Assembly (NCBI GenBank): GCA_006844605.1
Contig: SPJN01000003.1
Coordinates: 1 to 64,000, forward strand
Reading direction: 5' to 3'
Source: Hyphomicrobiales bacterium
Lineage (GTDB): Bacteria; Pseudomonadota; Alphaproteobacteria; SPJN01
DNA: 64,000 bases
Positions 1 through 64,000 of this stretch are shown here, in pieces. The translations under genes were made by a program, and so were the position numbers. The notes under the pieces are model-generated. The model searched no databases, had not been told where the DNA came from, and saw only the letters and a list, made by a program, of their open reading frames with translations. How positions within the stretch are numbered: position 1 is the stretch's first letter; every line of letters starts with the position of its first letter.

Positions 1-2
1 AC

Positions 3-224
3 CTGTCAGCCAGCCGTGCCAAATATGAAGGTCAAGGCGTGGCCGTCAAGGCCAGTGGCGATCGTGAAGACGATACAATGTCAGCAGGCATTGCCGTTGA
101 CTTCCAGGCCAACGACAACATCACCATGGGTGCCAGCGCGGACTTCATTGACCGCGACTCAAATGTCGACGGTGACGACTATGATCGCACAACATTGAAG
201 GCCCATGTGACATGGCGTCTGTAA
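3..224 (+). CDS. C-terminal end of an outer-membrane beta-barrel protein (partial)
   Basis: The open frame runs in from the left edge and stops at TAA 222-224, leaving about 73 residues. They alternate polar and hydrophobic residues in strand-length blocks (GIAVDF, ITMGASADF, TLKAHVTWRL) with Asp/Asn-rich turns, and end in a short amphipathic strand with Trp near the C-terminus. This is the usual look of the last strands of an outer-membrane barrel such as a porin or autotransporter barrel. The family cannot be fixed because the rest lies outside the window. A clear rho-independent terminator follows 25 bases downstream. Confidence 0.5.
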   Translation: MSASRAKYEGQGVAVKASGDREDDTMSAGIAVDFQANDNITMGASADFIDRDSNVDGDDYDRTTLKAHVTWRL

Positions 225-249
225 AAACAGACTAAAAATTATGCTAAAG

Positions 250-277
250 AGAGGCGCCCAATCGGGCGTCTCTTTTT
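250..277 (+). terminator. Rho-independent terminator after the barrel gene
   Basis: The 10-bp stem AGAGGCGCCC / GGGCGTCTCT (one G-U pair) closes a 4-base AATC loop and is followed directly by a T tract. It ends the transcript of the truncated barrel gene and insulates it from the epimerase gene. Confidence 0.85.
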
Positions 278-357
278 CTTTGTGGGCTGTCCCAGATGGC
301 CTGACATCGTATACTTGATCAGGCGCTGACCATGCGCCTAGGACTTACGGGATAATT

Positions 358-1344
358 ATGACCTATCTAGTGACTGGCGCAGCAGGCTTTATCGGCTTTC
401 ACACATCAATGCGATTGTTGGAACGTGGGGAACAAGTGCTCGGCATTGATAGCATCAATGATTATTATGACCCGGCATTGAAACACGCCCGTCTGGCTGA
501 ACTGACCAAACATGCGGGCTTTACGTTAGCGCAGGTCAATATCGCTGATATGGCGGCGTTAACCGCTGCTGCGGCGCCACACAAAATTCGCCGTATCATT
601 CATTTGGCGGCACAGGCGGGCGTTCGCTATTCCATTGAAAATCCCCATGCCTATGTCGAATCGAACCTCACCGGCCATGTGAACATGCTTGAACTTGCCC
701 GGCATACTGACACGGTAGATGGGATGAGCTACGCCAGCTCCAGCTCAGTTTACGGTGGCAACAAGGAACAACCATTTTCAGAAGATCAGCGTGTTGATCA
801 ACCGATGTCCCTGTATGCCGCGACCAAAAAAGCGGATGAGTTGATGAGCCATGTTTACGCGCATCTTTACAGGTTGCCGCTGACGGGTCTGCGCTTTTTT
901 ACGGTGTATGGTCCATGGGGACGGCCTGACATGGCCATGTGGTTGTTCACCAAGGCGATTTTGGCGGGCGAACCAATCAAGGTGTTCAACAATGGCGATA
1001 TGCGCCGCGATTTCACCTATATCGATGACATCGTGACAGGCGTGATTGCAACGGCTGACAATCCCCCGTCAGATCCAGCTCCCGCAGAAGGCGTCCCGCA
1101 TAAGGTCTATAATATCGGCAACAATAATCCTGAACAGTTGATGGGCATGATCGGCGTGCTTGAGCAGGCACTTGGGAAAGAGGCAATCAAGGAATTCCTG
1201 CCCTTGCAGCCCGGTGACGTGCCTGAAACCTCAGCCAATATTGATGCTATTTCAAACGATCACGGTTTTGTCCCCAAGACAACAATTGCCGAAGGCATCC
1301 CGAAATTTATCGAGTGGTACAAAGCCTACCACAAACTTTCATAA
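358..1344 (+). CDS. NAD-dependent sugar epimerase, UDP-glucuronate 4-epimerase-like
   Basis: This 328-residue protein is an extended short-chain dehydrogenase/reductase. It probably interconverts UDP-glucuronate and UDP-galacturonate for surface polysaccharide. The Rossmann glycine motif GAAGFIG is at residues 7-13, the SSSSVYG strand with the catalytic Ser/Thr region at 127-133, and the catalytic YxxxK pair at Tyr153 and Lys157. The N-terminal block with DSINDYYDP (about residues 31-39) and the length are typical of UDP-glucuronate epimerases of the CapI/LspL type. The ATG at 358 is the first in frame and the upstream Shine-Dalgarno is weak. It stands alone after a terminator. Exact substrate is inferred from family resemblance; another UDP-sugar 4-epimerase is possible. 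Confidence 0.85.
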   Translation: MTYLVTGAAGFIGFHTSMRLLERGEQVLGIDSINDYYDPALKHARLAELTKHAGFTLAQVNIADMAALTAAAAPHKIRRIIHLAAQAGVRYSIENPHAYVESNLTGHVNMLELARHTDTVDGMSYASSSSVYGGNKEQPFSEDQRVDQPMSLYAATKKADELMSHVYAHLYRLPLTGLRFFTVYGPWGRPDMAMWLFTKAILAGEPIKVFNNGDMRRDFTYIDDIVTGVIATADNPPSDPAPAEGVPHKVYNIGNNNPEQLMGMIGVLEQALGKEAIKEFLPLQPGDVPETSANIDAISNDHGFVPKTTIAEGIPKFIEWYKAYHKLS

Positions 1345-1391
1345 GCCCTTAAACTATCCCTTCGACTCACAGATAAATGGGGTAGGGGCTG

Positions 1392-2738
1392 ATGGAAATG
1401 CTCAATAACATTGTCGGGCAGGTTAACGGTATCGTCTGGGGCGTGCCGATGTTAATCGCGATTTTGGGCACCGGCGCGTATCTGATGATACGCCTAGGCT
1501 TTATGCCCCTGCGAAAGGTTCGCCTTGCTTCTTCGCTTCTGCTTGAGGGGCGCAAGCCCGACGCCGATGCAGACGGCGACATCTCCCCCTTTGCGGCGCT
1601 GATGACCAGCCTTGCCGCCACTGTAGGCACAGGCAACATTGCGGGTGTTGCAACGGCCATCACGCTTGGCGGTCCCGGTGCCTTGTTCTGGATGTGGTGT
1701 ACCGCGCTTGTCGGGATGGCCACCAAATATGCAGAAACAGTTTTGGCCGTTCACTTTCGCGAAACTGACGAACGCGGCCGCCAAACCGGTGGCCCGATGT
1801 ATGTCATCAAAAACGGTTTGGGTAAACGCTGGGCGTGGCTTGGCGCTGCCTTCGCGTTGTTTGGTGGTCTTGCGGCCTTTGGTATTGGTAATATGGTGCA
1901 GGCGCACGAGGTTGCCAATGCCATGCAAGGCACATTTGCAATTCCCACATGGGCAAGCGCCGCGGTGATGGTCGCGCTAACCGGCTTTGTCGTCCTTGGC
2001 GGCATCAGCCGTATTGGGCAGGTGGCACAGGGACTGGTTCCCATTATGTGTCTCGCCTATATCGTAATTGCCCTGATCGTTGTTGGGGTGAATATTGATC
2101 AGGTGCCCGCTGCCTTCACAACCATATTCAAGGCGGCCTTTACAGGGCAGGCGGCAACAGGTGGCTTTGCCGGGGCGGCAGTATGGGCAGCGGTTAGGTT
2201 TGGTGTGGCACGCGGCGTGTTTTCAAACGAAGCGGGCCTTGGCACCGCAGGCATCGCGCAGGCCGCAGGGATGAGCAACAACCCCGTCAAGTCGGGTCTG
2301 ATCGGTATGATGGGCACGTTTATTGACACATTGATCGTCTGCACCCTGACAGGCCTTGCCATTATTTGCACCGGGGCATGGACAGGCGATGCACAAGGTG
2401 CCGCGCTTACGGCAGCGGCTTTTGAAACCAGCCTTCCGGGGGCAGGGGCCATTCTTGTTTCTGTATCGCTGGCAGTATTTGCCTTCACAACCATTTTGGG
2501 CTGGGCCTATTACGCCGAACGATGCTGGGAATTTTTGTTGGGCACATGGGCCATATTGCCGTTTCGTGTCCTGTGGATCGTCGCTATCCCGGCAGGTGCC
2601 TTGGCTGAATTGAATTTTGTCTGGCTATTGGCAGATACGTTGAATGCCTTTATGGCACTGCCTAATCTGGTGTCGTTGCTGTTGTTATCGGGCACGGTCG
2701 CTGCGTTAACCAAGGCGTATTTCAGCGCCCAAAACTAG
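1392..2738 (+). CDS. Alanine or glycine:cation symporter (AGCS family)
   Basis: The 448-residue inner-membrane protein consists largely of hydrophobic segments. It carries the AGCS signatures: GxGAYLxIRLGFxPLRKV near the N-terminus, then FAALMTSLAATVGTGNIAGVATAI (in two adjoining pieces) and SNEAGLGTAGIAQAA. Family members import alanine or glycine with sodium or protons. Length is normal for the family. The ATG at 1392 follows a GGGGTAGGGG Shine-Dalgarno that can pair with the preceding CTATCCC, so the leader may be folded. It lies 47 bases after the epimerase gene, and I infer no functional link. The substrate is a family-level assignment. Confidence 0.93.
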   Translation: MEMLNNIVGQVNGIVWGVPMLIAILGTGAYLMIRLGFMPLRKVRLASSLLLEGRKPDADADGDISPFAALMTSLAATVGTGNIAGVATAITLGGPGALFWMWCTALVGMATKYAETVLAVHFRETDERGRQTGGPMYVIKNGLGKRWAWLGAAFALFGGLAAFGIGNMVQAHEVANAMQGTFAIPTWASAAVMVALTGFVVLGGISRIGQVAQGLVPIMCLAYIVIALIVVGVNIDQVPAAFTTIFKAAFTGQAATGGFAGAAVWAAVRFGVARGVFSNEAGLGTAGIAQAAGMSNNPVKSGLIGMMGTFIDTLIVCTLTGLAIICTGAWTGDAQGAALTAAAFETSLPGAGAILVSVSLAVFAFTTILGWAYYAERCWEFLLGTWAILPFRVLWIVAIPAGALAELNFVWLLADTLNAFMALPNLVSLLLLSGTVAALTKAYFSAQN

Positions 2739-2791
2739 CAGAATTGTCACTGCGACACACTGCGGACGGCTTTGTAACATAAGCGCCATTA

Positions 2792-2829
2792 CCACTGTTT
2801 AAGCACAACACCGTATTTAAACAGTGGAG
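2792..2829 (+). promoter_or_regulatory. Hairpin over the ribosome binding site of the TonB receptor gene
   Basis: A perfect 11-bp inverted repeat, CCACTGTTTAA (2792-2802) and TTAAACAGTGG (2817-2827), encloses a 14-base loop. The right arm runs into the GGAG Shine-Dalgarno (2826-2829) of the gene starting at 2837. The fold would therefore hide the start of the binding site. It could be a translational control element or, as DNA, an operator. There is no T tract, so it is not a terminator. Confidence 0.5.
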
Positions 2830-2836
2830 TTTGCCC

Positions 2837-5221
2837 ATGTCACATTTAGTCAAATCAGCTTTGCTTGGCGGTGTCGCCTTGCTTGCCCTCGTGCCGCAAT
2901 CATCGTTCTCCCAAGACGCGAGCGATACCGGCGCGGACGCGTCCGCTGAATATCGCGGCCCGATGTTGGATGAGATTGTCGTCGTGGCACAAAAGCGGGC
3001 CGAAGATGCGCAGGACGTGCCCTTGTCTATTACCGCTTTGGGTGGTGAGGACCTTAAAGAAAACAATGTGAATGATGTCGGGGCACTGGCTAGTTTTGTG
3101 CCTAATATGGAGGTGATCGTGACCCCCACGATCAACCTGATTTCCATGCGTGGGCTTGGATCGGGCTATAATAAAGGGTTCGAGCAATCCGTCGCCACAT
3201 TGGTTGATGAAGTTTACTATGGCCGGGCGTCCTATCTGTCCAATGGCTTGCTCGACCTCGAAGTTGTTGAAGTTTTACGCGGCCCGCAAGGCACGCTTTT
3301 CGGCAAGAACTCGGTTGCAGGCGCGCTGCATTTCCGTACCGCCAGCCCGGATTACGATTGGGGCGTCAGTGGTGATGTGCTGTATGGCGAACGTAACGAG
3401 CTGCGCGTGGGCGGCACGCTGACCGGCCCGCTTATCGAAGACCGCATCGCCTTTCGTGTTGCAGTCCAAAAGCATGATCGTGATGGCGACATGTACAATG
3501 TCACGCGTGATAAGTATGAACGCAATATCAACAATCTAAATGCCCGCGCCAAGCTGCTGTTTGACGTTACTGATAATCTGTCTCTGACGTGGAGTGCGAG
3601 TGTCGCCACCGTTGATCAGGACGGACCGGGGTATGAGCTGGTTAAAATTCCGTCAGGGCCTGATGGTGCCACGCCATTCATGCTTGAGATTATGCAAACG
3701 TTTGAACCGCAGACAAATGCAAACGGCACTGACGAGCGTGTGTATTCAAACGCCAAGGGCTTCGTCACGCGGGAGGCGTATGATTCAGTTCTTAACGCCG
3801 CGCTTGATATTGGAGAATTCACTGTGACCTCTATCACCGCTGTGGGACAGCTGGATGAGGATGCACGGTTCGATGCGGATTTCTCGCCCATTCCGTTTTT
3901 GGAATTGCAGAATGACGAAGATTATGAATTTCTAAGTCAGGAACTGCGTGTCACGTCACCATTGGGTGATCTGGAATATGTTGCGGGATTGCATTTCTTT
4001 TACAACAGCATGTTCAACAAACAACAATTGCCCGTTTTCTTGATGGCTGATGGCCCATTGGCGCAGGTGTTGGACATCGCCGTGCCGGGGGCAGGTGCAT
4101 CATTGTTGCCATTGTTAAACCCCTTGCTCGATCCGTTGGGTGGCCCACAAGAAGCGGAACGACGTATCCAGACACTTGATCAGGAATCATACTCCTATGC
4201 CGCATTCGGTCAGGCGACATGGCATGTCACTGAAACTTTTGCAGCAACCGTCGGTGCGCGGCTGACCTATGAGGAAAAGTCCGTCACAGCCGCGGCGCGC
4301 TATATCGGTTTGTTGGCAACACCCTTGGGTGAGGGGGTAATCTTCCCCGCCGTTCAATCTGGCGCGGAGACATTTACTGTCGAACGGTCACGTGACGAGC
4401 TGGATATTTCACCCAAGGCTTCAGTGTCATGGACGCCTGAAATTGAATGGGGCATCGTTGACGACTTCATGCTCTATGGTACTGCGGCGGTCGGCTATAA
4501 AGGCGGCGGGTTTTCAGACGCAGCGCTTAACCCTGAACAGCTGGAATTTGAAGAAGAAAACTCCCTGACATTGGAAGCAGGTTTCAAATCCACACTGCTC
4601 GACGGGGCAGGGCGTGCCAACATCACCTATTTTCACACAACATTTGATGACCTGCAGGTCAGCTCGTTCAACGGTGTGTCCTTCGTGACATCAAACGCGG
4701 CTTCTGCTGTTTCACAAGGGGTTGAGTTTGAGTTCCAGTTCGTGCCGATCTGGGGCCTGTTCATCGGGGTCAGCGGCGCCTATATCAACGCATCGTTTGA
4801 CGAGTTCAAAAGCGCGCCATGCCCGGCAGAGAAAGACACAGACTCAGGTGTTTGCGACCTAAGTGGCCGTCCGCTGTCCAGCGCGCCGAAATGGAATGGC
4901 ACTGTGTCGGTGAATTATGATCGCCAGCTGTTCAATATGCCGTTCCGCGTGCTTGCGGGTGTGTCGGCACAGCTAAAGACCTTTGAATATTTCAATACCG
5001 ATCTTGATCCGTTCAACTCTCGCGATGCTTCAGCCTATTGGCGTGGGCGTATCGGCATCAAGGATGTAGATGATGTGTGGTCATTTATCATTCACGGCGA
5101 CAATCTTAGTAATATCGAAGATTTCGTGTTCACCAATGACTTGCCTGTTTTCACAGGAACGCATTTTGGGGAACGGATGCCGTTGCGATCAATCGCGGGT
5201 GAGTTCCGCCTGACATTCTAA
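2837..5221 (+). CDS. TonB-dependent outer-membrane receptor
   Basis: The protein of 794 residues should import a scarce large nutrient (siderophore, cobalamin or glycan) with energy from TonB/ExbBD. It has a signal peptide of about 26 residues, a TonB-box-like stretch DEIVVVAQKR at residues 45-54, a plug domain (DVPLSITALGGEDL, LRGPQGTLFGKNSVAGAL) and a long barrel ending in a terminal Phe (FRLTF), as expected for BAM recognition. I chose ATG 2837 over TTG 2831 because GGAG at 2826-2829 is correctly spaced only for the ATG. The ligand cannot be read from the sequence and no transport partners are adjacent. Confidence 0.93.
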   Translation: MSHLVKSALLGGVALLALVPQSSFSQDASDTGADASAEYRGPMLDEIVVVAQKRAEDAQDVPLSITALGGEDLKENNVNDVGALASFVPNMEVIVTPTINLISMRGLGSGYNKGFEQSVATLVDEVYYGRASYLSNGLLDLEVVEVLRGPQGTLFGKNSVAGALHFRTASPDYDWGVSGDVLYGERNELRVGGTLTGPLIEDRIAFRVAVQKHDRDGDMYNVTRDKYERNINNLNARAKLLFDVTDNLSLTWSASVATVDQDGPGYELVKIPSGPDGATPFMLEIMQTFEPQTNANGTDERVYSNAKGFVTREAYDSVLNAALDIGEFTVTSITAVGQLDEDARFDADFSPIPFLELQNDEDYEFLSQELRVTSPLGDLEYVAGLHFFYNSMFNKQQLPVFLMADGPLAQVLDIAVPGAGASLLPLLNPLLDPLGGPQEAERRIQTLDQESYSYAAFGQATWHVTETFAATVGARLTYEEKSVTAAARYIGLLATPLGEGVIFPAVQSGAETFTVERSRDELDISPKASVSWTPEIEWGIVDDFMLYGTAAVGYKGGGFSDAALNPEQLEFEEENSLTLEAGFKSTLLDGAGRANITYFHTTFDDLQVSSFNGVSFVTSNAASAVSQGVEFEFQFVPIWGLFIGVSGAYINASFDEFKSAPCPAEKDTDSGVCDLSGRPLSSAPKWNGTVSVNYDRQLFNMPFRVLAGVSAQLKTFEYFNTDLDPFNSRDASAYWRGRIGIKDVDDVWSFIIHGDNLSNIEDFVFTNDLPVFTGTHFGERMPLRSIAGEFRLTF

Positions 5222-5236
5222 ACTGTATTGTGATTG

Positions 5237-5935
5237 TCAGCCCAGATAAAGTGAAGGCAGGCCGTCAATCGTCAAGCACATAGTATCAGCGGCAGGCCCT
5301 GAAAGGGGTTTGCCGTTTTGTGATTTTACCGCCATGCCACATGAAATGATCTGGCCGTCATGCAGCGGGGAGACCTTGCTTGCGGCAGCAACAAGGTCCG
5401 CGACTGACCATGTAAGGTTATCTGTGTTACCGGACGCTGTAAGCGTGTTGCCAGAAGTGACTGAAATGTCCCTGCAATAGGGATCCTCAATATCATCAAT
5501 GCTTGTCATTTCCCCGACCACCAATGCACGATGGCTGACATCTGCGGCCCAAAGCGGGCGCGCAGCCTGATGCGGAATGGCGGGTGGGGAGATAATTTCA
5601 CACCCTGCGGCATACCCCTTGATAAAATCCATGCCATCATCTGGATCAATGTTAGGGGGGCTATCGGTGCAATAGATCAGCAATGTCGGCAGTATGAGGC
5701 AATCGGGGCTGATCACCGGCGGCTGCATGGTCCCAACGCCCATTGGCGGCGTCATATCAGGCAGGTCGCGCAATACCTTGCGTCCACTCATCCACCAGCT
5801 GAAACGGCCCCACAGGGCACCCAAACCGGCCTGATGGCGTAATTGCATGGCCATCGACGCGTCTGCAAAGGCGGGGAATGTCAAATAAAACGGCCAAGTC
5901 TGGGTGGCCTTGTAATGTTGGCTTTGACTTTCCAT
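5237..5935 (-). CDS. Hydratase/fumarylacetoacetase-fold protein, function unknown
   Basis: A 232-residue protein without signal peptide. The C-terminal half resembles the 2-keto-4-pentenoate hydratase/FAH fold. GCEII (near residue 110) sits where family members have the acidic metal-binding AIEIV block, ADVSHRALVVGE matches the DNAS..FVLG block, and the end shows NLTWSVADLVAAASKV followed by LHDGQIISCG, like the W-LAN-L...L-AGDIV-SG signature. The assignment is from these patterns only. Metal ligands are incomplete by eye, so activity is doubtful. It diverges from the crotonase gene at 6033 across about 100 bases, which could hold shared promoters. The start is ATG 5935. Confidence 0.5.
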   Translation of the reverse strand: MESQSQHYKATQTWPFYLTFPAFADASMAMQLRHQAGLGALWGRFSWWMSGRKVLRDLPDMTPPMGVGTMQPPVISPDCLILPTLLIYCTDSPPNIDPDDGMDFIKGYAAGCEIISPPAIPHQAARPLWAADVSHRALVVGEMTSIDDIEDPYCRDISVTSGNTLTASGNTDNLTWSVADLVAAASKVSPLHDGQIISCGMAVKSQNGKPLSGPAADTMCLTIDGLPSLYLG

Positions 5936-6032
5936 TTGCGAAACAACAACCTATATCTTGATACAGTGTAATTTTCTGAGGGGTACAGCGTTTTGCCCCG
6001 ATCGACAAGTCGAGAAAGGCATTGAACGGCCC

Positions 6033-6830
6033 ATGACCCCCTCCAGTTTCAGTGACGGCCCAATTGCGGTTGATATTTTGGATCAGGTTGCGCGCCTGAC
6101 CATTATGCGGGCTGACTATAATAACTCAATCTCAAACGGCGTGCGGCAGGGCCTGCTTGATGCGTTTGAATGGATTGCCAGCCTATCAGATATTCGCGTT
6201 TTGATTATTGAGGGCGAGGGCGAGGACACGTTCTCAATCGGGGCCGACGTCGAAGAATACTCAACCATGAGCGCCGAAGATTTGCGCCAGGCCGCCCTGT
6301 TGACCAAACAGGTGCATGAACAATTGGCCCGATTGCCGATGGTCACTGTTGCTGCCATTAAGGGTGCCTGTACTGGGGCCGGATTTGAACTGGCCCTGCA
6401 TTGCGATATTCGCTTTGCCCGGGATGACGCCCGGTTTGGCTTTCCCGGCATTACGATGGGCTTAACGTCTGGCGGCAATGCGTTGTGGCGTCTGTCGCAA
6501 CTGATCGGCGCGGGGCCTGCGCGGGCGCTTGCGTTGACGGGCGGGGTAATTTCGGCAGAGCGCGCCTTTATGGTCGGGGTCATCACGAATATCCTGAAGG
6601 ATGAGGATTATGACAATCATATTGACGGTCTGATCAATCATTTGATCGAATTGTCGCCACATGCGGTCGCGCGAACCAAAGCGATGATGAACCGCGCGCT
6701 TAGTGGGTCCCAAAGCGATGTCGCAGCCTTGGGTGTTGACGCCTTGGCTGCCTGCTTTGACGAGGGCGAGGCATCCCAATCAGTCGCCGATATGTTTGGT
6801 GGGGCAGGGCCTGACACAACGGTCCACTAA
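6033..6830 (+). CDS. Enoyl-CoA hydratase/isomerase family (crotonase) protein
   Basis: A 265-residue crotonase-fold enzyme acting on an acyl-CoA thioester. The first oxyanion-hole region is SIGADVEEYS and the second GACTGAGFELALHCDIRFA, so Glu of the FELAL block (the Glu144 equivalent of rat enoyl-CoA hydratase) is present. The second catalytic Glu (QPE in the rat enzyme) is Gly here (FGFPGITMG). A classical hydratase is therefore less likely than an isomerase, dehydratase or other crotonase activity. I start at ATG 6033; the frame extends upstream to TTG 5958 but the extra residues are unlike the family. Downstream it converges on the transglycosylase gene. Confidence 0.85.
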   Translation: MTPSSFSDGPIAVDILDQVARLTIMRADYNNSISNGVRQGLLDAFEWIASLSDIRVLIIEGEGEDTFSIGADVEEYSTMSAEDLRQAALLTKQVHEQLARLPMVTVAAIKGACTGAGFELALHCDIRFARDDARFGFPGITMGLTSGGNALWRLSQLIGAGPARALALTGGVISAERAFMVGVITNILKDEDYDNHIDGLINHLIELSPHAVARTKAMMNRALSGSQSDVAALGVDALAACFDEGEASQSVADMFGGAGPDTTVH

Positions 6831-6853
6831 CAGGCAACAGCGCAGGTTGTTGG

Positions 6854-9025
6854 CTATTTCCTGACAGACGCAAGGCTGGGGCGCGGCGTGGAATAACGCG
6901 GGTTTTGTGCCAATGTCAAAATAGGAGACAGGGCCAGCCGCTCTGGTGCCGTTTCACCCAGTCGTGCCCGATAGATCGGCACCGCTTCGATTACGCGTTG
7001 TACATAATTACGCGTTTCAGAAAACGGAATGGATTCAATCCAGTTGATAGGATCAATTTGGGGATCGCGGGGATCACCGAATTCCCTGATCCACCGATAT
7101 ACCCGATGTGGCCCAGCATTGTAGGCTGCCACGGCCATGATGTAGGACCCATCAAACTCCCGCACCATTTGGGCCAGATAGGCCGACCCAAGCAGCGCGT
7201 TATAATTGGGATCACGGGTCAGGGCACCCTGTGAATATTTCAGGTTCAGTTCCTGCGCCACAGACCGGGCGGTGCGCGGCATCAACTGCATTAAACCCGA
7301 TGCCCCAACATGTGATGTCGCGTCAGGGCGAAAGCCGCTTTCCTGACGTTGAATGGCGTATACCAACGCCTCTTCAAGCGGCAATCCCGTCAGTTGCGGC
7401 ACCAATGAAACGCCGGGCAGATCAATAACGGGATAGGCCTCCATCACCAAATTGACTTCACGGTATGAGGCACGCTTGGCTGCATCAAGCGCCAGATCAA
7501 TACGGGCCAAATCATGGGCAAGCGCCGTTAACTGCAACAGCTTGCCCGTGTCATCGGCACGTTCAGCCTGATCCAGCAAAACATGAAACAGATTGCGGAC
7601 AAGATTGCGTTCTTCAAGGTCATGCAATCGCCTGATCAGCGGCACCAATGGGTCCTGTTCAAATTGCTGTTCAAGATCATTGGCCGTAATTGTGATGGCC
7701 CCATCCATCAATGGGGGGCGCGGTTCCTTCATTGCCTCAAGCGCAAGCGACCCGTAAATCGTTTGGCCATAGCGCGCAGCGGAGGCATACCACTTTTCGG
7801 CAATTTCATGTCGCCCAAGCGCGGTGCCGCTGCGCCCCAACCAATAGGCAGCCCGTGCCCGACTGATTGGACGCGATACACCGTTATATAGCTTGAAAAA
7901 ATGGCGCGCAGCATCACGGGGACGGTCAAGATATTCAAGCGCAATCCATCCGGCCATCCATTCTGCATCAGCGAAGGAGCCGCCCGAAGACAGCCCATTT
8001 TGGGCGGCAATGTTATAGGCATCCATATAACGATGCTCATCCATCAAGTCACGGACAAGGCGCTTGCGTTCGCGCCACATAATCGCCGGCTGGCGTTGTT
8101 CCTCGGCTGCAAAGGTTGCGCCCAGCAACAGGTCAGCGGCCTCATCGGTTCGGCCCTTGCGGCGACGCCATCGTGTCCGTTCGTAAACAAAACCGGGGTC
8201 CTGAACCTGTTCACGGGTCAAAAGGCTGATCTTGCTGTCAACGCCTTTGCTAGACAGGCGCAAGGCCAAGCGTGCCTCAGCCAATTGACGGTCCTGGGGA
8301 CTGACGCGCGCCATTTGACGCCGGGCAGAGCTGCCAAAGCCTTTCCACAATAAATAGTCCAATCGTTCAAGCTGGTCTGTGCGTGTGAAATAGCGGCCAA
8401 AACGTTTGACGATGTCACGTTCCGTATCTTGGCCAAAGGTGCCTTCGCGCCAGCCTTCACGTATCAACCCAGTGCCTTCGCGGTCCTTGTTCAGCGACAA
8501 TAATGTGGCGCCATAACGAATTTTGCCAAGCGGTGTGCGTGGCGGATTTTTCGCAAACCAACTGATGCGGGTTTTAGGGCGGACGTCATCATCCAGCCGC
8601 TGTTCATATTGTGCAACCAAATTGCCGATGCCGGGCAGTTCCGGGGCACTGTCCAAAAAGGCACGCAAATCATCCATGTCCGCGCTTTTGCCTTTGCCGC
8701 GATATTCATACCAGGGCAACAAGATCATTAGCACCTGATCATCGGCGCGGCGGGCATACCGTCTGGCGGTGCGGTGATTGCCTTTACGAGCTGCGGCCAA
8801 AGCATCTTGCCAGTAGCCTATGTCCCGTTGGGACAGAATGTGGCCAAACCGGGCATTGTCGAACGGGTTAGTGGCGGAACGGGCGCCCAACAGCTCATTC
8901 AATTCCAAGGGTTTGAAATGGGGGCGAGGGGTAGCCGCATCCACGGGGCCGGATAGGCCGATAGCACCGCCTGCAATAGCCATTGCAAGGCCGATCTTTG
9001 CTATTCTCTGCCTAATGTGGGGCAC
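6854..9025 (-). CDS. slt: Soluble lytic murein transglycosylase (Slt family)
   Basis: This periplasmic enzyme cleaves peptidoglycan glycan strands with 1,6-anhydro ring formation. The 723 residues comprise a signal peptide (hydrophobic stretch then PVDA), a long alpha-superhelical repeat region, and a C-terminal SLT domain with the catalytic Glu in RQESGF near residue 562, followed by GLMQLMP and AAYNAGPHRV. I start at GTG 9025 because AAGGAGG lies exactly 5 bases upstream of it. An in-frame ATG at 9052 sits upstream of that Shine-Dalgarno and would add nine residues before the signal peptide. It diverges from dapA. Confidence 0.92.
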   Translation of the reverse strand: MPHIRQRIAKIGLAMAIAGGAIGLSGPVDAATPRPHFKPLELNELLGARSATNPFDNARFGHILSQRDIGYWQDALAAARKGNHRTARRYARRADDQVLMILLPWYEYRGKGKSADMDDLRAFLDSAPELPGIGNLVAQYEQRLDDDVRPKTRISWFAKNPPRTPLGKIRYGATLLSLNKDREGTGLIREGWREGTFGQDTERDIVKRFGRYFTRTDQLERLDYLLWKGFGSSARRQMARVSPQDRQLAEARLALRLSSKGVDSKISLLTREQVQDPGFVYERTRWRRRKGRTDEAADLLLGATFAAEEQRQPAIMWRERKRLVRDLMDEHRYMDAYNIAAQNGLSSGGSFADAEWMAGWIALEYLDRPRDAARHFFKLYNGVSRPISRARAAYWLGRSGTALGRHEIAEKWYASAARYGQTIYGSLALEAMKEPRPPLMDGAITITANDLEQQFEQDPLVPLIRRLHDLEERNLVRNLFHVLLDQAERADDTGKLLQLTALAHDLARIDLALDAAKRASYREVNLVMEAYPVIDLPGVSLVPQLTGLPLEEALVYAIQRQESGFRPDATSHVGASGLMQLMPRTARSVAQELNLKYSQGALTRDPNYNALLGSAYLAQMVREFDGSYIMAVAAYNAGPHRVYRWIREFGDPRDPQIDPINWIESIPFSETRNYVQRVIEAVPIYRARLGETAPERLALSPILTLAQNPRYSTPRPSLASVRK

Positions 9026-9148
9026 ATGTGCCTCCTTACCCGGTTTCAGCATCGTGCGGTGTTGCTGACGAAATCACAGCGTGTCAAATCCGTGTAGCAA
9101 AAACAAGTTTACATCCCGTGAAGTCAGCAAATTGTGATTGAAATACTG

Positions 9149-9172
9149 AATTTGTCGGTTGGCGGACAAATT
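9149..9172. promoter_or_regulatory. 8-bp inverted repeat between slt and dapA
   Basis: AATTTGTC (9149-9156) and GACAAATT (9165-9172) form a perfect dyad with an 8-base spacer in the 268-base divergent region. It could be an operator serving slt, dapA or both. No T tract follows, so termination is unlikely. The rest of the gap shows nothing I can name. Confidence 0.3.
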
Positions 9173-9293
9173 GCCTCAAAATCACGAAGGGCAAATGCCA
9201 GTCTTCACAAGCGCAAGGAAGGGCGGTAATGTGCCGCCACTCAATTACGTGGGGCGGGATGGGCCTGCGCCACCAAAAAGTTAGATAAGACCG

Positions 9294-10184
9294 ATGACGC
9301 TATTCAGTGGCTCAATGACTGCCCTAGTTACACCGTTCCGCACTGACGGGACAATCGACGAACGCGCCTTTTTGGAGTTTGTGGATTGGCAGGTCAAACA
9401 GGGCACCCACGGCTTGGTGCCTGTGGGGACAACGGGCGAAAGCCCGACCTTGAGCCATGCGGAACATCACCGGGTGGTCGAACTGTGTATCGAAGCGGCA
9501 GGCGGCAAGGTGCCTGTGCTTGCCGGCACAGGCTCAAACTCAACTGACGAGGCTATTGCCCTAACTGCACATGCAAAGGAAGCCGGTGCGGCCGGTGCGC
9601 TTGTGGTCACGCCTTATTATAACAAGCCCACGCAAGAAGGGCTGTATGCCCATTACAAGGCAATCAATGACGCCGTTGATCTGCCGATCATCATCTACAA
9701 CATTCCGGGCCGCTCTGTCGTCGACATGGATGTGGACATCATGGGTCGTCTTGCCAAGCTGCCCAACATTGCCGGGGTAAAGGATGCCACAGGCGATCTG
9801 GAACGTGTAACACTGCAGCGGTTGGCTTGTGGTGAAGACTTTATGCAGCTGTCTGGCGAAGACGGCACTGCGCTGGGCTTTACAGCTCATGGCGGTGTTG
9901 GCTGTATTTCCGTCACGGCGAATGTCGCCCCGGCTGAATGTGCTGCCTTCCAGAACGCGTTGATGGCTGGTGATTATGATACCGCTCGCATGTGGCAGGA
10001 CCGTTTGATGCCGCTGCACAAGGCATTGTTCTGTGAAACAAGCCCGTCACCGGTGAAATATGCCTGTGCGCGCCGCCGCCTGTGCCTTGATCATGTACGT
10101 CTGCCGCTTCTGCCTGCCTCTGACATGGCAAAGGTACGTGTGCGTGATGCGCTTAAATCCCTTGCCCTGTCTCACGCCCTCTAA
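9294..10184 (+). CDS. dapA: 4-hydroxy-tetrahydrodipicolinate synthase
   Basis: DapA condenses pyruvate with aspartate semialdehyde, the first committed step to diaminopimelate and lysine in the cytoplasm. The 296-residue barrel shows GTTGES with Thr46/Thr47, Tyr109 of PYYN, Tyr135 of IIIYNIPGR and the Schiff-base Lys163 of GVKDATGD, all in the expected places. Length is typical. ATG 9294 is the first good start, preceded by a weak purine-rich stretch. It leads a plus-strand run with smpB 24 bases downstream. Confidence 0.97.
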
Positions 10185-10208
10185 TCAGTGGGAGGTGGAA
10201 AATGAGCG

Positions 10209-10712
10209 ATGGCAAAAGCAAAGGCGAAAAACAAACAGCGTAGCGCAAGTGGTCTGTTAAGTACGGGTACGGTGGCTGAAAACCGCAAGGCCCGCTTTAA
10301 CTTTGAAATCACCGAAGTCTTCAATGCCGGCTTGGCCCTTACAGGAACCGAGGTGAAAAGCCTGCGTATGGGTAAGGCCAATATTGCTGAATCATACGCC
10401 ACGATTGAAAACGATCAAGTCGTTCTGCTGAATGCGGATATTCCCGTTTACGCGATGGGCAATATTCACAATCACCACCCGCGTCGTCCGCGCATCTTGT
10501 TGATGCACAGGAAAGAGATTGATCGGCTTGCCGGTGCTATTCAGCGTAGCGGCATGACGCTTGTGCCGATGAAACTGTATTTCAATGACCGCGGATTGGC
10601 AAAACTGCAACTTGGCCTCGCCAAGGGTAAGAACACCGTCGATAAACGCGAAACTGAAAAGAAGCGCGATTGGGACCGTCAAAAGGCCCGAATCATGCGC
10701 GAGCTTGGGTAG
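10209..10712 (+). CDS. smpB: SsrA-binding protein SmpB
   Basis: SmpB delivers tmRNA to stalled ribosomes for trans-translation. The 167-residue protein has the basic N-terminus, the oligonucleotide-binding barrel core with [24 protein letters not shown] and NIAESYA, and the basic tail with [23 protein letters not shown] 10209 opens the frame, but the strong GGAGG at 10191-10195 is better spaced for an out-of-frame ATG at 10202, which begins a 13-codon ORF ending inside smpB. Start usage is therefore slightly uncertain. The dapA-smpB order is common in alphaproteobacteria. No ssrA gene is in this window. Confidence 0.96.
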
Positions 10713-10714
10713 CC

Positions 10715-11395
10715 ATGTCTGATTCCGATAACGACTATCCCGGCGGTTTGATGGGACAGCTAAAAGAAGCCTTTGTTGGCCGTAAAATGGCTCGCGCCGA
10801 ACGGGGCCATCTTTTGACGGGCCAGGCGGATGAGGCACACAAAAAACGCCTGCCGCCGGGTCAGCGCTTGGTTGAAAACTGGCCCGTGCTTGATTTGGGC
10901 ATTCAGCCATCCGTCACGGCAGAACAATGGGCGTTGGATATTAACGGCCATGTTGCCAATCCGGTGATTTGGGATTATCAGACCCTGCAAGCCCAGCCAA
11001 AACATGAGCAAGTCTGCGATATCCATTGTGTGACAGCGTGGAGCCGCTATGACAATCATTTCGAAGGGGTCTCAACCACACATATTCTTGATCTGGTGAA
11101 GCCAACCCCATCTGTTACCCATGTGATCTTTCACGCCTATGATGGTTATACCACCAATGTCACGCTTGATGCCTTTGCTGCGCCTGATGCGATGATTGCC
11201 CATAGCTGGAATAATGCGCCCCTAACTCGGGAACATGGCGGCCCAGTCCGTATGGTCTTGCCGCAATGGTATTTCTGGAAAAGCGCAAAATGGGTAAAAC
11301 GGATTGAATTTGTGGATGCCGATCAACCCGGCTTTTGGGAAGAACGCGGCTATCATAATGAGGGTGATCCGTGGCTGGAACAGCGCTATAGTTAG
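10715..11395 (+). CDS. Sulfite-oxidase-like molybdopterin oxidoreductase
   Basis: A 226-residue protein of the sulfite oxidase molybdopterin fold, similar to cytoplasmic YuiH-type members. CDIHCVTAWSRYDNHFEGV contains the molybdenum-ligand Cys105 in the C-V-T-x-W-S signature, and GGPVRMVLPQWYFWKSAKWVKRIEF is the conserved C-terminal cofactor-binding block (read in two pieces). There is no signal peptide or heme domain, unlike animal sulfite oxidase or Tat-exported MsrP. I start at ATG 10715, two bases after the smpB stop, so translation may be coupled; upstream in-frame starts lie inside smpB. The substrate is unknown. Confidence 0.85.
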   Translation: MSDSDNDYPGGLMGQLKEAFVGRKMARAERGHLLTGQADEAHKKRLPPGQRLVENWPVLDLGIQPSVTAEQWALDINGHVANPVIWDYQTLQAQPKHEQVCDIHCVTAWSRYDNHFEGVSTTHILDLVKPTPSVTHVIFHAYDGYTTNVTLDAFAAPDAMIAHSWNNAPLTREHGGPVRMVLPQWYFWKSAKWVKRIEFVDADQPGFWEERGYHNEGDPWLEQRYS

Positions 11396-11419
11396 TCCCG
11401 CGATAACTGGGGGGACATT

Positions 11420-11833
11420 ATGACTAATCCAAAACAATCAGGCTCATGCCTTTGTGGGGCAGTGACATATTCATTCAATACAGACCCGATTGGCATGGGC
11501 CAATGCCACTGTCGTGACTGTCAAAAGGTGGCAGGCGGCGCACCGGGGCATGTGGTACTGGTGCCCAAGGTTGCCCTGACCGTAACCGGAACGACCAAAA
11601 CCATTACGCTCGAATCGGCCAGTGGCAATCAGGTTGGACGCGTCTTTTGTCCTGATTGCGGTACCCATCTTTGGTTTGATGGGGGCGAGGGGCTGCCGTT
11701 TTATCCGTTGAAGGTCGGCACGCTTGACGACCCGTCAGACTACAAGCCCGGCGCGGTACTGTGGACAACCTCGGCGCAGCCTTGGCACATCATCCCTGAT
11801 GATGCGGCATTGTTTGATAAAGATATCGGCTGA
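11420..11833 (+). CDS. GFA (glutathione-dependent formaldehyde-activating) family protein
   Basis: The 137-residue zinc protein of the GFA/CENP-V fold carries the full cysteine set: Cys10 and Cys12 (CLCGAVTY), Cys29, Cys31 and Cys34 (CHCRDCQK), and Cys77 and Cys80 (FCPDCGTHLW). Family members bind zinc and sometimes glutathione adducts. Most have no proven reaction, and the formaldehyde activity should not be assumed. A GGGG stretch lies upstream of ATG 11420. It converges on the uracil-DNA glycosylase gene with only 10 bases between the stops. Confidence 0.85.
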   Translation: MTNPKQSGSCLCGAVTYSFNTDPIGMGQCHCRDCQKVAGGAPGHVVLVPKVALTVTGTTKTITLESASGNQVGRVFCPDCGTHLWFDGGEGLPFYPLKVGTLDDPSDYKPGAVLWTTSAQPWHIIPDDAALFDKDIG

Positions 11834-11843
11834 ACAGAATTGA

Positions 11844-12512
11844 TCAATTCTGATCAAGCTCCATTCTGATGGCCCGGAACACATCTGCAAACATTTCAGC
11901 GGTCAAACGCCCTGTATTCGTGTTGTAACGGCTACAGTGGTATGAGCTGATCATCACCAGCCCGGTATCGCCCAACTCATACCGCGTATTGTGCCCGAAT
12001 TTGTAAGGTGCCTTGCGCAGGCCAAGCGTGGTCAGCACGGCATTATGGGCAAGACTGCCCAAGGCGCAGATATGCGTCAGGTGCGGCAGCGCCGCAATCC
12101 GTTCCACCAAATAGGGGCGGCAGGCATTCACTTCAGCCCCGATGGGTTTGTTTTGCGGCGGCACGCACCGTACAGCGTTGGTGATCATGCAATCAACCAG
12201 TTCCAGACCATCATCATGGCGTTTATCATAGGTACCAGTGCTGAACCCAAATTCATCCAAGGTTGCGTAAAGCAGATCGCCAGCGTAATCGCCGGTAAAG
12301 GGACGACCGGTTTGGTTCGCACCTTTTAGGCCCGGTGCCATCCCAACAATCAACAACCGCGCATCATCGGGCCCGAAGGAGGGGACAGGGGCATTGAAAA
12401 AATCGGGGAAGGCTGCCGCATTGTCTTCGCGAAATGTCACAAGGCGCGGACAGAGCGCGCAATCAAGCGGCGCTTCAGGCCCATAGGTTTCAGGGTGTGA
12501 TTCTTTGCTCAT
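11844..12512 (-). CDS. Uracil-DNA glycosylase, family 5 (UdgB type)
   Basis: This enzyme removes uracil, and often other deaminated bases, from DNA to start base-excision repair. The 222 residues contain the four iron-sulfur cysteines (Cys18, Cys21, Cys116, Cys131). The motif GMAPGLKGANQTGRPFTGD at residues 57-75 is diagnostic of family 5, because family 4 would have GEAPGxxE. SYHCSRYNTNTGRLT carries the C-terminal His motif. Family 5 enzymes lack the usual catalytic Asp/Asn of motif 1, as here. ATG 12512 is the natural start. It diverges from folK. Confidence 0.88.
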   Translation of the reverse strand: MSKESHPETYGPEAPLDCALCPRLVTFREDNAAAFPDFFNAPVPSFGPDDARLLIVGMAPGLKGANQTGRPFTGDYAGDLLYATLDEFGFSTGTYDKRHDDGLELVDCMITNAVRCVPPQNKPIGAEVNACRPYLVERIAALPHLTHICALGSLAHNAVLTTLGLRKAPYKFGHNTRYELGDTGLVMISSYHCSRYNTNTGRLTAEMFADVFRAIRMELDQN

Positions 12513-12557
12513 ATCCAGTCCCTATCAGTTTTGATCAAAAATCGCTATGGATGGGGC

Positions 12558-13094
12558 ATGATTCTAGTTGGTATCGGCAGCAATTTATCCAGCCCGGCAG
12601 GCCCGCCGCCCCAAACCGTCCAAGCCGCCGTTCAGGCGATGGCACGGCATGGGATTGCTGTGCGTGCCCGTTCCAGCCTTTGGCACACGCCGCCATACCC
12701 CCGCAGCGCCCAGCCGTGGTTTACAAATGCGGTGGTAGCGGTTGCAACACCGTTGGGGCCGCATGACCTGCTTCATAAATTGCATGAGATTGAGCGTCAG
12801 TTTGGCCGTAAACGGCGAATAAAGTGGGCCGCACGTCCCCTAGATCTGGATTTACTGGATTATAACAGACAGGTGTTGGGGGCCGGTGCATTGGGTGTCG
12901 ATCACCTGAATAGGCCCCTGATGCTGCCGCATCCGGCGGTTGAAAGCCGTAATTTTGTCCTCAAACCATTGGCAGAGGTGGCCCCGCGCTGGACACACCC
13001 AGTAACCGGGCAGGGCATAGCTCACCTGATCAGCCAACTGCCTAAAAGCCATTTGGGCAGCCAAAGCATCCGAAAAGGCGCGCATTTTTGCTAA
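12558..13094 (+). CDS. folK: 2-amino-4-hydroxy-6-hydroxymethyldihydropteridine pyrophosphokinase
   Basis: FolK transfers pyrophosphate from ATP to 6-hydroxymethyl-dihydropterin in folate synthesis. The 178 residues show the family landmarks: ILVGIGSNL at the N-terminus, SSLWHTPPY, QPWFTNAVV, and the ATP/magnesium loop RPLDLDLLDY followed by PLMLPHPAVESRNFVLKPLAEVAP. I start at ATG 12558, since the TTG at 12531 would add residues unlike the family. No other folate gene is adjacent. rpoZ follows 93 bases downstream. Confidence 0.95.
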   Translation: MILVGIGSNLSSPAGPPPQTVQAAVQAMARHGIAVRARSSLWHTPPYPRSAQPWFTNAVVAVATPLGPHDLLHKLHEIERQFGRKRRIKWAARPLDLDLLDYNRQVLGAGALGVDHLNRPLMLPHPAVESRNFVLKPLAEVAPRWTHPVTGQGIAHLISQLPKSHLGSQSIRKGAHFC

Positions 13095-13187
13095 ATTGAC
13101 GCAGAAATGCGGGAATCTTCCCCTTGCAAGATGGGGCGCCTTTCTTTAGAAACAGCCTTCACGTTTGACAAAGTGCAGGAGTGCCAG

Positions 13188-13538
13188 ATGGCCCGCGTCA
13201 CAGTTGAAGATTGCGTCGATAAAGTACCGAACCGTTTTGACCTTGTCCTGCTGTCAGCAGAACGGGCTCGGGCGATGTCTGCCGGTGCAGAAATTTTGGT
13301 CGATCGCGACAATGACAAAAACCCTGTTGTGGCCCTGCGCGAAATCGCAGATGGCCTGATCAATCCTGATGATTTGCGCGAGGATTTGGTCACAAACCTA
13401 CAGGTTCTGTCCGAAATCGAAGAAGCCGACGGCAGCGACGACATCCAACTGTTGGAAAGCCGCGAAGATGTTGGCGATGCCATGGACCAGATGTCTGAAG
13501 AAGATTTGCTGGCAGCCCTTCAGGGCGGCGACGGCTGA
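13188..13538 (+). CDS. rpoZ: DNA-directed RNA polymerase subunit omega
   Basis: Omega stabilises the beta' subunit in RNA polymerase and helps form a ppGpp site in proteobacteria. The 116-residue protein begins [19 protein letters not shown], the standard omega N-terminus, and continues with [12 protein letters not shown] and [12 protein letters not shown]; the acidic C-terminal tail is typical of alphaproteobacteria. ATG 13188 has AGGAG correctly spaced upstream. The (p)ppGpp synthetase/hydrolase gene lies next downstream, a widespread rpoZ-spoT order, but a strong hairpin with a T tract separates them. Confidence 0.97.
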
Positions 13539-13563
13539 TTGCCCGTCCCGACATAATTCATGC

Positions 13564-13600
13564 AAAAGGCATGCGGTCATCTGATCGTGTGCCTTTTTTT
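13564..13600 (+). terminator. Rho-independent terminator between rpoZ and spoT
   Basis: AAAAGGCA (13564-13571) pairs with TGCCTTTT (13590-13597), and the stem continues inward with further pairs including several G-U pairs, followed by seven T residues (13594-13600). It should separate or attenuate transcription between rpoZ and the downstream RSH gene. Confidence 0.75.
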
Positions 13601-13650
13601 ATATCTGCGTTACACTGGTTTGCAGAAATATGGATAAGGACTAACCCAGC

Positions 13651-15840
13651 GTGATTCGCCAATTTGAACTTGTGGAACGTGTGCGGGCCTATGACCAGCA
13701 ATGCGACGAAGCATTGCTCGACAAGGCCTATGTGTTCGCGATGCGTGCCCACGGTAATCAAAAACGCGCCAGTGGTGACCCCTATTTTTCCCATCCATTG
13801 GAAGTTGCAGGCATTCTGACGGACCTGAAACTTGATACGGCGACGATTGTCACCGCCTTGTTGCATGACACAATCGAAGACACCCTTGCCACCCATGACG
13901 AGATCGAGGATCTGTTTGGCAGCGAAATCTGCCAGCTGGTTGATGGCGTCACAAAGCTGTCGCAAATTGAACTGTCGGGCGAGGGGACCAAGCAGGCGGA
14001 AAACTTCCGCAAGCTGTTGGTCGCTATGTCGCGCGATATCCGCGTGCTTTTGGTCAAACTTGCCGACCGGCTGCACAATATGCGGACGCTGCACCATGTA
14101 AAGAAAGAAGAAAGCCGCCGCCGCAAGGCGCTCGAGACGATTGAGATTTTTGCCCCATTGGCTGGCCGCATCGGGATGCAATCCATTCGTGAGGAGTTGG
14201 AAGATCTGGCGTTTGAGCATCTGAACCCGTCCGCCCGTAACTCCATCCAAAAACGGATGCAGTTCCTGGCCGAAGATTCAGGCTTTATCGTTCATCAGAT
14301 CGCCAGTCAAATTGACGAGGCGATGCGCGCCGAACAGATCACAACCGAAGTGCGGGGCCGTTCAAAACGACCGTATTCAATTTGGCGCAAGATGCAGCGC
14401 AAGGATATTTCGTTCGAACAATTGTCTGACGTTTTTGGCTTTCGGGTGATCGTTGATCAGCCCGGCGACTGCTACCGTGCGCTTGGCGTATTGCATGGCC
14501 GATGGCCAACGGTGCCCGGACGGTTCAAGGACTATATCTCAACCCCAAAGGCCAATGGCTATCAATCCATCCACACCACAGTGATTGGCCCCCAGCAGCA
14601 AAAGGTTGAAGTGCAAATACGCACGGCTGCCATGCATGACTTTGCCGAAAACGGCCTTGCCGCCCATTGGCACTATAAGGACAGTGACGCAGAAGAAGCA
14701 TCCGGCATTGCCAATGCTGTCAAACAGTCCGAGGCCGCCGCCTATCGCTGGCTGCGGGGCTTGGTTGAGATGATTGAGGACGCGGAAAGTCCTGATGAAA
14801 TGCTGGAACATTCAAAGCTGGAAATGTTTCTTGATCAGGTTTTTTGCTTTACCCCCAAGGGCGATTTAATTGCGCTGCCATTTGGCGCAACGCCGCTTGA
14901 TTTTGCCTATGCAGTGCATACCAAGGTTGGCGATACATGTGTGGGTGTAAAAATTAATGGCAGTCGCAAGGCACTGAATGACAAGCTGAACAATGGCGAT
15001 CAGGTTGAGATTATTCGTTCAGCCACACAGACACCCGATCCCGATTGGGAAAGCCTTGTGGTGACGGGGCGGGCGCGGTCTGCCATTCGGCGCTTTGTCA
15101 GGCATGAGGAAAGAACGCAATACATCGCCCTTGGCGAACGATTGCTGCGCATGACAGCAGCCCGCGAAGAAGCAAAGCTAACCGATAAGGCATTGAAACT
15201 TGCCGTATCGCGCACTGATTTTGAAACACTGGACGATCTTTATATGGCACTGGGGCAGGGCAAGCTTCCCGCGACGGACGTCCTTGCCATCATGTTTCCT
15301 GCCTTGCGGATCAAATCTGTCGCCCGCCGCTTCATCACCGGGGAACGTGCGCCCCATGACGAAACGGATGCCATCCCGATCAAGGGCTTGGTGCCGGGAT
15401 TGGCAGTGCACTATGCCCCCTGTTGCCACCCACTGCCCGGGGACCGCATTGTCGGCATCGTTCAGGAGGGCCGTGGCGTCATGGTACACACCATTGACTG
15501 CCAACATCTTGTCCAGCACGACACACCAGAAGCGAACCGCTCTGACGCGTGGTTGGACTTGAAGTGGGAAAATGATGCCGAGGTACAGGAGGCCAGCCCC
15601 CATATCGGACGCGTCCGTGTAGAACTGGTGAACGAGCCGGGCGCGCTGGGCGAATTTTGCGCAATGATAGCCAAGGCCGGTTGCAATATTTTTAACCTGA
15701 AAATTACAGGGCGGGCCGAAGACGTGTTTGAGCTGATAGTCGATTTACAGGTTCGTGATGTGCATCATTTGATGGATGCACTGACCAGCGTAAAGACACT
15801 TGATGTGGTCAGCCAGATTGTACGTCTACGCGGTGAATAG
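13651..15840 (+). CDS. spoT: Bifunctional (p)ppGpp synthetase/hydrolase (RSH, SpoT/Rel)
   Basis: This cytoplasmic long RSH enzyme makes and degrades the stringent-response alarmone. Over 729 residues it has an intact HD hydrolase domain (HDTIED with His72-Asp73), a synthetase domain (GRSKRPYSIWRKM, then ENGLAAHWHYK), a TGS domain (VFCFTPKGDLIALPFGATPLDFAYAV in two pieces) and a C-terminal ACT domain from about residue 650. Both catalytic sites look whole, so it is likely the only long RSH of the cell, as is usual in alphaproteobacteria. Start is GTG 13651 with AAGGA 11 bases upstream. Confidence 0.96.
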   Translation: MIRQFELVERVRAYDQQCDEALLDKAYVFAMRAHGNQKRASGDPYFSHPLEVAGILTDLKLDTATIVTALLHDTIEDTLATHDEIEDLFGSEICQLVDGVTKLSQIELSGEGTKQAENFRKLLVAMSRDIRVLLVKLADRLHNMRTLHHVKKEESRRRKALETIEIFAPLAGRIGMQSIREELEDLAFEHLNPSARNSIQKRMQFLAEDSGFIVHQIASQIDEAMRAEQITTEVRGRSKRPYSIWRKMQRKDISFEQLSDVFGFRVIVDQPGDCYRALGVLHGRWPTVPGRFKDYISTPKANGYQSIHTTVIGPQQQKVEVQIRTAAMHDFAENGLAAHWHYKDSDAEEASGIANAVKQSEAAAYRWLRGLVEMIEDAESPDEMLEHSKLEMFLDQVFCFTPKGDLIALPFGATPLDFAYAVHTKVGDTCVGVKINGSRKALNDKLNNGDQVEIIRSATQTPDPDWESLVVTGRARSAIRRFVRHEERTQYIALGERLLRMTAAREEAKLTDKALKLAVSRTDFETLDDLYMALGQGKLPATDVLAIMFPALRIKSVARRFITGERAPHDETDAIPIKGLVPGLAVHYAPCCHPLPGDRIVGIVQEGRGVMVHTIDCQHLVQHDTPEANRSDAWLDLKWENDAEVQEASPHIGRVRVELVNEPGALGEFCAMIAKAGCNIFNLKITGRAEDVFELIVDLQVRDVHHLMDALTSVKTLDVVSQIVRLRGE

Positions 15841-15886
15841 TTGCGCGGTGACTAATAGAGTTTTTTGAGAGAGGAGAGACAGACCA

Positions 15887-16477
15887 ATGATGGATCAGAC
15901 ACAGGTGATGGACGAATTTCGCGCAGCGGACGCCCTGCTGGAGGGGCACTTTATCCTGTCATCAGGTATGCGCAGCTCGGTCTATCTACAATGCGCTCGT
16001 GTCTTGATGGACCCTGCACGCGCCGGGCGTCTTTGTGCTGCATTGGCTGAAAAAGTGCGGGCCACAATCTCTGACCCAATTGATATTGCCGTCGCGCCCG
16101 CAATGGGCGGCGTGATCGTCGGATATGAGCTTGCCCGTCAGTTGGGCGTGCCGGGCATATTCACAGAACGTGTCGAGGGTGAGTTTGCGTTCCGCCGCGG
16201 CTTTTCCATTGAACCGGGCGCAAAGGTCATCATGGTTGAAGATGTTGTCACAACGGGATTGTCATCGCGGGAATGTATTGCGGCGATTACCAAGGCAGGT
16301 GGGGAGGTTGTTGCCGCCGCGTCGCTTGTGAACCGGTCCGGCGGGCAGGCAGATGTCGGGGTGCCCTTGATCTCCCTGCTTGAGATTGATGCCCCGATTT
16401 ATAAACCTGAGGATGTCCCTGCGGCACTCGCCGCGATTGAGGCTGTGAAGCCAGGCTCCCGCGGCCTGAAAAGTTAG
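15887..16477 (+). CDS. pyrE: Orotate phosphoribosyltransferase
   Basis: PyrE joins orotate to PRPP to give OMP in pyrimidine synthesis. The 196 residues contain [16 protein letters not shown] at the orotate side, [19 protein letters not shown], and the PRPP loop [14 protein letters not shown] near residue 113. Length is on the short side but normal for the alphaproteobacterial type. The start is an ATGATG pair at 15887 with GAGGAGAG 9 bases upstream. It lies 46 bases after spoT. Confidence 0.95.
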
Positions 16478-16592
16478 GCATAAAGCCACCTAAATCGGTC
16501 TAAACCCTGCATATTCACTTGCACGAATGTCGCAGGCTTTGTATCCCTGTCCCCACTGATATTGTCATTTTTCGAAACAGGAGGGGACCGAG

Positions 16593-17723
16593 ATGGGACC
16601 GTTGCAAGGTGTTAAAATCGTTGAGATTGCTGGTATTGGCCCGGGGCCTTATTGCGCCATGATGTTGGCCGATATGGGTGCCGATGTGATCCGCGTGGAC
16701 CGTAAGGCCGCCGCCGGGTCAGGCTCCAAACATGAAATTCTAAACCGTAATCGTCGGTCCATTGCCGTCGATCTAAAAAACCCAGAAGGCGTCGAAACCG
16801 TCCTGAAGCTGATCGAAGAAGCTGATGGCCTGATCGAAGGGTTCCGCCCCGGTGTGATGGAACGTCTTGGCCTTGGCCCTGATGTCTGCCTTGAACGTAA
16901 TTCAAAGCTTGTCTTTGGTCGCATGACAGGGTGGGGGCAGTTTGGCCCGCTTGCCCATGCAGCAGGCCATGACCAAAACTATATCGCCATCACAGGCACA
17001 CTGAATGCCATTGGCCGTAAGGGTGAACGCCCTGTTGTGCCGTTGAACCTTGTTGGCGACTTTGGCGGTGGTGGCATGATGCTCGCCTTCGGTATGGCCT
17101 GCGGTATTATCGAGGCACGCTCGTCAGGTAAGGGGCAGGTGATTGACGCTGCCATGACTGATGGCGCGGCGGTTCTGTCCAGCATGATGTGGGGCTTCCG
17201 CTCTGCCGGTATTTGGACGAATGAAGCAGAAGACAATATGCTCGACGGTGCAGCGCATTTTTATGACACCTATGAATGCTCTGATGGCAAGTATGTTTCC
17301 ATCGGCTCTATCGAACCGCAATTTTATGCCCTATTGCGCGAAAAAACCGGACTGACTGACGACGCGGATTTCGATGCCCAAATGGACAAGTCAAAATGGC
17401 CGGAACTGAAGGCAAAGCTTGGTGCGGTTTTGAAAACCAAAACCCGTGATGAGTGGACCGAAATCATGGAAGGCACTGATGTGTGCTTTGCCCCAATTTT
17501 AAGCTGGGACGAAGCGCCCGATCATCCCCATAACAAGGAACGCGGTACGTTCGTTGAAATCGATGGCGTCATGCAGCCGGCACCGGCACCCCGGTTCAGC
17601 CGTACCGCCCCTGAAATCAGTCGCGCGCCCACAGTGGCCGGTGCTGACAATGACGAGGTTCTGTCAGACTGGGGTTTCTCAGCAGATGCGATTGAGGCCT
17701 TGAAGGGCTCCGGCGCAATCTAA
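16593..17723 (+). CDS. CoA-transferase family III protein, alpha-methylacyl-CoA racemase type
   Basis: A 376-residue class III CoA-transferase fold enzyme. The two catalytic residues of alpha-methylacyl-CoA racemase are both in place: His126 in [10 protein letters not shown] and Asp156 in [11 protein letters not shown]. These favour epimerisation of 2-methyl-branched acyl-CoA over CoA transfer. The N-terminus [20 protein letters not shown] is typical. GGAGGGG precedes ATG 16593. The stop overlaps the start of the histidine phosphatase gene by one base (TAATG), and a hydroxyacid dehydrogenase follows. I infer one operon in branched or hydroxyacyl metabolism; the substrate is unknown. Confidence 0.87.
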
Positions 17724-18451
17724 TGGGCTTTTTGCAGGATACGACGACCCGGCGGCGCATCTATTTGATGCGCCACGGGCATGTGGACTATTTCCAACAA
17801 CCCGCTGATGGGTCCGAGCTTGATACAACGCAGGTGAACCTGACCGAACGCGGGCAGGGTGAGGCGAAAAAGGCAGGTATTGCCCTGAAAGACATTCCCT
17901 TTGATAAGGCTGTCTGTTCCGGTTATCCACGCACATTCCAAACAGCGCAAGGCGTTTTAAGCAGCCAGCCAGAGGCAACACGCCCCACGCTGGAAATTGA
18001 CCCTGACTTGGTTGAACTGCACAGCGGCAATTTCAATATCGGCCATTTGTTGACCGAACACAGCCTGACCGAAGCATTGTCCCACGCCTTTGATGAGGCG
18101 CAGAAAAATGGCGCCACAATGGGCGACGGGGGCGAGGCATTTGCCGATGCGATGGAACGGTCCGCGCGCGGGATGATGGCTCTGATCAACGATCCCGATT
18201 GGACGCAGGCGCTTGTTGTGGCGCATGAGGGGATCAACCGTGTGATCCTGTCATGGGCCGCTGCTGGCGATACCTCAATCATGGGGGCGTTTGAACAGGA
18301 CTTGGCCTGTTTCAACATTCTGGATGTGGATCACGCCGCCGACGGCAGCTTGCGCCGTATTGCGATCAAGGCTGTGAATGTCACCGGCTGGAACCCATCG
18401 AAGGACGGCATGAACCGCCTGTCATTGGAAGAAATATTTCATCGCGACTAA
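17723..18451 (+). CDS. Histidine phosphatase superfamily protein
   Basis: A 242-residue phosphoglycerate-mutase-like protein with the phosphohistidine motif LMRHGH (Arg17-His18-Gly19), a second Arg in SGYPRTFQTAQ and the distal His in VVAHEGINRV. These three sites make a phosphatase or mutase active site. The substrate is not evident; members range from phosphosugar to nucleotide phosphatases. The start shares one base with the preceding stop, so translation is coupled to the racemase gene. The hydroxyacid dehydrogenase begins 22 bases after its end. Confidence 0.85.
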   Translation: MGFLQDTTTRRRIYLMRHGHVDYFQQPADGSELDTTQVNLTERGQGEAKKAGIALKDIPFDKAVCSGYPRTFQTAQGVLSSQPEATRPTLEIDPDLVELHSGNFNIGHLLTEHSLTEALSHAFDEAQKNGATMGDGGEAFADAMERSARGMMALINDPDWTQALVVAHEGINRVILSWAAAGDTSIMGAFEQDLACFNILDVDHAADGSLRRIAIKAVNVTGWNPSKDGMNRLSLEEIFHRD

Positions 18452-18473
18452 CCACCGATAGGGACATGCCATC

Positions 18474-19349
18474 ATGACCGACAAAAAGACCATCGCATTT
18501 TTGGGCCTTGGGGTTATGGGCGCCCCCATGGCCGGACATCTAGCCACTGCCGGTCATGAGCTGCGGGTGTTTAACCGCTCGCTTAACAAAACTGCAGCAT
18601 GGAACAAGCAATATGGCGGCAGCATGTGCATGACCCCGGCAGAGGCCGCCACGGGGGCCGATATGGTTGTTTCCTGCGTCGGTAATGATGATGATGTGCG
18701 TGACGTCTATCTGGGCGACAATGGTGCGCTTGGCGTCATGCGGGCGGGCACTGTGTTGATTGATCACACGACCGCATCAGCCGATGTTGCGCGGGAACTT
18801 GGCGATGCCGCCAAGGCAAAAAACATCGGTGCCCTTGATGCGCCCGTCTCTGGCGGGCAGGCAGGGGCAGAGAATGGCCAATTGACCATTATGGTGGGCG
18901 GTGACGCCGCCGCCTATGACACTGCAGAAACCATCATGCAAACCTATGCCAAGTCTGTGCGCCTGATGGGCCCGGCAGGTTCTGGTCAATTGACCAAGAT
19001 GGTCAACCAGATTTGCATTGGTGGTCTTATTCAGGGTCTGGCAGAGGCTGTGCACTTTTCGCAAAAAGCCGGACTTGATACAGATGCCGTTTTTGATGTG
19101 ATTTCAAAAGGCGCAGCGCAAAGCTGGCAAATGGAAAACCGTGCCGCAACCATGGCTGCGGGCGAGTTTGAGTTTGGCTTTGCGGTGGATTGGATGCGCA
19201 AGGATTTCGCGATCACATTGGACGAGGCACGCCGCAACGGGGCGCAATTGCCCGTTACGGCATTGGTTGATCAGTTCTATGCCGACATTCAAAAGATGGG
19301 CGGCAATCGTTGGGACACGTCCAGCCTGATTAAACGCCTGACTGATTAA
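18474..19349 (+). CDS. NAD(P)-dependent beta-hydroxyacid dehydrogenase (3-hydroxyisobutyrate dehydrogenase family)
   Basis: A 291-residue cytoplasmic enzyme with the Rossmann motif IAFLGLGVMGAPMA (residues 7-20), the substrate-binding DAPVSGGQAGAENG near residue 125 and the catalytic Lys175 in GQLTKMVNQ. Relatives oxidise 3-hydroxyisobutyrate, tartronate semialdehyde or similar acids. A second paralogue in the window (48098-48982) sits with valine-degradation genes, so this one probably has another substrate. It ends the racemase-phosphatase-dehydrogenase run and abuts the convergent bacterioferritin gene with no spacer. Confidence 0.88.
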   Translation: MTDKKTIAFLGLGVMGAPMAGHLATAGHELRVFNRSLNKTAAWNKQYGGSMCMTPAEAATGADMVVSCVGNDDDVRDVYLGDNGALGVMRAGTVLIDHTTASADVARELGDAAKAKNIGALDAPVSGGQAGAENGQLTIMVGGDAAAYDTAETIMQTYAKSVRLMGPAGSGQLTKMVNQICIGGLIQGLAEAVHFSQKAGLDTDAVFDVISKGAAQSWQMENRAATMAAGEFEFGFAVDWMRKDFAITLDEARRNGAQLPVTALVDQFYADIQKMGGNRWDTSSLIKRLTD

Positions 19350-19829
19350 TCAGCCAGCCACACCACCCATTGCTGTTTGCAGATAATTTTGCAGACCGAC
19401 ATTCTCAATCAGACCCAGCTGGGTTTCCAGATAGTCGATATGTTCTTCTGTATCGTCTAGAATTTCACGCAGAAGATTACGGCTGACAAAATCCTGCTTG
19501 TCTTCGCACAGGGCAATGCCTGCGATCAGGTCGCCACGGCCCTTGATTTCAAGGTCAAGATCACCTTGCAGGCATTCTGGTACATTTTCCCCAACGGCCA
19601 GCTTGTGCAGATTTTGCAGATTGGGCAGCCCCTCAATCATCAAGATGCGCTTGATCAACATATCAGCGTGGCCCATCTCTTCGATTGATTCGTCATATTC
19701 GTGCTTGCCCAGGGCTTCAAAACCCCAGTCTTCATACATGCGCGCATGCAGAAAATATTGGTTCACGGCGGTCAGTTCGTTGGTCAGCACATTGTTCAGT
19801 GCTACGATGACGTCTTTATCACCCTTCAT
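19350..19829 (-). CDS. bfr: Bacterioferritin
   Basis: Bacterioferritin forms a 24-subunit, heme-containing iron-storage shell. The 159 residues match closely, with the heme ligand Met52 and ferroxidase residues Glu18, Glu51, His54, Glu94 and His130 in place. The remaining ferroxidase position, 127, is Thr in DDTEEH where E. coli has Glu; Glu128 and Glu129 follow it. The start is ATG 19829. It lies downstream of bfd on the same strand, 113 bases apart, and probably shares regulation. A 7-bp dyad ACTCGCA-GT-TGCGAGT at 19912-19927 lies 83 bases upstream. Confidence 0.95.
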   Translation of the reverse strand: MKGDKDVIVALNNVLTNELTAVNQYFLHARMYEDWGFEALGKHEYDESIEEMGHADMLIKRILMIEGLPNLQNLHKLAVGENVPECLQGDLDLEIKGRGDLIAGIALCEDKQDFVSRNLLREILDDTEEHIDYLETQLGLIENVGLQNYLQTAMGGVAG

Positions 19830-19942
19830 GGCATTCGCTCCTTGTACAGCATTGCCGTAATCCTATCGCCAGACAGGAAAAAGTCAATAAAATCAATTGT
19901 ATATGAAAGTCACTCGCAGTTGCGAGTAGGGCGACCAGATGC

Positions 19943-20119
19943 TTAGGACGCGGCCCGCGCATCCTGCTGGGCTATCAGTTGCGCCATCTCGGGCACACAT
20001 TTGCAGCATTGCGGCTTACAACCATTGATCCGGTAAACATCAAGCGCAGAGCGGGCACCAGCCCGTTTGGCCTCAGCCACTGCTTTCTGATTAATGCCGT
20101 TGCAATTGCAAATATACAT
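19943..20119 (-). CDS. bfd: Bacterioferritin-associated ferredoxin
   Basis: Bfd is a small [2Fe-2S] protein that reduces and releases iron stored in bacterioferritin. The 58 residues have cluster cysteines at 4, 6, 38 and 41, exactly the positions in E. coli Bfd, with the MYICNCNGI N-terminus. I start at ATG 20119, which has AGAGAGG upstream; the frame extends further but without family similarity. It precedes bfr on the same strand. A Fur-like palindrome overlaps its probable promoter, fitting induction under low iron. Confidence 0.93.
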   Translation of the reverse strand: MYICNCNGINQKAVAEAKRAGARSALDVYRINGCKPQCCKCVPEMAQLIAQQDARAAS

Positions 20120-20145
20120 ATCGTGCCTCTCTCTAAGGTGACAAA

Positions 20146-20174
20146 GATATAATGCTTCTGCGAATGATTTGCAA
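20146..20174 (-). promoter_or_regulatory. Probable bfd promoter with overlapping Fur-like operator
   Basis: Read on the minus strand, TTGCAA (20174-20169), a 17-base spacer and TATATC (20151-20146) form a sigma-70-like promoter about 27 bases upstream of bfd. The 15-bp dyad TGCGAATGATTTGCA (plus strand 20159-20173, one mismatch) covers the -35 and spacer. It resembles, from memory, the TGCRAAT-n-ATTYGCA sites reported for Fur/Mur proteins of alphaproteobacteria. This would be an iron-dependent repressor site. Confidence 0.5.
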
Positions 20175-20333
20175 CAGTTTTGCGAGCGATTATTAACTAA
20201 TGACTGCGACAGATGCGCCGAACATGCTGTTAGGGATGAAGCTGAAGGTGAGGGGGTCACCCCGAAATTCGGTCATAAAACAGCTGCCAAAGTGGACGGA
20301 TGGACGCGGCTAAAAAAACACGCCCGTTCACTC

Positions 20334-20361
20334 TTGCACGGATCGGAAAATCAAGTAATGT
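20334..20361 (+). promoter_or_regulatory. Candidate promoter of tRNA-Ser
   Basis: TTGCAC (20334-20339) and TAATGT (20356-20361) are separated by 16 bases, about 52 bases before the mature tRNA. The match to sigma-70 boxes is fair. Nothing else is recognised between the bfd operator and this site. Confidence 0.35.
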
Positions 20362-20413
20362 GCCGCCCGCACAACTGATGCGACTCATGTTCAGGTTTCG
20401 ACCCGAACATTAA

Positions 20414-20506
<93 letters not shown>

Positions 20507-20510
20507 CCCC

Positions 20511-21440
20511 TTAAACGTCAAACTTCACACCAACCAAATCTTCAGACAGGGTCCACAGCTTGGCCCATGTGTCTTCGTCCTGTGCGATTTTGGTGGAGCC
20601 GACTTTGACCGGATAGCCCGCGCGCTCCATAAACCCGTGGGGGCCATAATAATCACCACTTGTCACAGCAGGATCGGTCGCGGCGCGTAATGAGGGCAGG
20701 GCACCCATGGTCTGGCTTTGACCCAAAAGGGAGTTGCCAAGTTCAAAAAACCATTCGCCAAATTTGGAATTTTCAACTTTTGATGCGGCGCTTTGCAAAT
20801 TGGTTGAGGCATATCCAGGGTGCGCAGCGGCACTGATAACTTTGCTATTCTTGGCAGTCAGGCGCTTCGCCAGTTCTTTTGAGAACATCAAATTGGCCAG
20901 CTTTGCCTGACCATAGGCGCTCCACCGGGAGTAGGAACGTGATTGCCAATTCAAATCATCAAGACTGATTTTGCCGATCCTGTGCGCTTGCGAGGCAACG
21001 GCGACTACGCGGCCTGCCTCTGCCTTTTCAACCAGGGGGAACAGCCGGGCGGCAACTGCGAAATGACCAAGATGATTGGTGCCCACCTGCATCTCAAAAC
21101 CCTGTGCGGTGCGCATTTCCGGCATCGCCATAACGCCCGCATTGTTGAACAGCACGTCAATCGGTTTATCTTGCGTCAGCATTTCATCGGCAAAGGCGGT
21201 GATACTGTCCTGATCGGACAGGTCAAGCTTGCGGACCTCAAGCGGGGCGTTGGGAACCGTATCACGGATGGCAGATGCCGCCTGGGCTGCCTTTTCCTCA
21301 TTCCGGCAGGCCATGACGACCGTTGCGCCCTTTGCGGCCATCGCCTTTGTCGTTTCAAAGCCAAGGCCGCTATTGGCCCCGGTTACCACCACATATTTCC
21401 CGGTTTGGTCAGGAATGTCGTCAAATGCCCATTTTGCCAT
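20511..21440 (-). CDS. Short-chain dehydrogenase/reductase, retinol-dehydrogenase-like
   Basis: A 309-residue SDR with the cofactor motif VVTGANSGLGFE near residue 16, NNAGVM, and the active-site region SQAHRIG followed by SAYGQAKLANLMFSKELA, with Tyr and Lys in YxxxK spacing. Bacterial relatives act as broad-range NADP-dependent carbonyl or alcohol oxidoreductases. I start at ATG 21440 because GGGG lies 7 bases upstream and family proteins begin close to the W-x-x-DIPDQ-GK block; ATG 21452 is the alternative. It converges on the tRNA and diverges from mltB. Confidence 0.85.
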   Translation of the reverse strand: MAKWAFDDIPDQTGKYVVVTGANSGLGFETTKAMAAKGATVVMACRNEEKAAQAASAIRDTVPNAPLEVRKLDLSDQDSITAFADEMLTQDKPIDVLFNNAGVMAMPEMRTAQGFEMQVGTNHLGHFAVAARLFPLVEKAEAGRVVAVASQAHRIGKISLDDLNWQSRSYSRWSAYGQAKLANLMFSKELAKRLTAKNSKVISAAAHPGYASTNLQSAASKVENSKFGEWFFELGNSLLGQSQTMGALPSLRAATDPAVTSGDYYGPHGFMERAGYPVKVGSTKIAQDEDTWAKLWTLSEDLVGVKFDV

Positions 21441-21573
21441 GTTCAGCCCCATTAATTAATCTGCGCAACGGTTGAATAGATGCCCGATTATCGCCACTCT
21501 TGCCTGTGACTATCTGCGCTGACCCCAATGATTCGGGGCCACTCTGTTCGGTTATATGGGAGCGAATTGTAAA

Positions 21574-22635
21574 ATGACCAGACTTTTGGCGTTTTTTCTG
21601 GCGATTATGGTGTTTGCTCCGTTTAGCCCAGCACAGGCACAAACCGATGACGAGGGCATAGATGACGCTGGTTTTTACCGTTTCCTAAACGACGTGCGGG
21701 TAGAGGCGATTAAAAAGGGTATCCGGCCCGAAACGGTTGATCTGGCGTTTCAGGACGCCAAGCCTATCCGCAAGGTGGTGCGCCATGACCGGTCACAATC
21801 AGAATTCAAACTGACATTCGACATTTACCGTAATCGCGTGATCAGCCCGACCAATATTCGTGTCGGCAAGGCCAAGGCGCGCGAGTATGACGACCTGTTG
21901 ACCCAAATTGAAAATCGTTACGGTGTGCAACGGCGCTTCATCCTTGCCATATGGGGCATGGAAACGCGCTATGGCGCGATAACGGGCGATATTCCACTGG
22001 TGCCCGCGATTGCCACACTGGCCTATGACAAGCGTCGCTCCGCGTTCTTTAAGGAACAATTGATGGCCACCCTGAAGATGCTGGATCGTGGTTATATCGA
22101 TATAGACAGCATGAAGGGGTCATGGGCAGGGGCCATGGGCCAACCGCAGTTCATCCCAACCAGCTATCTGGCCTATGCCGCTGATTTTGATGGTGATGGC
22201 AAACGGGATATCTGGCGCAATGAAGGTGACGTCTTTGCCTCTATCGCCAACTATCTGGCCAAGCATGGCTGGGACAACAAAACCACATGGGGCCGTCAGG
22301 TGCGTTTGCCCAAGGGCTTCTCGCGGACAGACTTTGCAGCGATTGCCCGCACATCCGGCAGTGGGTGCCGCGCCATGCGTGCCAATATCACCGAAGCAAA
22401 AAGCCTTGCCCAATGGCAGGCGATGGGTGTTCGCAATCTTGATGGCAGCGCGCTGCCCACAGGCCGCACAGATTTGACCGCTTGGCTGGTGCTACCTGAT
22501 GGCAGTGACAGCCTGTCTGCGTCTAATCCAACGGCTTTCCTTGCCTATGGTAATTACAAGGCCATTCTTGGCTATAATTGTGCGCATCTTTATGCCGCCA
22601 CGGTAGGGTTGTTGGCTGATGCCATTGCAGAATAA
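21574..22635 (+). CDS. mltB: Lytic murein transglycosylase, MltB family
   Basis: A 353-residue periplasmic peptidoglycan lytic enzyme. It has an N-terminal signal peptide (hydrophobic stretch ending AQAQ), then the MltB domain with the catalytic Glu in LAIWGMETRYG and the SWAGAMGQPQFIPTSYLAYAADFDGDGKRDIW block (read in pieces). The C-terminal extension ends before a peptidoglycan-binding repeat would be expected. I prefer ATG 21574 over ATG 21556 because GGAG lies between them and the signal peptide begins there. It starts a plus-strand run of cell-wall genes; its 3' end overlaps rlpA by 17 bases. Confidence 0.92.
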   Translation: MTRLLAFFLAIMVFAPFSPAQAQTDDEGIDDAGFYRFLNDVRVEAIKKGIRPETVDLAFQDAKPIRKVVRHDRSQSEFKLTFDIYRNRVISPTNIRVGKAKAREYDDLLTQIENRYGVQRRFILAIWGMETRYGAITGDIPLVPAIATLAYDKRRSAFFKEQLMATLKMLDRGYIDIDSMKGSWAGAMGQPQFIPTSYLAYAADFDGDGKRDIWRNEGDVFASIANYLAKHGWDNKTTWGRQVRLPKGFSRTDFAAIARTSGSGCRAMRANITEAKSLAQWQAMGVRNLDGSALPTGRTDLTAWLVLPDGSDSLSASNPTAFLAYGNYKAILGYNCAHLYAATVGLLADAIAE

Positions 22636-23611
22636 ATTGCTGATACGACTAAGCATACTGATTCTTGGTGTGGGGCTTCTAAGCGCCTGTACCGAGGCAC
22701 GGCTGGCGGTCTATGGCGCCAAGCAAATTATGGGCCCCGAAAGTGGCGGCGACGAAACCCCGTACAAAGTTGGTAGCCCCTATCAAATGGCAGGGGTTTG
22801 GTATTATCCCAAAGAAGACCCTGATTACGATCAGGTCGGCACAGCGTCTTGGTATGGGCCAAAATTCCACGGCTCCCTCACGGCCAATGGTGAAACCTAT
22901 GACATGGATGGCATGACCGCCGCCCATCCAACCTTGCCAATGCCAAGCTGGGTGCGCGTGACCAATCTTGAAAATGGCCGCTCAACCATTCTGCGCATTA
23001 ATGACCGTGGCCCGTTCAAGAAAAACCGTTTGATTGATTTAAGCCGTGCGGCAGCTCGTGAACTGAACATCATGCGGAAGGGCACAGCCCATGTCCGCGT
23101 GACAATGATCAGGACAGGCGGTCCCAACGGCCAGATAGTGCGTCCCCAATGGATGGAAAGCGCGGCAGGTCATGCCCAAATGCCTGACCCGCAACAGGCC
23201 CTGATTGAGGATAGGCCGCGCGCGGCCCCAACCGTAAATGTCGCGATTATGCCGGTGGAACCGACAATGACGTCTCATCCAGATGTCACGGGACAAGCGG
23301 CGGCAACGGATTACTACATTCAGATCGGTGCCTTCACTTCGTTCGACAGCGCCCAAACTTTACGTACCCGGATGACCCAGATGTTTGGTGCCGCTGCTGT
23401 GAACACCGCCATGCAACTGGGCCGCACCTTGCACAAGGTTTGGGTCGGTCCCTACAAGTCCCCGACCGAGGCTGGGACGGCCCTTGCCTCCCTAAGGGAC
23501 ACGGGCTATGCAGGGGCACATATCGTGCAGCCCAAAACGGCCCCAACAAACGGCGCACCGACCGCTGCACCGCACCCCGATTCATCGGCCAGTCTTGAGG
23601 CCACACCATGA
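22619..23611 (+). CDS. rlpA: Septal ring lytic transglycosylase RlpA family lipoprotein
   Basis: RlpA is an outer-membrane lipoprotein that cleaves naked glycan strands at the division septum. The 330 residues show a lipobox LLSAC with Cys24, a double-psi barrel domain near residues 80-165 (GTASWYGPKFHG, TANGE, RINDRGPF, IDLSRAAARELN), a variable linker, and a C-terminal SPOR domain from about residue 235 (YYIQIGAFTSFDSAQTLR). The SPOR domain would bind denuded peptidoglycan. ATG 22619 lies inside the mltB end, and its stop overlaps dacC as ATGA, so translation is coupled. Confidence 0.93.
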   Translation: MPLQNKLLIRLSILILGVGLLSACTEARLAVYGAKQIMGPESGGDETPYKVGSPYQMAGVWYYPKEDPDYDQVGTASWYGPKFHGSLTANGETYDMDGMTAAHPTLPMPSWVRVTNLENGRSTILRINDRGPFKKNRLIDLSRAAARELNIMRKGTAHVRVTMIRTGGPNGQIVRPQWMESAAGHAQMPDPQQALIEDRPRAAPTVNVAIMPVEPTMTSHPDVTGQAAATDYYIQIGAFTSFDSAQTLRTRMTQMFGAAAVNTAMQLGRTLHKVWVGPYKSPTEAGTALASLRDTGYAGAHIVQPKTAPTNGAPTAAPHPDSSASLEATP

Positions 23612-24783
23612 CCGTAACCACAAAGACAGTTCATCCCATTATGACGCTTAGAAATCTGCTTTCACTCGCCATCGCCCTTGTCCTAACGGCCTTTGTCGGT
23701 TTGCCCGCACAGGCGCTCGATACTGTTGCGAAACAGGCCATCATTCTTGATGGCGAAACCGGGACAGTTCTGTACGAAAAAAATGCCGATGTGCCTGCGC
23801 CACCCAGTTCTATGAGCAAGCTGATGACGGTGTTGGTGGTCATGGATCGGTTGGCAGAAGGGTCATTGTCACTGGATGACAAATTCCTTGTCTCAGAAAA
23901 GGCATGGAAGATGGGCGGCTCAAAAATGTTCGTCATGGTCAATAAACGTATCAGCGTTGAAGACCTGTTACGCGGTATTATCGTGCAGTCCGGCAATGAT
24001 GCTTGTATTGTCGTTGCTGAGGGCATCGCCGGGACCGAGGCTGAGTTTGCACATTTATTGAATGAGCGGGCCAAGGAAATCGGCCTGACAAACTCACATT
24101 TCGTCAATGCCACAGGCTGGCCGCATGAGGGGCAATATATGTCCGTTCGCGATCTGGCAACATTGGCGCAATATATTCACGACACCTATCCTGATTATTA
24201 TAAAATGTTCGGTGAAAAAGAATTCACCTGGGCAAAAATCAAACAGGGGAATCGCAACCCGCTTTTATATCGTGACATCGGTGCTGATGGTTTGAAAACC
24301 GGCCACACCGAAGCTGGCGGTTATGCCCTGACAGCGTCTGCCATACAGGGTGATCGACGCATCTTTATGGTGCTGAACGGCATGGGCTCCATGCGGGAAC
24401 GGTCCAGTGAAAGTCTGCGTTTAATGGGCTGGGCCTTCCGCAACTTTGACAACTACCACCTGTTTGATGCGAACGAAACCGTGGGTGAGGCTGATGTATG
24501 GTTGGGCACCGAGGAAACAGTTCCCGTAATCGTCCCCGAAACGCTGACACTTACAATGAAACGTCAGTCACGCCGCAATATGAAAGTCGCCATGTCCTAT
24601 ACTGCGCCAATTCCGGCCCCGATTGTCGAAGGACAGCAGGTTGGTGTGTTGCGCGTCACAGCGCCGGATATGGACCCACTGGAATATCCGCTGCTTGCCG
24701 GCAAGTCTGTCTATAAGCTTGGCGCTGTTGGCCGCTTGCAGGCTGCGGTGTCCTATCTTTTGTGGGGCGCCGGCGGCAGGTGA
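23608..24783 (+). CDS. dacC: D-alanyl-D-alanine carboxypeptidase (PBP5/6-type)
   Basis: This membrane-anchored penicillin-binding protein trims the terminal D-Ala from peptidoglycan stem peptides. The 391 residues include a signal peptide (hydrophobic stretch about 16-36), the catalytic Ser68-x-x-Lys71, Ser128-Gly129-Asn130, and the KTG triad in GLKTGHTEAGG. The C-terminal beta domain and final amphipathic stretch match the family. The start overlaps the rlpA stop by four bases (ATGA) and the end overlaps the tmk start (GTGA). The rlpA-dacC-tmk-holB order is common in alphaproteobacteria. Confidence 0.94.
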   Translation: MTVTTKTVHPIMTLRNLLSLAIALVLTAFVGLPAQALDTVAKQAIILDGETGTVLYEKNADVPAPPSSMSKLMTVLVVMDRLAEGSLSLDDKFLVSEKAWKMGGSKMFVMVNKRISVEDLLRGIIVQSGNDACIVVAEGIAGTEAEFAHLLNERAKEIGLTNSHFVNATGWPHEGQYMSVRDLATLAQYIHDTYPDYYKMFGEKEFTWAKIKQGNRNPLLYRDIGADGLKTGHTEAGGYALTASAIQGDRRIFMVLNGMGSMRERSSESLRLMGWAFRNFDNYHLFDANETVGEADVWLGTEETVPVIVPETLTLTMKRQSRRNMKVAMSYTAPIPAPIVEGQQVGVLRVTAPDMDPLEYPLLAGKSVYKLGAVGRLQAAVSYLLWGAGGR

Positions 24784-25436
24784 GTAGGAACACCACAAAA
24801 CAGCGCGGGCTGTTTATCAGCTTTGAAGGCGGCGAGGGGGCTGGCAAAACCACCCAGATTGACCGCCTGATGACGTGGGTTCATGCTCGTAACGACCCGG
24901 TTATCAAAACGCGTGAACCGGGCGGCACCCATGGTGCTGATGAAATTCGCAACCTGATCGTCACCGGCGATGGTGACCGCTGGACACCTGAAACTGAGCT
25001 TTTATTGTTGCTTGCTGCGCGGCGTGATCATGTGGCCCGGGTCATCGACCCGGCATTGGATGATGGCACGATGGTTCTGTGTGATCGCTATGTTGATTCC
25101 ACAATTGCCTATCAAGGCATTGCCCGTGATTTGGGCATCGACAAGGTGCGCACACTCGACGCCGCATGGGGCAGTGCAGGGACATTGCCTGACCTGACAT
25201 TCTTGCTGGACCTGCCCCCCGAAGAAGGCATTAGGCGCGCCCAACTGCGTGAAGGCGCTGATGGCGAAACCCGGTTTGAGGGTCTGGATTTGAGTTTTCA
25301 TCATGCATTGCGACAAGGTTTTCGCAACCTCGCGACGGAAGAGCCTGAGCGGATCAAAATTATAGATGCCTCCCGCCCGGTGGATGACATCGCCGCTGAG
25401 ATTATCAGCCTTACTGCACAAAAGCTGGCAGGCTAG
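24780..25436 (+). CDS. tmk: Thymidylate kinase
   Basis: Tmk phosphorylates dTMP to dTDP for DNA synthesis. The 218-residue protein has the P-loop FEGGEGAGKTTQ near residue 16, the DR motif in LCDRYVDSTIAYQG, the dTMP-binding TREPGG, and a LID stretch after LDLPPEEG. I start at GTG 24780, which overlaps the dacC stop as GTGA; the GTG at 24762 upstream would add six basic residues. holB begins three bases after its stop. Confidence 0.95.
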   Translation: MSRNTTKQRGLFISFEGGEGAGKTTQIDRLMTWVHARNDPVIKTREPGGTHGADEIRNLIVTGDGDRWTPETELLLLLAARRDHVARVIDPALDDGTMVLCDRYVDSTIAYQGIARDLGIDKVRTLDAAWGSAGTLPDLTFLLDLPPEEGIRRAQLREGADGETRFEGLDLSFHHALRQGFRNLATEEPERIKIIDASRPVDDIAAEIISLTAQKLAG

Positions 25437-25439
25437 ATC

Positions 25440-26522
25440 ATGGCAGTGCTTGATGTAGAGCCTGATCCCCAAAGTGATCAAATCGACGGCCTTCCGCACC
25501 CTCGCGAATGCAACCGTTTGGTCGGCCATCAATCGCAGATCGATATGTTCACCAAGGCTTTTGCTGAAAACCGCTTGCACCACGCATGGTTGCTGGGTGG
25601 CCCCAAGGGGGTCGGCAAGGCCAGCTTTGCCTATTTGGCAGCCCGTCATTTATTGGCCGGCGGCACGGCTGCGCCGGGGCTTGCCGTACCGCACGGTGAC
25701 GGCGTTGCCATGCGCATTCATGCCGGGTCCCACGGCAATATGCGTACTGTGCGACGCGCATGGGATCAGAAGACCAAGAAATTCAAAAAGGTCATCAGTG
25801 TCGATGATATTCGCGCGCTGACGCCCTTCTTCGGATCCACAGGGTCAGAGGCAGGGTATAGGATCGCCATCATTGATGCTGCGGATGATATGAACGTCAA
25901 TGCTGCCAACGCGCTGTTGAAATTGCTGGAAGAACCGCCAACACGCAGCTTGTTTTTTCTGGTTTCGCATGCACCGGGCCGGTTATTGCCGACCATTCGG
26001 TCCCGTTGCCGGAAGTTACCTTTCCCGCCATTGCAAGACACGGCGGTTGAAGACTTGGTACGCGCGCAGTTACCGGACACTGACAGCCAAACAGCATTTG
26101 CCGTGGCGCGCCTTGCTGAAGGGGCACCGGGTCGGGCAATGGCGCTGTTGCTGGCAGACGGGTTTGATCTTTATCGGGACCTGTTCGCGGCCATTCAGGC
26201 AAGCGCGGCCCAGCGGAACAAGTTTGCAGATCCGCTGGTGCGGGCAGGACAGGACGAGAAATTCGCCCTTTTCTGCGATTTGGTGACCGATTGGCTGGCC
26301 CGCGTGGCACGTATGGCAGCGCGCGGTGCCGCAATCGGTGAGATTGCCGTTATTCCCGAAGAACAGCATTTTATCGAAGATTTGCTGGCAAGACACGGCC
26401 CCATTGGCATTGATAAACTGCGCAACGCCTTTTTTGAGGATCGGGCACAAACGACGGGCCTGAACCTTGATAAGCGGCAGTTCGTCCTTCGGCAGCTTAC
26501 AGCCCTTGCCCAAGTGGGTTGA
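25440..26522 (+). CDS. holB: DNA polymerase III subunit delta'
   Basis: HolB is the delta' subunit of the clamp loader. The 360 residues carry the AAA+ fold: LVGHQSQIDMF, the Walker A-like GGPKGVGKASFAY, AADDMNVNAANALLKLLEEPP, and the sensor-1 SRC motif in TIRSRCRKLPF. The Walker A motif is GVGKAS, in keeping with a largely structural role. The zinc-binding cysteines found in E. coli are not evident, as in many alphaproteobacteria. It sits between tmk and metG in a tight plus-strand run. Confidence 0.94.
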   Translation: MAVLDVEPDPQSDQIDGLPHPRECNRLVGHQSQIDMFTKAFAENRLHHAWLLGGPKGVGKASFAYLAARHLLAGGTAAPGLAVPHGDGVAMRIHAGSHGNMRTVRRAWDQKTKKFKKVISVDDIRALTPFFGSTGSEAGYRIAIIDAADDMNVNAANALLKLLEEPPTRSLFFLVSHAPGRLLPTIRSRCRKLPFPPLQDTAVEDLVRAQLPDTDSQTAFAVARLAEGAPGRAMALLLADGFDLYRDLFAAIQASAAQRNKFADPLVRAGQDEKFALFCDLVTDWLARVARMAARGAAIGEIAVIPEEQHFIEDLLARHGPIGIDKLRNAFFEDRAQTTGLNLDKRQFVLRQLTALAQVG

Positions 26523-26568
26523 GGCCGATAAAAGCGGTATCTATACAGCCTCTTAAAGCGGACAGATT

Positions 26569-28122
26569 ATGACCCAAGACGCGTTCTACATCACAACGCC
26601 GATTTATTACTGCAATGACGCCCCCCATGTGGGCCATGCCTATACGACCATTGCCTGTGATTTGCTGGCGCGGTTCCATCGGTTGGACGGCAAGCAGGTC
26701 AAGTTTTTGACCGGCACGGACGAACATGGGCAAAAGGTGCAGCAAGCCGCTGAAAAACAAGGCGTTAGCCCGCAGGAATTGGTTGATAGCGTCAGCCCAC
26801 GGTTTGAGGCCCTGTCAGACGCCTTCAACCTGACCAATGATGACTTCATCCGCACAACCCAGCCCCGCCATTATGCCGCCGCACAGGCACTGTGGGCGCG
26901 CCTAGTAGAAAAGGGGGCCATTACCCTTGGTGCCTATGAAGGGTGGTACTCAGTCCGTGATGAAGCCTATTATGCAGAGGGTGAGCTGACAGACGGTCCC
27001 GATGGCGAGAAAATTGCACCGACCGGTGCCCCTGTTGAGTGGGTGGAGGAGCCAAGCTATTTCTTCAACCTGTCGCAATGGCAGCAGCCTTTGTTGGATT
27101 ACTATAGTGCCAACCCGGATTTCGTCGGCCCCAAAAGCCGCCGCAATGAAGTTGTCAGCTTTGTTGAAGGTGGCCTGAAAGACCTTAGCGTTTCGCGCAC
27201 GGCCATCAGCTGGGGCGTGCCCGTACCCGGTGCCCCCGAACATGTGATGTATGTTTGGATTGATGCGCTGACCAATTATCTGACGGCCATCGGTTATCCC
27301 GATGAAGACGCAGGTGAGTACAAGACATTCTGGCCAGCCTCGCACCACATAATCGGCAAGGACATCATTCGCTTTCACGCCGTTTATTGGCCTGCATTCC
27401 TGATGGCAGCAGAACTGCCCTTGCCCAAGCGTATTTTCGCCCATGGCTGGATCATGAATGGCGGCGAAAAAATGTCAAAGTCACTCGGCAACGTCATTGA
27501 TCCGTTCAATCTGATCGACACCTATGGTCTTGACCAGACCCGCTATTTTCTGATGCGCGAGGTTAGCTTCGGTCAGGACGGCGTGTTCAGTCATGAGGCG
27601 ATGGTCAAACGCATGAACGGCGACCTTGCCAATGACCTTGGAAATTTGGCACAACGGTCGTTGAGTATGATTGCCAAGAACTGCGATAATCAGGTGCCCC
27701 AGCCCGCCGCCTTCAGCGATGAGGACAAGGCGATGATCGCCCTTGCAGACGGTTTGTTGGAAAAGGTACGCGCCCAGTTTGATGAACAGGCAATCCATTT
27801 GGGCCTTGCCACCATCTGGGAATTGGTCAGCGAAGCGAACCGCTATTTCGCGGGTCAGGAACCGTGGGCATTGCGTAAAACCGATCCTGAACGGATGGGC
27901 ACCGTGCTTTATGTAACAGCGGAACTTATTCGCCAGATTGCCATTTTGGCACAACCTGTTGTGCCAGAATCTGCCGCCCAGTTGCTGGATCAACTAAGTG
28001 TAGCAGAAGACGCGCGCACATTTGCTCAGTTGGGTGAGGGGGGGCGGATTGCCCCCGGTGCGGTAGTAGAAAAACCGCAAGGGATTTTCCCGCGCTTTGT
28101 TGACGAAGACGACAAGAAATAG
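26569..28122 (+). CDS. metG: Methionine--tRNA ligase
   Basis: MetG charges tRNA-Met. The 517-residue protein shows the HIGH-type motif PHVGHAY near residue 20, [11 protein letters not shown], and KMSKS within [10 protein letters not shown]. The zinc-knuckle cysteines of the E. coli form and the C-terminal tRNA-binding (Arc1p-like) domain are absent, so it is the shorter alphaproteobacterial form. ATG 26569 follows a 46-base gap after holB. tatD starts nine bases after its stop. Confidence 0.97.
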
Positions 28123-28131
28123 GTCGAACTG

Positions 28132-28920
28132 ATGTTGGTGGACAGTCATTGCCATTTAACCTTTCCTGATTTCAAGGAAGACCTGCCCGACATTTTCGCG
28201 CGCGCAGCGGCCAGTGACATTGGCCTGATGTTGACAATATCAACCAAGCTGGCTGAGGCCCCCTTGGTCCAGTCGCTTGCCGATGCGCATGAACAGATCT
28301 ATTGCACTGTCGGCGTTCACCCGCATGAGGCTGAAACAGATGCGGGCGTTACAGCCAACCAACTGGTTGATCTTGCGCAGCACAGCAAAACAGTTGGCAT
28401 CGGCGAAACTGGGCTGGACTATTTTTATGAACACAGCCCAAGGGAAGAACAGCGCACAGCCTTCCGCGCCCATATTGCTGCATCACGCGAAACCCAATTG
28501 CCGCTGATCGTTCATGCCCGTGACGCAGATGATGAAATCATCGACATATTGCAGGATGAATATAGGCAGGGCGCCTTTCCCGGTGTGATCCATTGCTTCA
28601 GCTCAGGCCGTGCCTTGGCCGAAGCTGCACTGGATATCGGATTTTATATTTCCCTGTCAGGCATTTTGACATTCAAGACAGCGCAGGAATTGCGCGACAT
28701 CACAAAGGACGTGCCGCTTGATCGTCTGTTGGTTGAAACCGACGCGCCTTACCTTGCCCCTGTGCCCAAACGCGGCAAACGGAACGAGCCCAGCTTTGTT
28801 ACGCACACCGCCGCTTGCTTGGCAGAGTTGAAGGGTGTTGACGCGGACGAGCTTGCCGCGGTTACAACGGAAAATTTCTTCCGCCTGTTCGATAAAGTCC
28901 CACCGATTGCAAAATCATGA
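28132..28920 (+). CDS. tatD: TatD family metal-dependent hydrolase
   Basis: A 262-residue amidohydrolase-barrel protein; relatives act as 3'-5' DNA/RNA exonucleases or D-aminoacyl-tRNA deacylases. Metal ligands are visible: DSHCHL at the N-terminus, IGETGLDYFYEHSP, VHARDADDE, IHCFSSG and ETDAPYLAP. The position after metG is the usual one. Its stop overlaps the next start as ATGA, so the two are translationally coupled. Confidence 0.93.
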   Translation: MLVDSHCHLTFPDFKEDLPDIFARAAASDIGLMLTISTKLAEAPLVQSLADAHEQIYCTVGVHPHEAETDAGVTANQLVDLAQHSKTVGIGETGLDYFYEHSPREEQRTAFRAHIAASRETQLPLIVHARDADDEIIDILQDEYRQGAFPGVIHCFSSGRALAEAALDIGFYISLSGILTFKTAQELRDITKDVPLDRLLVETDAPYLAPVPKRGKRNEPSFVTHTAACLAELKGVDADELAAVTTENFFRLFDKVPPIAKS

Positions 28921-29723
28921 GTGGGCTTAAACGGCAATTTCGTATTTTGGGCTCAGGCTCCTCAGGCGGGGTGCCGCGTGTTGGCGGCAATTGGGGTGAC
29001 TGTGACCCGACGGAACCAAAGAACCGCCGCAGCCGCTGTTCACTGCTTGTCACACAAGAAAGCAACGGCGATGGAGACGAGGGGCGTACCGCCGTTCTGA
29101 TCGACACATCTCCTGATTTACGCAATCAATTATTGGATGCTGACATTGATTGGGTGGACGGTGTTGTCTACACTCACGCCCATGCCGATCAGGCCCACGG
29201 CATAGATGATCTGCGGGCCTGTGCGATCAACCGGTTTCGCCGCGTTGCCATTCATGCGGACCAAGAAACATTGGATGTTCTGACCAGCCGCTTTGATTAT
29301 TGTTTTGAGGGCAAGTCCAGCTACCCCGCAATTTTGGAAGCCAATCTTGTTACCGGTCCCGTTACGATTGAAGGCGGCGCAGGCAAGATCACCGCAACAT
29401 CATTCCCGGTTGATCACGGCAGTTGTGTTTCCTATGGCTGGCGCATTGGTGATATGGCCTACATCCCTGATGTAGTTGGAATAGACGACGAAACGCTTGC
29501 CACCCATATGGCCGACCTTGATGTGTTGATTGTCGATGCCCTGCGCTACACACCCCACCCAACACATTCAAATGTGGAACAATCCCTTGGCTGGATTGCA
29601 CGCTGCAATCCCAAACACGCCATCCTGACGAACCTGCATGTTGATCTGGATTATCAAACGCTGAAAAAGGAACTGCCCGACGGGGTGGAGCCAGCCTATG
29701 ACGGACTGACGATGACGTTTTAG
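28917..29723 (+). CDS. Metallo-beta-lactamase-fold hydrolase (PhnP-like)
   Basis: A 268-residue MBL-fold enzyme near PhnP-type phosphodiesterases. The opening ILGSGSSGGVPR and the metal motif THAHADQAHGIDDLR are typical, followed by VDHGSCVSYGWR, IPDV and the distal LTNLHVDLDY. The second His of HxHxDH is replaced by Gln-Ala-His spacing (HADQAH), as in many PhnP relatives. Genomes often pair this gene with metG-tatD. The substrate is unknown; cyclic phosphodiesters are a reasonable guess only. It converges on bioD. Confidence 0.85.
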   Translation: MSGLKRQFRILGSGSSGGVPRVGGNWGDCDPTEPKNRRSRCSLLVTQESNGDGDEGRTAVLIDTSPDLRNQLLDADIDWVDGVVYTHAHADQAHGIDDLRACAINRFRRVAIHADQETLDVLTSRFDYCFEGKSSYPAILEANLVTGPVTIEGGAGKITATSFPVDHGSCVSYGWRIGDMAYIPDVVGIDDETLATHMADLDVLIVDALRYTPHPTHSNVEQSLGWIARCNPKHAILTNLHVDLDYQTLKKELPDGVEPAYDGLTMTF

Positions 29724-29732
29724 TCTTGGAAG

Positions 29733-30410
29733 CTAGCCAACGAAATCGGCAAGGGCGATTGCAGCACCATTATCATCCTCTCCAACACGCGGCACGCTGG
29801 TGTAGCGCACAGAAGGTGCAAACCGCCTAAGCGCGTTAATGGTTTCTTCGGATGAAACGGGCGCGTCGGTTGATTCAGAAATGACCACAGCGGCAATTTT
29901 GATGTCGTGATTTTGCAGCACTTCAATCGCCGTCAATGTATGACTGATCGTACCCAGATAGCCGCCCGCAACCAGGATTGCAGGCGTGCCAAGCGCGCCC
30001 ATCCAATCAAGCATTGTGTGGGTGTCATCAAGCGGTACGAATACGCCCCCGGCACCTTCGATCAATCCACGATCCGCATCATGGGCCATCACCGCCTGCT
30101 GGCAATGGGCCATTACATCATCAAAGGGGATGGTTTTACCTTCGCGCGCTGCGGCCATATCCGGCGACAGGGCCGCCTGATACCGCCACGGCGTCATGGC
30201 AGCCACGCTGTCCTCTGACACGGTTTGGTCCATAGCGGACAACAGACGCGCAGAATCTGTTTCGTTCAGGTCCAGCTCGCCAAGGCCACTTAAGACCGGT
30301 TTCGCAGCGGCAACACTGAACCCATTGGCGCGCCAACCACGCAGCAACAATGAAGCGATATGGGTCTTGCCGACATCTGTGCCGGTTGCGGTGATGAAAT
30401 AACGGGTCAT
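29733..30410 (-). CDS. bioD: Dethiobiotin synthetase
   Basis: BioD closes the ureido ring of dethiobiotin from 7,8-diaminopelargonate, CO2 and ATP. The 225 residues start with the P-loop ITATGTDVGKTH and continue with AAKPVLSG (the substrate Lys), EGAGGVFVPLDD and a C-terminal nucleotide-binding region. The start overlaps the bioF stop by four bases, so bioF-bioD form a coupled minus-strand pair opposite bioB-bioA. Confidence 0.95.
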   Translation of the reverse strand: MTRYFITATGTDVGKTHIASLLLRGWRANGFSVAAAKPVLSGLGELDLNETDSARLLSAMDQTVSEDSVAAMTPWRYQAALSPDMAAAREGKTIPFDDVMAHCQQAVMAHDADRGLIEGAGGVFVPLDDTHTMLDWMGALGTPAILVAGGYLGTISHTLTAIEVLQNHDIKIAAVVISESTDAPVSSEETINALRRFAPSVRYTSVPRVGEDDNGAAIALADFVG

Positions 30411-31558
30411 GCAATAATTTTCCTTACGGCATCAATAAGCTGATCAAGGTGCGCACGCTCATGCAATGCAGTGAAAGTAAAACGCAGCCGCGCAGTGCCA
30501 TCGGGAACGGTTGGTGGACGGATTGGCGTCACCAGAAAGCCCCGACCCTCAAGTGCCTTTGCGGCCTGCAAGGCCTTGTCCGGTTCCCCGATGATCAGCG
30601 GAACAATCGGCGATTGCGGTTCAGGCAAATTCAAGGCTCGACAAAAATATGCCGCGTTCTGTAAAGGCAGGGCGCAATAGTCAGGTTCGTCCCGGATTAT
30701 CTTCAACGCTGCAAGCGCAGCAGCAGCCGACGCAGGCGGCAGGCCCGTTGAATAAACAAAACTGCGGGCGCGATTACGCAACAACTCAATCACTGATTGG
30801 CTGGCACATAAATAACCGCCATAGCCGCCTATGGCCTTTGATAATGTGCCCATCTGTAGGGCCGGAATGGATCCGGCACCTTCAACGAATGAGGAGCCGC
30901 GCCCATCACCAACAACCCCAATGCCGTGGGCATCATCTGTCATCAGCCATGTATTATGTTGTTCGGCCAATGTCTGTAAATCCGCAACAGGGGCCAAATC
31001 ACCATCCATTGAAAACACGCCATCGGTTATGATCATCACATGATCATACTGGTCACGCTTGTCTGCCAAGGCGCGGGCAACAAACGCCAGATCATTATGG
31101 GGGAAGCGTATTTCGTCAGCGCCGCTTAAACGGGTGCCGGACATCAGACAGGCATGGGCCAGTTCATCAATCAAAATCAAATCGCCTGCACCCATCAGGG
31201 CAGGGATGACACCCAGATTGGTCAAATAGCCAGACCCGAAGACGATTGCGCCCTCGGTTCCCTTAAGGGTTGCCAGCTCCTCTTCAAGTGCGGTCAACAG
31301 GGGGTGATTCCCCGTAATCAAGCGCGAGGCACCTGCGCCGGTGCCGAACATATCCAATGCCTCATGACTGGCCTGAATCAGCCTAGAATCATGGCTTAGG
31401 TTCAAATAGTCATTGCAGCAAAAGGAAATCAGCGTTTTACCATCCCGTTTGACGGTAATCGGGCCATCCCGGTGCGTATCAAACAGGTCGCGCAGTAGGT
31501 TGTTTTCCCGCCGTTCGGTCAGCTTTTCTGCCGCAAATTGGTCAAGTGATTGTGTCAT
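30407..31558 (-). CDS. bioF: 8-amino-7-oxononanoate synthase
   Basis: BioF joins pimeloyl thioester and alanine with PLP. The 383-residue alpha-oxoamine synthase has SFCCNDYLNLSHD, GTGAGASRLITGNHPL, DDAHGIGVVGDGRG and the PLP Lys in GTLSKAIGGYGGYL. It resembles ALA synthase (hemA, 44606-45820) in fold, but the N-terminus and the context with bioD, bioB and bioA make the biotin role clear. ATG 31558 faces bioB across 139 bases containing a dyad and a good promoter. Confidence 0.95.
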   Translation of the reverse strand: MTQSLDQFAAEKLTERRENNLLRDLFDTHRDGPITVKRDGKTLISFCCNDYLNLSHDSRLIQASHEALDMFGTGAGASRLITGNHPLLTALEEELATLKGTEGAIVFGSGYLTNLGVIPALMGAGDLILIDELAHACLMSGTRLSGADEIRFPHNDLAFVARALADKRDQYDHVMIITDGVFSMDGDLAPVADLQTLAEQHNTWLMTDDAHGIGVVGDGRGSSFVEGAGSIPALQMGTLSKAIGGYGGYLCASQSVIELLRNRARSFVYSTGLPPASAAAALAALKIIRDEPDYCALPLQNAAYFCRALNLPEPQSPIVPLIIGEPDKALQAAKALEGRGFLVTPIRPPTVPDGTARLRFTFTALHERAHLDQLIDAVRKIIA

Positions 31559-31596
31559 GGGCGCAACCTGATGGTTTCAGCGAACGAAGTCAAACA

Positions 31597-31609
31597 TTTC
31601 AACTTGAAA
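31597..31609. promoter_or_regulatory. Palindrome between divergent biotin operons
   Basis: TTTCAA-C-TTGAAA is a perfect 6-1-6 dyad in the 139-base region between bioF and bioB. It is placed to act on either operon. It does not match the TTATMKATAA box I recall for BioR, and no regulator gene is nearby, so it is only a candidate operator. Confidence 0.3.
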
Positions 31610-31638
31610 CTGGTTGGTTTGCAGCGCAAAACGGTTGC

Positions 31639-31666
31639 TTGACCTGACCTGTTTGGTCGCTATGCT
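31639..31666 (+). promoter_or_regulatory. Candidate bioB promoter
   Basis: TTGACC (31639-31644), a 16-base spacer and TATGCT (31661-31666) make a good sigma-70 match about 31 bases upstream of bioB. The spacer holds a small dyad GACC-TGTTT-GGTC (31646-31658), which could be a repressor contact. Confidence 0.5.
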
Positions 31667-31697
31667 GGCCCAAATTCGCTAATAAGGACTAATACCA

Positions 31698-32774
31698 ATG
31701 ACTGCATTGTCACAGGAAACGCCAAAGGCCGATAGCCTGCGTGATATGGGCACCGGGGCCGCAACTGCGCCGGGCGATATCCGCCATGATTGGACACGTG
31801 AAGAGATTGAGGCGTTGTTCGCCAAACCGATGAATGATCTGTTGTTTGAAGCGCAAACAACGCATCGGCGTTATTTCGATCCGAACACTGTGCAGATGTC
31901 CACATTGTTGTCGATCAAAACCGGCGGCTGTCCTGAAGATTGCAAATATTGCTCGCAAAGCGCCCATTGGACCGGATCGCCCGTTGAGGCGACCAAGCTG
32001 ATGGAAGTGCAAAAAGTGCTGGATGAAGCCAAGCAGGCAAAAGCTGCTGGTGCCACCCGCTATTGCATGGGCGCCGCTTGGCGTAACCCCAAGGACCGCG
32101 ACATGGACACCGTAGTGGCCATGATTGAAGGCGTCCGGGAACTGGGCATGGAAACATGCATGACACTGGGGATGTTGAGCCCTGAGCAGGCTGGTCAGCT
32201 GAAACATGCGGGCCTTGATTATTACAATCATAATGTCGATAGCTCAGAAGAGTTCTATAAAGAGATCATCACAACCCGTACCTATGAAGATCGCCTGAAC
32301 ACGTTGCAAAATGTGCGTGATGCCGGAATCAATGTTTGCTCTGGCGGCATTGTTGGCATGGGCGAGGGGCGGCAGGACCGCGCCGGGATGTTGATGACAT
32401 TGGCTAATCTTGAAAAGCATCCTGAATCTGTGCCGATCAACATGCTGATCCAAACCGAAGGCACGCCGGTTTTCGGCCTTGATGAGCTTGATCCGTTGGA
32501 ATTTGTGCGCACCGTTGCAGTTGCCCGCATCATGATGCCCAAATCTGTCGTGCGCCTGTCTGCCGGTCGCGAATGGATGAGCGATGAGTTGCAGGCCATG
32601 TGCTTTATGGGTGGTGCAAACTCAATCTTTATCGGCCCGAAATTGCTGACGACTGACAATCCTGCGCAGGAAAAAGATCAGGCACTGTTTGACAAGCTGG
32701 GGATCAAACCCATGCAGGTCGGCACACAGGTTGGCGAAGACGCGCCCGCAACTGATCCGCTTGCAGCGGAATAA
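31698..32774 (+). CDS. bioB: Biotin synthase
   Basis: BioB is the radical SAM enzyme that inserts sulfur into dethiobiotin. The 358 residues contain the [4Fe-4S] motif Cys78-x3-Cys82-x2-Cys85 ([11 protein letters not shown]), the conserved [12 protein letters not shown] block, [10 protein letters not shown] and the [2Fe-2S]-site Arg region with RLSAGREWM. There is a modest N-terminal extension before [12 protein letters not shown] 31698 follows AAGGA. bioA begins nine bases downstream. Confidence 0.97.
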
Positions 32775-32782
32775 GGCTCGTT

Positions 32783-34141
32783 TTGCCCGATAAAAAACCA
32801 CCAACACCATTACCGCCATTACCCAATTGGGCCCCTGACTGGCAAAAGCAGGGCCAGCAGCATGTTTGGCTGCCCTACGCCCAAATGCAAAACACATCGC
32901 CGCCTTTGGCTGCTCAATCAGCCGTTGGCGCGCGGATCAAACTGCATAATGGGGAGGAGTTGATCGATGGCGTCTCGTCATGGTGGACGGCGGCGCATGG
33001 CTATAATCACCCGCATATCAATCAGGCGATTACTGATCAGATGGCAGATTTTTCGCATCTGATGCTGGGCGGTTTCGCGAGCGAGCCTGCCTATCGGTTG
33101 GCAACGCGCCTGTCTGAAAAATTGCCCGGCGACCTTAATCACGTCTTCTTTACAGAGTCTGGATCAGTTTCTGTTGAAGTGGCGTTGAAAATGGCTATCC
33201 AGTTCTTTCAAAACCAGGGGCAGGGGCAAAAGAACAAGATCATCAGCTTCATGGGCGGCTATCACGGCGACACGCTGGGTACGATGGCGATCTGTGATCC
33301 AGAAGAGGGCATGCACTCAATGTTTGATGGTGTATTGCCCGAACAATTTGTGCTGCCGGTGCCGACCGATGAAGAACACCAAGCGGCCTTCAAAACATTC
33401 CTGAACGACCATGCCGATTCATGCGCTGCCATTGTGATCGAACCTTTGGTGCAGGGCGCAGGGGGCTTTAAGGCCCACAGCCCGGCGGTTCTACAATTCC
33501 TGCGCGATTGCGCGGATGAGCATGACCTGATGCTGATCTTTGATGAAATTATGACGGGGTTCGGCAGGCTTGGCCGTTATGCCAACAATGAAGACAATGG
33601 CGGGGATACTGACAGCCTGTTCGTTTGCGGCCAGACCGGTGTTGTGCCGGACATCATCACCCTGTCAAAGGCGCTGACGGGCGGGACACTGCCACTTGCC
33701 GCAACGATCGCCACAGGGCGTATATTCGAAGGCTTTATGAGTGAGGAGCCGGGCAAGGAGCTGATGCACGGCCCGACATTTATGGGCAATGCCCTGTCTT
33801 GCGCGGCGGCGAATGCCTCGCTTGACTTATTTGAACAAGAAGACCGTTTGGGTCAAGTCGATCATATTGCCGCCCAGCTTGATACGCACCTGTCAGCACT
33901 TTCAGACCTGCCACACATCGCTGATGTACGTGTCATGGGTGCCTTGGGCGTAATTGAGGTCGATGAAATGCGTGCCCTGAACGACCTGAAAGCACGCTTT
34001 GTAGAGCAGGGGGTTTGGATCCGACCATTCGGCAATGTCATCTATGTCATGCCGCCGATGATCATTTCCGACGATGACCTTGGCTACCTGCTGGACGTCT
34101 TTGTCAGGACCGTGACCGATTGGACTGCTGGGAAAATTTAG
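32783..34141 (+). CDS. bioA: Adenosylmethionine--8-amino-7-oxononanoate aminotransferase
   Basis: BioA converts 8-amino-7-oxononanoate to 7,8-diaminopelargonate using SAM as amino donor and PLP. The 452-residue class III aminotransferase has VWLPYAQMQ, GVSSWWTAAHGYNHPH, the FDEIMTGFGRLG block, the PLP Lys in LSKALTGGTLPLAA and HGPTFMGNALSCAAA. No ATG exists before the conserved WLPYAQM region, so TTG 32783 with AAGG seven bases upstream is the probable start, and the rare codon may lower its expression. bioB-bioA form a plus-strand pair. Confidence 0.94.
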   Translation: MPDKKPPTPLPPLPNWAPDWQKQGQQHVWLPYAQMQNTSPPLAAQSAVGARIKLHNGEELIDGVSSWWTAAHGYNHPHINQAITDQMADFSHLMLGGFASEPAYRLATRLSEKLPGDLNHVFFTESGSVSVEVALKMAIQFFQNQGQGQKNKIISFMGGYHGDTLGTMAICDPEEGMHSMFDGVLPEQFVLPVPTDEEHQAAFKTFLNDHADSCAAIVIEPLVQGAGGFKAHSPAVLQFLRDCADEHDLMLIFDEIMTGFGRLGRYANNEDNGGDTDSLFVCGQTGVVPDIITLSKALTGGTLPLAATIATGRIFEGFMSEEPGKELMHGPTFMGNALSCAAANASLDLFEQEDRLGQVDHIAAQLDTHLSALSDLPHIADVRVMGALGVIEVDEMRALNDLKARFVEQGVWIRPFGNVIYVMPPMIISDDDLGYLLDVFVRTVTDWTAGKI

Positions 34142-34184
34142 GCAAAACCCTTAAGAACAGGCCGCAAAACAAGGATGCAAACAC

Positions 34185-35162
34185 ATGAAAATATTACGTT
34201 ATTTGCTTGCGATTGTGGCCGTTATCGCCCTCGGCACCTTGTGGGGCTATATGCGTTTTCTTGATTTTGATTATCCCGAAGAACCATCATTGCCGGGCAT
34301 CTATTCCCAGGGGCAGCTGACACATGATGGTGTCGCGCGGACGTTTGACTTTTATGTGCCGCAAAATCGCGCCGACAACCCGGCTATTGTCCTGGCGTTT
34401 CACGGTTCCACCAGTGACGGCCCGCAAATGCGGTCTGGCTTTGCCTATCAGTTCGATGTTTTGGCAGAAAAACACGGATTTATAGCCGTTTATCCCAATG
34501 GCTTCGAGAACCATTGGAATGATTGCCGGAAAGAGGGCGATTACGCCGCCAATCACCAAAACATCGATGATGTTGGCTTTTCCAAAGCCATTATAGGCTT
34601 TCTAAAAGCGCGGTTTAACGCCGATCCGGGCGCTGTAGTCGCCACGGGATTGTCCAATGGCGGGCACATGGCCTATCGGCTGGGACTTGAAGCGCCTGAG
34701 GTTGTGTCAGCAATTGTGCCATTTGCGGCAGCTTTTCCCGCGCGTGATAATCTGGATTGCACACCGCTGGACAAGCCTGTGAACATATTGCTGGTCAATG
34801 GATCCGGTGATCCATTGGTGCCGTCAGAAGGCGGTGTCCAGGAAGTATTCGGACAGGCGCGCGGCACAGTATTGTCGATGAGCGATTCAATCAATATCTG
34901 GGCGCGCTATGCTGGATATGGCATGCAGCCCCCGGTAATCGGTCCGGTCAACAATCCGAATAAAGAAGATGAAAGCAATATCATTTCTGAAACATGGGAT
35001 GACCCCATGCGCAAATTGGTGCGGCTGTATCGGGTTGAAAATGGTGGCCATAATATACCCAACAAGCTGTTCAAATATCCGCGCATCCTTGGCAATACCA
35101 ATCAGGACATTGATGGCGCTGAAGCTGTTTGGCAGTTTTTTGAAGAAAGTAGGGCGCGGTAA
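34185..35162 (+). CDS. Alpha/beta-hydrolase of the PHB-depolymerase/LpqC esterase type
   Basis: A 325-residue hydrolase with an N-terminal hydrophobic segment (residues 4-22), so probably exported or membrane-anchored. It shows the oxyanion stretch AFHGSTSDG, the nucleophile elbow GLSNGGHMAYRL, a disulfide-compatible CTPLDKPVNILLVNGSGDPLVP and the terminal His in NGGHNIP. Relatives are feruloyl esterases and polyhydroxybutyrate depolymerases. It lies 43 bases after bioA on the same strand. BioH-like function is conceivable but its export signal argues against it. Confidence 0.8.
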   Translation: MKILRYLLAIVAVIALGTLWGYMRFLDFDYPEEPSLPGIYSQGQLTHDGVARTFDFYVPQNRADNPAIVLAFHGSTSDGPQMRSGFAYQFDVLAEKHGFIAVYPNGFENHWNDCRKEGDYAANHQNIDDVGFSKAIIGFLKARFNADPGAVVATGLSNGGHMAYRLGLEAPEVVSAIVPFAAAFPARDNLDCTPLDKPVNILLVNGSGDPLVPSEGGVQEVFGQARGTVLSMSDSINIWARYAGYGMQPPVIGPVNNPNKEDESNIISETWDDPMRKLVRLYRVENGGHNIPNKLFKYPRILGNTNQDIDGAEAVWQFFEESRAR

Positions 35163-35165
35163 TAT

Positions 35166-35621
35166 ATGAAGGTCATCCGGCAAACCGACAATAAAGACAC
35201 CATTTGCCGGCAAGTATTAGAGGCATTGCCGCATTGGTTCGGCATTGCTGAATCGGTTGATCAATATGTCGCCGATGCCTCAAAACAGCTGATGTTTGTG
35301 GCACAAGATCAATCCCAGCTAGTGGGCATGATCACGTTACAGCAGCACAACAGTCTGAATATAGAAATTGCCGCAATGGGTGTTATGCCGGACCATCACC
35401 GCAATGGCATTGGACGTCAACTCGTAGCAGCCGCAGAACAATTTGCACGTCAGGCTGGCGCCAAAGCGATGACAGTCAAAACATTGTCGTCGCGTGCATC
35501 TGACGAAGGATATGCAAAGACCAGAGCTTTCTATGAAGGTGTCGGTTTTCAGGTATTTGAAGAAATGCCTAGCCTGTGGGATAACGATAACCCGGCGGTT
35601 GTTCTGATCAAGTTTCTATAA
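35166..35621 (+). CDS. GNAT family N-acetyltransferase
   Basis: A 151-residue acetyltransferase-fold protein. The acetyl-CoA motif is MGVMPDHHRNGIGRQLV near residue 78 (Q/R-x-x-G-x-G/A form), followed by VKTLSSRASDEGYAKTRAFYEGVGFQ, the usual end motif with Tyr and Phe. It starts at ATG 35166, three bases after the hydrolase stop, so co-expression is likely. The acceptor substrate is unknown. It is the last gene before the 361-base gap. Confidence 0.85.
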   Translation: MKVIRQTDNKDTICRQVLEALPHWFGIAESVDQYVADASKQLMFVAQDQSQLVGMITLQQHNSLNIEIAAMGVMPDHHRNGIGRQLVAAAEQFARQAGAKAMTVKTLSSRASDEGYAKTRAFYEGVGFQVFEEMPSLWDNDNPAVVLIKFL

Positions 35622-35877
35622 GATGTGGTGCTGTGCGTTTTTGGTGCAGATGAATGTTGCCGCGGACGCTTTTGCTCATGCAGGGGCCGGCGCCTAAGTC
35701 AAGATTCGTAACTGGTTTTATTTTGGCTTACAGGAAGGGCGGGCCAGTTGTCTGATCAGACTATGTGTGGGTAAGCTAAGTTACGTCCATTCTGTCGATG
35801 ATTCCCAAGCTGTTCCGCCGAGTTGCTGTGTTAATCGGCCAGTCCAAGTGTTCCACACGTTTTCCACAACCATCAAA

Positions 35878-35905
35878 TAGTTCCATAATATCTATTATGC
35901 GATAA
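35878..35905 (-). other. dif: dif-like XerC/XerD chromosome dimer resolution site
   Basis: On the minus strand the 28-mer divides into TTATCGCATAA (XerC arm), TAGATA (6-base centre) and TTATGGAACTA (XerD arm). Against E. coli dif as I recall it (GGTGCGCATAA, TGTATA, TTATGTTAAAT) it matches 7/11, 4/6 and 7/11. The diagnostic CGCATAA-6-TTATG core is intact, with a perfect inner dyad CATAATA-GA-TATTATG. Convergent gene orientation and inward-pointing GGGNAGGG octamers on both sides support this reading. Confidence 0.75.
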
Positions 35906-35922
35906 ATTGTTGCCTGTGGATA

Positions 35923-35952
35923 AGAAAAAGGCCGGTTGCAATAACCGGCCTT
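35923..35952 (-). terminator. Rho-independent terminator of the SDR gene
   Basis: A perfect 10-bp stem, AAGGCCGGTT (35928-35937) and AACCGGCCTT (35943-35952), with a 5-base loop. On the minus strand it is followed by TTTCTTA, so it terminates transcripts from the SDR gene ending at 35983. Confidence 0.8.
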
Positions 35953-35982
35953 CCCTTTGATATTATTGATTAAAAATCGCTT

Positions 35983-36756
35983 CTAAGACGCAGCAACCAA
36001 CCCGCCATCAACAGGAATTGTCGTTCCTGTAATGTATGAACTTGCTTCTGACGCAAGGAACATTGCAACCCCCGCCATATCCGCAGGCACACCGATACGC
36101 TTGCGCGGCACAGATTGGACAAGTGCGTCACCAAAATTGTCGATCGTCGCCTTCATCATTTTCGATTGGAACGGCCCCGGCGCAATCCCCGTGACGTTAA
36201 TGTGATCACGCGCCAAGCGACTGGCCAAATGCCGCGTCAGATTGATCACCGCAGCCTTGCTTGATGAATAGGCATAGGTTTCAAGCCCCGGTGCGTGCAT
36301 CCCGTCAATTGATGCGGTGTTGATCACACGGGCCGGATTTTCATGGCTACCAGCCGCACGCAGCTCAGGCAGTAGTTTTTGGGTCAAAAAGAAGATCGAT
36401 TTGACATTCAGGCTCATCACCTTGTCCCAACCGGCTTCAGGATACTCGTCAATCGGCGCGCCCCAATTGGCACCCGCATTGTTGATCAATACATCAAGCT
36501 GCCCTTCACGTTCCTTAATGTCCGCGGCCAGCTTTTCAATGCCGGCCATGGATCCAAGGTCATTGGGTAGCGCGATACACGTCCCGCCCTCATCCGTCAG
36601 GCGCTTGGCAACTTCAGCACAGGCCGCAATATCACGTGATGAGATATAGACCTTTGCGCCATTGGCAGCAAAGCCAGTTGCAATCATCTCGCCAATACCG
36701 CGAGAGCCGCCGGTAACCAAAACGGTCTTGCCAGACACATCAAATAGATTTTTCAT
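35983..36756 (-). CDS. SDR family oxidoreductase (RhlG/FabG-like)
   Basis: A 257-residue classical short-chain dehydrogenase with TGGSRGIG (residues 15-22), NNAGANWG, the catalytic Ser in NTASIDG and Tyr/Lys in YAYSSSKAAV. The C-terminus SYITGTTIPVDGG is standard. The SSR near residue 40 suggests NADPH. Closest family resemblance is to RhlG-like NADPH beta-ketoacyl reductases; the substrate is not known. It is monocistronic with a strong terminator, divergent from mazG. Confidence 0.87.
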   Translation of the reverse strand: MKNLFDVSGKTVLVTGGSRGIGEMIATGFAANGAKVYISSRDIAACAEVAKRLTDEGGTCIALPNDLGSMAGIEKLAADIKEREGQLDVLINNAGANWGAPIDEYPEAGWDKVMSLNVKSIFFLTQKLLPELRAAGSHENPARVINTASIDGMHAPGLETYAYSSSKAAVINLTRHLASRLARDHINVTGIAPGPFQSKMMKATIDNFGDALVQSVPRKRIGVPADMAGVAMFLASEASSYITGTTIPVDGGLVAAS

Positions 36757-36853
36757 ACTTACCCCTTTTATTCACAGTCGCGTTTGCAATTTTGTTTTAT
36801 GATGAACGCTACATAGCAAATATTTAACAATTGACGTAGGGAAAAGCAGACCG

Positions 36854-37693
36854 ATGACATGGGAAAACAAGGACAATCCGGGGATTGAACGCATCTTGTC
36901 GGTCATGGCGCAATTGCGAAACCCTGATGGCGGCTGCCCCTGGGATTTGGAACAGACATACCGCACCATTGCCCCCTACACCATTGAGGAAGCCTATGAG
37001 GTAGCCGATGCCATTGAAAAAGATGATATGGCAGGTCTGAAGGAAGAGCTGGGCGATTTATTGCTGCAAGTCGTCTTTCACAGCCAAATGGCAACAGAAG
37101 AAAACCTGTTTGATTTCGACAACGTGGCCCATGGTATTGCCGACAAAATGGTGCGCCGCCACCCACATGTATTCGGTGACGCCAGCCATCGTGATGCTGC
37201 GGAACAAACAACCGCTTGGGAGGCGCTGAAAGCCGAAGAACGCGCCGCGAAATCAGACGGTAAACCTGCTGGTATTCTTGACGATATTCCCGCCGCCCTG
37301 CCCGCTGCAACGCGCGCACTAAAACTGCAAAAACGCGCCGCTCGTGTTGGCTTTGACTGGGGCGATGTGCAGCCGGTCCTTGACCAAATGACCGAAGAGA
37401 TTGAGGAACTGGCAGCCGAACTCGCCACAGGAAAAACCGGGCAAGAACAACCCGACCCTGACCGGGTTGAGGATGAGTTTGGCGACCTGATGTTCTGCGT
37501 TATCAACCTTGCGCGCCACCTGAAGGTTGATCCCGAAGCTGCCTTGCGGCGCACGAACCAAAAGTTTGAACGACGCTTTGGCCATATTGAACAAACGCTG
37601 CGCAAGGATGGCAAGGCGATGGAACAGGCTAGCCTTGATGAGATGGAAGCCCTGTGGCAGGAAGCGAAAGACATTGAGCGGGCATCAGACTAA
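36854..37693 (+). CDS. mazG: Nucleoside triphosphate pyrophosphohydrolase MazG
   Basis: MazG hydrolyses (d)NTPs to monophosphates and pyrophosphate, limiting damaged nucleotides and modulating ppGpp. The 279 residues carry two MazG domains: the first with CPWDLEQTYRTIAPYTIEEAYE and EELGDLLLQVVFH, the second with EEIEELAAEL and EDEFGDLMFCVINLARH. The paired ExxE and ExxD metal motifs are present in both. Its stop overlaps the stop of convergent thiL by three bases. Confidence 0.95.
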   Translation: MTWENKDNPGIERILSVMAQLRNPDGGCPWDLEQTYRTIAPYTIEEAYEVADAIEKDDMAGLKEELGDLLLQVVFHSQMATEENLFDFDNVAHGIADKMVRRHPHVFGDASHRDAAEQTTAWEALKAEERAAKSDGKPAGILDDIPAALPAATRALKLQKRAARVGFDWGDVQPVLDQMTEEIEELAAELATGKTGQEQPDPDRVEDEFGDLMFCVINLARHLKVDPEAALRRTNQKFERRFGHIEQTLRKDGKAMEQASLDEMEALWQEAKDIERASD

Positions 37694-38613
37694 AAATGGG
37701 TAAAACCATCCTGCCCGGCTGTGATTTCCTGCCCGTCAATATCCAGCAGGACAACGCCCTCACCCACTTGTACATCGCCAATCAGCGTAAAACCGGCCTG
37801 CTGAAAATGTGTGGCGGATTCAGGTGGTGCACACACAAGCGCCTGATAATCATCCCCGCCTGACCAGATCAGTGGCCATGCCTCAGGCGCGTTGGCAAGC
37901 AGCAGGCGCGCAGCGTTTGAAAGCGGCAACGCGGCCTTGTTCAGCACAAGTTTGCAGCCCGACTGGTCGGCTATATGCGCCCCATCCGCCAACAATCCAT
38001 CTGACAAATCAATGCTGGCGGTACCATGTTTTGCAATTACTTCTGCAGCATCAAATGGCGGCAATGGCGTTAAATAGGCCCGGTCGAGTGCGCCATCAAT
38101 TTGGGGATAATGCAGCCCAAGGGCAGCATCGCCCAAAGTACCTGACACCCAAACCTGTTGGCCCGGTTTTGTCCCGGACCGTAATATAGGGCCATCACCA
38201 AATGGTGTTCCGAATATTGTCACTGTGAAACTAGCAGGCCCATCTGTGGTAACCGTATCTCCGCCCAACAGCGCAAGGCCCCATTTTGCTTGCGCCAGTC
38301 CAAGCCCATCGACAAAGCGGTCCATTTGCCCGTCGTCAACGGGCTGCGCCCATGCACAGGACAGCATATAGGCAACCGGCTTGGCACCCTTGGCCACAAT
38401 GTCAGATACATTCGCTGCCAACAGCTTTTGGGCAACAGTGTCATAAGGATCGGTGTGCCGGAAATGCCGACCCGCCACCATCATATCCATGCTGGTGATC
38501 AGCGGCCCGACATCTGCATGAAGTAATGCCACGTCGTCGGTCAGGCCCAATGCCTCACCCACTGTGGCCAGCGGCGCGAGTTTTTCCCGAATAAAGTCAA
38601 ACTCGCCAGACAT
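37690..38613 (-). CDS. thiL: Thiamine-monophosphate kinase
   Basis: ThiL phosphorylates thiamine monophosphate to the active diphosphate with ATP. The 307-residue PurM-like protein shows the N-terminal TDDVALL (the G-D-D-A region, here Thr-Asp-Asp), SMDMMVAGRHF, LAANVSDIVAKGAKP, LLGGDTV and SIDLSDGLLADGAHIA. It closes the nrdR-ribD-ribE-ribBX-ribH-nusB-thiL run, five bases after nusB. The frame overlaps the convergent mazG end. Confidence 0.95.
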   Translation of the reverse strand: MSGEFDFIREKLAPLATVGEALGLTDDVALLHADVGPLITSMDMMVAGRHFRHTDPYDTVAQKLLAANVSDIVAKGAKPVAYMLSCAWAQPVDDGQMDRFVDGLGLAQAKWGLALLGGDTVTTDGPASFTVTIFGTPFGDGPILRSGTKPGQQVWVSGTLGDAALGLHYPQIDGALDRAYLTPLPPFDAAEVIAKHGTASIDLSDGLLADGAHIADQSGCKLVLNKAALPLSNAARLLLANAPEAWPLIWSGGDDYQALVCAPPESATHFQQAGFTLIGDVQVGEGVVLLDIDGQEITAGQDGFTHF

Positions 38614-38618
38614 AAGAT

Positions 38619-39173
38619 CTAGTCGAGCCTGTTGCTGGTAACTTTGCGGTAAAGCTCATTCAAAACACCGCCAGCAAATTTCAGGTCAGCCCCGTCAAAG
38701 AACGCGTCGGCAATATCAAGATAATCCACCAACACATCTTTTGCTGGCAGATCCGGGCGGGCAACCCACGCGCCACAGGCAGCACGCAACAGCGCACGCA
38801 TATTGGCGTCCAATCGTTCAAGCGTCCAACCATCCACCAGATGTGCCCGGATCAAACCATCAACGGCCATTGCTTGATCGGACACAGCCTCAACAATCAC
38901 GCGAAAATGCTCTTGATCGGCATCCTGCATGTCTGGGGCCTCTTCATCGGGTTGGTCCACCACGGCGCCGTCTTCAGGCGGCGCTATGGGTCCAAGATGA
39001 AAGGCACAGAATTCCTTAATAACCGATGCAGGCTCTGCCTTCATCAGGTCAATTTGGTAAAGCGCCTGCACGGCAGCAAGGCGCGCCAATGACAGCGGCG
39101 TCACCGGCGAAGTTTCGCGTTTCTTGGCACGACGGCGCGCGGCCGCGGCGGCATTGTCAGCAGCTGATGTCAC
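38619..39173 (-). CDS. nusB: Transcription antitermination factor NusB
   Basis: NusB pairs with NusE/S10 at boxA in rRNA and lambda-type antitermination. The 184 residues include an Ala/Arg-rich N-terminal extension, then SLARLAAVQALYQIDL, the Asp/Glu-rich insert near residues 65-85, WTLERLDANMRALLRAACGAW and DYLDIADAFFDGADLKFAGGVLNEL (read in pieces). The alpha-helical domain is complete. The start overlaps the ribH stop by four bases, consistent with coupled translation. Confidence 0.94.
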   Translation of the reverse strand: MTSAADNAAAAARRRAKKRETSPVTPLSLARLAAVQALYQIDLMKAEPASVIKEFCAFHLGPIAPPEDGAVVDQPDEEAPDMQDADQEHFRVIVEAVSDQAMAVDGLIRAHLVDGWTLERLDANMRALLRAACGAWVARPDLPAKDVLVDYLDIADAFFDGADLKFAGGVLNELYRKVTSNRLD

Positions 39174-39619
39174 GCAAAGCGTCCCTTCAATTCGGCCATT
39201 CGCAGGCAGGCGATGGCGGCAGCCTTGCCCTTATTGCCTTCGGTGCGGCGGGCACGGGCCCATGCCTGATCAGCATTTTCAACGGTTAGAATGCCATAGC
39301 CGATTGCGGCCTTGTGCTGTAGCGCCAAGTCCTGCAAGCCACGTGCAGACTCCCCACACACATAATCATAATGGCTGGTTTCACCACGGATCACAGTCCC
39401 AAGCGCGATATACCCGTCAAAGGGCGGCTCGCCCCCATTCCAAGGCCCATCAAGGGCAAAGCGAATGACGCCGGGAATTTCAAAGGCACCGGGCACGTCA
39501 ACGCGTTCATAGGTGGCACCAACACTTTCCAAATGTTCAATAGCACCAAGTGCCATTTCATCGGCCAGCTCGTCGTAAAAGCGCGCCTCAACAATCATGA
39601 TATGGGGTTTTTCCCGCAT
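39170..39619 (-). CDS. ribH: 6,7-dimethyl-8-ribityllumazine synthase
   Basis: RibH condenses the ribityl-pyrimidine with dihydroxybutanone phosphate, the penultimate riboflavin step. The 149 residues contain ARFYDELADEM, VPGAFEIPGVIRFA, ALGTVIRGETSHYDYVCGES and the active-site region GILTVENADQAWAR. All match the lumazine-synthase core. It lies between ribBX and nusB on the minus strand, 12 bases after ribBX. Confidence 0.96.
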   Translation of the reverse strand: MREKPHIMIVEARFYDELADEMALGAIEHLESVGATYERVDVPGAFEIPGVIRFALDGPWNGGEPPFDGYIALGTVIRGETSHYDYVCGESARGLQDLALQHKAAIGYGILTVENADQAWARARRTEGNKGKAAAIACLRMAELKGRFA

Positions 39620-39631
39620 AGACCTGTTCCT

Positions 39632-40780
39632 TTAAGATTTCGCGCCGGGGATCGGTTCTTGACCGACGATTTTCAGGCCATAGCCATCCAATCCGACAAT
39701 ATTATGTTGTGTGTTTGACAGAAGATTGATGTCACGCACACCCAAATCCAACAGGATTTGTGCGCCCACACCATAATCCCGCAGCGTTTCGGGCAGTTCT
39801 GAATTCAACGCCAGCTCATGCTCTGGCCTGCCGGGAATACCTTCGACATTCATCATCTCAGATACAACAGTAGAGCGCGTATCACGGATCAACACGATCA
39901 CCCCGCGTCCCACATCATCGATATGTTTCATACAATTTTGCAAAACCTTGCCGCGTCCTTCATGGGCGCCCAGCATATCATCGAACAGGTTAACCGCATG
40001 CATACGAACGGGTACCGGCTCCCCCGATGACACGTCACCTTTCACAAGCGCAACATGTTCGGCATATTCAGCCTTGTTCACATAGAGGCAAAGCTTGAAC
40101 TCACCGCCCCACTCGCTTTTGAAATCACGCTCCGCAGCGCGCATGATCACACGGTCATGACGGCGGCGATAGGCAATCAGGTCAGCGATTTTTGCAACCT
40201 TCAGATTGTGCTTTTGGGCGAACTTTACCAAATCAGGCAAACGGGCCATCGTGCCATCATCATTCATGATTTCACAAATCACCCCTGATGCGTTCAACCC
40301 TGCAAGGCGCGCAATATCCACGCTTGCCTCTGTATGGCCGGCACGAACCAACACACCGCCGTCACGCGCTTCCAACGGGAACACATGTCCCGGTGTGGCA
40401 ATGTCCTGCGCGTTTTTGGTGGGATCAATCGCAACTGCAATTGTATGGGCGCGGTCATGGGCTGAAATACCTGTCGTCACCCCTTCGCGCGCTTCAATAG
40501 AAACGGTGAAGGCTGTTTGATGGCGGGACTGGTTGGTCTGGCTCATCAAATGTAGGCCAAGCGACTGAATGCGCTGGCTATCCAATGTCAGGCAAATCAG
40601 GCCACGGCCATGGGTCGCCATGAAGTTGACCGCTTCGGGTGTTGCCATTTCGGCAGGGATCACCAGATCACCTTCATTTTCGCGATCTTCATCATCGACA
40701 AGGATGAACATGCGTCCATTGCGAGCATCTTCAATCACTTCTTCGATTGAAGACAGATAGTCTGAATATGATGAGGGCAT
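39632..40780 (-). CDS. ribB: 3,4-dihydroxy-2-butanone-4-phosphate synthase with degenerate RibA domain (RibBX type)
   Basis: The N-terminal RibB domain (residues about 10-205) makes dihydroxybutanone phosphate from ribulose 5-phosphate. [34 protein letters not shown] and [14 protein letters not shown] are intact. The C-terminal half aligns with GTP cyclohydrolase II, but the zinc signature SECLTGD...LRCDCG is replaced by HAVNLFDD...AHEGRGK, so all three zinc cysteines are missing, as is QEGRGIGL. It therefore looks like RibBX rather than bifunctional RibBA. A true RibA must be encoded elsewhere. It lies two bases after ribE. Confidence 0.92.
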
Positions 40781-40782
40781 AA

Positions 40783-41433
40783 TCAGTCCTTCCAGGACAA
40801 ACGGTTTGATTCGAAATTGGCAAAGCTTAACAGGCGGCCCGTATAGCGGATCATGGGATCAGCTTCCAGATTGATCCTGTCGCCGACACGTGCTGCGCCG
40901 AATATGGTTTCTTCCTTCGTATGGGGAATAATATTGACCCCGAAGGTGCTGGCGTCATCATCAACTTCATTCACGGTCAATGATGTGCCGTTTATGGCAA
41001 TCGACCCCTTGGGGCTTAGGAACTTGCGGAACGGGCGCGGCACGTCGAAGGTAAAGCGGGTGCTGTCACCCGCCTCTACCATTTCTTTAATGGTGCCGAC
41101 GGCATCAACATGACCCGTCACAATATGACCGCCCAGCTCCTCGCCCACGCGCAAGGCGCGTTCCAGATTAACGAGTGCGCCTTCTTGCCAATCGCTTAAC
41201 GTGGTGCAATCCAATGTCTCTTGCGAGATATCAACGGCGAACCAGCCATTATACTCATTCTCGCCATCGGTCCGGCCCATGGCGACCACCGTCAGGCAGG
41301 CCCCGTTGCATGAAATTGACGCCCCAAGGTCGATCCGGTCTACGTCGTAACGTGTCAAAATCTCGGCCCGAAGGTCGCCGCGTTGTTCCAATGACCTGAT
41401 ACGGCCAATATCTGTGATAATTCCTGTAAACAT
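40783..41433 (-). CDS. ribE: Riboflavin synthase alpha subunit
   Basis: Riboflavin synthase dismutates two lumazine molecules to riboflavin. The 216 residues have two similar barrels: MFTGIITDIGRI with SCNGACLTVV, then GHIVTGHVDAVGTI with SIAINGTSLTVNEV. Internal duplication is the family hallmark, and the trimerising C-terminal helix is present. The start is ATG 41433, nine bases downstream of ribD. Confidence 0.95.
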   Translation of the reverse strand: MFTGIITDIGRIRSLEQRGDLRAEILTRYDVDRIDLGASISCNGACLTVVAMGRTDGENEYNGWFAVDISQETLDCTTLSDWQEGALVNLERALRVGEELGGHIVTGHVDAVGTIKEMVEAGDSTRFTFDVPRPFRKFLSPKGSIAINGTSLTVNEVDDDASTFGVNIIPHTKEETIFGAARVGDRINLEADPMIRYTGRLLSFANFESNRLSWKD

Positions 41434-41442
41434 GGCACTGTT

Positions 41443-42579
41443 TTAAGGCTGTTTGACCCAGATGTCCAAAAGGTCTTCACCTAATTTCTCCTGCCGCGAC
41501 AGTTGATAGCGGGGCATGTTAACCAGCTTATCAATGCCAAACGCCTCAATCGCTGGTAATCCGTCCCCACCGATGACCCCGCCAGCCCTAAACCAGCTGA
41601 TCATATCAACCAGGCCAAGCGCCAACAGGCTGCCTGCAACCTGACTGCCACCTTCGACCAAAAGGCGCGAAATACCGCGCAGGGCCAGTTGTTCAAGGGC
41701 AGCATCCAAGGGGACGCCTTCTGCGCCTGCTTTCGGCACCGGGATGCCCACAACCTCAACCCCGGCCTTTTCAAACGCCTTGCGGCGGGCCTTTTCTGCA
41801 CCTTCACGTGTCAAAATGATGGTTCGCACGTCACTGGCTGTTTTTACCAGATTGGCAGTCAATGGCAGACGAAGATGACTATCCAGCACAATGCGGGTTG
41901 GGGAGCGTCCCTCAAGCCCCGGCAAACGACAGGTCAGCGACGGATCATCAGCCAAAGCAGTGCCCAGCCCAACCAAAATGCCATCAAATCGCGCCCGCAT
42001 CAGATGGGCACGGGCACGGGCCGCGCTACCGGTAATCCATTGCGATTGGCCTGTATGGGTGGCAATGCGACCATCAAGCGAGGTGCCAAATTTCAGCATA
42101 ACCATCGGACGGTCATGTTCCAGCACCGTCCGGAAACCGGCATGACTGCGTTGCGCGTCCTGCGCCAGCACCCCGGTTGTTACGGTCATCCCCGCCGCTT
42201 CCAATTGCGTGTGACCTTGGCCCGCCACAGCAGGATTGGGGTCTTCCATGGCAGACACAACCCGCGTGACCCCCGCCGCAATCAGCGCGGATGTACATGG
42301 CGGTGATTTTCCTTGATGGGCGCAGGGTTCCAGCGTGACATAGGCGGTAGCACCTTTCGTCACGTTTGGACCAAAACGATCCTGTGCCGCAGCAATCGCG
42401 GCAACTTCTGCATGGGGCCTGCCACCCGGTTGCGTGGTGCCCCGGCCAACAACATGGCCGTCCTTCACCAACACACAGCCGACAGAAGGATTGGGAGCCA
42501 CCTGCCCCAATCCGCGCCGGCCCATCATCAGGGCCATGCGCATAAAGTGATGATCGCTAGTCGCGCTCAATATCGCCAT
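41443..42579 (-). CDS. ribD: Bifunctional riboflavin deaminase/reductase RibD
   Basis: RibD deaminates the pyrimidine made from GTP and then reduces its sugar. The 378 residues comprise an N-terminal CDA-fold deaminase with zinc ligands in HAEVAAI and [11 protein letters not shown], and a C-terminal reductase ([20 protein letters not shown]). I start at ATG 42579, with GGCGGGG upstream; it overlaps the nrdR end by 23 bases. ATG 42543 is less likely and the long frame from 42660 lies inside nrdR. Confidence 0.94.
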
Positions 42580-43030
42580 CCGGCCCCGCCAGATTGCCAA
42601 GGAAGCTTTCGAAATCCTTGGTCTCGCGGAAGTTTTTGTAGACGGAGGCAAAGCGCACATAGGCGACGGAATCCAGATTGGCCAGACCTTCCATCACCAG
42701 TTCGCCAACAACATCAGACGGAATTTCATTTTCACCCAGCGATTCCAGACGGCGCTGGATACCGGTAACCATCTGATCAACACGATCAGGGTCAACCGGA
42801 CGCTTGCGCAACGCCATAGAGACTGAGCGCATCATTTTTTCCCGGTCGAACGGCACGCGACGGCCACTTTTCTTAACCACGGTCAGTTCACGAAGCTGCA
42901 CACGTTCAAATGTGGTGAAGCGTGCGCCACAGGCTGAACAAAGCCGACGACGACGAATTGCCGTGCCGTCCTCTGACGGTCGTGAATCTTTGACCTGCGT
43001 GTCTTCATTCCCGCAAAAAGGACAGCGCAT
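42557..43030 (-). CDS. nrdR: Transcriptional repressor NrdR
   Basis: NrdR represses ribonucleotide reductase genes in response to ATP/dATP. The 157 residues have a zinc ribbon with Cys3, Cys6, Cys31 and Cys34 and the DNA-binding [18 protein letters not shown] segment, followed by the ATP-cone domain with [14 protein letters not shown] and [12 protein letters not shown]. It heads the riboflavin run and its end overlaps ribD. A terminator lies just upstream, separating it from glyA. Confidence 0.96.
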
Positions 43031-43045
43031 CGGATAACCCCCAAA

Positions 43046-43081
43046 ACAAAAGAACCGCCCTACCCCTGATGGGTAAGGCGG
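43046..43081 (-). terminator. Rho-independent terminator of glyA
   Basis: CCGCCCTACCC (43055-43065) and GGGTAAGGCGG (43071-43081) form an 11-bp stem on the minus strand (one G-U pair) with a 5-base loop, followed by TTCTTTTGT. It lies between the glyA stop and the nrdR start and should end glyA transcription. Confidence 0.75.
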
Positions 43082-43093
43082 CGATATTACAAA

Positions 43094-44401
43094 CTACTGA
43101 TCAGAATAAATCGGGAAACGCCCGGTCAATTCCAGCACCTTGGCACGCACGGCCTGTTCAACTTCCTGATTTTTGTCAGGGCCGTTGGCTGCCAAACCAT
43201 CCAAAACTTCACCGATCATCTGGCCGACCTGCTGGAATTCAGCAACGCCAAAGCCGCGTGTTGTCCCCGCCGGTGTGCCAAGACGCACACCTGACGTGAC
43301 CATCGGTTTTTCAGGGTCAAACGGAATGCCGTTTTTGTTGCAGGTGATGAAGGCGCGTTCCATGGATTCTTCGGCATCACGGCCTGTCAGCCCCTTGGGC
43401 CGCAAATCAACCAGCATCAAATGCGTGTCGGTTCCGCCTGACACAATCCGCAACCCCTCACCCTTCAGGGTTTCGGACAATGCCTTGGCGTTTTCAATAA
43501 TCGCCGCGGCATAGGTTTTGAATGACGGCTGCAAAGCCTCACCAAAGGCAACAGCCTTCGCGGCAATGATGTGCATCAGTGGACCACCCTGCAAACCGGG
43601 AAACACGGCTGAATTGAATTTTTTACCCAGATCAGCATCCGCTGACAGGATCATACCGCCACGGGGACCGCGCAACGTCTTATGGGTCGTTGTCGTCACC
43701 ACATGAGCATGCGGGATCGGGTTGGGGTGCGCACCGCCGGCGACAAGACCAGCAAAATGGGCCATATCGACCATCAAATATGCGCCAACACTGTCCGCAA
43801 TTTCGCGGAACTTGGCAAAGTCGATCACGCGCGGGTAGGCAGACCCACCGGCAACAATCAGCTTCGGCTTATGTTCCTTAACTACGGCAGAAACCGCATC
43901 ATAATCAATGGTTTCATCATCTTGCTTCACACCGTATGACAGCGCATTGAACCATTTACCTGAAATATTGACCTTGGCCCCGTGGGTCAGATGACCGCCA
44001 GAGGCAAGGTCCATCCCCAAAATGGTGTCGCCGGGCTGCAACAGCGCCAGAAAGACCGCCTCATTGGCCTGTGCGCCCGCATGGGGCTGCACATTGGCAT
44101 AGGCAGCGCCGAACAGCTTCATCGCACGGTCACGGGCCAAATCTTCGACAATATCAACATGCTCGCACCCGCCATAATAGCGGCGACCGGGATAGCCTTC
44201 GGCATATTTGTTCGTCAGGACAGAGCCTGCAGCCTGCAAAACGGCGCGAGAGACTATGTTTTCTGAGGCAATCAACTCAATCTGGCTTTGCTGGCGGCCA
44301 AGCTCCAGGCCAACGGCATCAAAGACAGCCTTATCGCTGTCTGCCAAATTTTCTTGAAAAAAGGAGGACATATCAGGTGTTGAGGCAACGGCTTCGGTCA
44401 T
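43094..44401 (-). CDS. glyA: Serine hydroxymethyltransferase
   Basis: GlyA interconverts serine and glycine with tetrahydrofolate, feeding one-carbon units, and also supplies the glycine used by HemA nearby. The 435-residue PLP enzyme shows [41 protein letters not shown] and the PLP Lys in [17 protein letters not shown] 44401 has GAGGAG eight bases upstream; ATG 44416 lies beyond that Shine-Dalgarno. About 200 non-coding bases precede it, in which I see no clear riboswitch. Confidence 0.97.
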
Positions 44402-44605
44402 GGCGAGACTCCTCACGTCTATGCGCCTTCAGATATTGACGGCGCAGGGGCAAAAACCACGAGGCCCCACTGTCGATAATAGGCCGCTTCCATACCACAT
44501 CTAGGCGGGGGCGGCTAGCATATCCACAAGGTCTCGTGAAAAAAACTAACTGTGTGAAAACAGAAATCCTGACTTTCTAGGCAGCCCGGCCCTGATCGAT
44601 TAAAA

Positions 44606-45820
44606 TCAGGCCGCGCGGGATAGATTGTGACGCTGCCAAACCTCGTCCAGCGCATCAACCAAATGTTTCATTTTCTCATCATCGTGGAACGGTGACGGTG
44701 TAAACCGCAGCCGTTCAGACCCACGCGGTACGGTCGGATAGTTGATCGGCTGCACGTAAATGCCGAATTCCAACAACAACTCGTCCGACACTTTCTTACA
44801 CATCACCGGATCACACACCATAACAGGCACAATGTGGGTTGGCGTGTCCATAACGGGCAAGCCACGTTCCGCCAGCATGGATTTCAAGGTTGCGGCACGT
44901 TCCTGATGTTTGGCACGTTCCTGCCCTGATAATTTCAGGTGCCGAATGGAGGTCAGCGCACCGGCGGCAACCGCAGGCGCAATTGATGTGGTGAAGATAA
45001 AGCCCGGCGCATAGGAGCGGATGGCATCGATCAATGCCTCTGTCCCGGTGATATAGCCGCCCATCAACCCAAATGCCTTCGCCAATGTGCCTTCAATAAT
45101 ATCAACCTGATCCATCACACCATCACGTTCCGCGATGCCGCCGCCATGTTCGCCATACAGGCCAACGGCGTGAACCTCATCCAGATAGGTCATGGCGTTG
45201 TATTTTTTGGCCAGCGCACAAATCTCGCCAATGGGCGCGATGTCGCCATCCATTGAATAAACCGATTCAAACGCGACAAGCTTGGGGCGCTCAAGATCGA
45301 ATGAGCTAAGGAGCTCTTCCAAATGCGCAAGGTCATTGTGGCGGAAGATCACCCGTTCGGCACCGCCATTGCGAATGCCTTGAATCATTGACGCGTGGTT
45401 TAACTCATCGGAAATCATCACAATGTCAGGGATGATTTTTTGAATGGTCGACAAGGTGGCGTCATTTGAGTTGTAACCCGAAGTGAACAGCAACGCCGCT
45501 TCCTTGCCATGCAGGTCGGCAAGCTCTTCTTCAAGTTCAACATGATAATGGGTCGTACCAGAGATGTTTCGTGTGCCGCCAGAACCGGCGCCGACGCCGT
45601 CAATCGCCTCTTTCATCGCGGTGTGCACAAGAGTGTTTTGGCCCATGCCGAGATAATCGTTTGAGCACCACACGGTAATTTCACGTGTGTCGCCATTCGG
45701 GGCATGAAAACTGGCTTGCGGAAAATTTCCGTTGTGGCGCAGCAAATCGGCAAAGACGCGGTAGCGGCCTTCGTCGCGCAAATCCTGAACAGCTTTTGCA
45801 AAGGTTGCGGTATAGTCCAT
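44606..45820 (-). CDS. hemA: 5-aminolevulinate synthase
   Basis: ALA synthase condenses glycine and succinyl-CoA, the first step of heme synthesis by the C4 route characteristic of alphaproteobacteria. The 404 residues contain [43 protein letters not shown] and the PLP Lys in [13 protein letters not shown], plus the C-terminal [14 protein letters not shown]. The start is ATG 45820. About 296 bases separate it from divergent gcdH. hemB, the next step, is also in the window. Confidence 0.97.
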
Positions 45821-46039
45821 AATCCGTCCTTTGGTTCGACCGCCTAACCTAGATCACCCATAATAATGGACGAGCGGTCTTTTTGCTGCGAAAATTGACG
45901 CTTGTTAATTTGGGCACCAAAAATCATGCAATGCAGCATTTATGCGGGGATATGTGACAGGTTTCTGACGCCTGCGCAACGATAATCCGGCGCAAAATAT
46001 GGTGAAATCTGCCGCAGGCAGAACAAAATCTATAGCCTC

Positions 46040-46054
46040 ATGATAATAAATCAT
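46040..46054. promoter_or_regulatory. Short dyad upstream of the glutaryl-CoA dehydrogenase gene
   Basis: ATGAT-AATAA-ATCAT forms a 5-5-5 inverted repeat about 60 bases before ATG 46117, in the 296-base hemA/gcdH divergent gap. Its right half is like a classical Fur-box half, but the left half is not. It is an AT-rich candidate operator. I recognise nothing else in the gap. Confidence 0.2.
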
Positions 46055-46116
46055 TATGGTGCTGCCGAACCCTAGGTAAGGCTGCAAGACAGGCCGCAGG
46101 ATAAAGGAAGTGCAAA

Positions 46117-47313
46117 ATGGCTGGTAGTATTAAGGGATATGGTCCCTTTTCATGGGACGACCCGTTTCTTCTAGAAGACCAAATGACCGAGGAAGAGCGG
46201 ATTATTGTCCATTCTGCCCGTGAATTTGCACAGACAGAGCTGGCCCCGATCGTAAAACAGGCCAACCGTCACGAAGAATTTGACCGGTCAGTCTTCAACA
46301 AAATGGGTGATGCGGGTCTTTTGGGCTCCACCATCGAAGGCTATGGCTGCGCCGGCGTGAACTATGTGTCCTATGGCCTTATCGCCCGTGAAGTTGAACG
46401 GATCGATAGTGCCTATCGGTCATGCATGTCAGTGCAAAGCTCGCTCGTCATGCATCCGATTCATGCCTATGGCAGTGAAGAACAGCGCCAGAAATATCTG
46501 CCCAAGCTTGCCAGTGGTGAGCATGTCGGTGCTTTCGGGTTGACGGAACCGGATCATGGTTCTGACCCCGGCTCCATGGTGACGCGCGCAAAACCCGTTG
46601 ATGGCGGTTATGTGATTAACGGTGCCAAAATGTGGATCACAAGTGCGCCGATTGCCGACACATTTGTTGTTTGGGCCAAATCCGAAGCACACGAAGACCG
46701 GATCAAGGGCTTTATCCTTGAGCGCGGCTATGAAGGGCTATCAACGCCGAAGATTGAAGGTAAGTTCTCGCTGCGCGCCTCGCCCACCGGGGAAATCGTC
46801 ATGCAGGACGTTTTCGTTCCTGAAGAAAACCTGTTGCCCAATATTTCCGGTCTTGGTGGTCCGTTCGGGTGTCTGAATAATGCGCGCTTTGGCATCGCCT
46901 TTGGTGCGATGGGGGCTGCGGAGTTCTGCTGGCACGCTGCACGCGATTACACAATGGAACGCAAACAGTTTGGCCGCCCCCTCGCCGCCACACAGCTGGT
47001 TCAGAAAAAACTGGCTGACATGCAAACGGAAATCACCTTGGGCCTTCAGGCTGCGATGCGGGTTGGTCGGTTGAAAGATGAAGGCAAGGCTGCGCCGGAA
47101 ATGATCTCAATGATCAAGCGCAACAATTGCGGCAAGGCACTCGACATCGCTCGGGTCGCCCGCGACATGCATGGCGGCAATGGTGTTTCAGATGAATATG
47201 GCGTCATCCGCCATGCAATGAACCTTGAAGCGGTCAACACCTATGAAGGTACCCATGATGTCCATGCCCTGATTTTGGGTCGTGCCATCACCGGCATTCA
47301 GGCCTTCTTTTAG
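46117..47313 (+). CDS. gcdH: Acyl-CoA dehydrogenase, glutaryl-CoA dehydrogenase type
   Basis: A 398-residue FAD enzyme that likely oxidatively decarboxylates glutaryl-CoA to crotonyl-CoA in lysine/tryptophan breakdown. The N-terminus [22 protein letters not shown] (in pieces), [30 protein letters not shown] and the C-terminal catalytic Glu in [20 protein letters not shown] are all typical of GcdH rather than straight-chain dehydrogenases. ATG 46117 has AAGGAAG upstream. It faces the convergent GDPD gene. Confidence 0.92.
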
Positions 47314-47323
47314 GTCGTAGCAA

Positions 47324-48082
47324 TCAGGACCAGAGCCCGCGTTCGCTTAACACCTGTTTAAGTAGCGCGGGCCGATCCGTCATAATACCATCGACCCCCA
47401 AATCAAGCAGCCAATTCATTTCTGCCTGATCATCGATTGTCCAAACATGGACCTGCATCCCATTATTATGGGCGCAATCGATAAAACTTTTTCGCACCAC
47501 CGGTAACGCACCGACATTAATCGGCACCTGTGCGCATTGCGCATTGGGCACCGGCAAGGGCATTCCCCAACTGCGAAAACGCAGCTGCGCGATTTTGGGC
47601 GCGGCCATAGACAGGCAAACCTTGTCACCCATTTCCTTGCGGATGAAATTCAGCCGCTTTTGCGAGAATGAGCCGATGCCCACGCGGTCAAATGCATCAT
47701 TGTCCGCCAAAATCCTCAACAGCGGCGTAACAGAGCCATCGGCCTTCGTATCAACATTCAGCTTGATGTCGGGATAAGACACCAGCAATTCTTCAAACAG
47801 CGGAATGGCATGAACACCGCCAATTTTGGCCTTTTTAACTTCATCATAGGTCAGGTCGGCAATCGCCCCCTGCCCGTCGGTGACCCGATCCAAAATATCG
47901 TCATGAAAGGCCAGCAGCACACCATCCTTGGTCAGGTGAACGTCGGTTTCCAAATAACGGTAGCCCATCTTGATCGCCCCTTCAAAGGCGACCATTGTGT
48001 TTTCCGGAAACTCAACCGCGCCGCCGCGATGGGCAAAGGCAAGCACCCCGTCATGGTCAAGATATGGATGCTTTGCCGTCAT
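47324..48082 (-). CDS. Glycerophosphodiester phosphodiesterase family protein
   Basis: A 252-residue TIM-barrel enzyme hydrolysing glycerophosphodiesters to glycerol 3-phosphate and an alcohol. The metal/catalytic motifs AHRGGAVEFPENT, YLETDVHLTKDGVLLAFHDD and the end VHVWTIDDQAEMNWLLDLGVDGIMTDRP (in pieces) are clear. There is no signal peptide, so it is cytoplasmic. I start at ATG 48082; a TTG six bases upstream is better spaced from AGGCGG and remains possible. It follows mmsB by 15 bases on the same strand. Confidence 0.9.
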   Translation of the reverse strand: MTAKHPYLDHDGVLAFAHRGGAVEFPENTMVAFEGAIKMGYRYLETDVHLTKDGVLLAFHDDILDRVTDGQGAIADLTYDEVKKAKIGGVHAIPLFEELLVSYPDIKLNVDTKADGSVTPLLRILADNDAFDRVGIGSFSQKRLNFIRKEMGDKVCLSMAAPKIAQLRFRSWGMPLPVPNAQCAQVPINVGALPVVRKSFIDCAHNNGMQVHVWTIDDQAEMNWLLDLGVDGIMTDRPALLKQVLSERGLWS

Positions 48083-48097
48083 GATCAATTCTGCCGC

Positions 48098-48982
48098 CTA
48101 AAGTTCGCCGCGTAGCATTTCTATAATGCCCGAAAAGTCGAGCCCGCCTTGGCCCATACGGTCCATCAGCTGATAAAGGCTCCCTGCCTCCGCCCCCAAG
48201 GGGATCGGCTGGCCAACCTTGTTCGCCGCATCCTGCGCAAGTTTCAAATCTTTCAACATCATCGCTGCTGCAAAGCCCGGCGCATATCCGTTGTTGGCGG
48301 GACTTGTGGGCACAGGCCCCGGTGCCGGACAATAGCTGGTCATAGACCAGCACTGACCTGACGCGGTTGAAGAAATGTCGAACAGGGTTTGGGCGTCAAG
48401 GCCAAGCTTTTCGCCAAGGGCAAACCCCTCAGACACAGCAATCATAGAAATTCCCAAGATCATATTGTTGCAGATCTTCGCGGCCTGCCCATTACCGGAC
48501 GCCCCGGCATGGAAAATGTTTTGGCCCATAATATCGAGATAGGGTTTCGCGGCCGCAAACCCGTCATCCGCGCCACCAACCATAAATGTCAGGGTCCCTG
48601 CAGTGGCCCCGCCAACACCGCCTGATACCGGCGCATCAACCATTGTAAAGCCCTTGTCAGCAGCGTCCGCACCAACCGCACGCGCGCTTTCAACATCTAT
48701 GGTTGATGAATCAATCAGCAAGGTCGTGGTTGCAGCGCCGCTGGCGAAAATTTCGGCGTAAACTGTACGGACATGTTGGCCGGCAGGCAGCATTGACACG
48801 ACCACATCAACATTCTTGGCAGCCTCGGTCACAGTGGGCGCACAGGTGATCCCGTCTTTTGCCGCGGCGTCTTTTGCAGCGTCGGTGACATCAAAGCCGA
48901 TAATATCATGCCCGGCATTTTTAAGATTCAAAGCCATTGGCAGGCCCATATTGCCCAGCCCGATAAAGCAAATCTTACTCAT
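48098..48982 (-). CDS. mmsB: 3-hydroxyisobutyrate dehydrogenase
   Basis: MmsB oxidises 3-hydroxyisobutyrate to methylmalonate semialdehyde in valine degradation. The 294 residues contain ICFIGLGNMGLPMA, DAPVSGGVGGATAGTL and the catalytic Lys in NGQAAKICNNMILG, the true HIBADH form. The association with isobutyryl-CoA dehydrogenase and 3-hydroxyisobutyryl-CoA hydrolase genes upstream on the same strand fixes the role. It overlaps the intervening flippase gene by four bases. Confidence 0.94.
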   Translation of the reverse strand: MSKICFIGLGNMGLPMALNLKNAGHDIIGFDVTDAAKDAAAKDGITCAPTVTEAAKNVDVVVSMLPAGQHVRTVYAEIFASGAATTTLLIDSSTIDVESARAVGADAADKGFTMVDAPVSGGVGGATAGTLTFMVGGADDGFAAAKPYLDIMGQNIFHAGASGNGQAAKICNNMILGISMIAVSEGFALGEKLGLDAQTLFDISSTASGQCWSMTSYCPAPGPVPTSPANNGYAPGFAAAMMLKDLKLAQDAANKVGQPIPLGAEAGSLYQLMDRMGQGGLDFSGIIEMLRGEL

Positions 48983-50265
48983 TTCATTTCCTCACCTGTT
49001 TGTCTGTTGCGTGCCAATAGCATGAAAAACACACCCAGAATCAAGACCAAATGCGTCGCGTTGACGATAATTACAACCGTCCCGCCACCGACAAGCCCAT
49101 TTGCGCGGATTAAAAGCCATGACGCCACAAAGGCAGCGGCCATAACAACAATATGCACCGCCATAATTGCCCGGAATGCCCCCATGGCAGTTACGGCAAA
49201 CTGCACAATGCCGCCGACATAACGCAGGGCCGACCCCGCAACGATCAACAACAGCACATAACTGTATTGTCCATAATCATCACCGAACAGCAGCGTCAAG
49301 ACAGGTGCGCCAAATAGCCATGTAAACACCACCCCTGCAATGCCCAGCCCGCCCACAAAAAGGCATAGCTTACCAACCAATATCACTAACTCGCGCGACA
49401 GGCCCTGATGATGAAGCGATGCCAGTCTGGTCAGGGCGCCATGCCCGATAGCGACAATCAACATTTGCGACGCGGTATAGGCGTAAAGAAGCACGGTGAA
49501 ATAACCCAGCATCTCCAGCCCCAAAAAATGCTCCACCATAAAGCGGGTCACGTTCGGCTGTAGCCAAATAAACACGGCACTTAGACCAAGGGGCAAGCCG
49601 GTCAGAAAGATCGACCTGCCGATTTTTGCTGACGGGCCATCAGGCGCGGTCGTGCCAAGCGTTTCGTGCAGTGCGCCAAGCGCCATCAAATGTTTGCGAT
49701 CACTAACAACCAGCACAAGCCCGATGCCGACCGCCTGCATCAACATGGCCAGCGGCAGTGATCCATAGGCAAAGAATGTCGCCAAGAACAGAACAACACT
49801 GGAAAGGCCAACAAGAATTGCTGATTGCCCGACCTGCCGATGCTTGCCGCGCAATTGATACTCACCAAATATCAACTCATACACAGTCTCAAGCGCACGT
49901 ATCAATGTCATCAACATGATGATCATTGCCTGACGCGCTGACACCTCGATCAGCACAACAACAATCGCAATGATTAGCGCGGATAGCACAATGGCGAGCA
50001 GGCGTACGCGCAAATAGTCTGTGAAACGGAATTTGTCTGCAACGTCGGCGGCGCGTGCCTGACGCACCCCCAACCCGGTCAGTAAGAATACCGGTGTCGC
50101 AATGGCAATTGCGAACGCCCATTCACCGACCAGCGTCTGACTGCCATAGTTTGTGAGGGTGAGCAACACGGCAAGCTGTGCCACGATCGTGCCGCCGTGC
50201 CCCGCAACCACCCAAATAATTGGACGGCGGACCCCTTCATCAGTCTTTGCGTCGGTCGCTACCAT
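48979..50265 (-). CDS. Polysaccharide flippase-like membrane protein
   Basis: A 428-residue integral membrane protein with about 12 hydrophobic segments, in the style of MATE/Wzx-type oligosaccharide flippases. The paired Arg-containing segments and the FGEYQLRGKH stretch are consistent with the fold, but no single signature is decisive. It lies inside the valine-degradation run, overlapping mmsB by four bases and starting 22 bases after the 3-hydroxyisobutyryl-CoA hydrolase gene. A cell-surface lipid-linked glycan gene is unexpected there. No glycosyltransferase is adjacent. Confidence 0.75.
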   Translation of the reverse strand: MVATDAKTDEGVRRPIIWVVAGHGGTIVAQLAVLLTLTNYGSQTLVGEWAFAIAIATPVFLLTGLGVRQARAADVADKFRFTDYLRVRLLAIVLSALIIAIVVVLIEVSARQAMIIMLMTLIRALETVYELIFGEYQLRGKHRQVGQSAILVGLSSVVLFLATFFAYGSLPLAMLMQAVGIGLVLVVSDRKHLMALGALHETLGTTAPDGPSAKIGRSIFLTGLPLGLSAVFIWLQPNVTRFMVEHFLGLEMLGYFTVLLYAYTASQMLIVAIGHGALTRLASLHHQGLSRELVILVGKLCLFVGGLGIAGVVFTWLFGAPVLTLLFGDDYGQYSYVLLLIVAGSALRYVGGIVQFAVTAMGAFRAIMAVHIVVMAAAFVASWLLIRANGLVGGGTVVIIVNATHLVLILGVFFMLLARNRQTGEEMK

Positions 50266-50287
50266 CCCAATATTCTACCGCAATTCG

Positions 50288-51331
50288 CTAAATAAGAAAT
50301 TCAAGTTCCTGATCAAGCGGCGCGAAATATGCCGCCACTTCTTCGTTAGTGACATCTTCGATGGCGCGGCGGCCCCATATTGGTGCGTTGTCCTTATCGA
50401 TGATGACTGCCCGGACGCCTTCGTAAAAGTCTTTCCCCTCAACAAAGCGCCGCGCAAGCCGGTATTCCAATATCATACACTCATCGAACTCAAGCGCAGC
50501 CCCTTCGGCCAATTGGCGGGCGGCGACAATCATGCTGATCGGTGATTTGCCCTTCATATTAGCCAGCAGTGCAGCCGCGTCTTCACTGCCGTCTGCTTCA
50601 AGCCGCGCAAAAATATCCGGCAACGAATCATCGGCAAACCACGCCTCTATCTTTTCGGTTCGTGAGGCCAAGGGGGCATCCAATTGCTTAACAAAACGCG
50701 CAATCGCCTCATCAGGGTCTTGCCCCGAAGCAAACGCGTCAACCAATGCCGGATGACTGTCTGACGGTACATAATGCGTCGCGACCCCGGCATAAACACT
50801 ATCAGCAGCTTTCAATCGATCGCCCGACAGGCCCAACCAGTACCCCAATCGGTGCGGCAGGCGCGGCAAAAAATAAGTGCCGCCCACATCGGGGAATAGG
50901 CCAATACCGGTTTCAGGCATGGCAAATAAGGTACGGTCGCCCGCAACACGTTGACTGCCATGAACAGACACACCAACACCACCACCCATCGTTACCCCGT
51001 CAATCAGGGCGATATAGGGTTTGGGAAATTTCTTGATCAAATGGTTCAGCTGATATTCATGGAAATAGAATTTCCGCGCATAGGCACCATCAGATTGTCC
51101 CGATTCATAAAGCGCGCGAATGTCACCACCGGCACAAAAGCCTTTCTCCCCCGCACCTTCAACAACGACCGCCTCAATAGCGTTATCTGTTGACCAATCA
51201 AGCAATTGGGCCGTCATCGCCAATGCCATTTCCAGCGTTAGGGAGTTCAACGCCTTGGGCCTGTTCAGAAGGATATGCCCAATCACGCCGCGCTGTTCAA
51301 ACAGCACTTCATCAGTTGAATGTTTTGTCAC
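50288..51331 (-). CDS. 3-hydroxyisobutyryl-CoA hydrolase (crotonase family)
   Basis: This enzyme frees 3-hydroxyisobutyrate from its CoA thioester in valine degradation, preventing toxic methacrylyl-CoA build-up. The 347 residues, longer than ordinary hydratases, show LNRPKALNSL, FCAGGDIRALYE, DGVTMGGGVGVSVHG and FAMPETGIGLFPDVGGTYFLPRL (in pieces), all typical of HIBCH. It lies between isobutyryl-CoA dehydrogenase and the flippase gene on the same strand. Confidence 0.92.
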   Translation of the reverse strand: MTKHSTDEVLFEQRGVIGHILLNRPKALNSLTLEMALAMTAQLLDWSTDNAIEAVVVEGAGEKGFCAGGDIRALYESGQSDGAYARKFYFHEYQLNHLIKKFPKPYIALIDGVTMGGGVGVSVHGSQRVAGDRTLFAMPETGIGLFPDVGGTYFLPRLPHRLGYWLGLSGDRLKAADSVYAGVATHYVPSDSHPALVDAFASGQDPDEAIARFVKQLDAPLASRTEKIEAWFADDSLPDIFARLEADGSEDAAALLANMKGKSPISMIVAARQLAEGAALEFDECMILEYRLARRFVEGKDFYEGVRAVIIDKDNAPIWGRRAIEDVTNEEVAAYFAPLDQELEFLI

Positions 51332-51346
51332 GGAAACCTGCCTGTC

Positions 51347-53577
<2,231 letters not shown>

Positions 53578-53578
53578 T

Positions 53579-56026
53579 ATGAAATTTGTCGGGGGGCTGA
53601 CCAAATATCTATTGTGGGGCACTGCTTCACTTATATTTCTGATCATGATTGCCGGGCTGGTCCAATATGATCGGATGCTTCGTGTGGAAAGCAATTGGGA
53701 TCAAACCGTAACGTTGGACGGCCTTCCCGCTGCCGCCCAAATTGAACGGGACCATTACGGTGTGCCCCATGTCAGCGGCGCAACCGATGACGCGGTTTTT
53801 TATGCAATGGGGTTTGCCCACGCACAGGATCGCATGTGGCAGATGGAATTTATCCGCCGCACTGTTCAGGGACGTTGGGCAGAGGTCCTTGGCCCGCCGG
53901 TTGTTGAGATTGATGGTTATATCCGCACTGTGGGCCTGTACCGCGCGGCAGAACGTGCGGTACCGCATTTGCATCCCGAAACACAAAACGCACTAAAAGC
54001 CTATGCCGCCGGGGTCAACGGCTTCCTTGCCAGTCATGACGGTCCTGTTGCCCCCGAATTTGCCATGCTGATGTATAAGCCAGAGCCGTGGAAACCAGCA
54101 GACTCCCTTGCTGTTAACAAACTACTGGCAGTTGGTTTGGGCAAGGATGCCTTGCAAGAACCGATGAATGCACGGTTGGCTGCTAAACTAAGCGGTCAAC
54201 AGCTCGCGGAATTTCTGAATACTGCGCCCGGTAATACAGAGGGTGGGCCCACCATCACGCAGCCGATTGACTATCAAATTTTGATGAAGGCTGTGGCCAA
54301 TGCCCTACCGTTCAAGCTGCCGCGCGGCGCATCAAATTCATGGGTGATGAACAGCGATTGGACCGCCACTGACGGGCCATTGCTTGCCAATGACCCCCAT
54401 CTTGGATTGTGGGCACCGTCCATATTCTATCTTGCCCACATGCAATTCCCCGACGGCAGCAATGCCGTTGGCGCAACGGTCGCTGGCATGCCCTTTGTTG
54501 TGATGGGACGGACAGATCATGTTGCGTGGGGCTTCACAAACGGACGCGGCGATGTACAGGATCTATTCGTTGAAACGCTTATCCCCGGCACACCACTTCA
54601 GTATGAGACTGAGGATGGCCCCAAACCCGTCGAGGAACGCACCGAAATCATTCGTGACCGATTGGGTGGCAAAACAGAAATCACCATTCAATCTACACGG
54701 CATGGCCCCCTGTTGCCTGTAAAGATGATGGACCTTGTTGGCATGAAAACCGATAAGCGCGTCGCCCTGTCATGGACGACACTGGGCGATCAAGACAGCA
54801 CCATCGATACCGGCTATTCAATTATGAAGGCTAAAAGCGCCGCCCATCTAAGGGCAGGTTTGCGTCGTTTTGTCGGGCCACAACAAAATATTGTTTATGC
54901 TGACCGGCAAGGACATATCGGTTATATGGCACCGGCGCAAATTCCGGTACGCAATACACCGCCCGAAGGTTGGGGCCCTGCCGGTCCGGGCCGATTGCCA
55001 ACAGATGGCAGCACAGGTGAGACCAACTGGGTTGGCGTTGTGCCGTGGGATGGGTTGCCGCAAGCGGTTGACCCTGAACGCGGATTTATTGTTACCGCCA
55101 ATAACAAATCAGTACCTGACGACCACCCCTATTTTATAGCCTCAGACTGGGGTGCGCCCTATCGGGCCTCCCGTATCACCGACATGATCAAAACAGGTGG
55201 CGGGAACTACAAGCGTGAAGACTTGCGGTTGCAGCAAAAGGACGTCACCTCTGATGCCGCAAGGGCGATTATCCCGGCCTTGTTGAAACAATCAGGCAAG
55301 GCCACCCATGCAGATGCCGACATGGCACGCAAATTGTTGGGGGCATGGGATTTCCGTATGGACCGCCATCAAATCGCGCCGCTGATTTATGCGGAATGGG
55401 TGCGCCAACTGGCAAGGCCGCTATTTGCAGATGAGCTTGGGCCAGAGCTGTTCAAAGAAGAAGGCAACAAGCACCGCGCCTGGCTTTATGACCGCGTGTT
55501 TAATGCTGATGCCTCAACCTCTATCGCGCGCTGGTGCGATAATGTTGATACGCGTGCGACGGAAACCTGCGAAGACATTGCGTCGATTGCACTGGATGCA
55601 ACCCTTGTCACACTGGCCGATCGATTTGGTGACGATATCAATGCATGGCGTTGGGGCGATGCCCATGTGTCGTTCCATCAACATCAACCATTGGGCTATA
55701 TTCCCTTTATCGGCGCGATGTTCAATCGCACCATCCCGTCCAATGGCGGCCCCTATACAGTTGATCGTGGCAACACGTCTTTGAAAGATGCGGATGCACA
55801 CCGTCACTTACACGGGTCGGCATATCGCGCTGTCTATGATTTGGCAGAACCCGATAAGTCCGGCTATATGATCAATACGGGCCAGTCGGGTATTCCCACT
55901 TCGACTTACTATGATAATTTGATGGTCAAGTGGCGCGACGCAGAACTGATCCCCATCCCCACCGATCCGGAAACCTACCGACGGACCATCATTGCGACGG
56001 TAAAGCTGCAACCGACAGAAAAATAG
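53579..56026 (+). CDS. Penicillin acylase family protein (Ntn hydrolase)
   Basis: An 815-residue Ntn hydrolase that would be cut into two subunits. After an N-terminal membrane segment (about residues 9-31) come the small-subunit landmarks YGVPHVSGATDDAVFYAMGFAHAQDRMWQMEF (read in pieces). The cleavage site and nucleophile is Ser252 in GASNSWVM. Family members act on acyl-homoserine lactones, beta-lactam side chains or other amides; the true substrate is unknown. It starts at ATG 53579, one base after the hemB stop, with GGAGG upstream. Confidence 0.9.
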   Translation: MKFVGGLTKYLLWGTASLIFLIMIAGLVQYDRMLRVESNWDQTVTLDGLPAAAQIERDHYGVPHVSGATDDAVFYAMGFAHAQDRMWQMEFIRRTVQGRWAEVLGPPVVEIDGYIRTVGLYRAAERAVPHLHPETQNALKAYAAGVNGFLASHDGPVAPEFAMLMYKPEPWKPADSLAVNKLLAVGLGKDALQEPMNARLAAKLSGQQLAEFLNTAPGNTEGGPTITQPIDYQILMKAVANALPFKLPRGASNSWVMNSDWTATDGPLLANDPHLGLWAPSIFYLAHMQFPDGSNAVGATVAGMPFVVMGRTDHVAWGFTNGRGDVQDLFVETLIPGTPLQYETEDGPKPVEERTEIIRDRLGGKTEITIQSTRHGPLLPVKMMDLVGMKTDKRVALSWTTLGDQDSTIDTGYSIMKAKSAAHLRAGLRRFVGPQQNIVYADRQGHIGYMAPAQIPVRNTPPEGWGPAGPGRLPTDGSTGETNWVGVVPWDGLPQAVDPERGFIVTANNKSVPDDHPYFIASDWGAPYRASRITDMIKTGGGNYKREDLRLQQKDVTSDAARAIIPALLKQSGKATHADADMARKLLGAWDFRMDRHQIAPLIYAEWVRQLARPLFADELGPELFKEEGNKHRAWLYDRVFNADASTSIARWCDNVDTRATETCEDIASIALDATLVTLADRFGDDINAWRWGDAHVSFHQHQPLGYIPFIGAMFNRTIPSNGGPYTVDRGNTSLKDADAHRHLHGSAYRAVYDLAEPDKSGYMINTGQSGIPTSTYYDNLMVKWRDAELIPIPTDPETYRRTIIATVKLQPTEK

Positions 56027-56028
56027 GA

Positions 56029-56508
56029 TCAGCTCAAAGCGCGATATTGGCCGCGACCAAAGACAAGCGGGGCGCGGTCAATATCCTGTATGACGATATC
56101 AACAACCTTGCCCAACATGATGATGTGATCACCTGCGTCGATACGGTCTGCAATTTCACAATCAAGGCTGGCAATCGCCCCCTTGATGATCGGCGCACCG
56201 GTTGTTGCGACGTCCAATTCAGCACAGTCCAGACTGTGATCACCGCGTTTGGCACAATGGTTTGACAATTCTTCCTGGTCTTTGGCCAAAAAGTTAATGG
56301 CGTAGTTCGGCACCGATTCAAACACGGGCACCGTATCGGATTCTTTGCCAAGGCACCAAAGCACCAATGGCGGATCAAGCGAGACTGAACTGAATGAATT
56401 TGCCGTAACGCCCACAACCGGCGCATCAGCCGGATTGGTGGTGATGACGGTTACACCGGTCGTAAAACAGCCGAACACATCGCGCAGCGCGCGCGGGTCA
56501 AAGGTCAT
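56029..56508 (-). CDS. Flavin reductase family protein (FMN-binding split barrel)
   Basis: A 159-residue flavin reductase-like protein. It has the N-terminal CFTTGVTVITT, VTANSFSSVSLDPPLVLWCL and the C-terminal GDHIIMLGKVVDI, all typical of HpaC-type NAD(P)H:flavin oxidoreductases that feed reduced flavin to two-component monooxygenases. No monooxygenase partner is adjacent. It converges on the penicillin acylase gene with two bases between the stops. Confidence 0.9.
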   Translation of the reverse strand: MTFDPRALRDVFGCFTTGVTVITTNPADAPVVGVTANSFSSVSLDPPLVLWCLGKESDTVPVFESVPNYAINFLAKDQEELSNHCAKRGDHSLDCAELDVATTGAPIIKGAIASLDCEIADRIDAGDHIIMLGKVVDIVIQDIDRAPLVFGRGQYRALS

Positions 56509-56669
56509 AACGCAAAATCTTTCGAAACAGTCGCGAAAACAGCAGAATCTATCCGTTTCTAGCGGCTGTATCGGAATTTGAGAACCCTGAAAAATCCCTG
56601 ATTGACCTTGTACTGTCGCAATTTACCCCTATCTTTACCAAATAAGGACAGGAAAGGCAGGATTTGCCC

Positions 56670-57176
56670 ATGGCACGCACACGACCCGTTACACCGCAAA
56701 ATGACCCGATTCGCATGAGCACCGGCACCGCCGCGCAGATCGATGAAAATTTCAGCCGGGAGGAATTGGATGGCGTTTTGTTCTTGCGGACCATCGCCTT
56801 TGTCATTGATTGGGTCATTATCGCCATATTGGCGGGCATTTTTGGGCTAGTCGGGACAGTTTTGGGTATTATTACGCTCGGCGCCATGCTGCCGCCTGTC
56901 TATATGGCCCTATCTATCCTGCCATTTGCCTATCACACCCTGACCATTGGCAGCCCGAACTCAGCCACATTTGGGCAAAAAGCGATGGGGTTGGAGGTAC
57001 GCACATGGGACAAGCGCCGCCCCGGCTATGTTCAGGCGGCCTTGCAAACCATGCTTTTCTATATGTCTGTCGGTCTGACATCAGGATTGATCCTGATATT
57101 GGGGCTTTTCAACGACAAAGGCCGCATGTTGCATGATATTTTGGCTGGAACCGTGACTATCAAGCGCGGACGCTAA
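56670..57176 (+). CDS. RDD family membrane protein
   Basis: A 168-residue protein of the RDD family, with two or three membrane segments. The domain begins LFLRTIAFVIDWVII (an R...D pair), continues with TFGQKAMGLEVRTWDKRRPGY, and ends MLHDILAGTVTIKR. RDD proteins are mostly of unknown function; some are Na+/H+ exchangers. I start at ATG 56670 with AGGA seven bases upstream, since the TTG at 56664 is too close to it. It lies upstream of the SLC13 permease and its structured leader. Confidence 0.87.
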   Translation: MARTRPVTPQNDPIRMSTGTAAQIDENFSREELDGVLFLRTIAFVIDWVIIAILAGIFGLVGTVLGIITLGAMLPPVYMALSILPFAYHTLTIGSPNSATFGQKAMGLEVRTWDKRRPGYVQAALQTMLFYMSVGLTSGLILILGLFNDKGRMLHDILAGTVTIKRGR

Positions 57177-57186
57177 GTCAATCAAT

Positions 57187-57267
57187 TTGTTGCACTCTTC
57201 CTTGTTGCACAAAGGGTCCTGATCTGGGAAAACGGTCAGGACTGAAGTCGTAAGGAAGAGTGGCAAC
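57187..57267 (+). promoter_or_regulatory. Structured leader with two alternative helices before the SLC13 permease
   Basis: GTTGCACTCTTCCTT (57189-57203) pairs with AAGGAAGAGTG-G-CAAC (57252-57267) over 15 bp with one bulged G, covering the Shine-Dalgarno. A 7-bp inner stem (57216-57222 with 57236-57242) lies between the arms. The 9-mer TTGTTGCAC occurs twice (57187-57195 and 57202-57210). The second copy can also pair with 57260-57267, and that helix leaves AAGGAAGA free. The two folds exclude each other, as expected of a translational switch. Confidence 0.55.
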
Positions 57268-57271
57268 CTCT

Positions 57272-59155
57272 ATGGGCATTGAGCTCGCAATTTCACCGCA
57301 GATGATCATCGCCTTTCTTGTGATTGGCGTTGGCATATTGGCCTATGCGCTTGAATGGGCATCGCTGGAACTTACCAGCGTGGGCATTATCGGTGCCTTG
57401 TTGCTGCTATTCTATCTGTTCCCTGTTATGGGCCCGGATGGTGTAACCAATCTGCTATCGCCTGATTCCATATTGTCAGGCTTTGCCCACCCTGCCTTGT
57501 TGACTGTCTTGGCCCTGTTGGTGCTGGGTCAGGGGCTTTACCAGTCAGGCGCGCTTGAAGGGCCGGCCCACCGCCTGATGCTGTTGTCCAAGGGACGCCC
57601 CCGCATTGTGGTTGCTGTCAGCCTTGCCATTGTTATGGTGGTCAGTGCGGTGATGAACAACACGCCCGTGGTGGTGATGTTCATACCGATTATGTCGGCG
57701 CTGGCTGACCGTCTGCGCCGGTCCAAAAGCAAGGTGATGATCCCCCTTAGCTACATCGCTGTACTGGGTGGGATGACAACCCTGATCGGGTCATCAACAA
57801 ATTTGTTGGTTGCCGGGACCGCCCACAGTTTGGGGCAGCCGGATATCGGCTTTTTTGAATTTTTTATTCCCGGCAGTTTGCTGGCGGTCGTCGGCGCAGC
57901 CTATGTCGGGTTGGTGCTGCCTCGCATTTTGCCAGATCGCGCCTCCACCACGCGCGAGTTGATCGGCGCCGATGGTAAGCAGTTCATTGCCCAGATCGAA
58001 ATCACACGTGACCACCCCCTGCGCGGCAAATCTACTGTCGCAGGCATGTTCAAATCCCTGCCCGACATGACTGTTCGCATGATCCAACGGCGTGAACAGG
58101 CACTGTTGCCGCCATTTGATGATGTCACATTGCTGGCAGGCGACGTCGTTATTGTTGCAGCAACGCGTAAGGCGCTGGAGGCCGTATTGTCATCTAACCC
58201 TGACATGCTTGGCGATGTGGTTGAGGAAGCAGCCTCCCTCTCCCAAACAGGTCTGTTCGGTGATGACGAAGATGACGAACAGGGCAACCGCAACGAAGAA
58301 CGCATTATGGCCGAAGTTGTGATCGCGCCGGCATCACGCCTGATTGGGCGCACACTCGAAATGATCGGGATGCGCTATCAAACCGGTACGATTGTGTTGG
58401 GTGTGCAGCGTCGTAGCCGCATGTATCGCACAAACATGAATGACATCCGGCTTGAGGCCGGCGATGTCCTGTTGTTGCTTGGCAAGCGCAGCAACATTCG
58501 TGGCTTGCGCGGCAACAAGGATTTGTTGTTGCTTGAATGGTCAACATCGGCCCTGCCCTCGCATGAGCTTGCCAACCGCGCCATGCTTATATTCGGCGGC
58601 GTTGTGATCGCTGCCGCAACCGGCCTTGTGCCTATCGTTATTGCCTCGCTAATCGGCGCAGGTCTGATGATCGCGACAGGCTGCCTGAATGTCCGGCAGG
58701 CAAGCCGCGCCATTGATCGGCGCATTTTCCTGATCGTTGCCGCCGCGCTGGCCATGGGGGCCGCGCTTGACGCTACGGGCGGGGCAAGTTTCCTGGCGCA
58801 TGGCTTGACAGATCTGCTTGAAGGGATGCCGCTGGGTGTTATTTTGTCGGCATTTTTCCTGTTGATCGCGATTATGACCAACCTGTTGTCCAACAACGCA
58901 ACAGCGGTTTTGTTCACACCCATTGCCATTTCAATGGCCGAAACCTTGCAGGTTGACCCCCGCATGTTCATTTTTGCGGTGATATTCGCCGCCAATTGCT
59001 CATTCGCGACGCCAATGGCCTACCAGACCAATTTGCTGGTCATGGGGCCGGGCCACCATACATTTTCTGATTATATGAAGGGCGGCGTCCCCCTTATTAT
59101 CCTGTTATGGCTGACATATTCCCTTTTTGCGCCATATTATTATGGTGCACTGTAA
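57272..59155 (+). CDS. SLC13-family permease with RCK_C/TrkA-C domains
   Basis: A 627-residue ion transporter of the DASS/SLC13 and ArsB-like fold, with membrane blocks at both ends and a cytoplasmic centre of two RCK_C-type domains (about residues 215-295 and 345-425). NNTPVVVMFIPIM and the repeated NNATAVLFTPIA are the internally duplicated SNT-like signatures, and GSSTNLLVAG lies between them. Relatives carry sulfate, dicarboxylates or other anions; the substrate here is unknown. I start at ATG 57272; GTG 57260, right beside the Shine-Dalgarno, is the alternative. Its leader folds over the binding site. Confidence 0.87.
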   Translation: MGIELAISPQMIIAFLVIGVGILAYALEWASLELTSVGIIGALLLLFYLFPVMGPDGVTNLLSPDSILSGFAHPALLTVLALLVLGQGLYQSGALEGPAHRLMLLSKGRPRIVVAVSLAIVMVVSAVMNNTPVVVMFIPIMSALADRLRRSKSKVMIPLSYIAVLGGMTTLIGSSTNLLVAGTAHSLGQPDIGFFEFFIPGSLLAVVGAAYVGLVLPRILPDRASTTRELIGADGKQFIAQIEITRDHPLRGKSTVAGMFKSLPDMTVRMIQRREQALLPPFDDVTLLAGDVVIVAATRKALEAVLSSNPDMLGDVVEEAASLSQTGLFGDDEDDEQGNRNEERIMAEVVIAPASRLIGRTLEMIGMRYQTGTIVLGVQRRSRMYRTNMNDIRLEAGDVLLLLGKRSNIRGLRGNKDLLLLEWSTSALPSHELANRAMLIFGGVVIAAATGLVPIVIASLIGAGLMIATGCLNVRQASRAIDRRIFLIVAAALAMGAALDATGGASFLAHGLTDLLEGMPLGVILSAFFLLIAIMTNLLSNNATAVLFTPIAISMAETLQVDPRMFIFAVIFAANCSFATPMAYQTNLLVMGPGHHTFSDYMKGGVPLIILLWLTYSLFAPYYYGAL

Positions 59156-59202
59156 GCTACGGCCAACATGCGCCACCTAGTAATTGATAGAAAGACAGAT
59201 CA

Positions 59203-60000
59203 GTGAAAGACAATCCGGTCAGCTTTCCACAGTTTTACCTGACAGCGCCCCAGCCCTGTCCCTATCTGCCTGACCGGGTGGAACAGAAGATTTTCACGCC
59301 AGTGAACGGCCAAAACGCTGAAGCCATTCACGACGTATTGTCAGAGGGCGGTTTTCGTCGCAGCCATCATATCCTGTATCGGCCCCATTGTGCCGGTTGC
59401 ACAGCGTGCCAATCAATTCGTGTGTTGGCAGACGAGTTCACCCCTACACGCAGCCAACGACGCATCATGCGTATGAATGAGGATTTGATTGTTAAGGAGC
59501 GGCCCGCAGAAGCGACTGCTGAACAATTTGCCCTGATGGCGCATTACCTGGATGAACGGCACAAGCATGGCGGCATGGACGACATGACCGCCGAAGATTT
59601 TCGGGTCATGATTGATGGCTCCCCCATTGACACAGTCTTGGTTGAATATCGCGTACCAAACCATATTCCCCCTGCCAATGCGGATGCCGCAACCGTCAGC
59701 CGGCCCCAGGACGACAAGGACCGGCTAATCGGCGTTGCCCTGTGTGACAGGATGGGCACGGGCTGGTCGATGGTTTACAGCTTTTTCGACCCCGATGAAT
59801 CAAAACGATCATTAGGGACATTTATGATTCTGGATCGAATTATGAATGCACAGGAACATGGCAAGCCGCACATCTATCTTGGCTTCTATGTCGAAGATTG
59901 CCGGAAAATGGCCTATAAGATGAAATACCAACCAGCAGAATTATGGGACGGCAATGACTGGGTCCCCTGTGGTGATCAAGCCAATGATTGCAACGACTGA
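59203..60000 (+). CDS. bpt: Aspartate/glutamate leucyltransferase (arginyltransferase family)
   Basis: Bpt adds leucine from Leu-tRNA to proteins with N-terminal Asp or Glu, marking them for ClpAP degradation. The 265 residues begin with the N-terminal CPYLPDRVEQKIF, then HCAGCTACQSIRV with Cys residues, LDERHKHGGMDDM, the GNAT-like core SMVYSFFDPDESKRSLGTFMILDRI (in pieces) and YLGFYVEDCRKMAYK. GTG 59203 is the probable start. The gene is not functionally linked to its neighbours. Confidence 0.93.
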   Translation: MKDNPVSFPQFYLTAPQPCPYLPDRVEQKIFTPVNGQNAEAIHDVLSEGGFRRSHHILYRPHCAGCTACQSIRVLADEFTPTRSQRRIMRMNEDLIVKERPAEATAEQFALMAHYLDERHKHGGMDDMTAEDFRVMIDGSPIDTVLVEYRVPNHIPPANADAATVSRPQDDKDRLIGVALCDRMGTGWSMVYSFFDPDESKRSLGTFMILDRIMNAQEHGKPHIYLGFYVEDCRKMAYKMKYQPAELWDGNDWVPCGDQANDCND

Positions 60001-60047
60001 CCCACCCGCCTAAAGTCCGCGCAGAAATGACGTTATCCAGACAAAAC

Positions 60048-60062
60048 AAGGCAAGGCAAGGC
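60048..60062 (+). repeat. Triple AAGGC repeat in the dctP ribosome binding region
   Basis: AAGGC occurs three times in tandem immediately upstream of ATG 60069. Each unit contains a Shine-Dalgarno-like AAGG; the last (60058-60061) is seven bases from the start. Copy-number change could tune translation. Confidence 0.5.
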
Positions 60063-60068
60063 AAACCA

Positions 60069-61175
60069 ATGACCAAGCTTAAAAGACGCGATATTTTGAA
60101 GGGGGCCGCACTGGGCGGTGCCGCCGGACTGGCTGTTGCCAGCACATTGCCTGCCCCTGCCTATGCCAAGGGTCGCCAAAAGCTGAAAATGGTGACCACA
60201 TGGCCGAAAAATTATCCCGGCTTGGGCATGATGGCTGAACGAACCGCCAAGCGCATCAAGGACATGACAGAGGGGCGTATTGATGTCCGTGTTTATGGCG
60301 CGGGTGAATTGGTGCCCCCATTTGAATGTTTTGATGCCGTCGCCAACGGCACAGCCGATATGTATCACGGTGCTGAATATTACTGGCAGGGCAAGTCCAA
60401 GGGCTTCAACTTCTTTACTGCCGTACCATTCGGATTAAGCGCGACTGAAATGAACGCATGGGTGTTTCATGGCGGTGGTCAGGAATTGTGGGACAAGCTA
60501 TCAGCGCGGTTCGGCATCAAGGCATTTTCTGCCGGGAATACGGGCGTTCAAATGGGCGGCTGGTTCCGCAAACCGATTACAAGCCTTGAAGACTTCAAGG
60601 GATTGAAAATCCGTATGCCCGGTTTGGGTGGCGAAGTTTACCGCCGCTTGGGCGCTGCTGCCGTTGCCCTGCCGGGCGGCGAGATTTTTCCGGCGCTGCA
60701 ATCAGGGGCAATTGACGCCACCGAATGGGTCGGGCCGTGGAACGACATGGCCTTTGGATTCTATAAGGTCGCCAAATATTATTCTTGGCCGGGCTTTCAT
60801 GAACCGGGATCAACCCTTGCGCTAGGCATCAATCTGGATGTCTGGAATGAATTCAGCAAGGCCGACAAGGTGATGATCGAAACCGCCTGCAAGGCAGAGG
60901 ACAATTACTCCCTTGCCGAATATAACATGCTGAATGGCCGCTCCTTAAAACAGTTGATCGAAAAGCATGATGTGCAGCTGATGCGTATGCCTGATGAGGC
61001 GCTGGCCAAAATCGGTGAGATTTCCGGGCAGGTCTTACGCGAAGCTGCCGCTGAAAGCACAGAAGTAAATGACATCTATCAGTCATTTATGGCAGCTCGC
61101 GGCGAAGTTTCCGAATGGTCCCGCATTTCCGACCAAGCCTATTGGGAAGCACGCGGCCTTCCCTATAACTTTTAG
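60069..61175 (+). CDS. dctP: TRAP transporter substrate-binding protein DctP (keto-acid TakP type)
   Basis: A 368-residue periplasmic binding protein. The signal peptide carries a twin-arginine motif KRRDILK and a hydrophobic stretch ending PAYAK, so Tat export is likely. The mature part has TTWPKNYPGLGMMAER, GAGELVPPFECFDAV, the substrate Arg region GLKIRMPGLGGEVYRRLG and ATEWVGPWNDMAFG, close to TakP, which binds 2-oxo acids or similar. I chose ATG 60069; the frame reaches back to 59988 but would overlap bpt. dctQ and dctM follow. Confidence 0.93.
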   Translation: MTKLKRRDILKGAALGGAAGLAVASTLPAPAYAKGRQKLKMVTTWPKNYPGLGMMAERTAKRIKDMTEGRIDVRVYGAGELVPPFECFDAVANGTADMYHGAEYYWQGKSKGFNFFTAVPFGLSATEMNAWVFHGGGQELWDKLSARFGIKAFSAGNTGVQMGGWFRKPITSLEDFKGLKIRMPGLGGEVYRRLGAAAVALPGGEIFPALQSGAIDATEWVGPWNDMAFGFYKVAKYYSWPGFHEPGSTLALGINLDVWNEFSKADKVMIETACKAEDNYSLAEYNMLNGRSLKQLIEKHDVQLMRMPDEALAKIGEISGQVLREAAAESTEVNDIYQSFMAARGEVSEWSRISDQAYWEARGLPYNF

Positions 61176-61185
61176 GGGTTAAGTT

Positions 61186-61728
61186 GTGGGGGCGCTGCTG
61201 CAAAAAATCAGCAACGGACTTGATCTGTTTGCCGACGTGACGGGCCGCAGCCTTGCCTGGCTGACGCTGTTTATGGCGTTGCTGCAATTCACCTTGGTTG
61301 TGTTGCGCTATGTATTCGGCATTGGGTCAATCTTTATGCAGGAAGGCATGATCTATATGCATGCCACATTGTTCATGGCTGCTGCTGCCTACACGCTGCG
61401 CCATAACGGGCATGTACGTGTTGATGTGTTTTATCGCGACGCGGCCCCACGTCGTAAAGCGTTGATCAATCTTTTGGGCAGCCTGTTTTTGCTTGCCCCG
61501 TTTTGCATCGTCATCCTGATCTATAGCTGGGATTATGTCAGTGCATCATGGGAAATCCTTGAAGGGTCGAAAGAAACCAGCGGCATTCACGGCATCTATT
61601 TATTGAAAAGTGTCATCATCCTGTTCGCTGGGTTGGTCTTGATACAAGGCCTGTCACAGGCCTGCCATTCCGTGCTGGTTCTGCTAGGGCTTGAGCAATT
61701 TGATGAAGAAGAAAGCCCTGATTTCTGA
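61186..61728 (+). CDS. dctQ: TRAP transporter small permease DctQ
   Basis: A 180-residue membrane protein with four hydrophobic segments, including FMALLQFTLVVLRYVFG and EGMIYMHATLFMAAAAYTLRHNGHVRVDVFY (in pieces), the hallmark of TRAP small subunits. It bridges DctP and DctM in the symporter. Start is GTG 61186 with AGGGG upstream, 11 bases after dctP. Its stop overlaps the dctM start by one base (TGATG), implying coupled translation. Confidence 0.9.
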   Translation: MGALLQKISNGLDLFADVTGRSLAWLTLFMALLQFTLVVLRYVFGIGSIFMQEGMIYMHATLFMAAAAYTLRHNGHVRVDVFYRDAAPRRKALINLLGSLFLLAPFCIVILIYSWDYVSASWEILEGSKETSGIHGIYLLKSVIILFAGLVLIQGLSQACHSVLVLLGLEQFDEEESPDF

Positions 61729-63296
61729 TGGAACTTTATGAGATTTTAAATCTGGGCATGTTCGCCGCGGCATGCATTTTGCTGCTGCTGGGCTATCCTG
61801 TTGCCTTTACCCTTGCTGGTGTTGGCCTCGCCTTTGCACTAATCGGTGTCGCCGTTGGTGAGTTTGATATGCGCGATTTGGGTGCCTTGCCCCTGCGCAT
61901 ATTCGGCAATATGACTAATGAAGTGCTGATCGCGGTCCCCTTGTTTGTCTTTATGGGCGTCATGCTGGAACGGTCAAAAGTCGCAGAGGAGCTGCTAGAG
62001 GCTATGGGCCGCCTGTTTGGCCAGCTACGTGGCGGACTGGGCCTAAGCGTGACAATCGTTGGTGCTTTGCTTGCTGCCTCGACCGGGATTGTCGGGGCGA
62101 CAGTGGTAACAATGGGCATGATCTCGCTACCCACAATGTTGAAGCGTGGCTACGATCCCAAGCTCGCCACCGGCGCGATCAGCGCAGCAGGCACGTTGGG
62201 GCAGATTATCCCCCCATCAATCGTGCTTGTCTTGCTTGGCGATGTAATCTCTACCGGTTATCAGCAGGCGCAATTGGAACAGGGCATTTTTTCGCCTGAA
62301 ACGATGTCGGTTGGCGACCTGTTTGCAGGCGCACTTGTTCCCGGCTTAATGCTTGTCGGGCTTTATATGAGCTATCAGGTTATGATGGCGATATTCCGTC
62401 CCGACAGCTCGCCCGCGCTACCTGCCGACGATATTACGGTAGAGGATGCCTTTGCCAAGGCGATTAAGGCATTGATTCCACCGATTGTGTTGATCGTGGC
62501 CGTTCTCGGCTCCATCCTCGCCGGCATTGCGACCCCGACAGAGGCTGCCGCCGTTGGTGCAATGGGTGCGTTACTATTGGCGGCTTTTCGGCTGGACCAC
62601 CACAATCATCTGCCCATCTATGGCGCTGGCATTGGCCTTATCCTACTGCTGGTCCTGACCAATATGCTCGACCTGCGAATTGGCCGTGACGAGGTTAGCG
62701 GCATGGAACGTGCGGGGATGATTCTGGCCTATGTCAGCTGTGCATTGATGGTTGGCGGCGTGCTTATAGCGGCAATGCGCATATATCGAACGGGCGTTTT
62801 AAGCTCAGTCATGCAGTCCACAACACAAGTCACATCGATGGTTTTTGTTATTTTGATCGGCGCCAGCCTGTTCAGCCTCGTCTTCCGGGGCTTGGGCGGT
62901 GATGACACAGTACGGGATTTGTTGACGGACATGCCCGGCGGTGAATGGGGCGCGATTGCCATCGTCATGCTGGTCATGTTCATTCTGGGTTTCTTTCTGG
63001 ACTTTATCGAAATCACATTTGTGGTCGTGCCGATTGTGGCCCCGGTTCTATTGCAGATGGATATTAATCCGGTTTGGCTGGGCGTTATGATGGCGATCAA
63101 TCTACAAACCAGTTTCCTGACACCACCATTCGGCTTTGCCCTGTTTTATCTACGTGGTGTCGCGCCGCCTGAAATTCCGACCAGCACAATTTACAAGGGG
63201 GTTATTCCCTTTGTCTTGATCCAAATCCTCGCGCTGGGACTATTGGCCCTGTTCCCCGAGATTGCCACGACCCTGCCCGATCTGCTATTTGGCTGA
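61728..63296 (+). CDS. dctM: TRAP transporter large permease DctM
   Basis: A 522-residue multi-spanning protein forming the sodium-driven transport channel with DctQ. It shows LLGYPVAFTLAGVGLAFALIG, FVFMGVMLERSKVAEELLEAMGRLFGQLRGGL (in pieces), ASTGIVGATVVTMG, GTLGQIIPPSIVLVLLGDV and the C-terminal FLTPPFGFALFYLRGVAP. A mid-protein insert around residues 300-360 adds extra membrane segments compared with classical DctM of about 430 residues, as in the TakP-linked form. hisI follows 23 bases later. Confidence 0.93.
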   Translation: MELYEILNLGMFAAACILLLLGYPVAFTLAGVGLAFALIGVAVGEFDMRDLGALPLRIFGNMTNEVLIAVPLFVFMGVMLERSKVAEELLEAMGRLFGQLRGGLGLSVTIVGALLAASTGIVGATVVTMGMISLPTMLKRGYDPKLATGAISAAGTLGQIIPPSIVLVLLGDVISTGYQQAQLEQGIFSPETMSVGDLFAGALVPGLMLVGLYMSYQVMMAIFRPDSSPALPADDITVEDAFAKAIKALIPPIVLIVAVLGSILAGIATPTEAAAVGAMGALLLAAFRLDHHNHLPIYGAGIGLILLLVLTNMLDLRIGRDEVSGMERAGMILAYVSCALMVGGVLIAAMRIYRTGVLSSVMQSTTQVTSMVFVILIGASLFSLVFRGLGGDDTVRDLLTDMPGGEWGAIAIVMLVMFILGFFLDFIEITFVVVPIVAPVLLQMDINPVWLGVMMAINLQTSFLTPPFGFALFYLRGVAPPEIPTSTIYKGVIPFVLIQILALGLLALFPEIATTLPDLLFG

Positions 63297-63319
63297 TCGA
63301 ACAAGTAAAGGACAGGCTG

Positions 63320-63748
63320 ATGGCCACGTTTCCAAATGTAGAGGCAGCCCTGACTGCCATTAAGTTTAATGCCGACGGCATGGTTCCGGCCATTGCCCAG
63401 CAGTTCGACACGGGCGAAGTGTTGATGCTGGCCTGGGCAAACGAAGCGGCCATCCGCGACTGTTTTGAAAGCGGACGGGCTTGTTACTGGTCACGATCGC
63501 GGGATGAGTTGTGGCGCAAGGGCGATAGCTCAGGCAATACGCAAAAACTGATAGATTTCCGCATAGATTGTGATGGCGACACGGTTCTGATGTTGGTTGA
63601 TCAAAAAGGCCCCGCCTGTCACACGGATCGTCCCAACTGCTTTTTCACCAGCTATCTCACGAATCCCGCGACTGAACTGACGACCCCAATGGACAAGGGC
63701 ACAACGGCCCGCCCCGACTGGCGTGCAGGAGTGACCGATGCAGATTGA
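63320..63748 (+). CDS. hisI: Phosphoribosyl-AMP cyclohydrolase
   Basis: HisI opens the purine ring of phosphoribosyl-AMP, the third step of histidine synthesis, with zinc. The 142 residues have VLMLAWANEAAI, ACYWSRSRDELWRKGDSSG, DCDGDTVLMLVDQKGPACHT and the zinc cysteines in the CHTDRPNCFF region. It is a free-standing HisI without the HisE domain, as in many alphaproteobacteria. It overlaps the next start by 11 bases. Confidence 0.95.
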   Translation: MATFPNVEAALTAIKFNADGMVPAIAQQFDTGEVLMLAWANEAAIRDCFESGRACYWSRSRDELWRKGDSSGNTQKLIDFRIDCDGDTVLMLVDQKGPACHTDRPNCFFTSYLTNPATELTTPMDKGTTARPDWRAGVTDAD

Positions 63749-64000
63749 TGAGTTGATTGAAAATTTCACCCTGTTTGATGATTGGGAAGATCGCTATCGC
63801 TATATCATCGAATTGGGCAAGGCATTACCCACGATGGATGAGGCGTTGAAAACCCCAGACAGCAAGGTCGAAGGCTGCACCAGTCAGGTCTGGTTTGTCG
63901 CGTCACCTGCAACCGATGACAATGGCAAAACAGTGCTGCATTTTATTGGCGATTCAGACGCTCATATCGTGCGCGGCCTGATCGCCATTCTGTTTGCTAT
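63738..64000 (+). CDS. sufE: Cysteine desulfuration protein SufE (partial)
   Basis: The frame from ATG 63738 is open to the right edge, giving 87 residues. It begins MQIDELIENFTLFDDWEDRY and continues with YIIELGKALP and KVEGCTSQVWF, where Cys is the persulfide acceptor of SufE. SufE takes sulfur from SufS for Fe-S cluster assembly. The ATG overlaps the hisI end by 11 bases in another frame. The C-terminal part lies outside the window. Confidence 0.9.
   Translation, partial: MQIDELIENFTLFDDWEDRYRYIIELGKALPTMDEALKTPDSKVEGCTSQVWFVASPATDDNGKTVLHFIGDSDAHIVRGLIAILFA

Follow-up and report, generated by a model that had tools for sequence, protein, structure and literature searches.

The window analysed here takes up the initial 64 kb of a contig of 212,351 bp, in a genome assembled as 46 unordered contigs, and covers 36 kb of the arm to the left of the feature described below. 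Within it, two convergent genes, encoding a GNAT acetyltransferase and a short-chain dehydrogenase/reductase (SDR), are separated by a stop-to-stop gap of 361 bp (35622–35982) that holds a dif site, the target of the XerC and XerD recombinases (Table 1). This had been described beforehand as the only large gene-free gap in the window, which is roughly right; the interval 42661–43093 is nominally larger, but is mostly covered by a 157-aa open reading frame (42557–43030, minus strand). To judge from its sequence, the hairpin that lies in the gap, on the SDR side of the dif site, is likely to be the intrinsic terminator of the SDR gene. The genes that were tested beside the site (BioB, BioA, MazG, ThiL, NusB and RibBA) are ordinary chromosomal ones. 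Just left of the terminus, the interval 29733–34141 carries bioB, bioA and a gene for a class I/II aminotransferase; this is likely to be a biotin gene cluster, in which the aminotransferase gene may be bioF.

Table 1. Features of the dif-containing gap and its bordering genes (positions in the window).
Feature	Position	Strand	Description
GNAT acetyltransferase gene	35166–35621	+	PF00583; stop codon toward dif
DnaA-box-like 9-mer TTTTCCACA	35860–35868	+	Outer left arm of inverted repeat; one mismatch
dif site	35878–35905	-	28-mer TTATCGCATAATAGATATTATGGAACTA; sole exact core in genome, class-profile score
XerD arm of dif TTATGGAACTA	35878–35888	-	
dif centre TAGATA	35889–35894	-	
XerC arm of dif TTATCGCATAA	35895–35905	-	
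DnaA-box consensus 9-mer TTATCCACA	35915–35923	-	Outer right arm of inverted repeat; perfect
Hairpin AAGGCCGGTT-N5-AACCGGCCTT	35928–35952	-	Perfect 10-nt arms, T-rich tail, RNA fold
SDR gene	35983–36756	-	PF13561 / PF00106; convergent with GNAT gene

Sequence and copy number of the dif site

The site has the layout of an 11-bp XerC arm, a 6-bp centre and an 11-bp XerD arm with a conserved inner dyad, and its arms and centre read on the minus strand as the original prediction had them. The CGCATAA-N6-TTATG core and inner dyad, which that prediction held to be retained, are indeed present, with the CGCATAAT and ATATTATG blocks both intact. Without mismatch, this core occurs once in the 2,013,842-bp assembly (92% complete), namely in the dif 28-mer itself, consistent with the single copy that had been anticipated. 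The next best matches in the assembly carry one mismatch each and do not have the dif centre; a search of the same assembly for a better dif match elsewhere found none. Recounting lowered the identity with the E. coli dif sequence from the 18 of 28 positions first claimed to 17.

Scored against a 28-position matrix built from 59 sites of the same class (consensus TTGTCGCATAATATATATTATGGAAAAT), the 28-mer reaches 31.0 bits and its reverse complement 15.5 bits; elsewhere on the 212-kb contig, the best unrelated site has 3.4 bits. The 59 class sites themselves span 20.7–49.0 bits, so that the site has a normal score, on the low side. Its departures from the consensus include position 14, a G that is shared by three of the 59 other class sites, and positions 26–28. 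Of 58 class relatives, 50 have a match to a tighter pattern, CGCATAATNNATATTATG, with at most two mismatches, in many as one exact site, and its reversed control gave few matches; a larger sample of 385 genomes, 274 of them with a match, agreed with this. Relatives of the same class thus usually have one comparable dif site. The genome set contains no other member of the same order, and a search for a close relative through RibBA homologues found none, the closest one in the named collection, at 67% identity, coming from an alphaproteobacterial MAG. In a Rhodospirillales MAG (L117, 20986–21013), a dif-like sequence, ATGCCGCATAATAAATATTATGGAACTC, lies ~10 kb downstream of ribBA and on the same side as here; this proximity may reflect either a shared neighbourhood or coincidence.

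Chromosomal dif sites of Alphaproteobacteria resemble the present one in length (28 bp), in the 11-6-11 layout, in the CGCATAAT...ATATTATGG core, in being single copy and in lying at the point of skew shift. By contrast, they have T where the site here has G at position 14, and their XerD arm ends in AAT where the arm here ends in CTA. E. coli dif is alike in the intact CGCATAAT and ATATTATG blocks and in the convergence of the KOPS GGGNAGGG upon it, but is unlike it in the outer halves of both arms. When the gap was compared with plasmids by plain blastn, the only matches were to plasmids of the rhizobial group, and in both of those inspected the matched region is dif-like sequence. These rhizobial megaplasmid sites (n = 2) have an XerD arm of AGTTCCATAA type and the XerC arm TTATGCGAT; they lie on secondary replicons, whereas the dif described here lies at the terminus of a chromosome-scale contig.

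GC skew, octamer polarity and gene strands

The cumulative GC skew, computed over the 212,351-bp contig with its left arm of 36 kb, has its maximum at 35775, ~100 bp from dif, where the original prediction called for an extremum. To the right of dif it trends downward over 176 kb, with its minimum at the contig end. Bulk GC skew follows gene orientation in part. Split by gene strand, the third-codon-position skew is about -0.03 and 0.01 on the left and -0.13 and -0.09 on the far right, a modest shift across dif, and the intergenic skew passes from +0.02 to -0.04 and -0.07. Taken alone, the skew is moderate evidence for a terminus.

The octamers provide strong and independent evidence. The KOPS-like octamer GGGNAGGG occurs 11 times in forward and never in reverse orientation to the left of dif, and once in forward and 46 times in reverse orientation to its right; it thus points toward dif in 57 of 58 instances on the contig, with the best switch point at 33.25–37.25 kb. 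When all octamers on the contig were ranked by polarity, GGGCAGGG was the most polarised (43:0 about dif). Second to it ranks GTTGATGA, polarised 33:1.

A simple gene call returned 27 plus and 8 minus genes to the left of dif, in agreement with the 27 of 35 first counted. On the right, up to 52.5 kb, genes do run mainly on the minus strand as claimed, at 14 minus and 2 plus, close to the 15 of 17 first counted. Between 52300 and 64000, still to the right of dif, genes are mostly on the plus strand, the GC skew is near zero and GGGNAGGG continues to point toward dif. Because GGGNAGGG keeps this direction across 52.5–64 kb despite the plus-strand genes, its polarity is no by-product of gene direction. 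A recent inversion to the right of 52 kb was considered as an explanation for these plus-strand genes and rejected, the polarity of GGGNAGGG being unchanged within the block.

The skew maximum and the convergence of GGGNAGGG on dif together support the earlier proposal that the window spans the chromosome terminus. Kono et al. (2011; PMC3025954), who predicted dif in 641 organisms, note that its position correlates with the skew shift but argue that dif is not necessarily the point at which replication terminates, a caution that applies to the present dif too. We conclude that the 28-mer is almost certainly the dif of the chromosome, in an alphaproteobacterium whose lineage is sparsely sampled, and that it is situated where the chromosome arms converge. 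Counting against this are the missing matches to FtsK and LolA described below, the departures from consensus at position 14 and positions 26–28, and the modest change in third-codon-position skew. As such, it is an ordinary alphaproteobacterial site, somewhat diverged, that was to be expected and is not new.

Inverted DnaA-box-like flanks and alternative readings

The only part of the locus that would be surprising is the pair of DnaA-box-like 9-mers on either side of dif. They form the outer ends of a 64-bp imperfect palindrome, with arms at 35860–35890 and 35893–35923, whose midpoint, 35891.5, is exactly that of dif. Of the 18 flank positions outside the 28-mer, 13 are dyad-matched; a fraction 3.8e-5 of all centres on the contig attain this, and the 59 class dif sites have at most 9 such matches (mean 4.9). 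The two boxes, TTTTCCACA and TTATCCACA, are also the only two TTWTCCACA sequences in the 64-kb window; this motif, like the flank width, was chosen after viewing the sequence. Among the class dif sites examined, inverted flanks of this kind occur here only. No class-wide conservation of the flanks was found in the 59 class dif sites or in a spacing search, and the one other match at the flank spacing is absent from its genus-mate. Across the genome, TTATCCACA is not enriched, with 17 occurrences in 2.01 Mb against 19 for the reversed pattern. Pairs of TTATCCACA elsewhere (on contig C36 near dnaB, rpsF and rplI) were considered as a mark of oriC, and did not mark it. Chance, a transcript-end hairpin and a lineage-specific binding site are all possible origins of the flanks.

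Should the palindrome be a transcript-end hairpin of the convergent gene pair, it would have no role in Xer recombination. It does lie between convergent genes and adjoins a strong terminator hairpin, and RNA folding of a 68-nt stretch is favourable for both strands (z -2.6 and -3.6). This explanation is nevertheless unlikely: neither strand has a T-run after the outer arm, and the hairpin close by, at 35928–35952, would already serve as the terminator.

Alternatively, around a genuine dif core, the DnaA-box-ended flanks might be a lineage-specific accessory element, bound on both sides by a protein (possibly DnaA) that would link dimer resolution, or the handling of the terminus, to the replication status. 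The exact symmetry about the dif centre of one perfect and one single-mismatch box in inverted orientation, their uniqueness in the window and a dyad match in the flanks beyond that of any class dif site all favour such an element. Against this, the motif and the flank width were picked post hoc, TTATCCACA is unenriched genome-wide and the flanks lack conservation in the class; the accessory element is very unlikely. It is, likewise, highly doubtful that in this lineage the initiator, or another reader of the motif, acts at the terminus through a dif enclosed by inverted DnaA boxes, and thereby couples dimer resolution to the replication state.

Least probable is that the 28-mer resembles dif by chance, or is an attachment scar left by a Xer-exploiting mobile element, with the true dif in the unassembled 8%: the assembly is incomplete, but this very 28-mer is where the skew peaks and the KOPS converge, the adjoining genes tested are ordinary chromosomal ones, and neither the 21-base core nor the double-flank pattern has a match in viral contigs. 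A mobile element at dif was rejected on the last two of these findings; matches in phage records were weak (E 0.2–0.8) and mostly over the AT-rich core.

Xer machinery and the proposed role of the site

XerC and XerD act at dif to separate fused chromosome copies before division, and FtsK, guided by KOPS, activates XerD. The assembly carries an XerD-like gene (C27:51803), with TIGR02225 as its best equivalog model (310 bits, under the curated cut-off of 329.6), and an XerC-like gene (C20:136403), with TIGR02224 as its best equivalog model (291 bits, under the curated cut-off of 335.15). Both are open frames for full-length tyrosine recombinases, and the R, K, HxxR, H and Y motifs are present in their translations. 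The FtsK motor (PF01580) and FtsK gamma (PF09397) domains had no match in the 92%-complete assembly, and neither had LolA, which was sought as a marker of a missing ftsK at a contig end, lolA being a usual neighbour of ftsK in Alphaproteobacteria. Given the strong KOPS polarity and the 92% completeness, the missing FtsK, together with LolA, is probably an assembly gap, a single unassembled stretch, a reading that the LolA result supports only indirectly; true loss of FtsK is a possible alternative.

Extrapolating from established XerCD/FtsK biology, XerC would bind at TTATCGCATAA and XerD at TTATGGAACTA. In sister chromosomes fused by recombination, FtsK would translocate DNA toward dif, directed by the GGGCAGGG orientation of the arms, and, on arrival there, would activate XerD, upon which XerCD would recombine the two dif copies to yield monomers.

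The dif site fixes the chromosome terminus for an order otherwise unrepresented in the genome set, and it does so with a coordinate that is usable for arm assignment, gene dosage and growth-rate estimates. The E. coli KOPS sequence GGGCAGGG, moreover, works as a polar marker in this chromosome.
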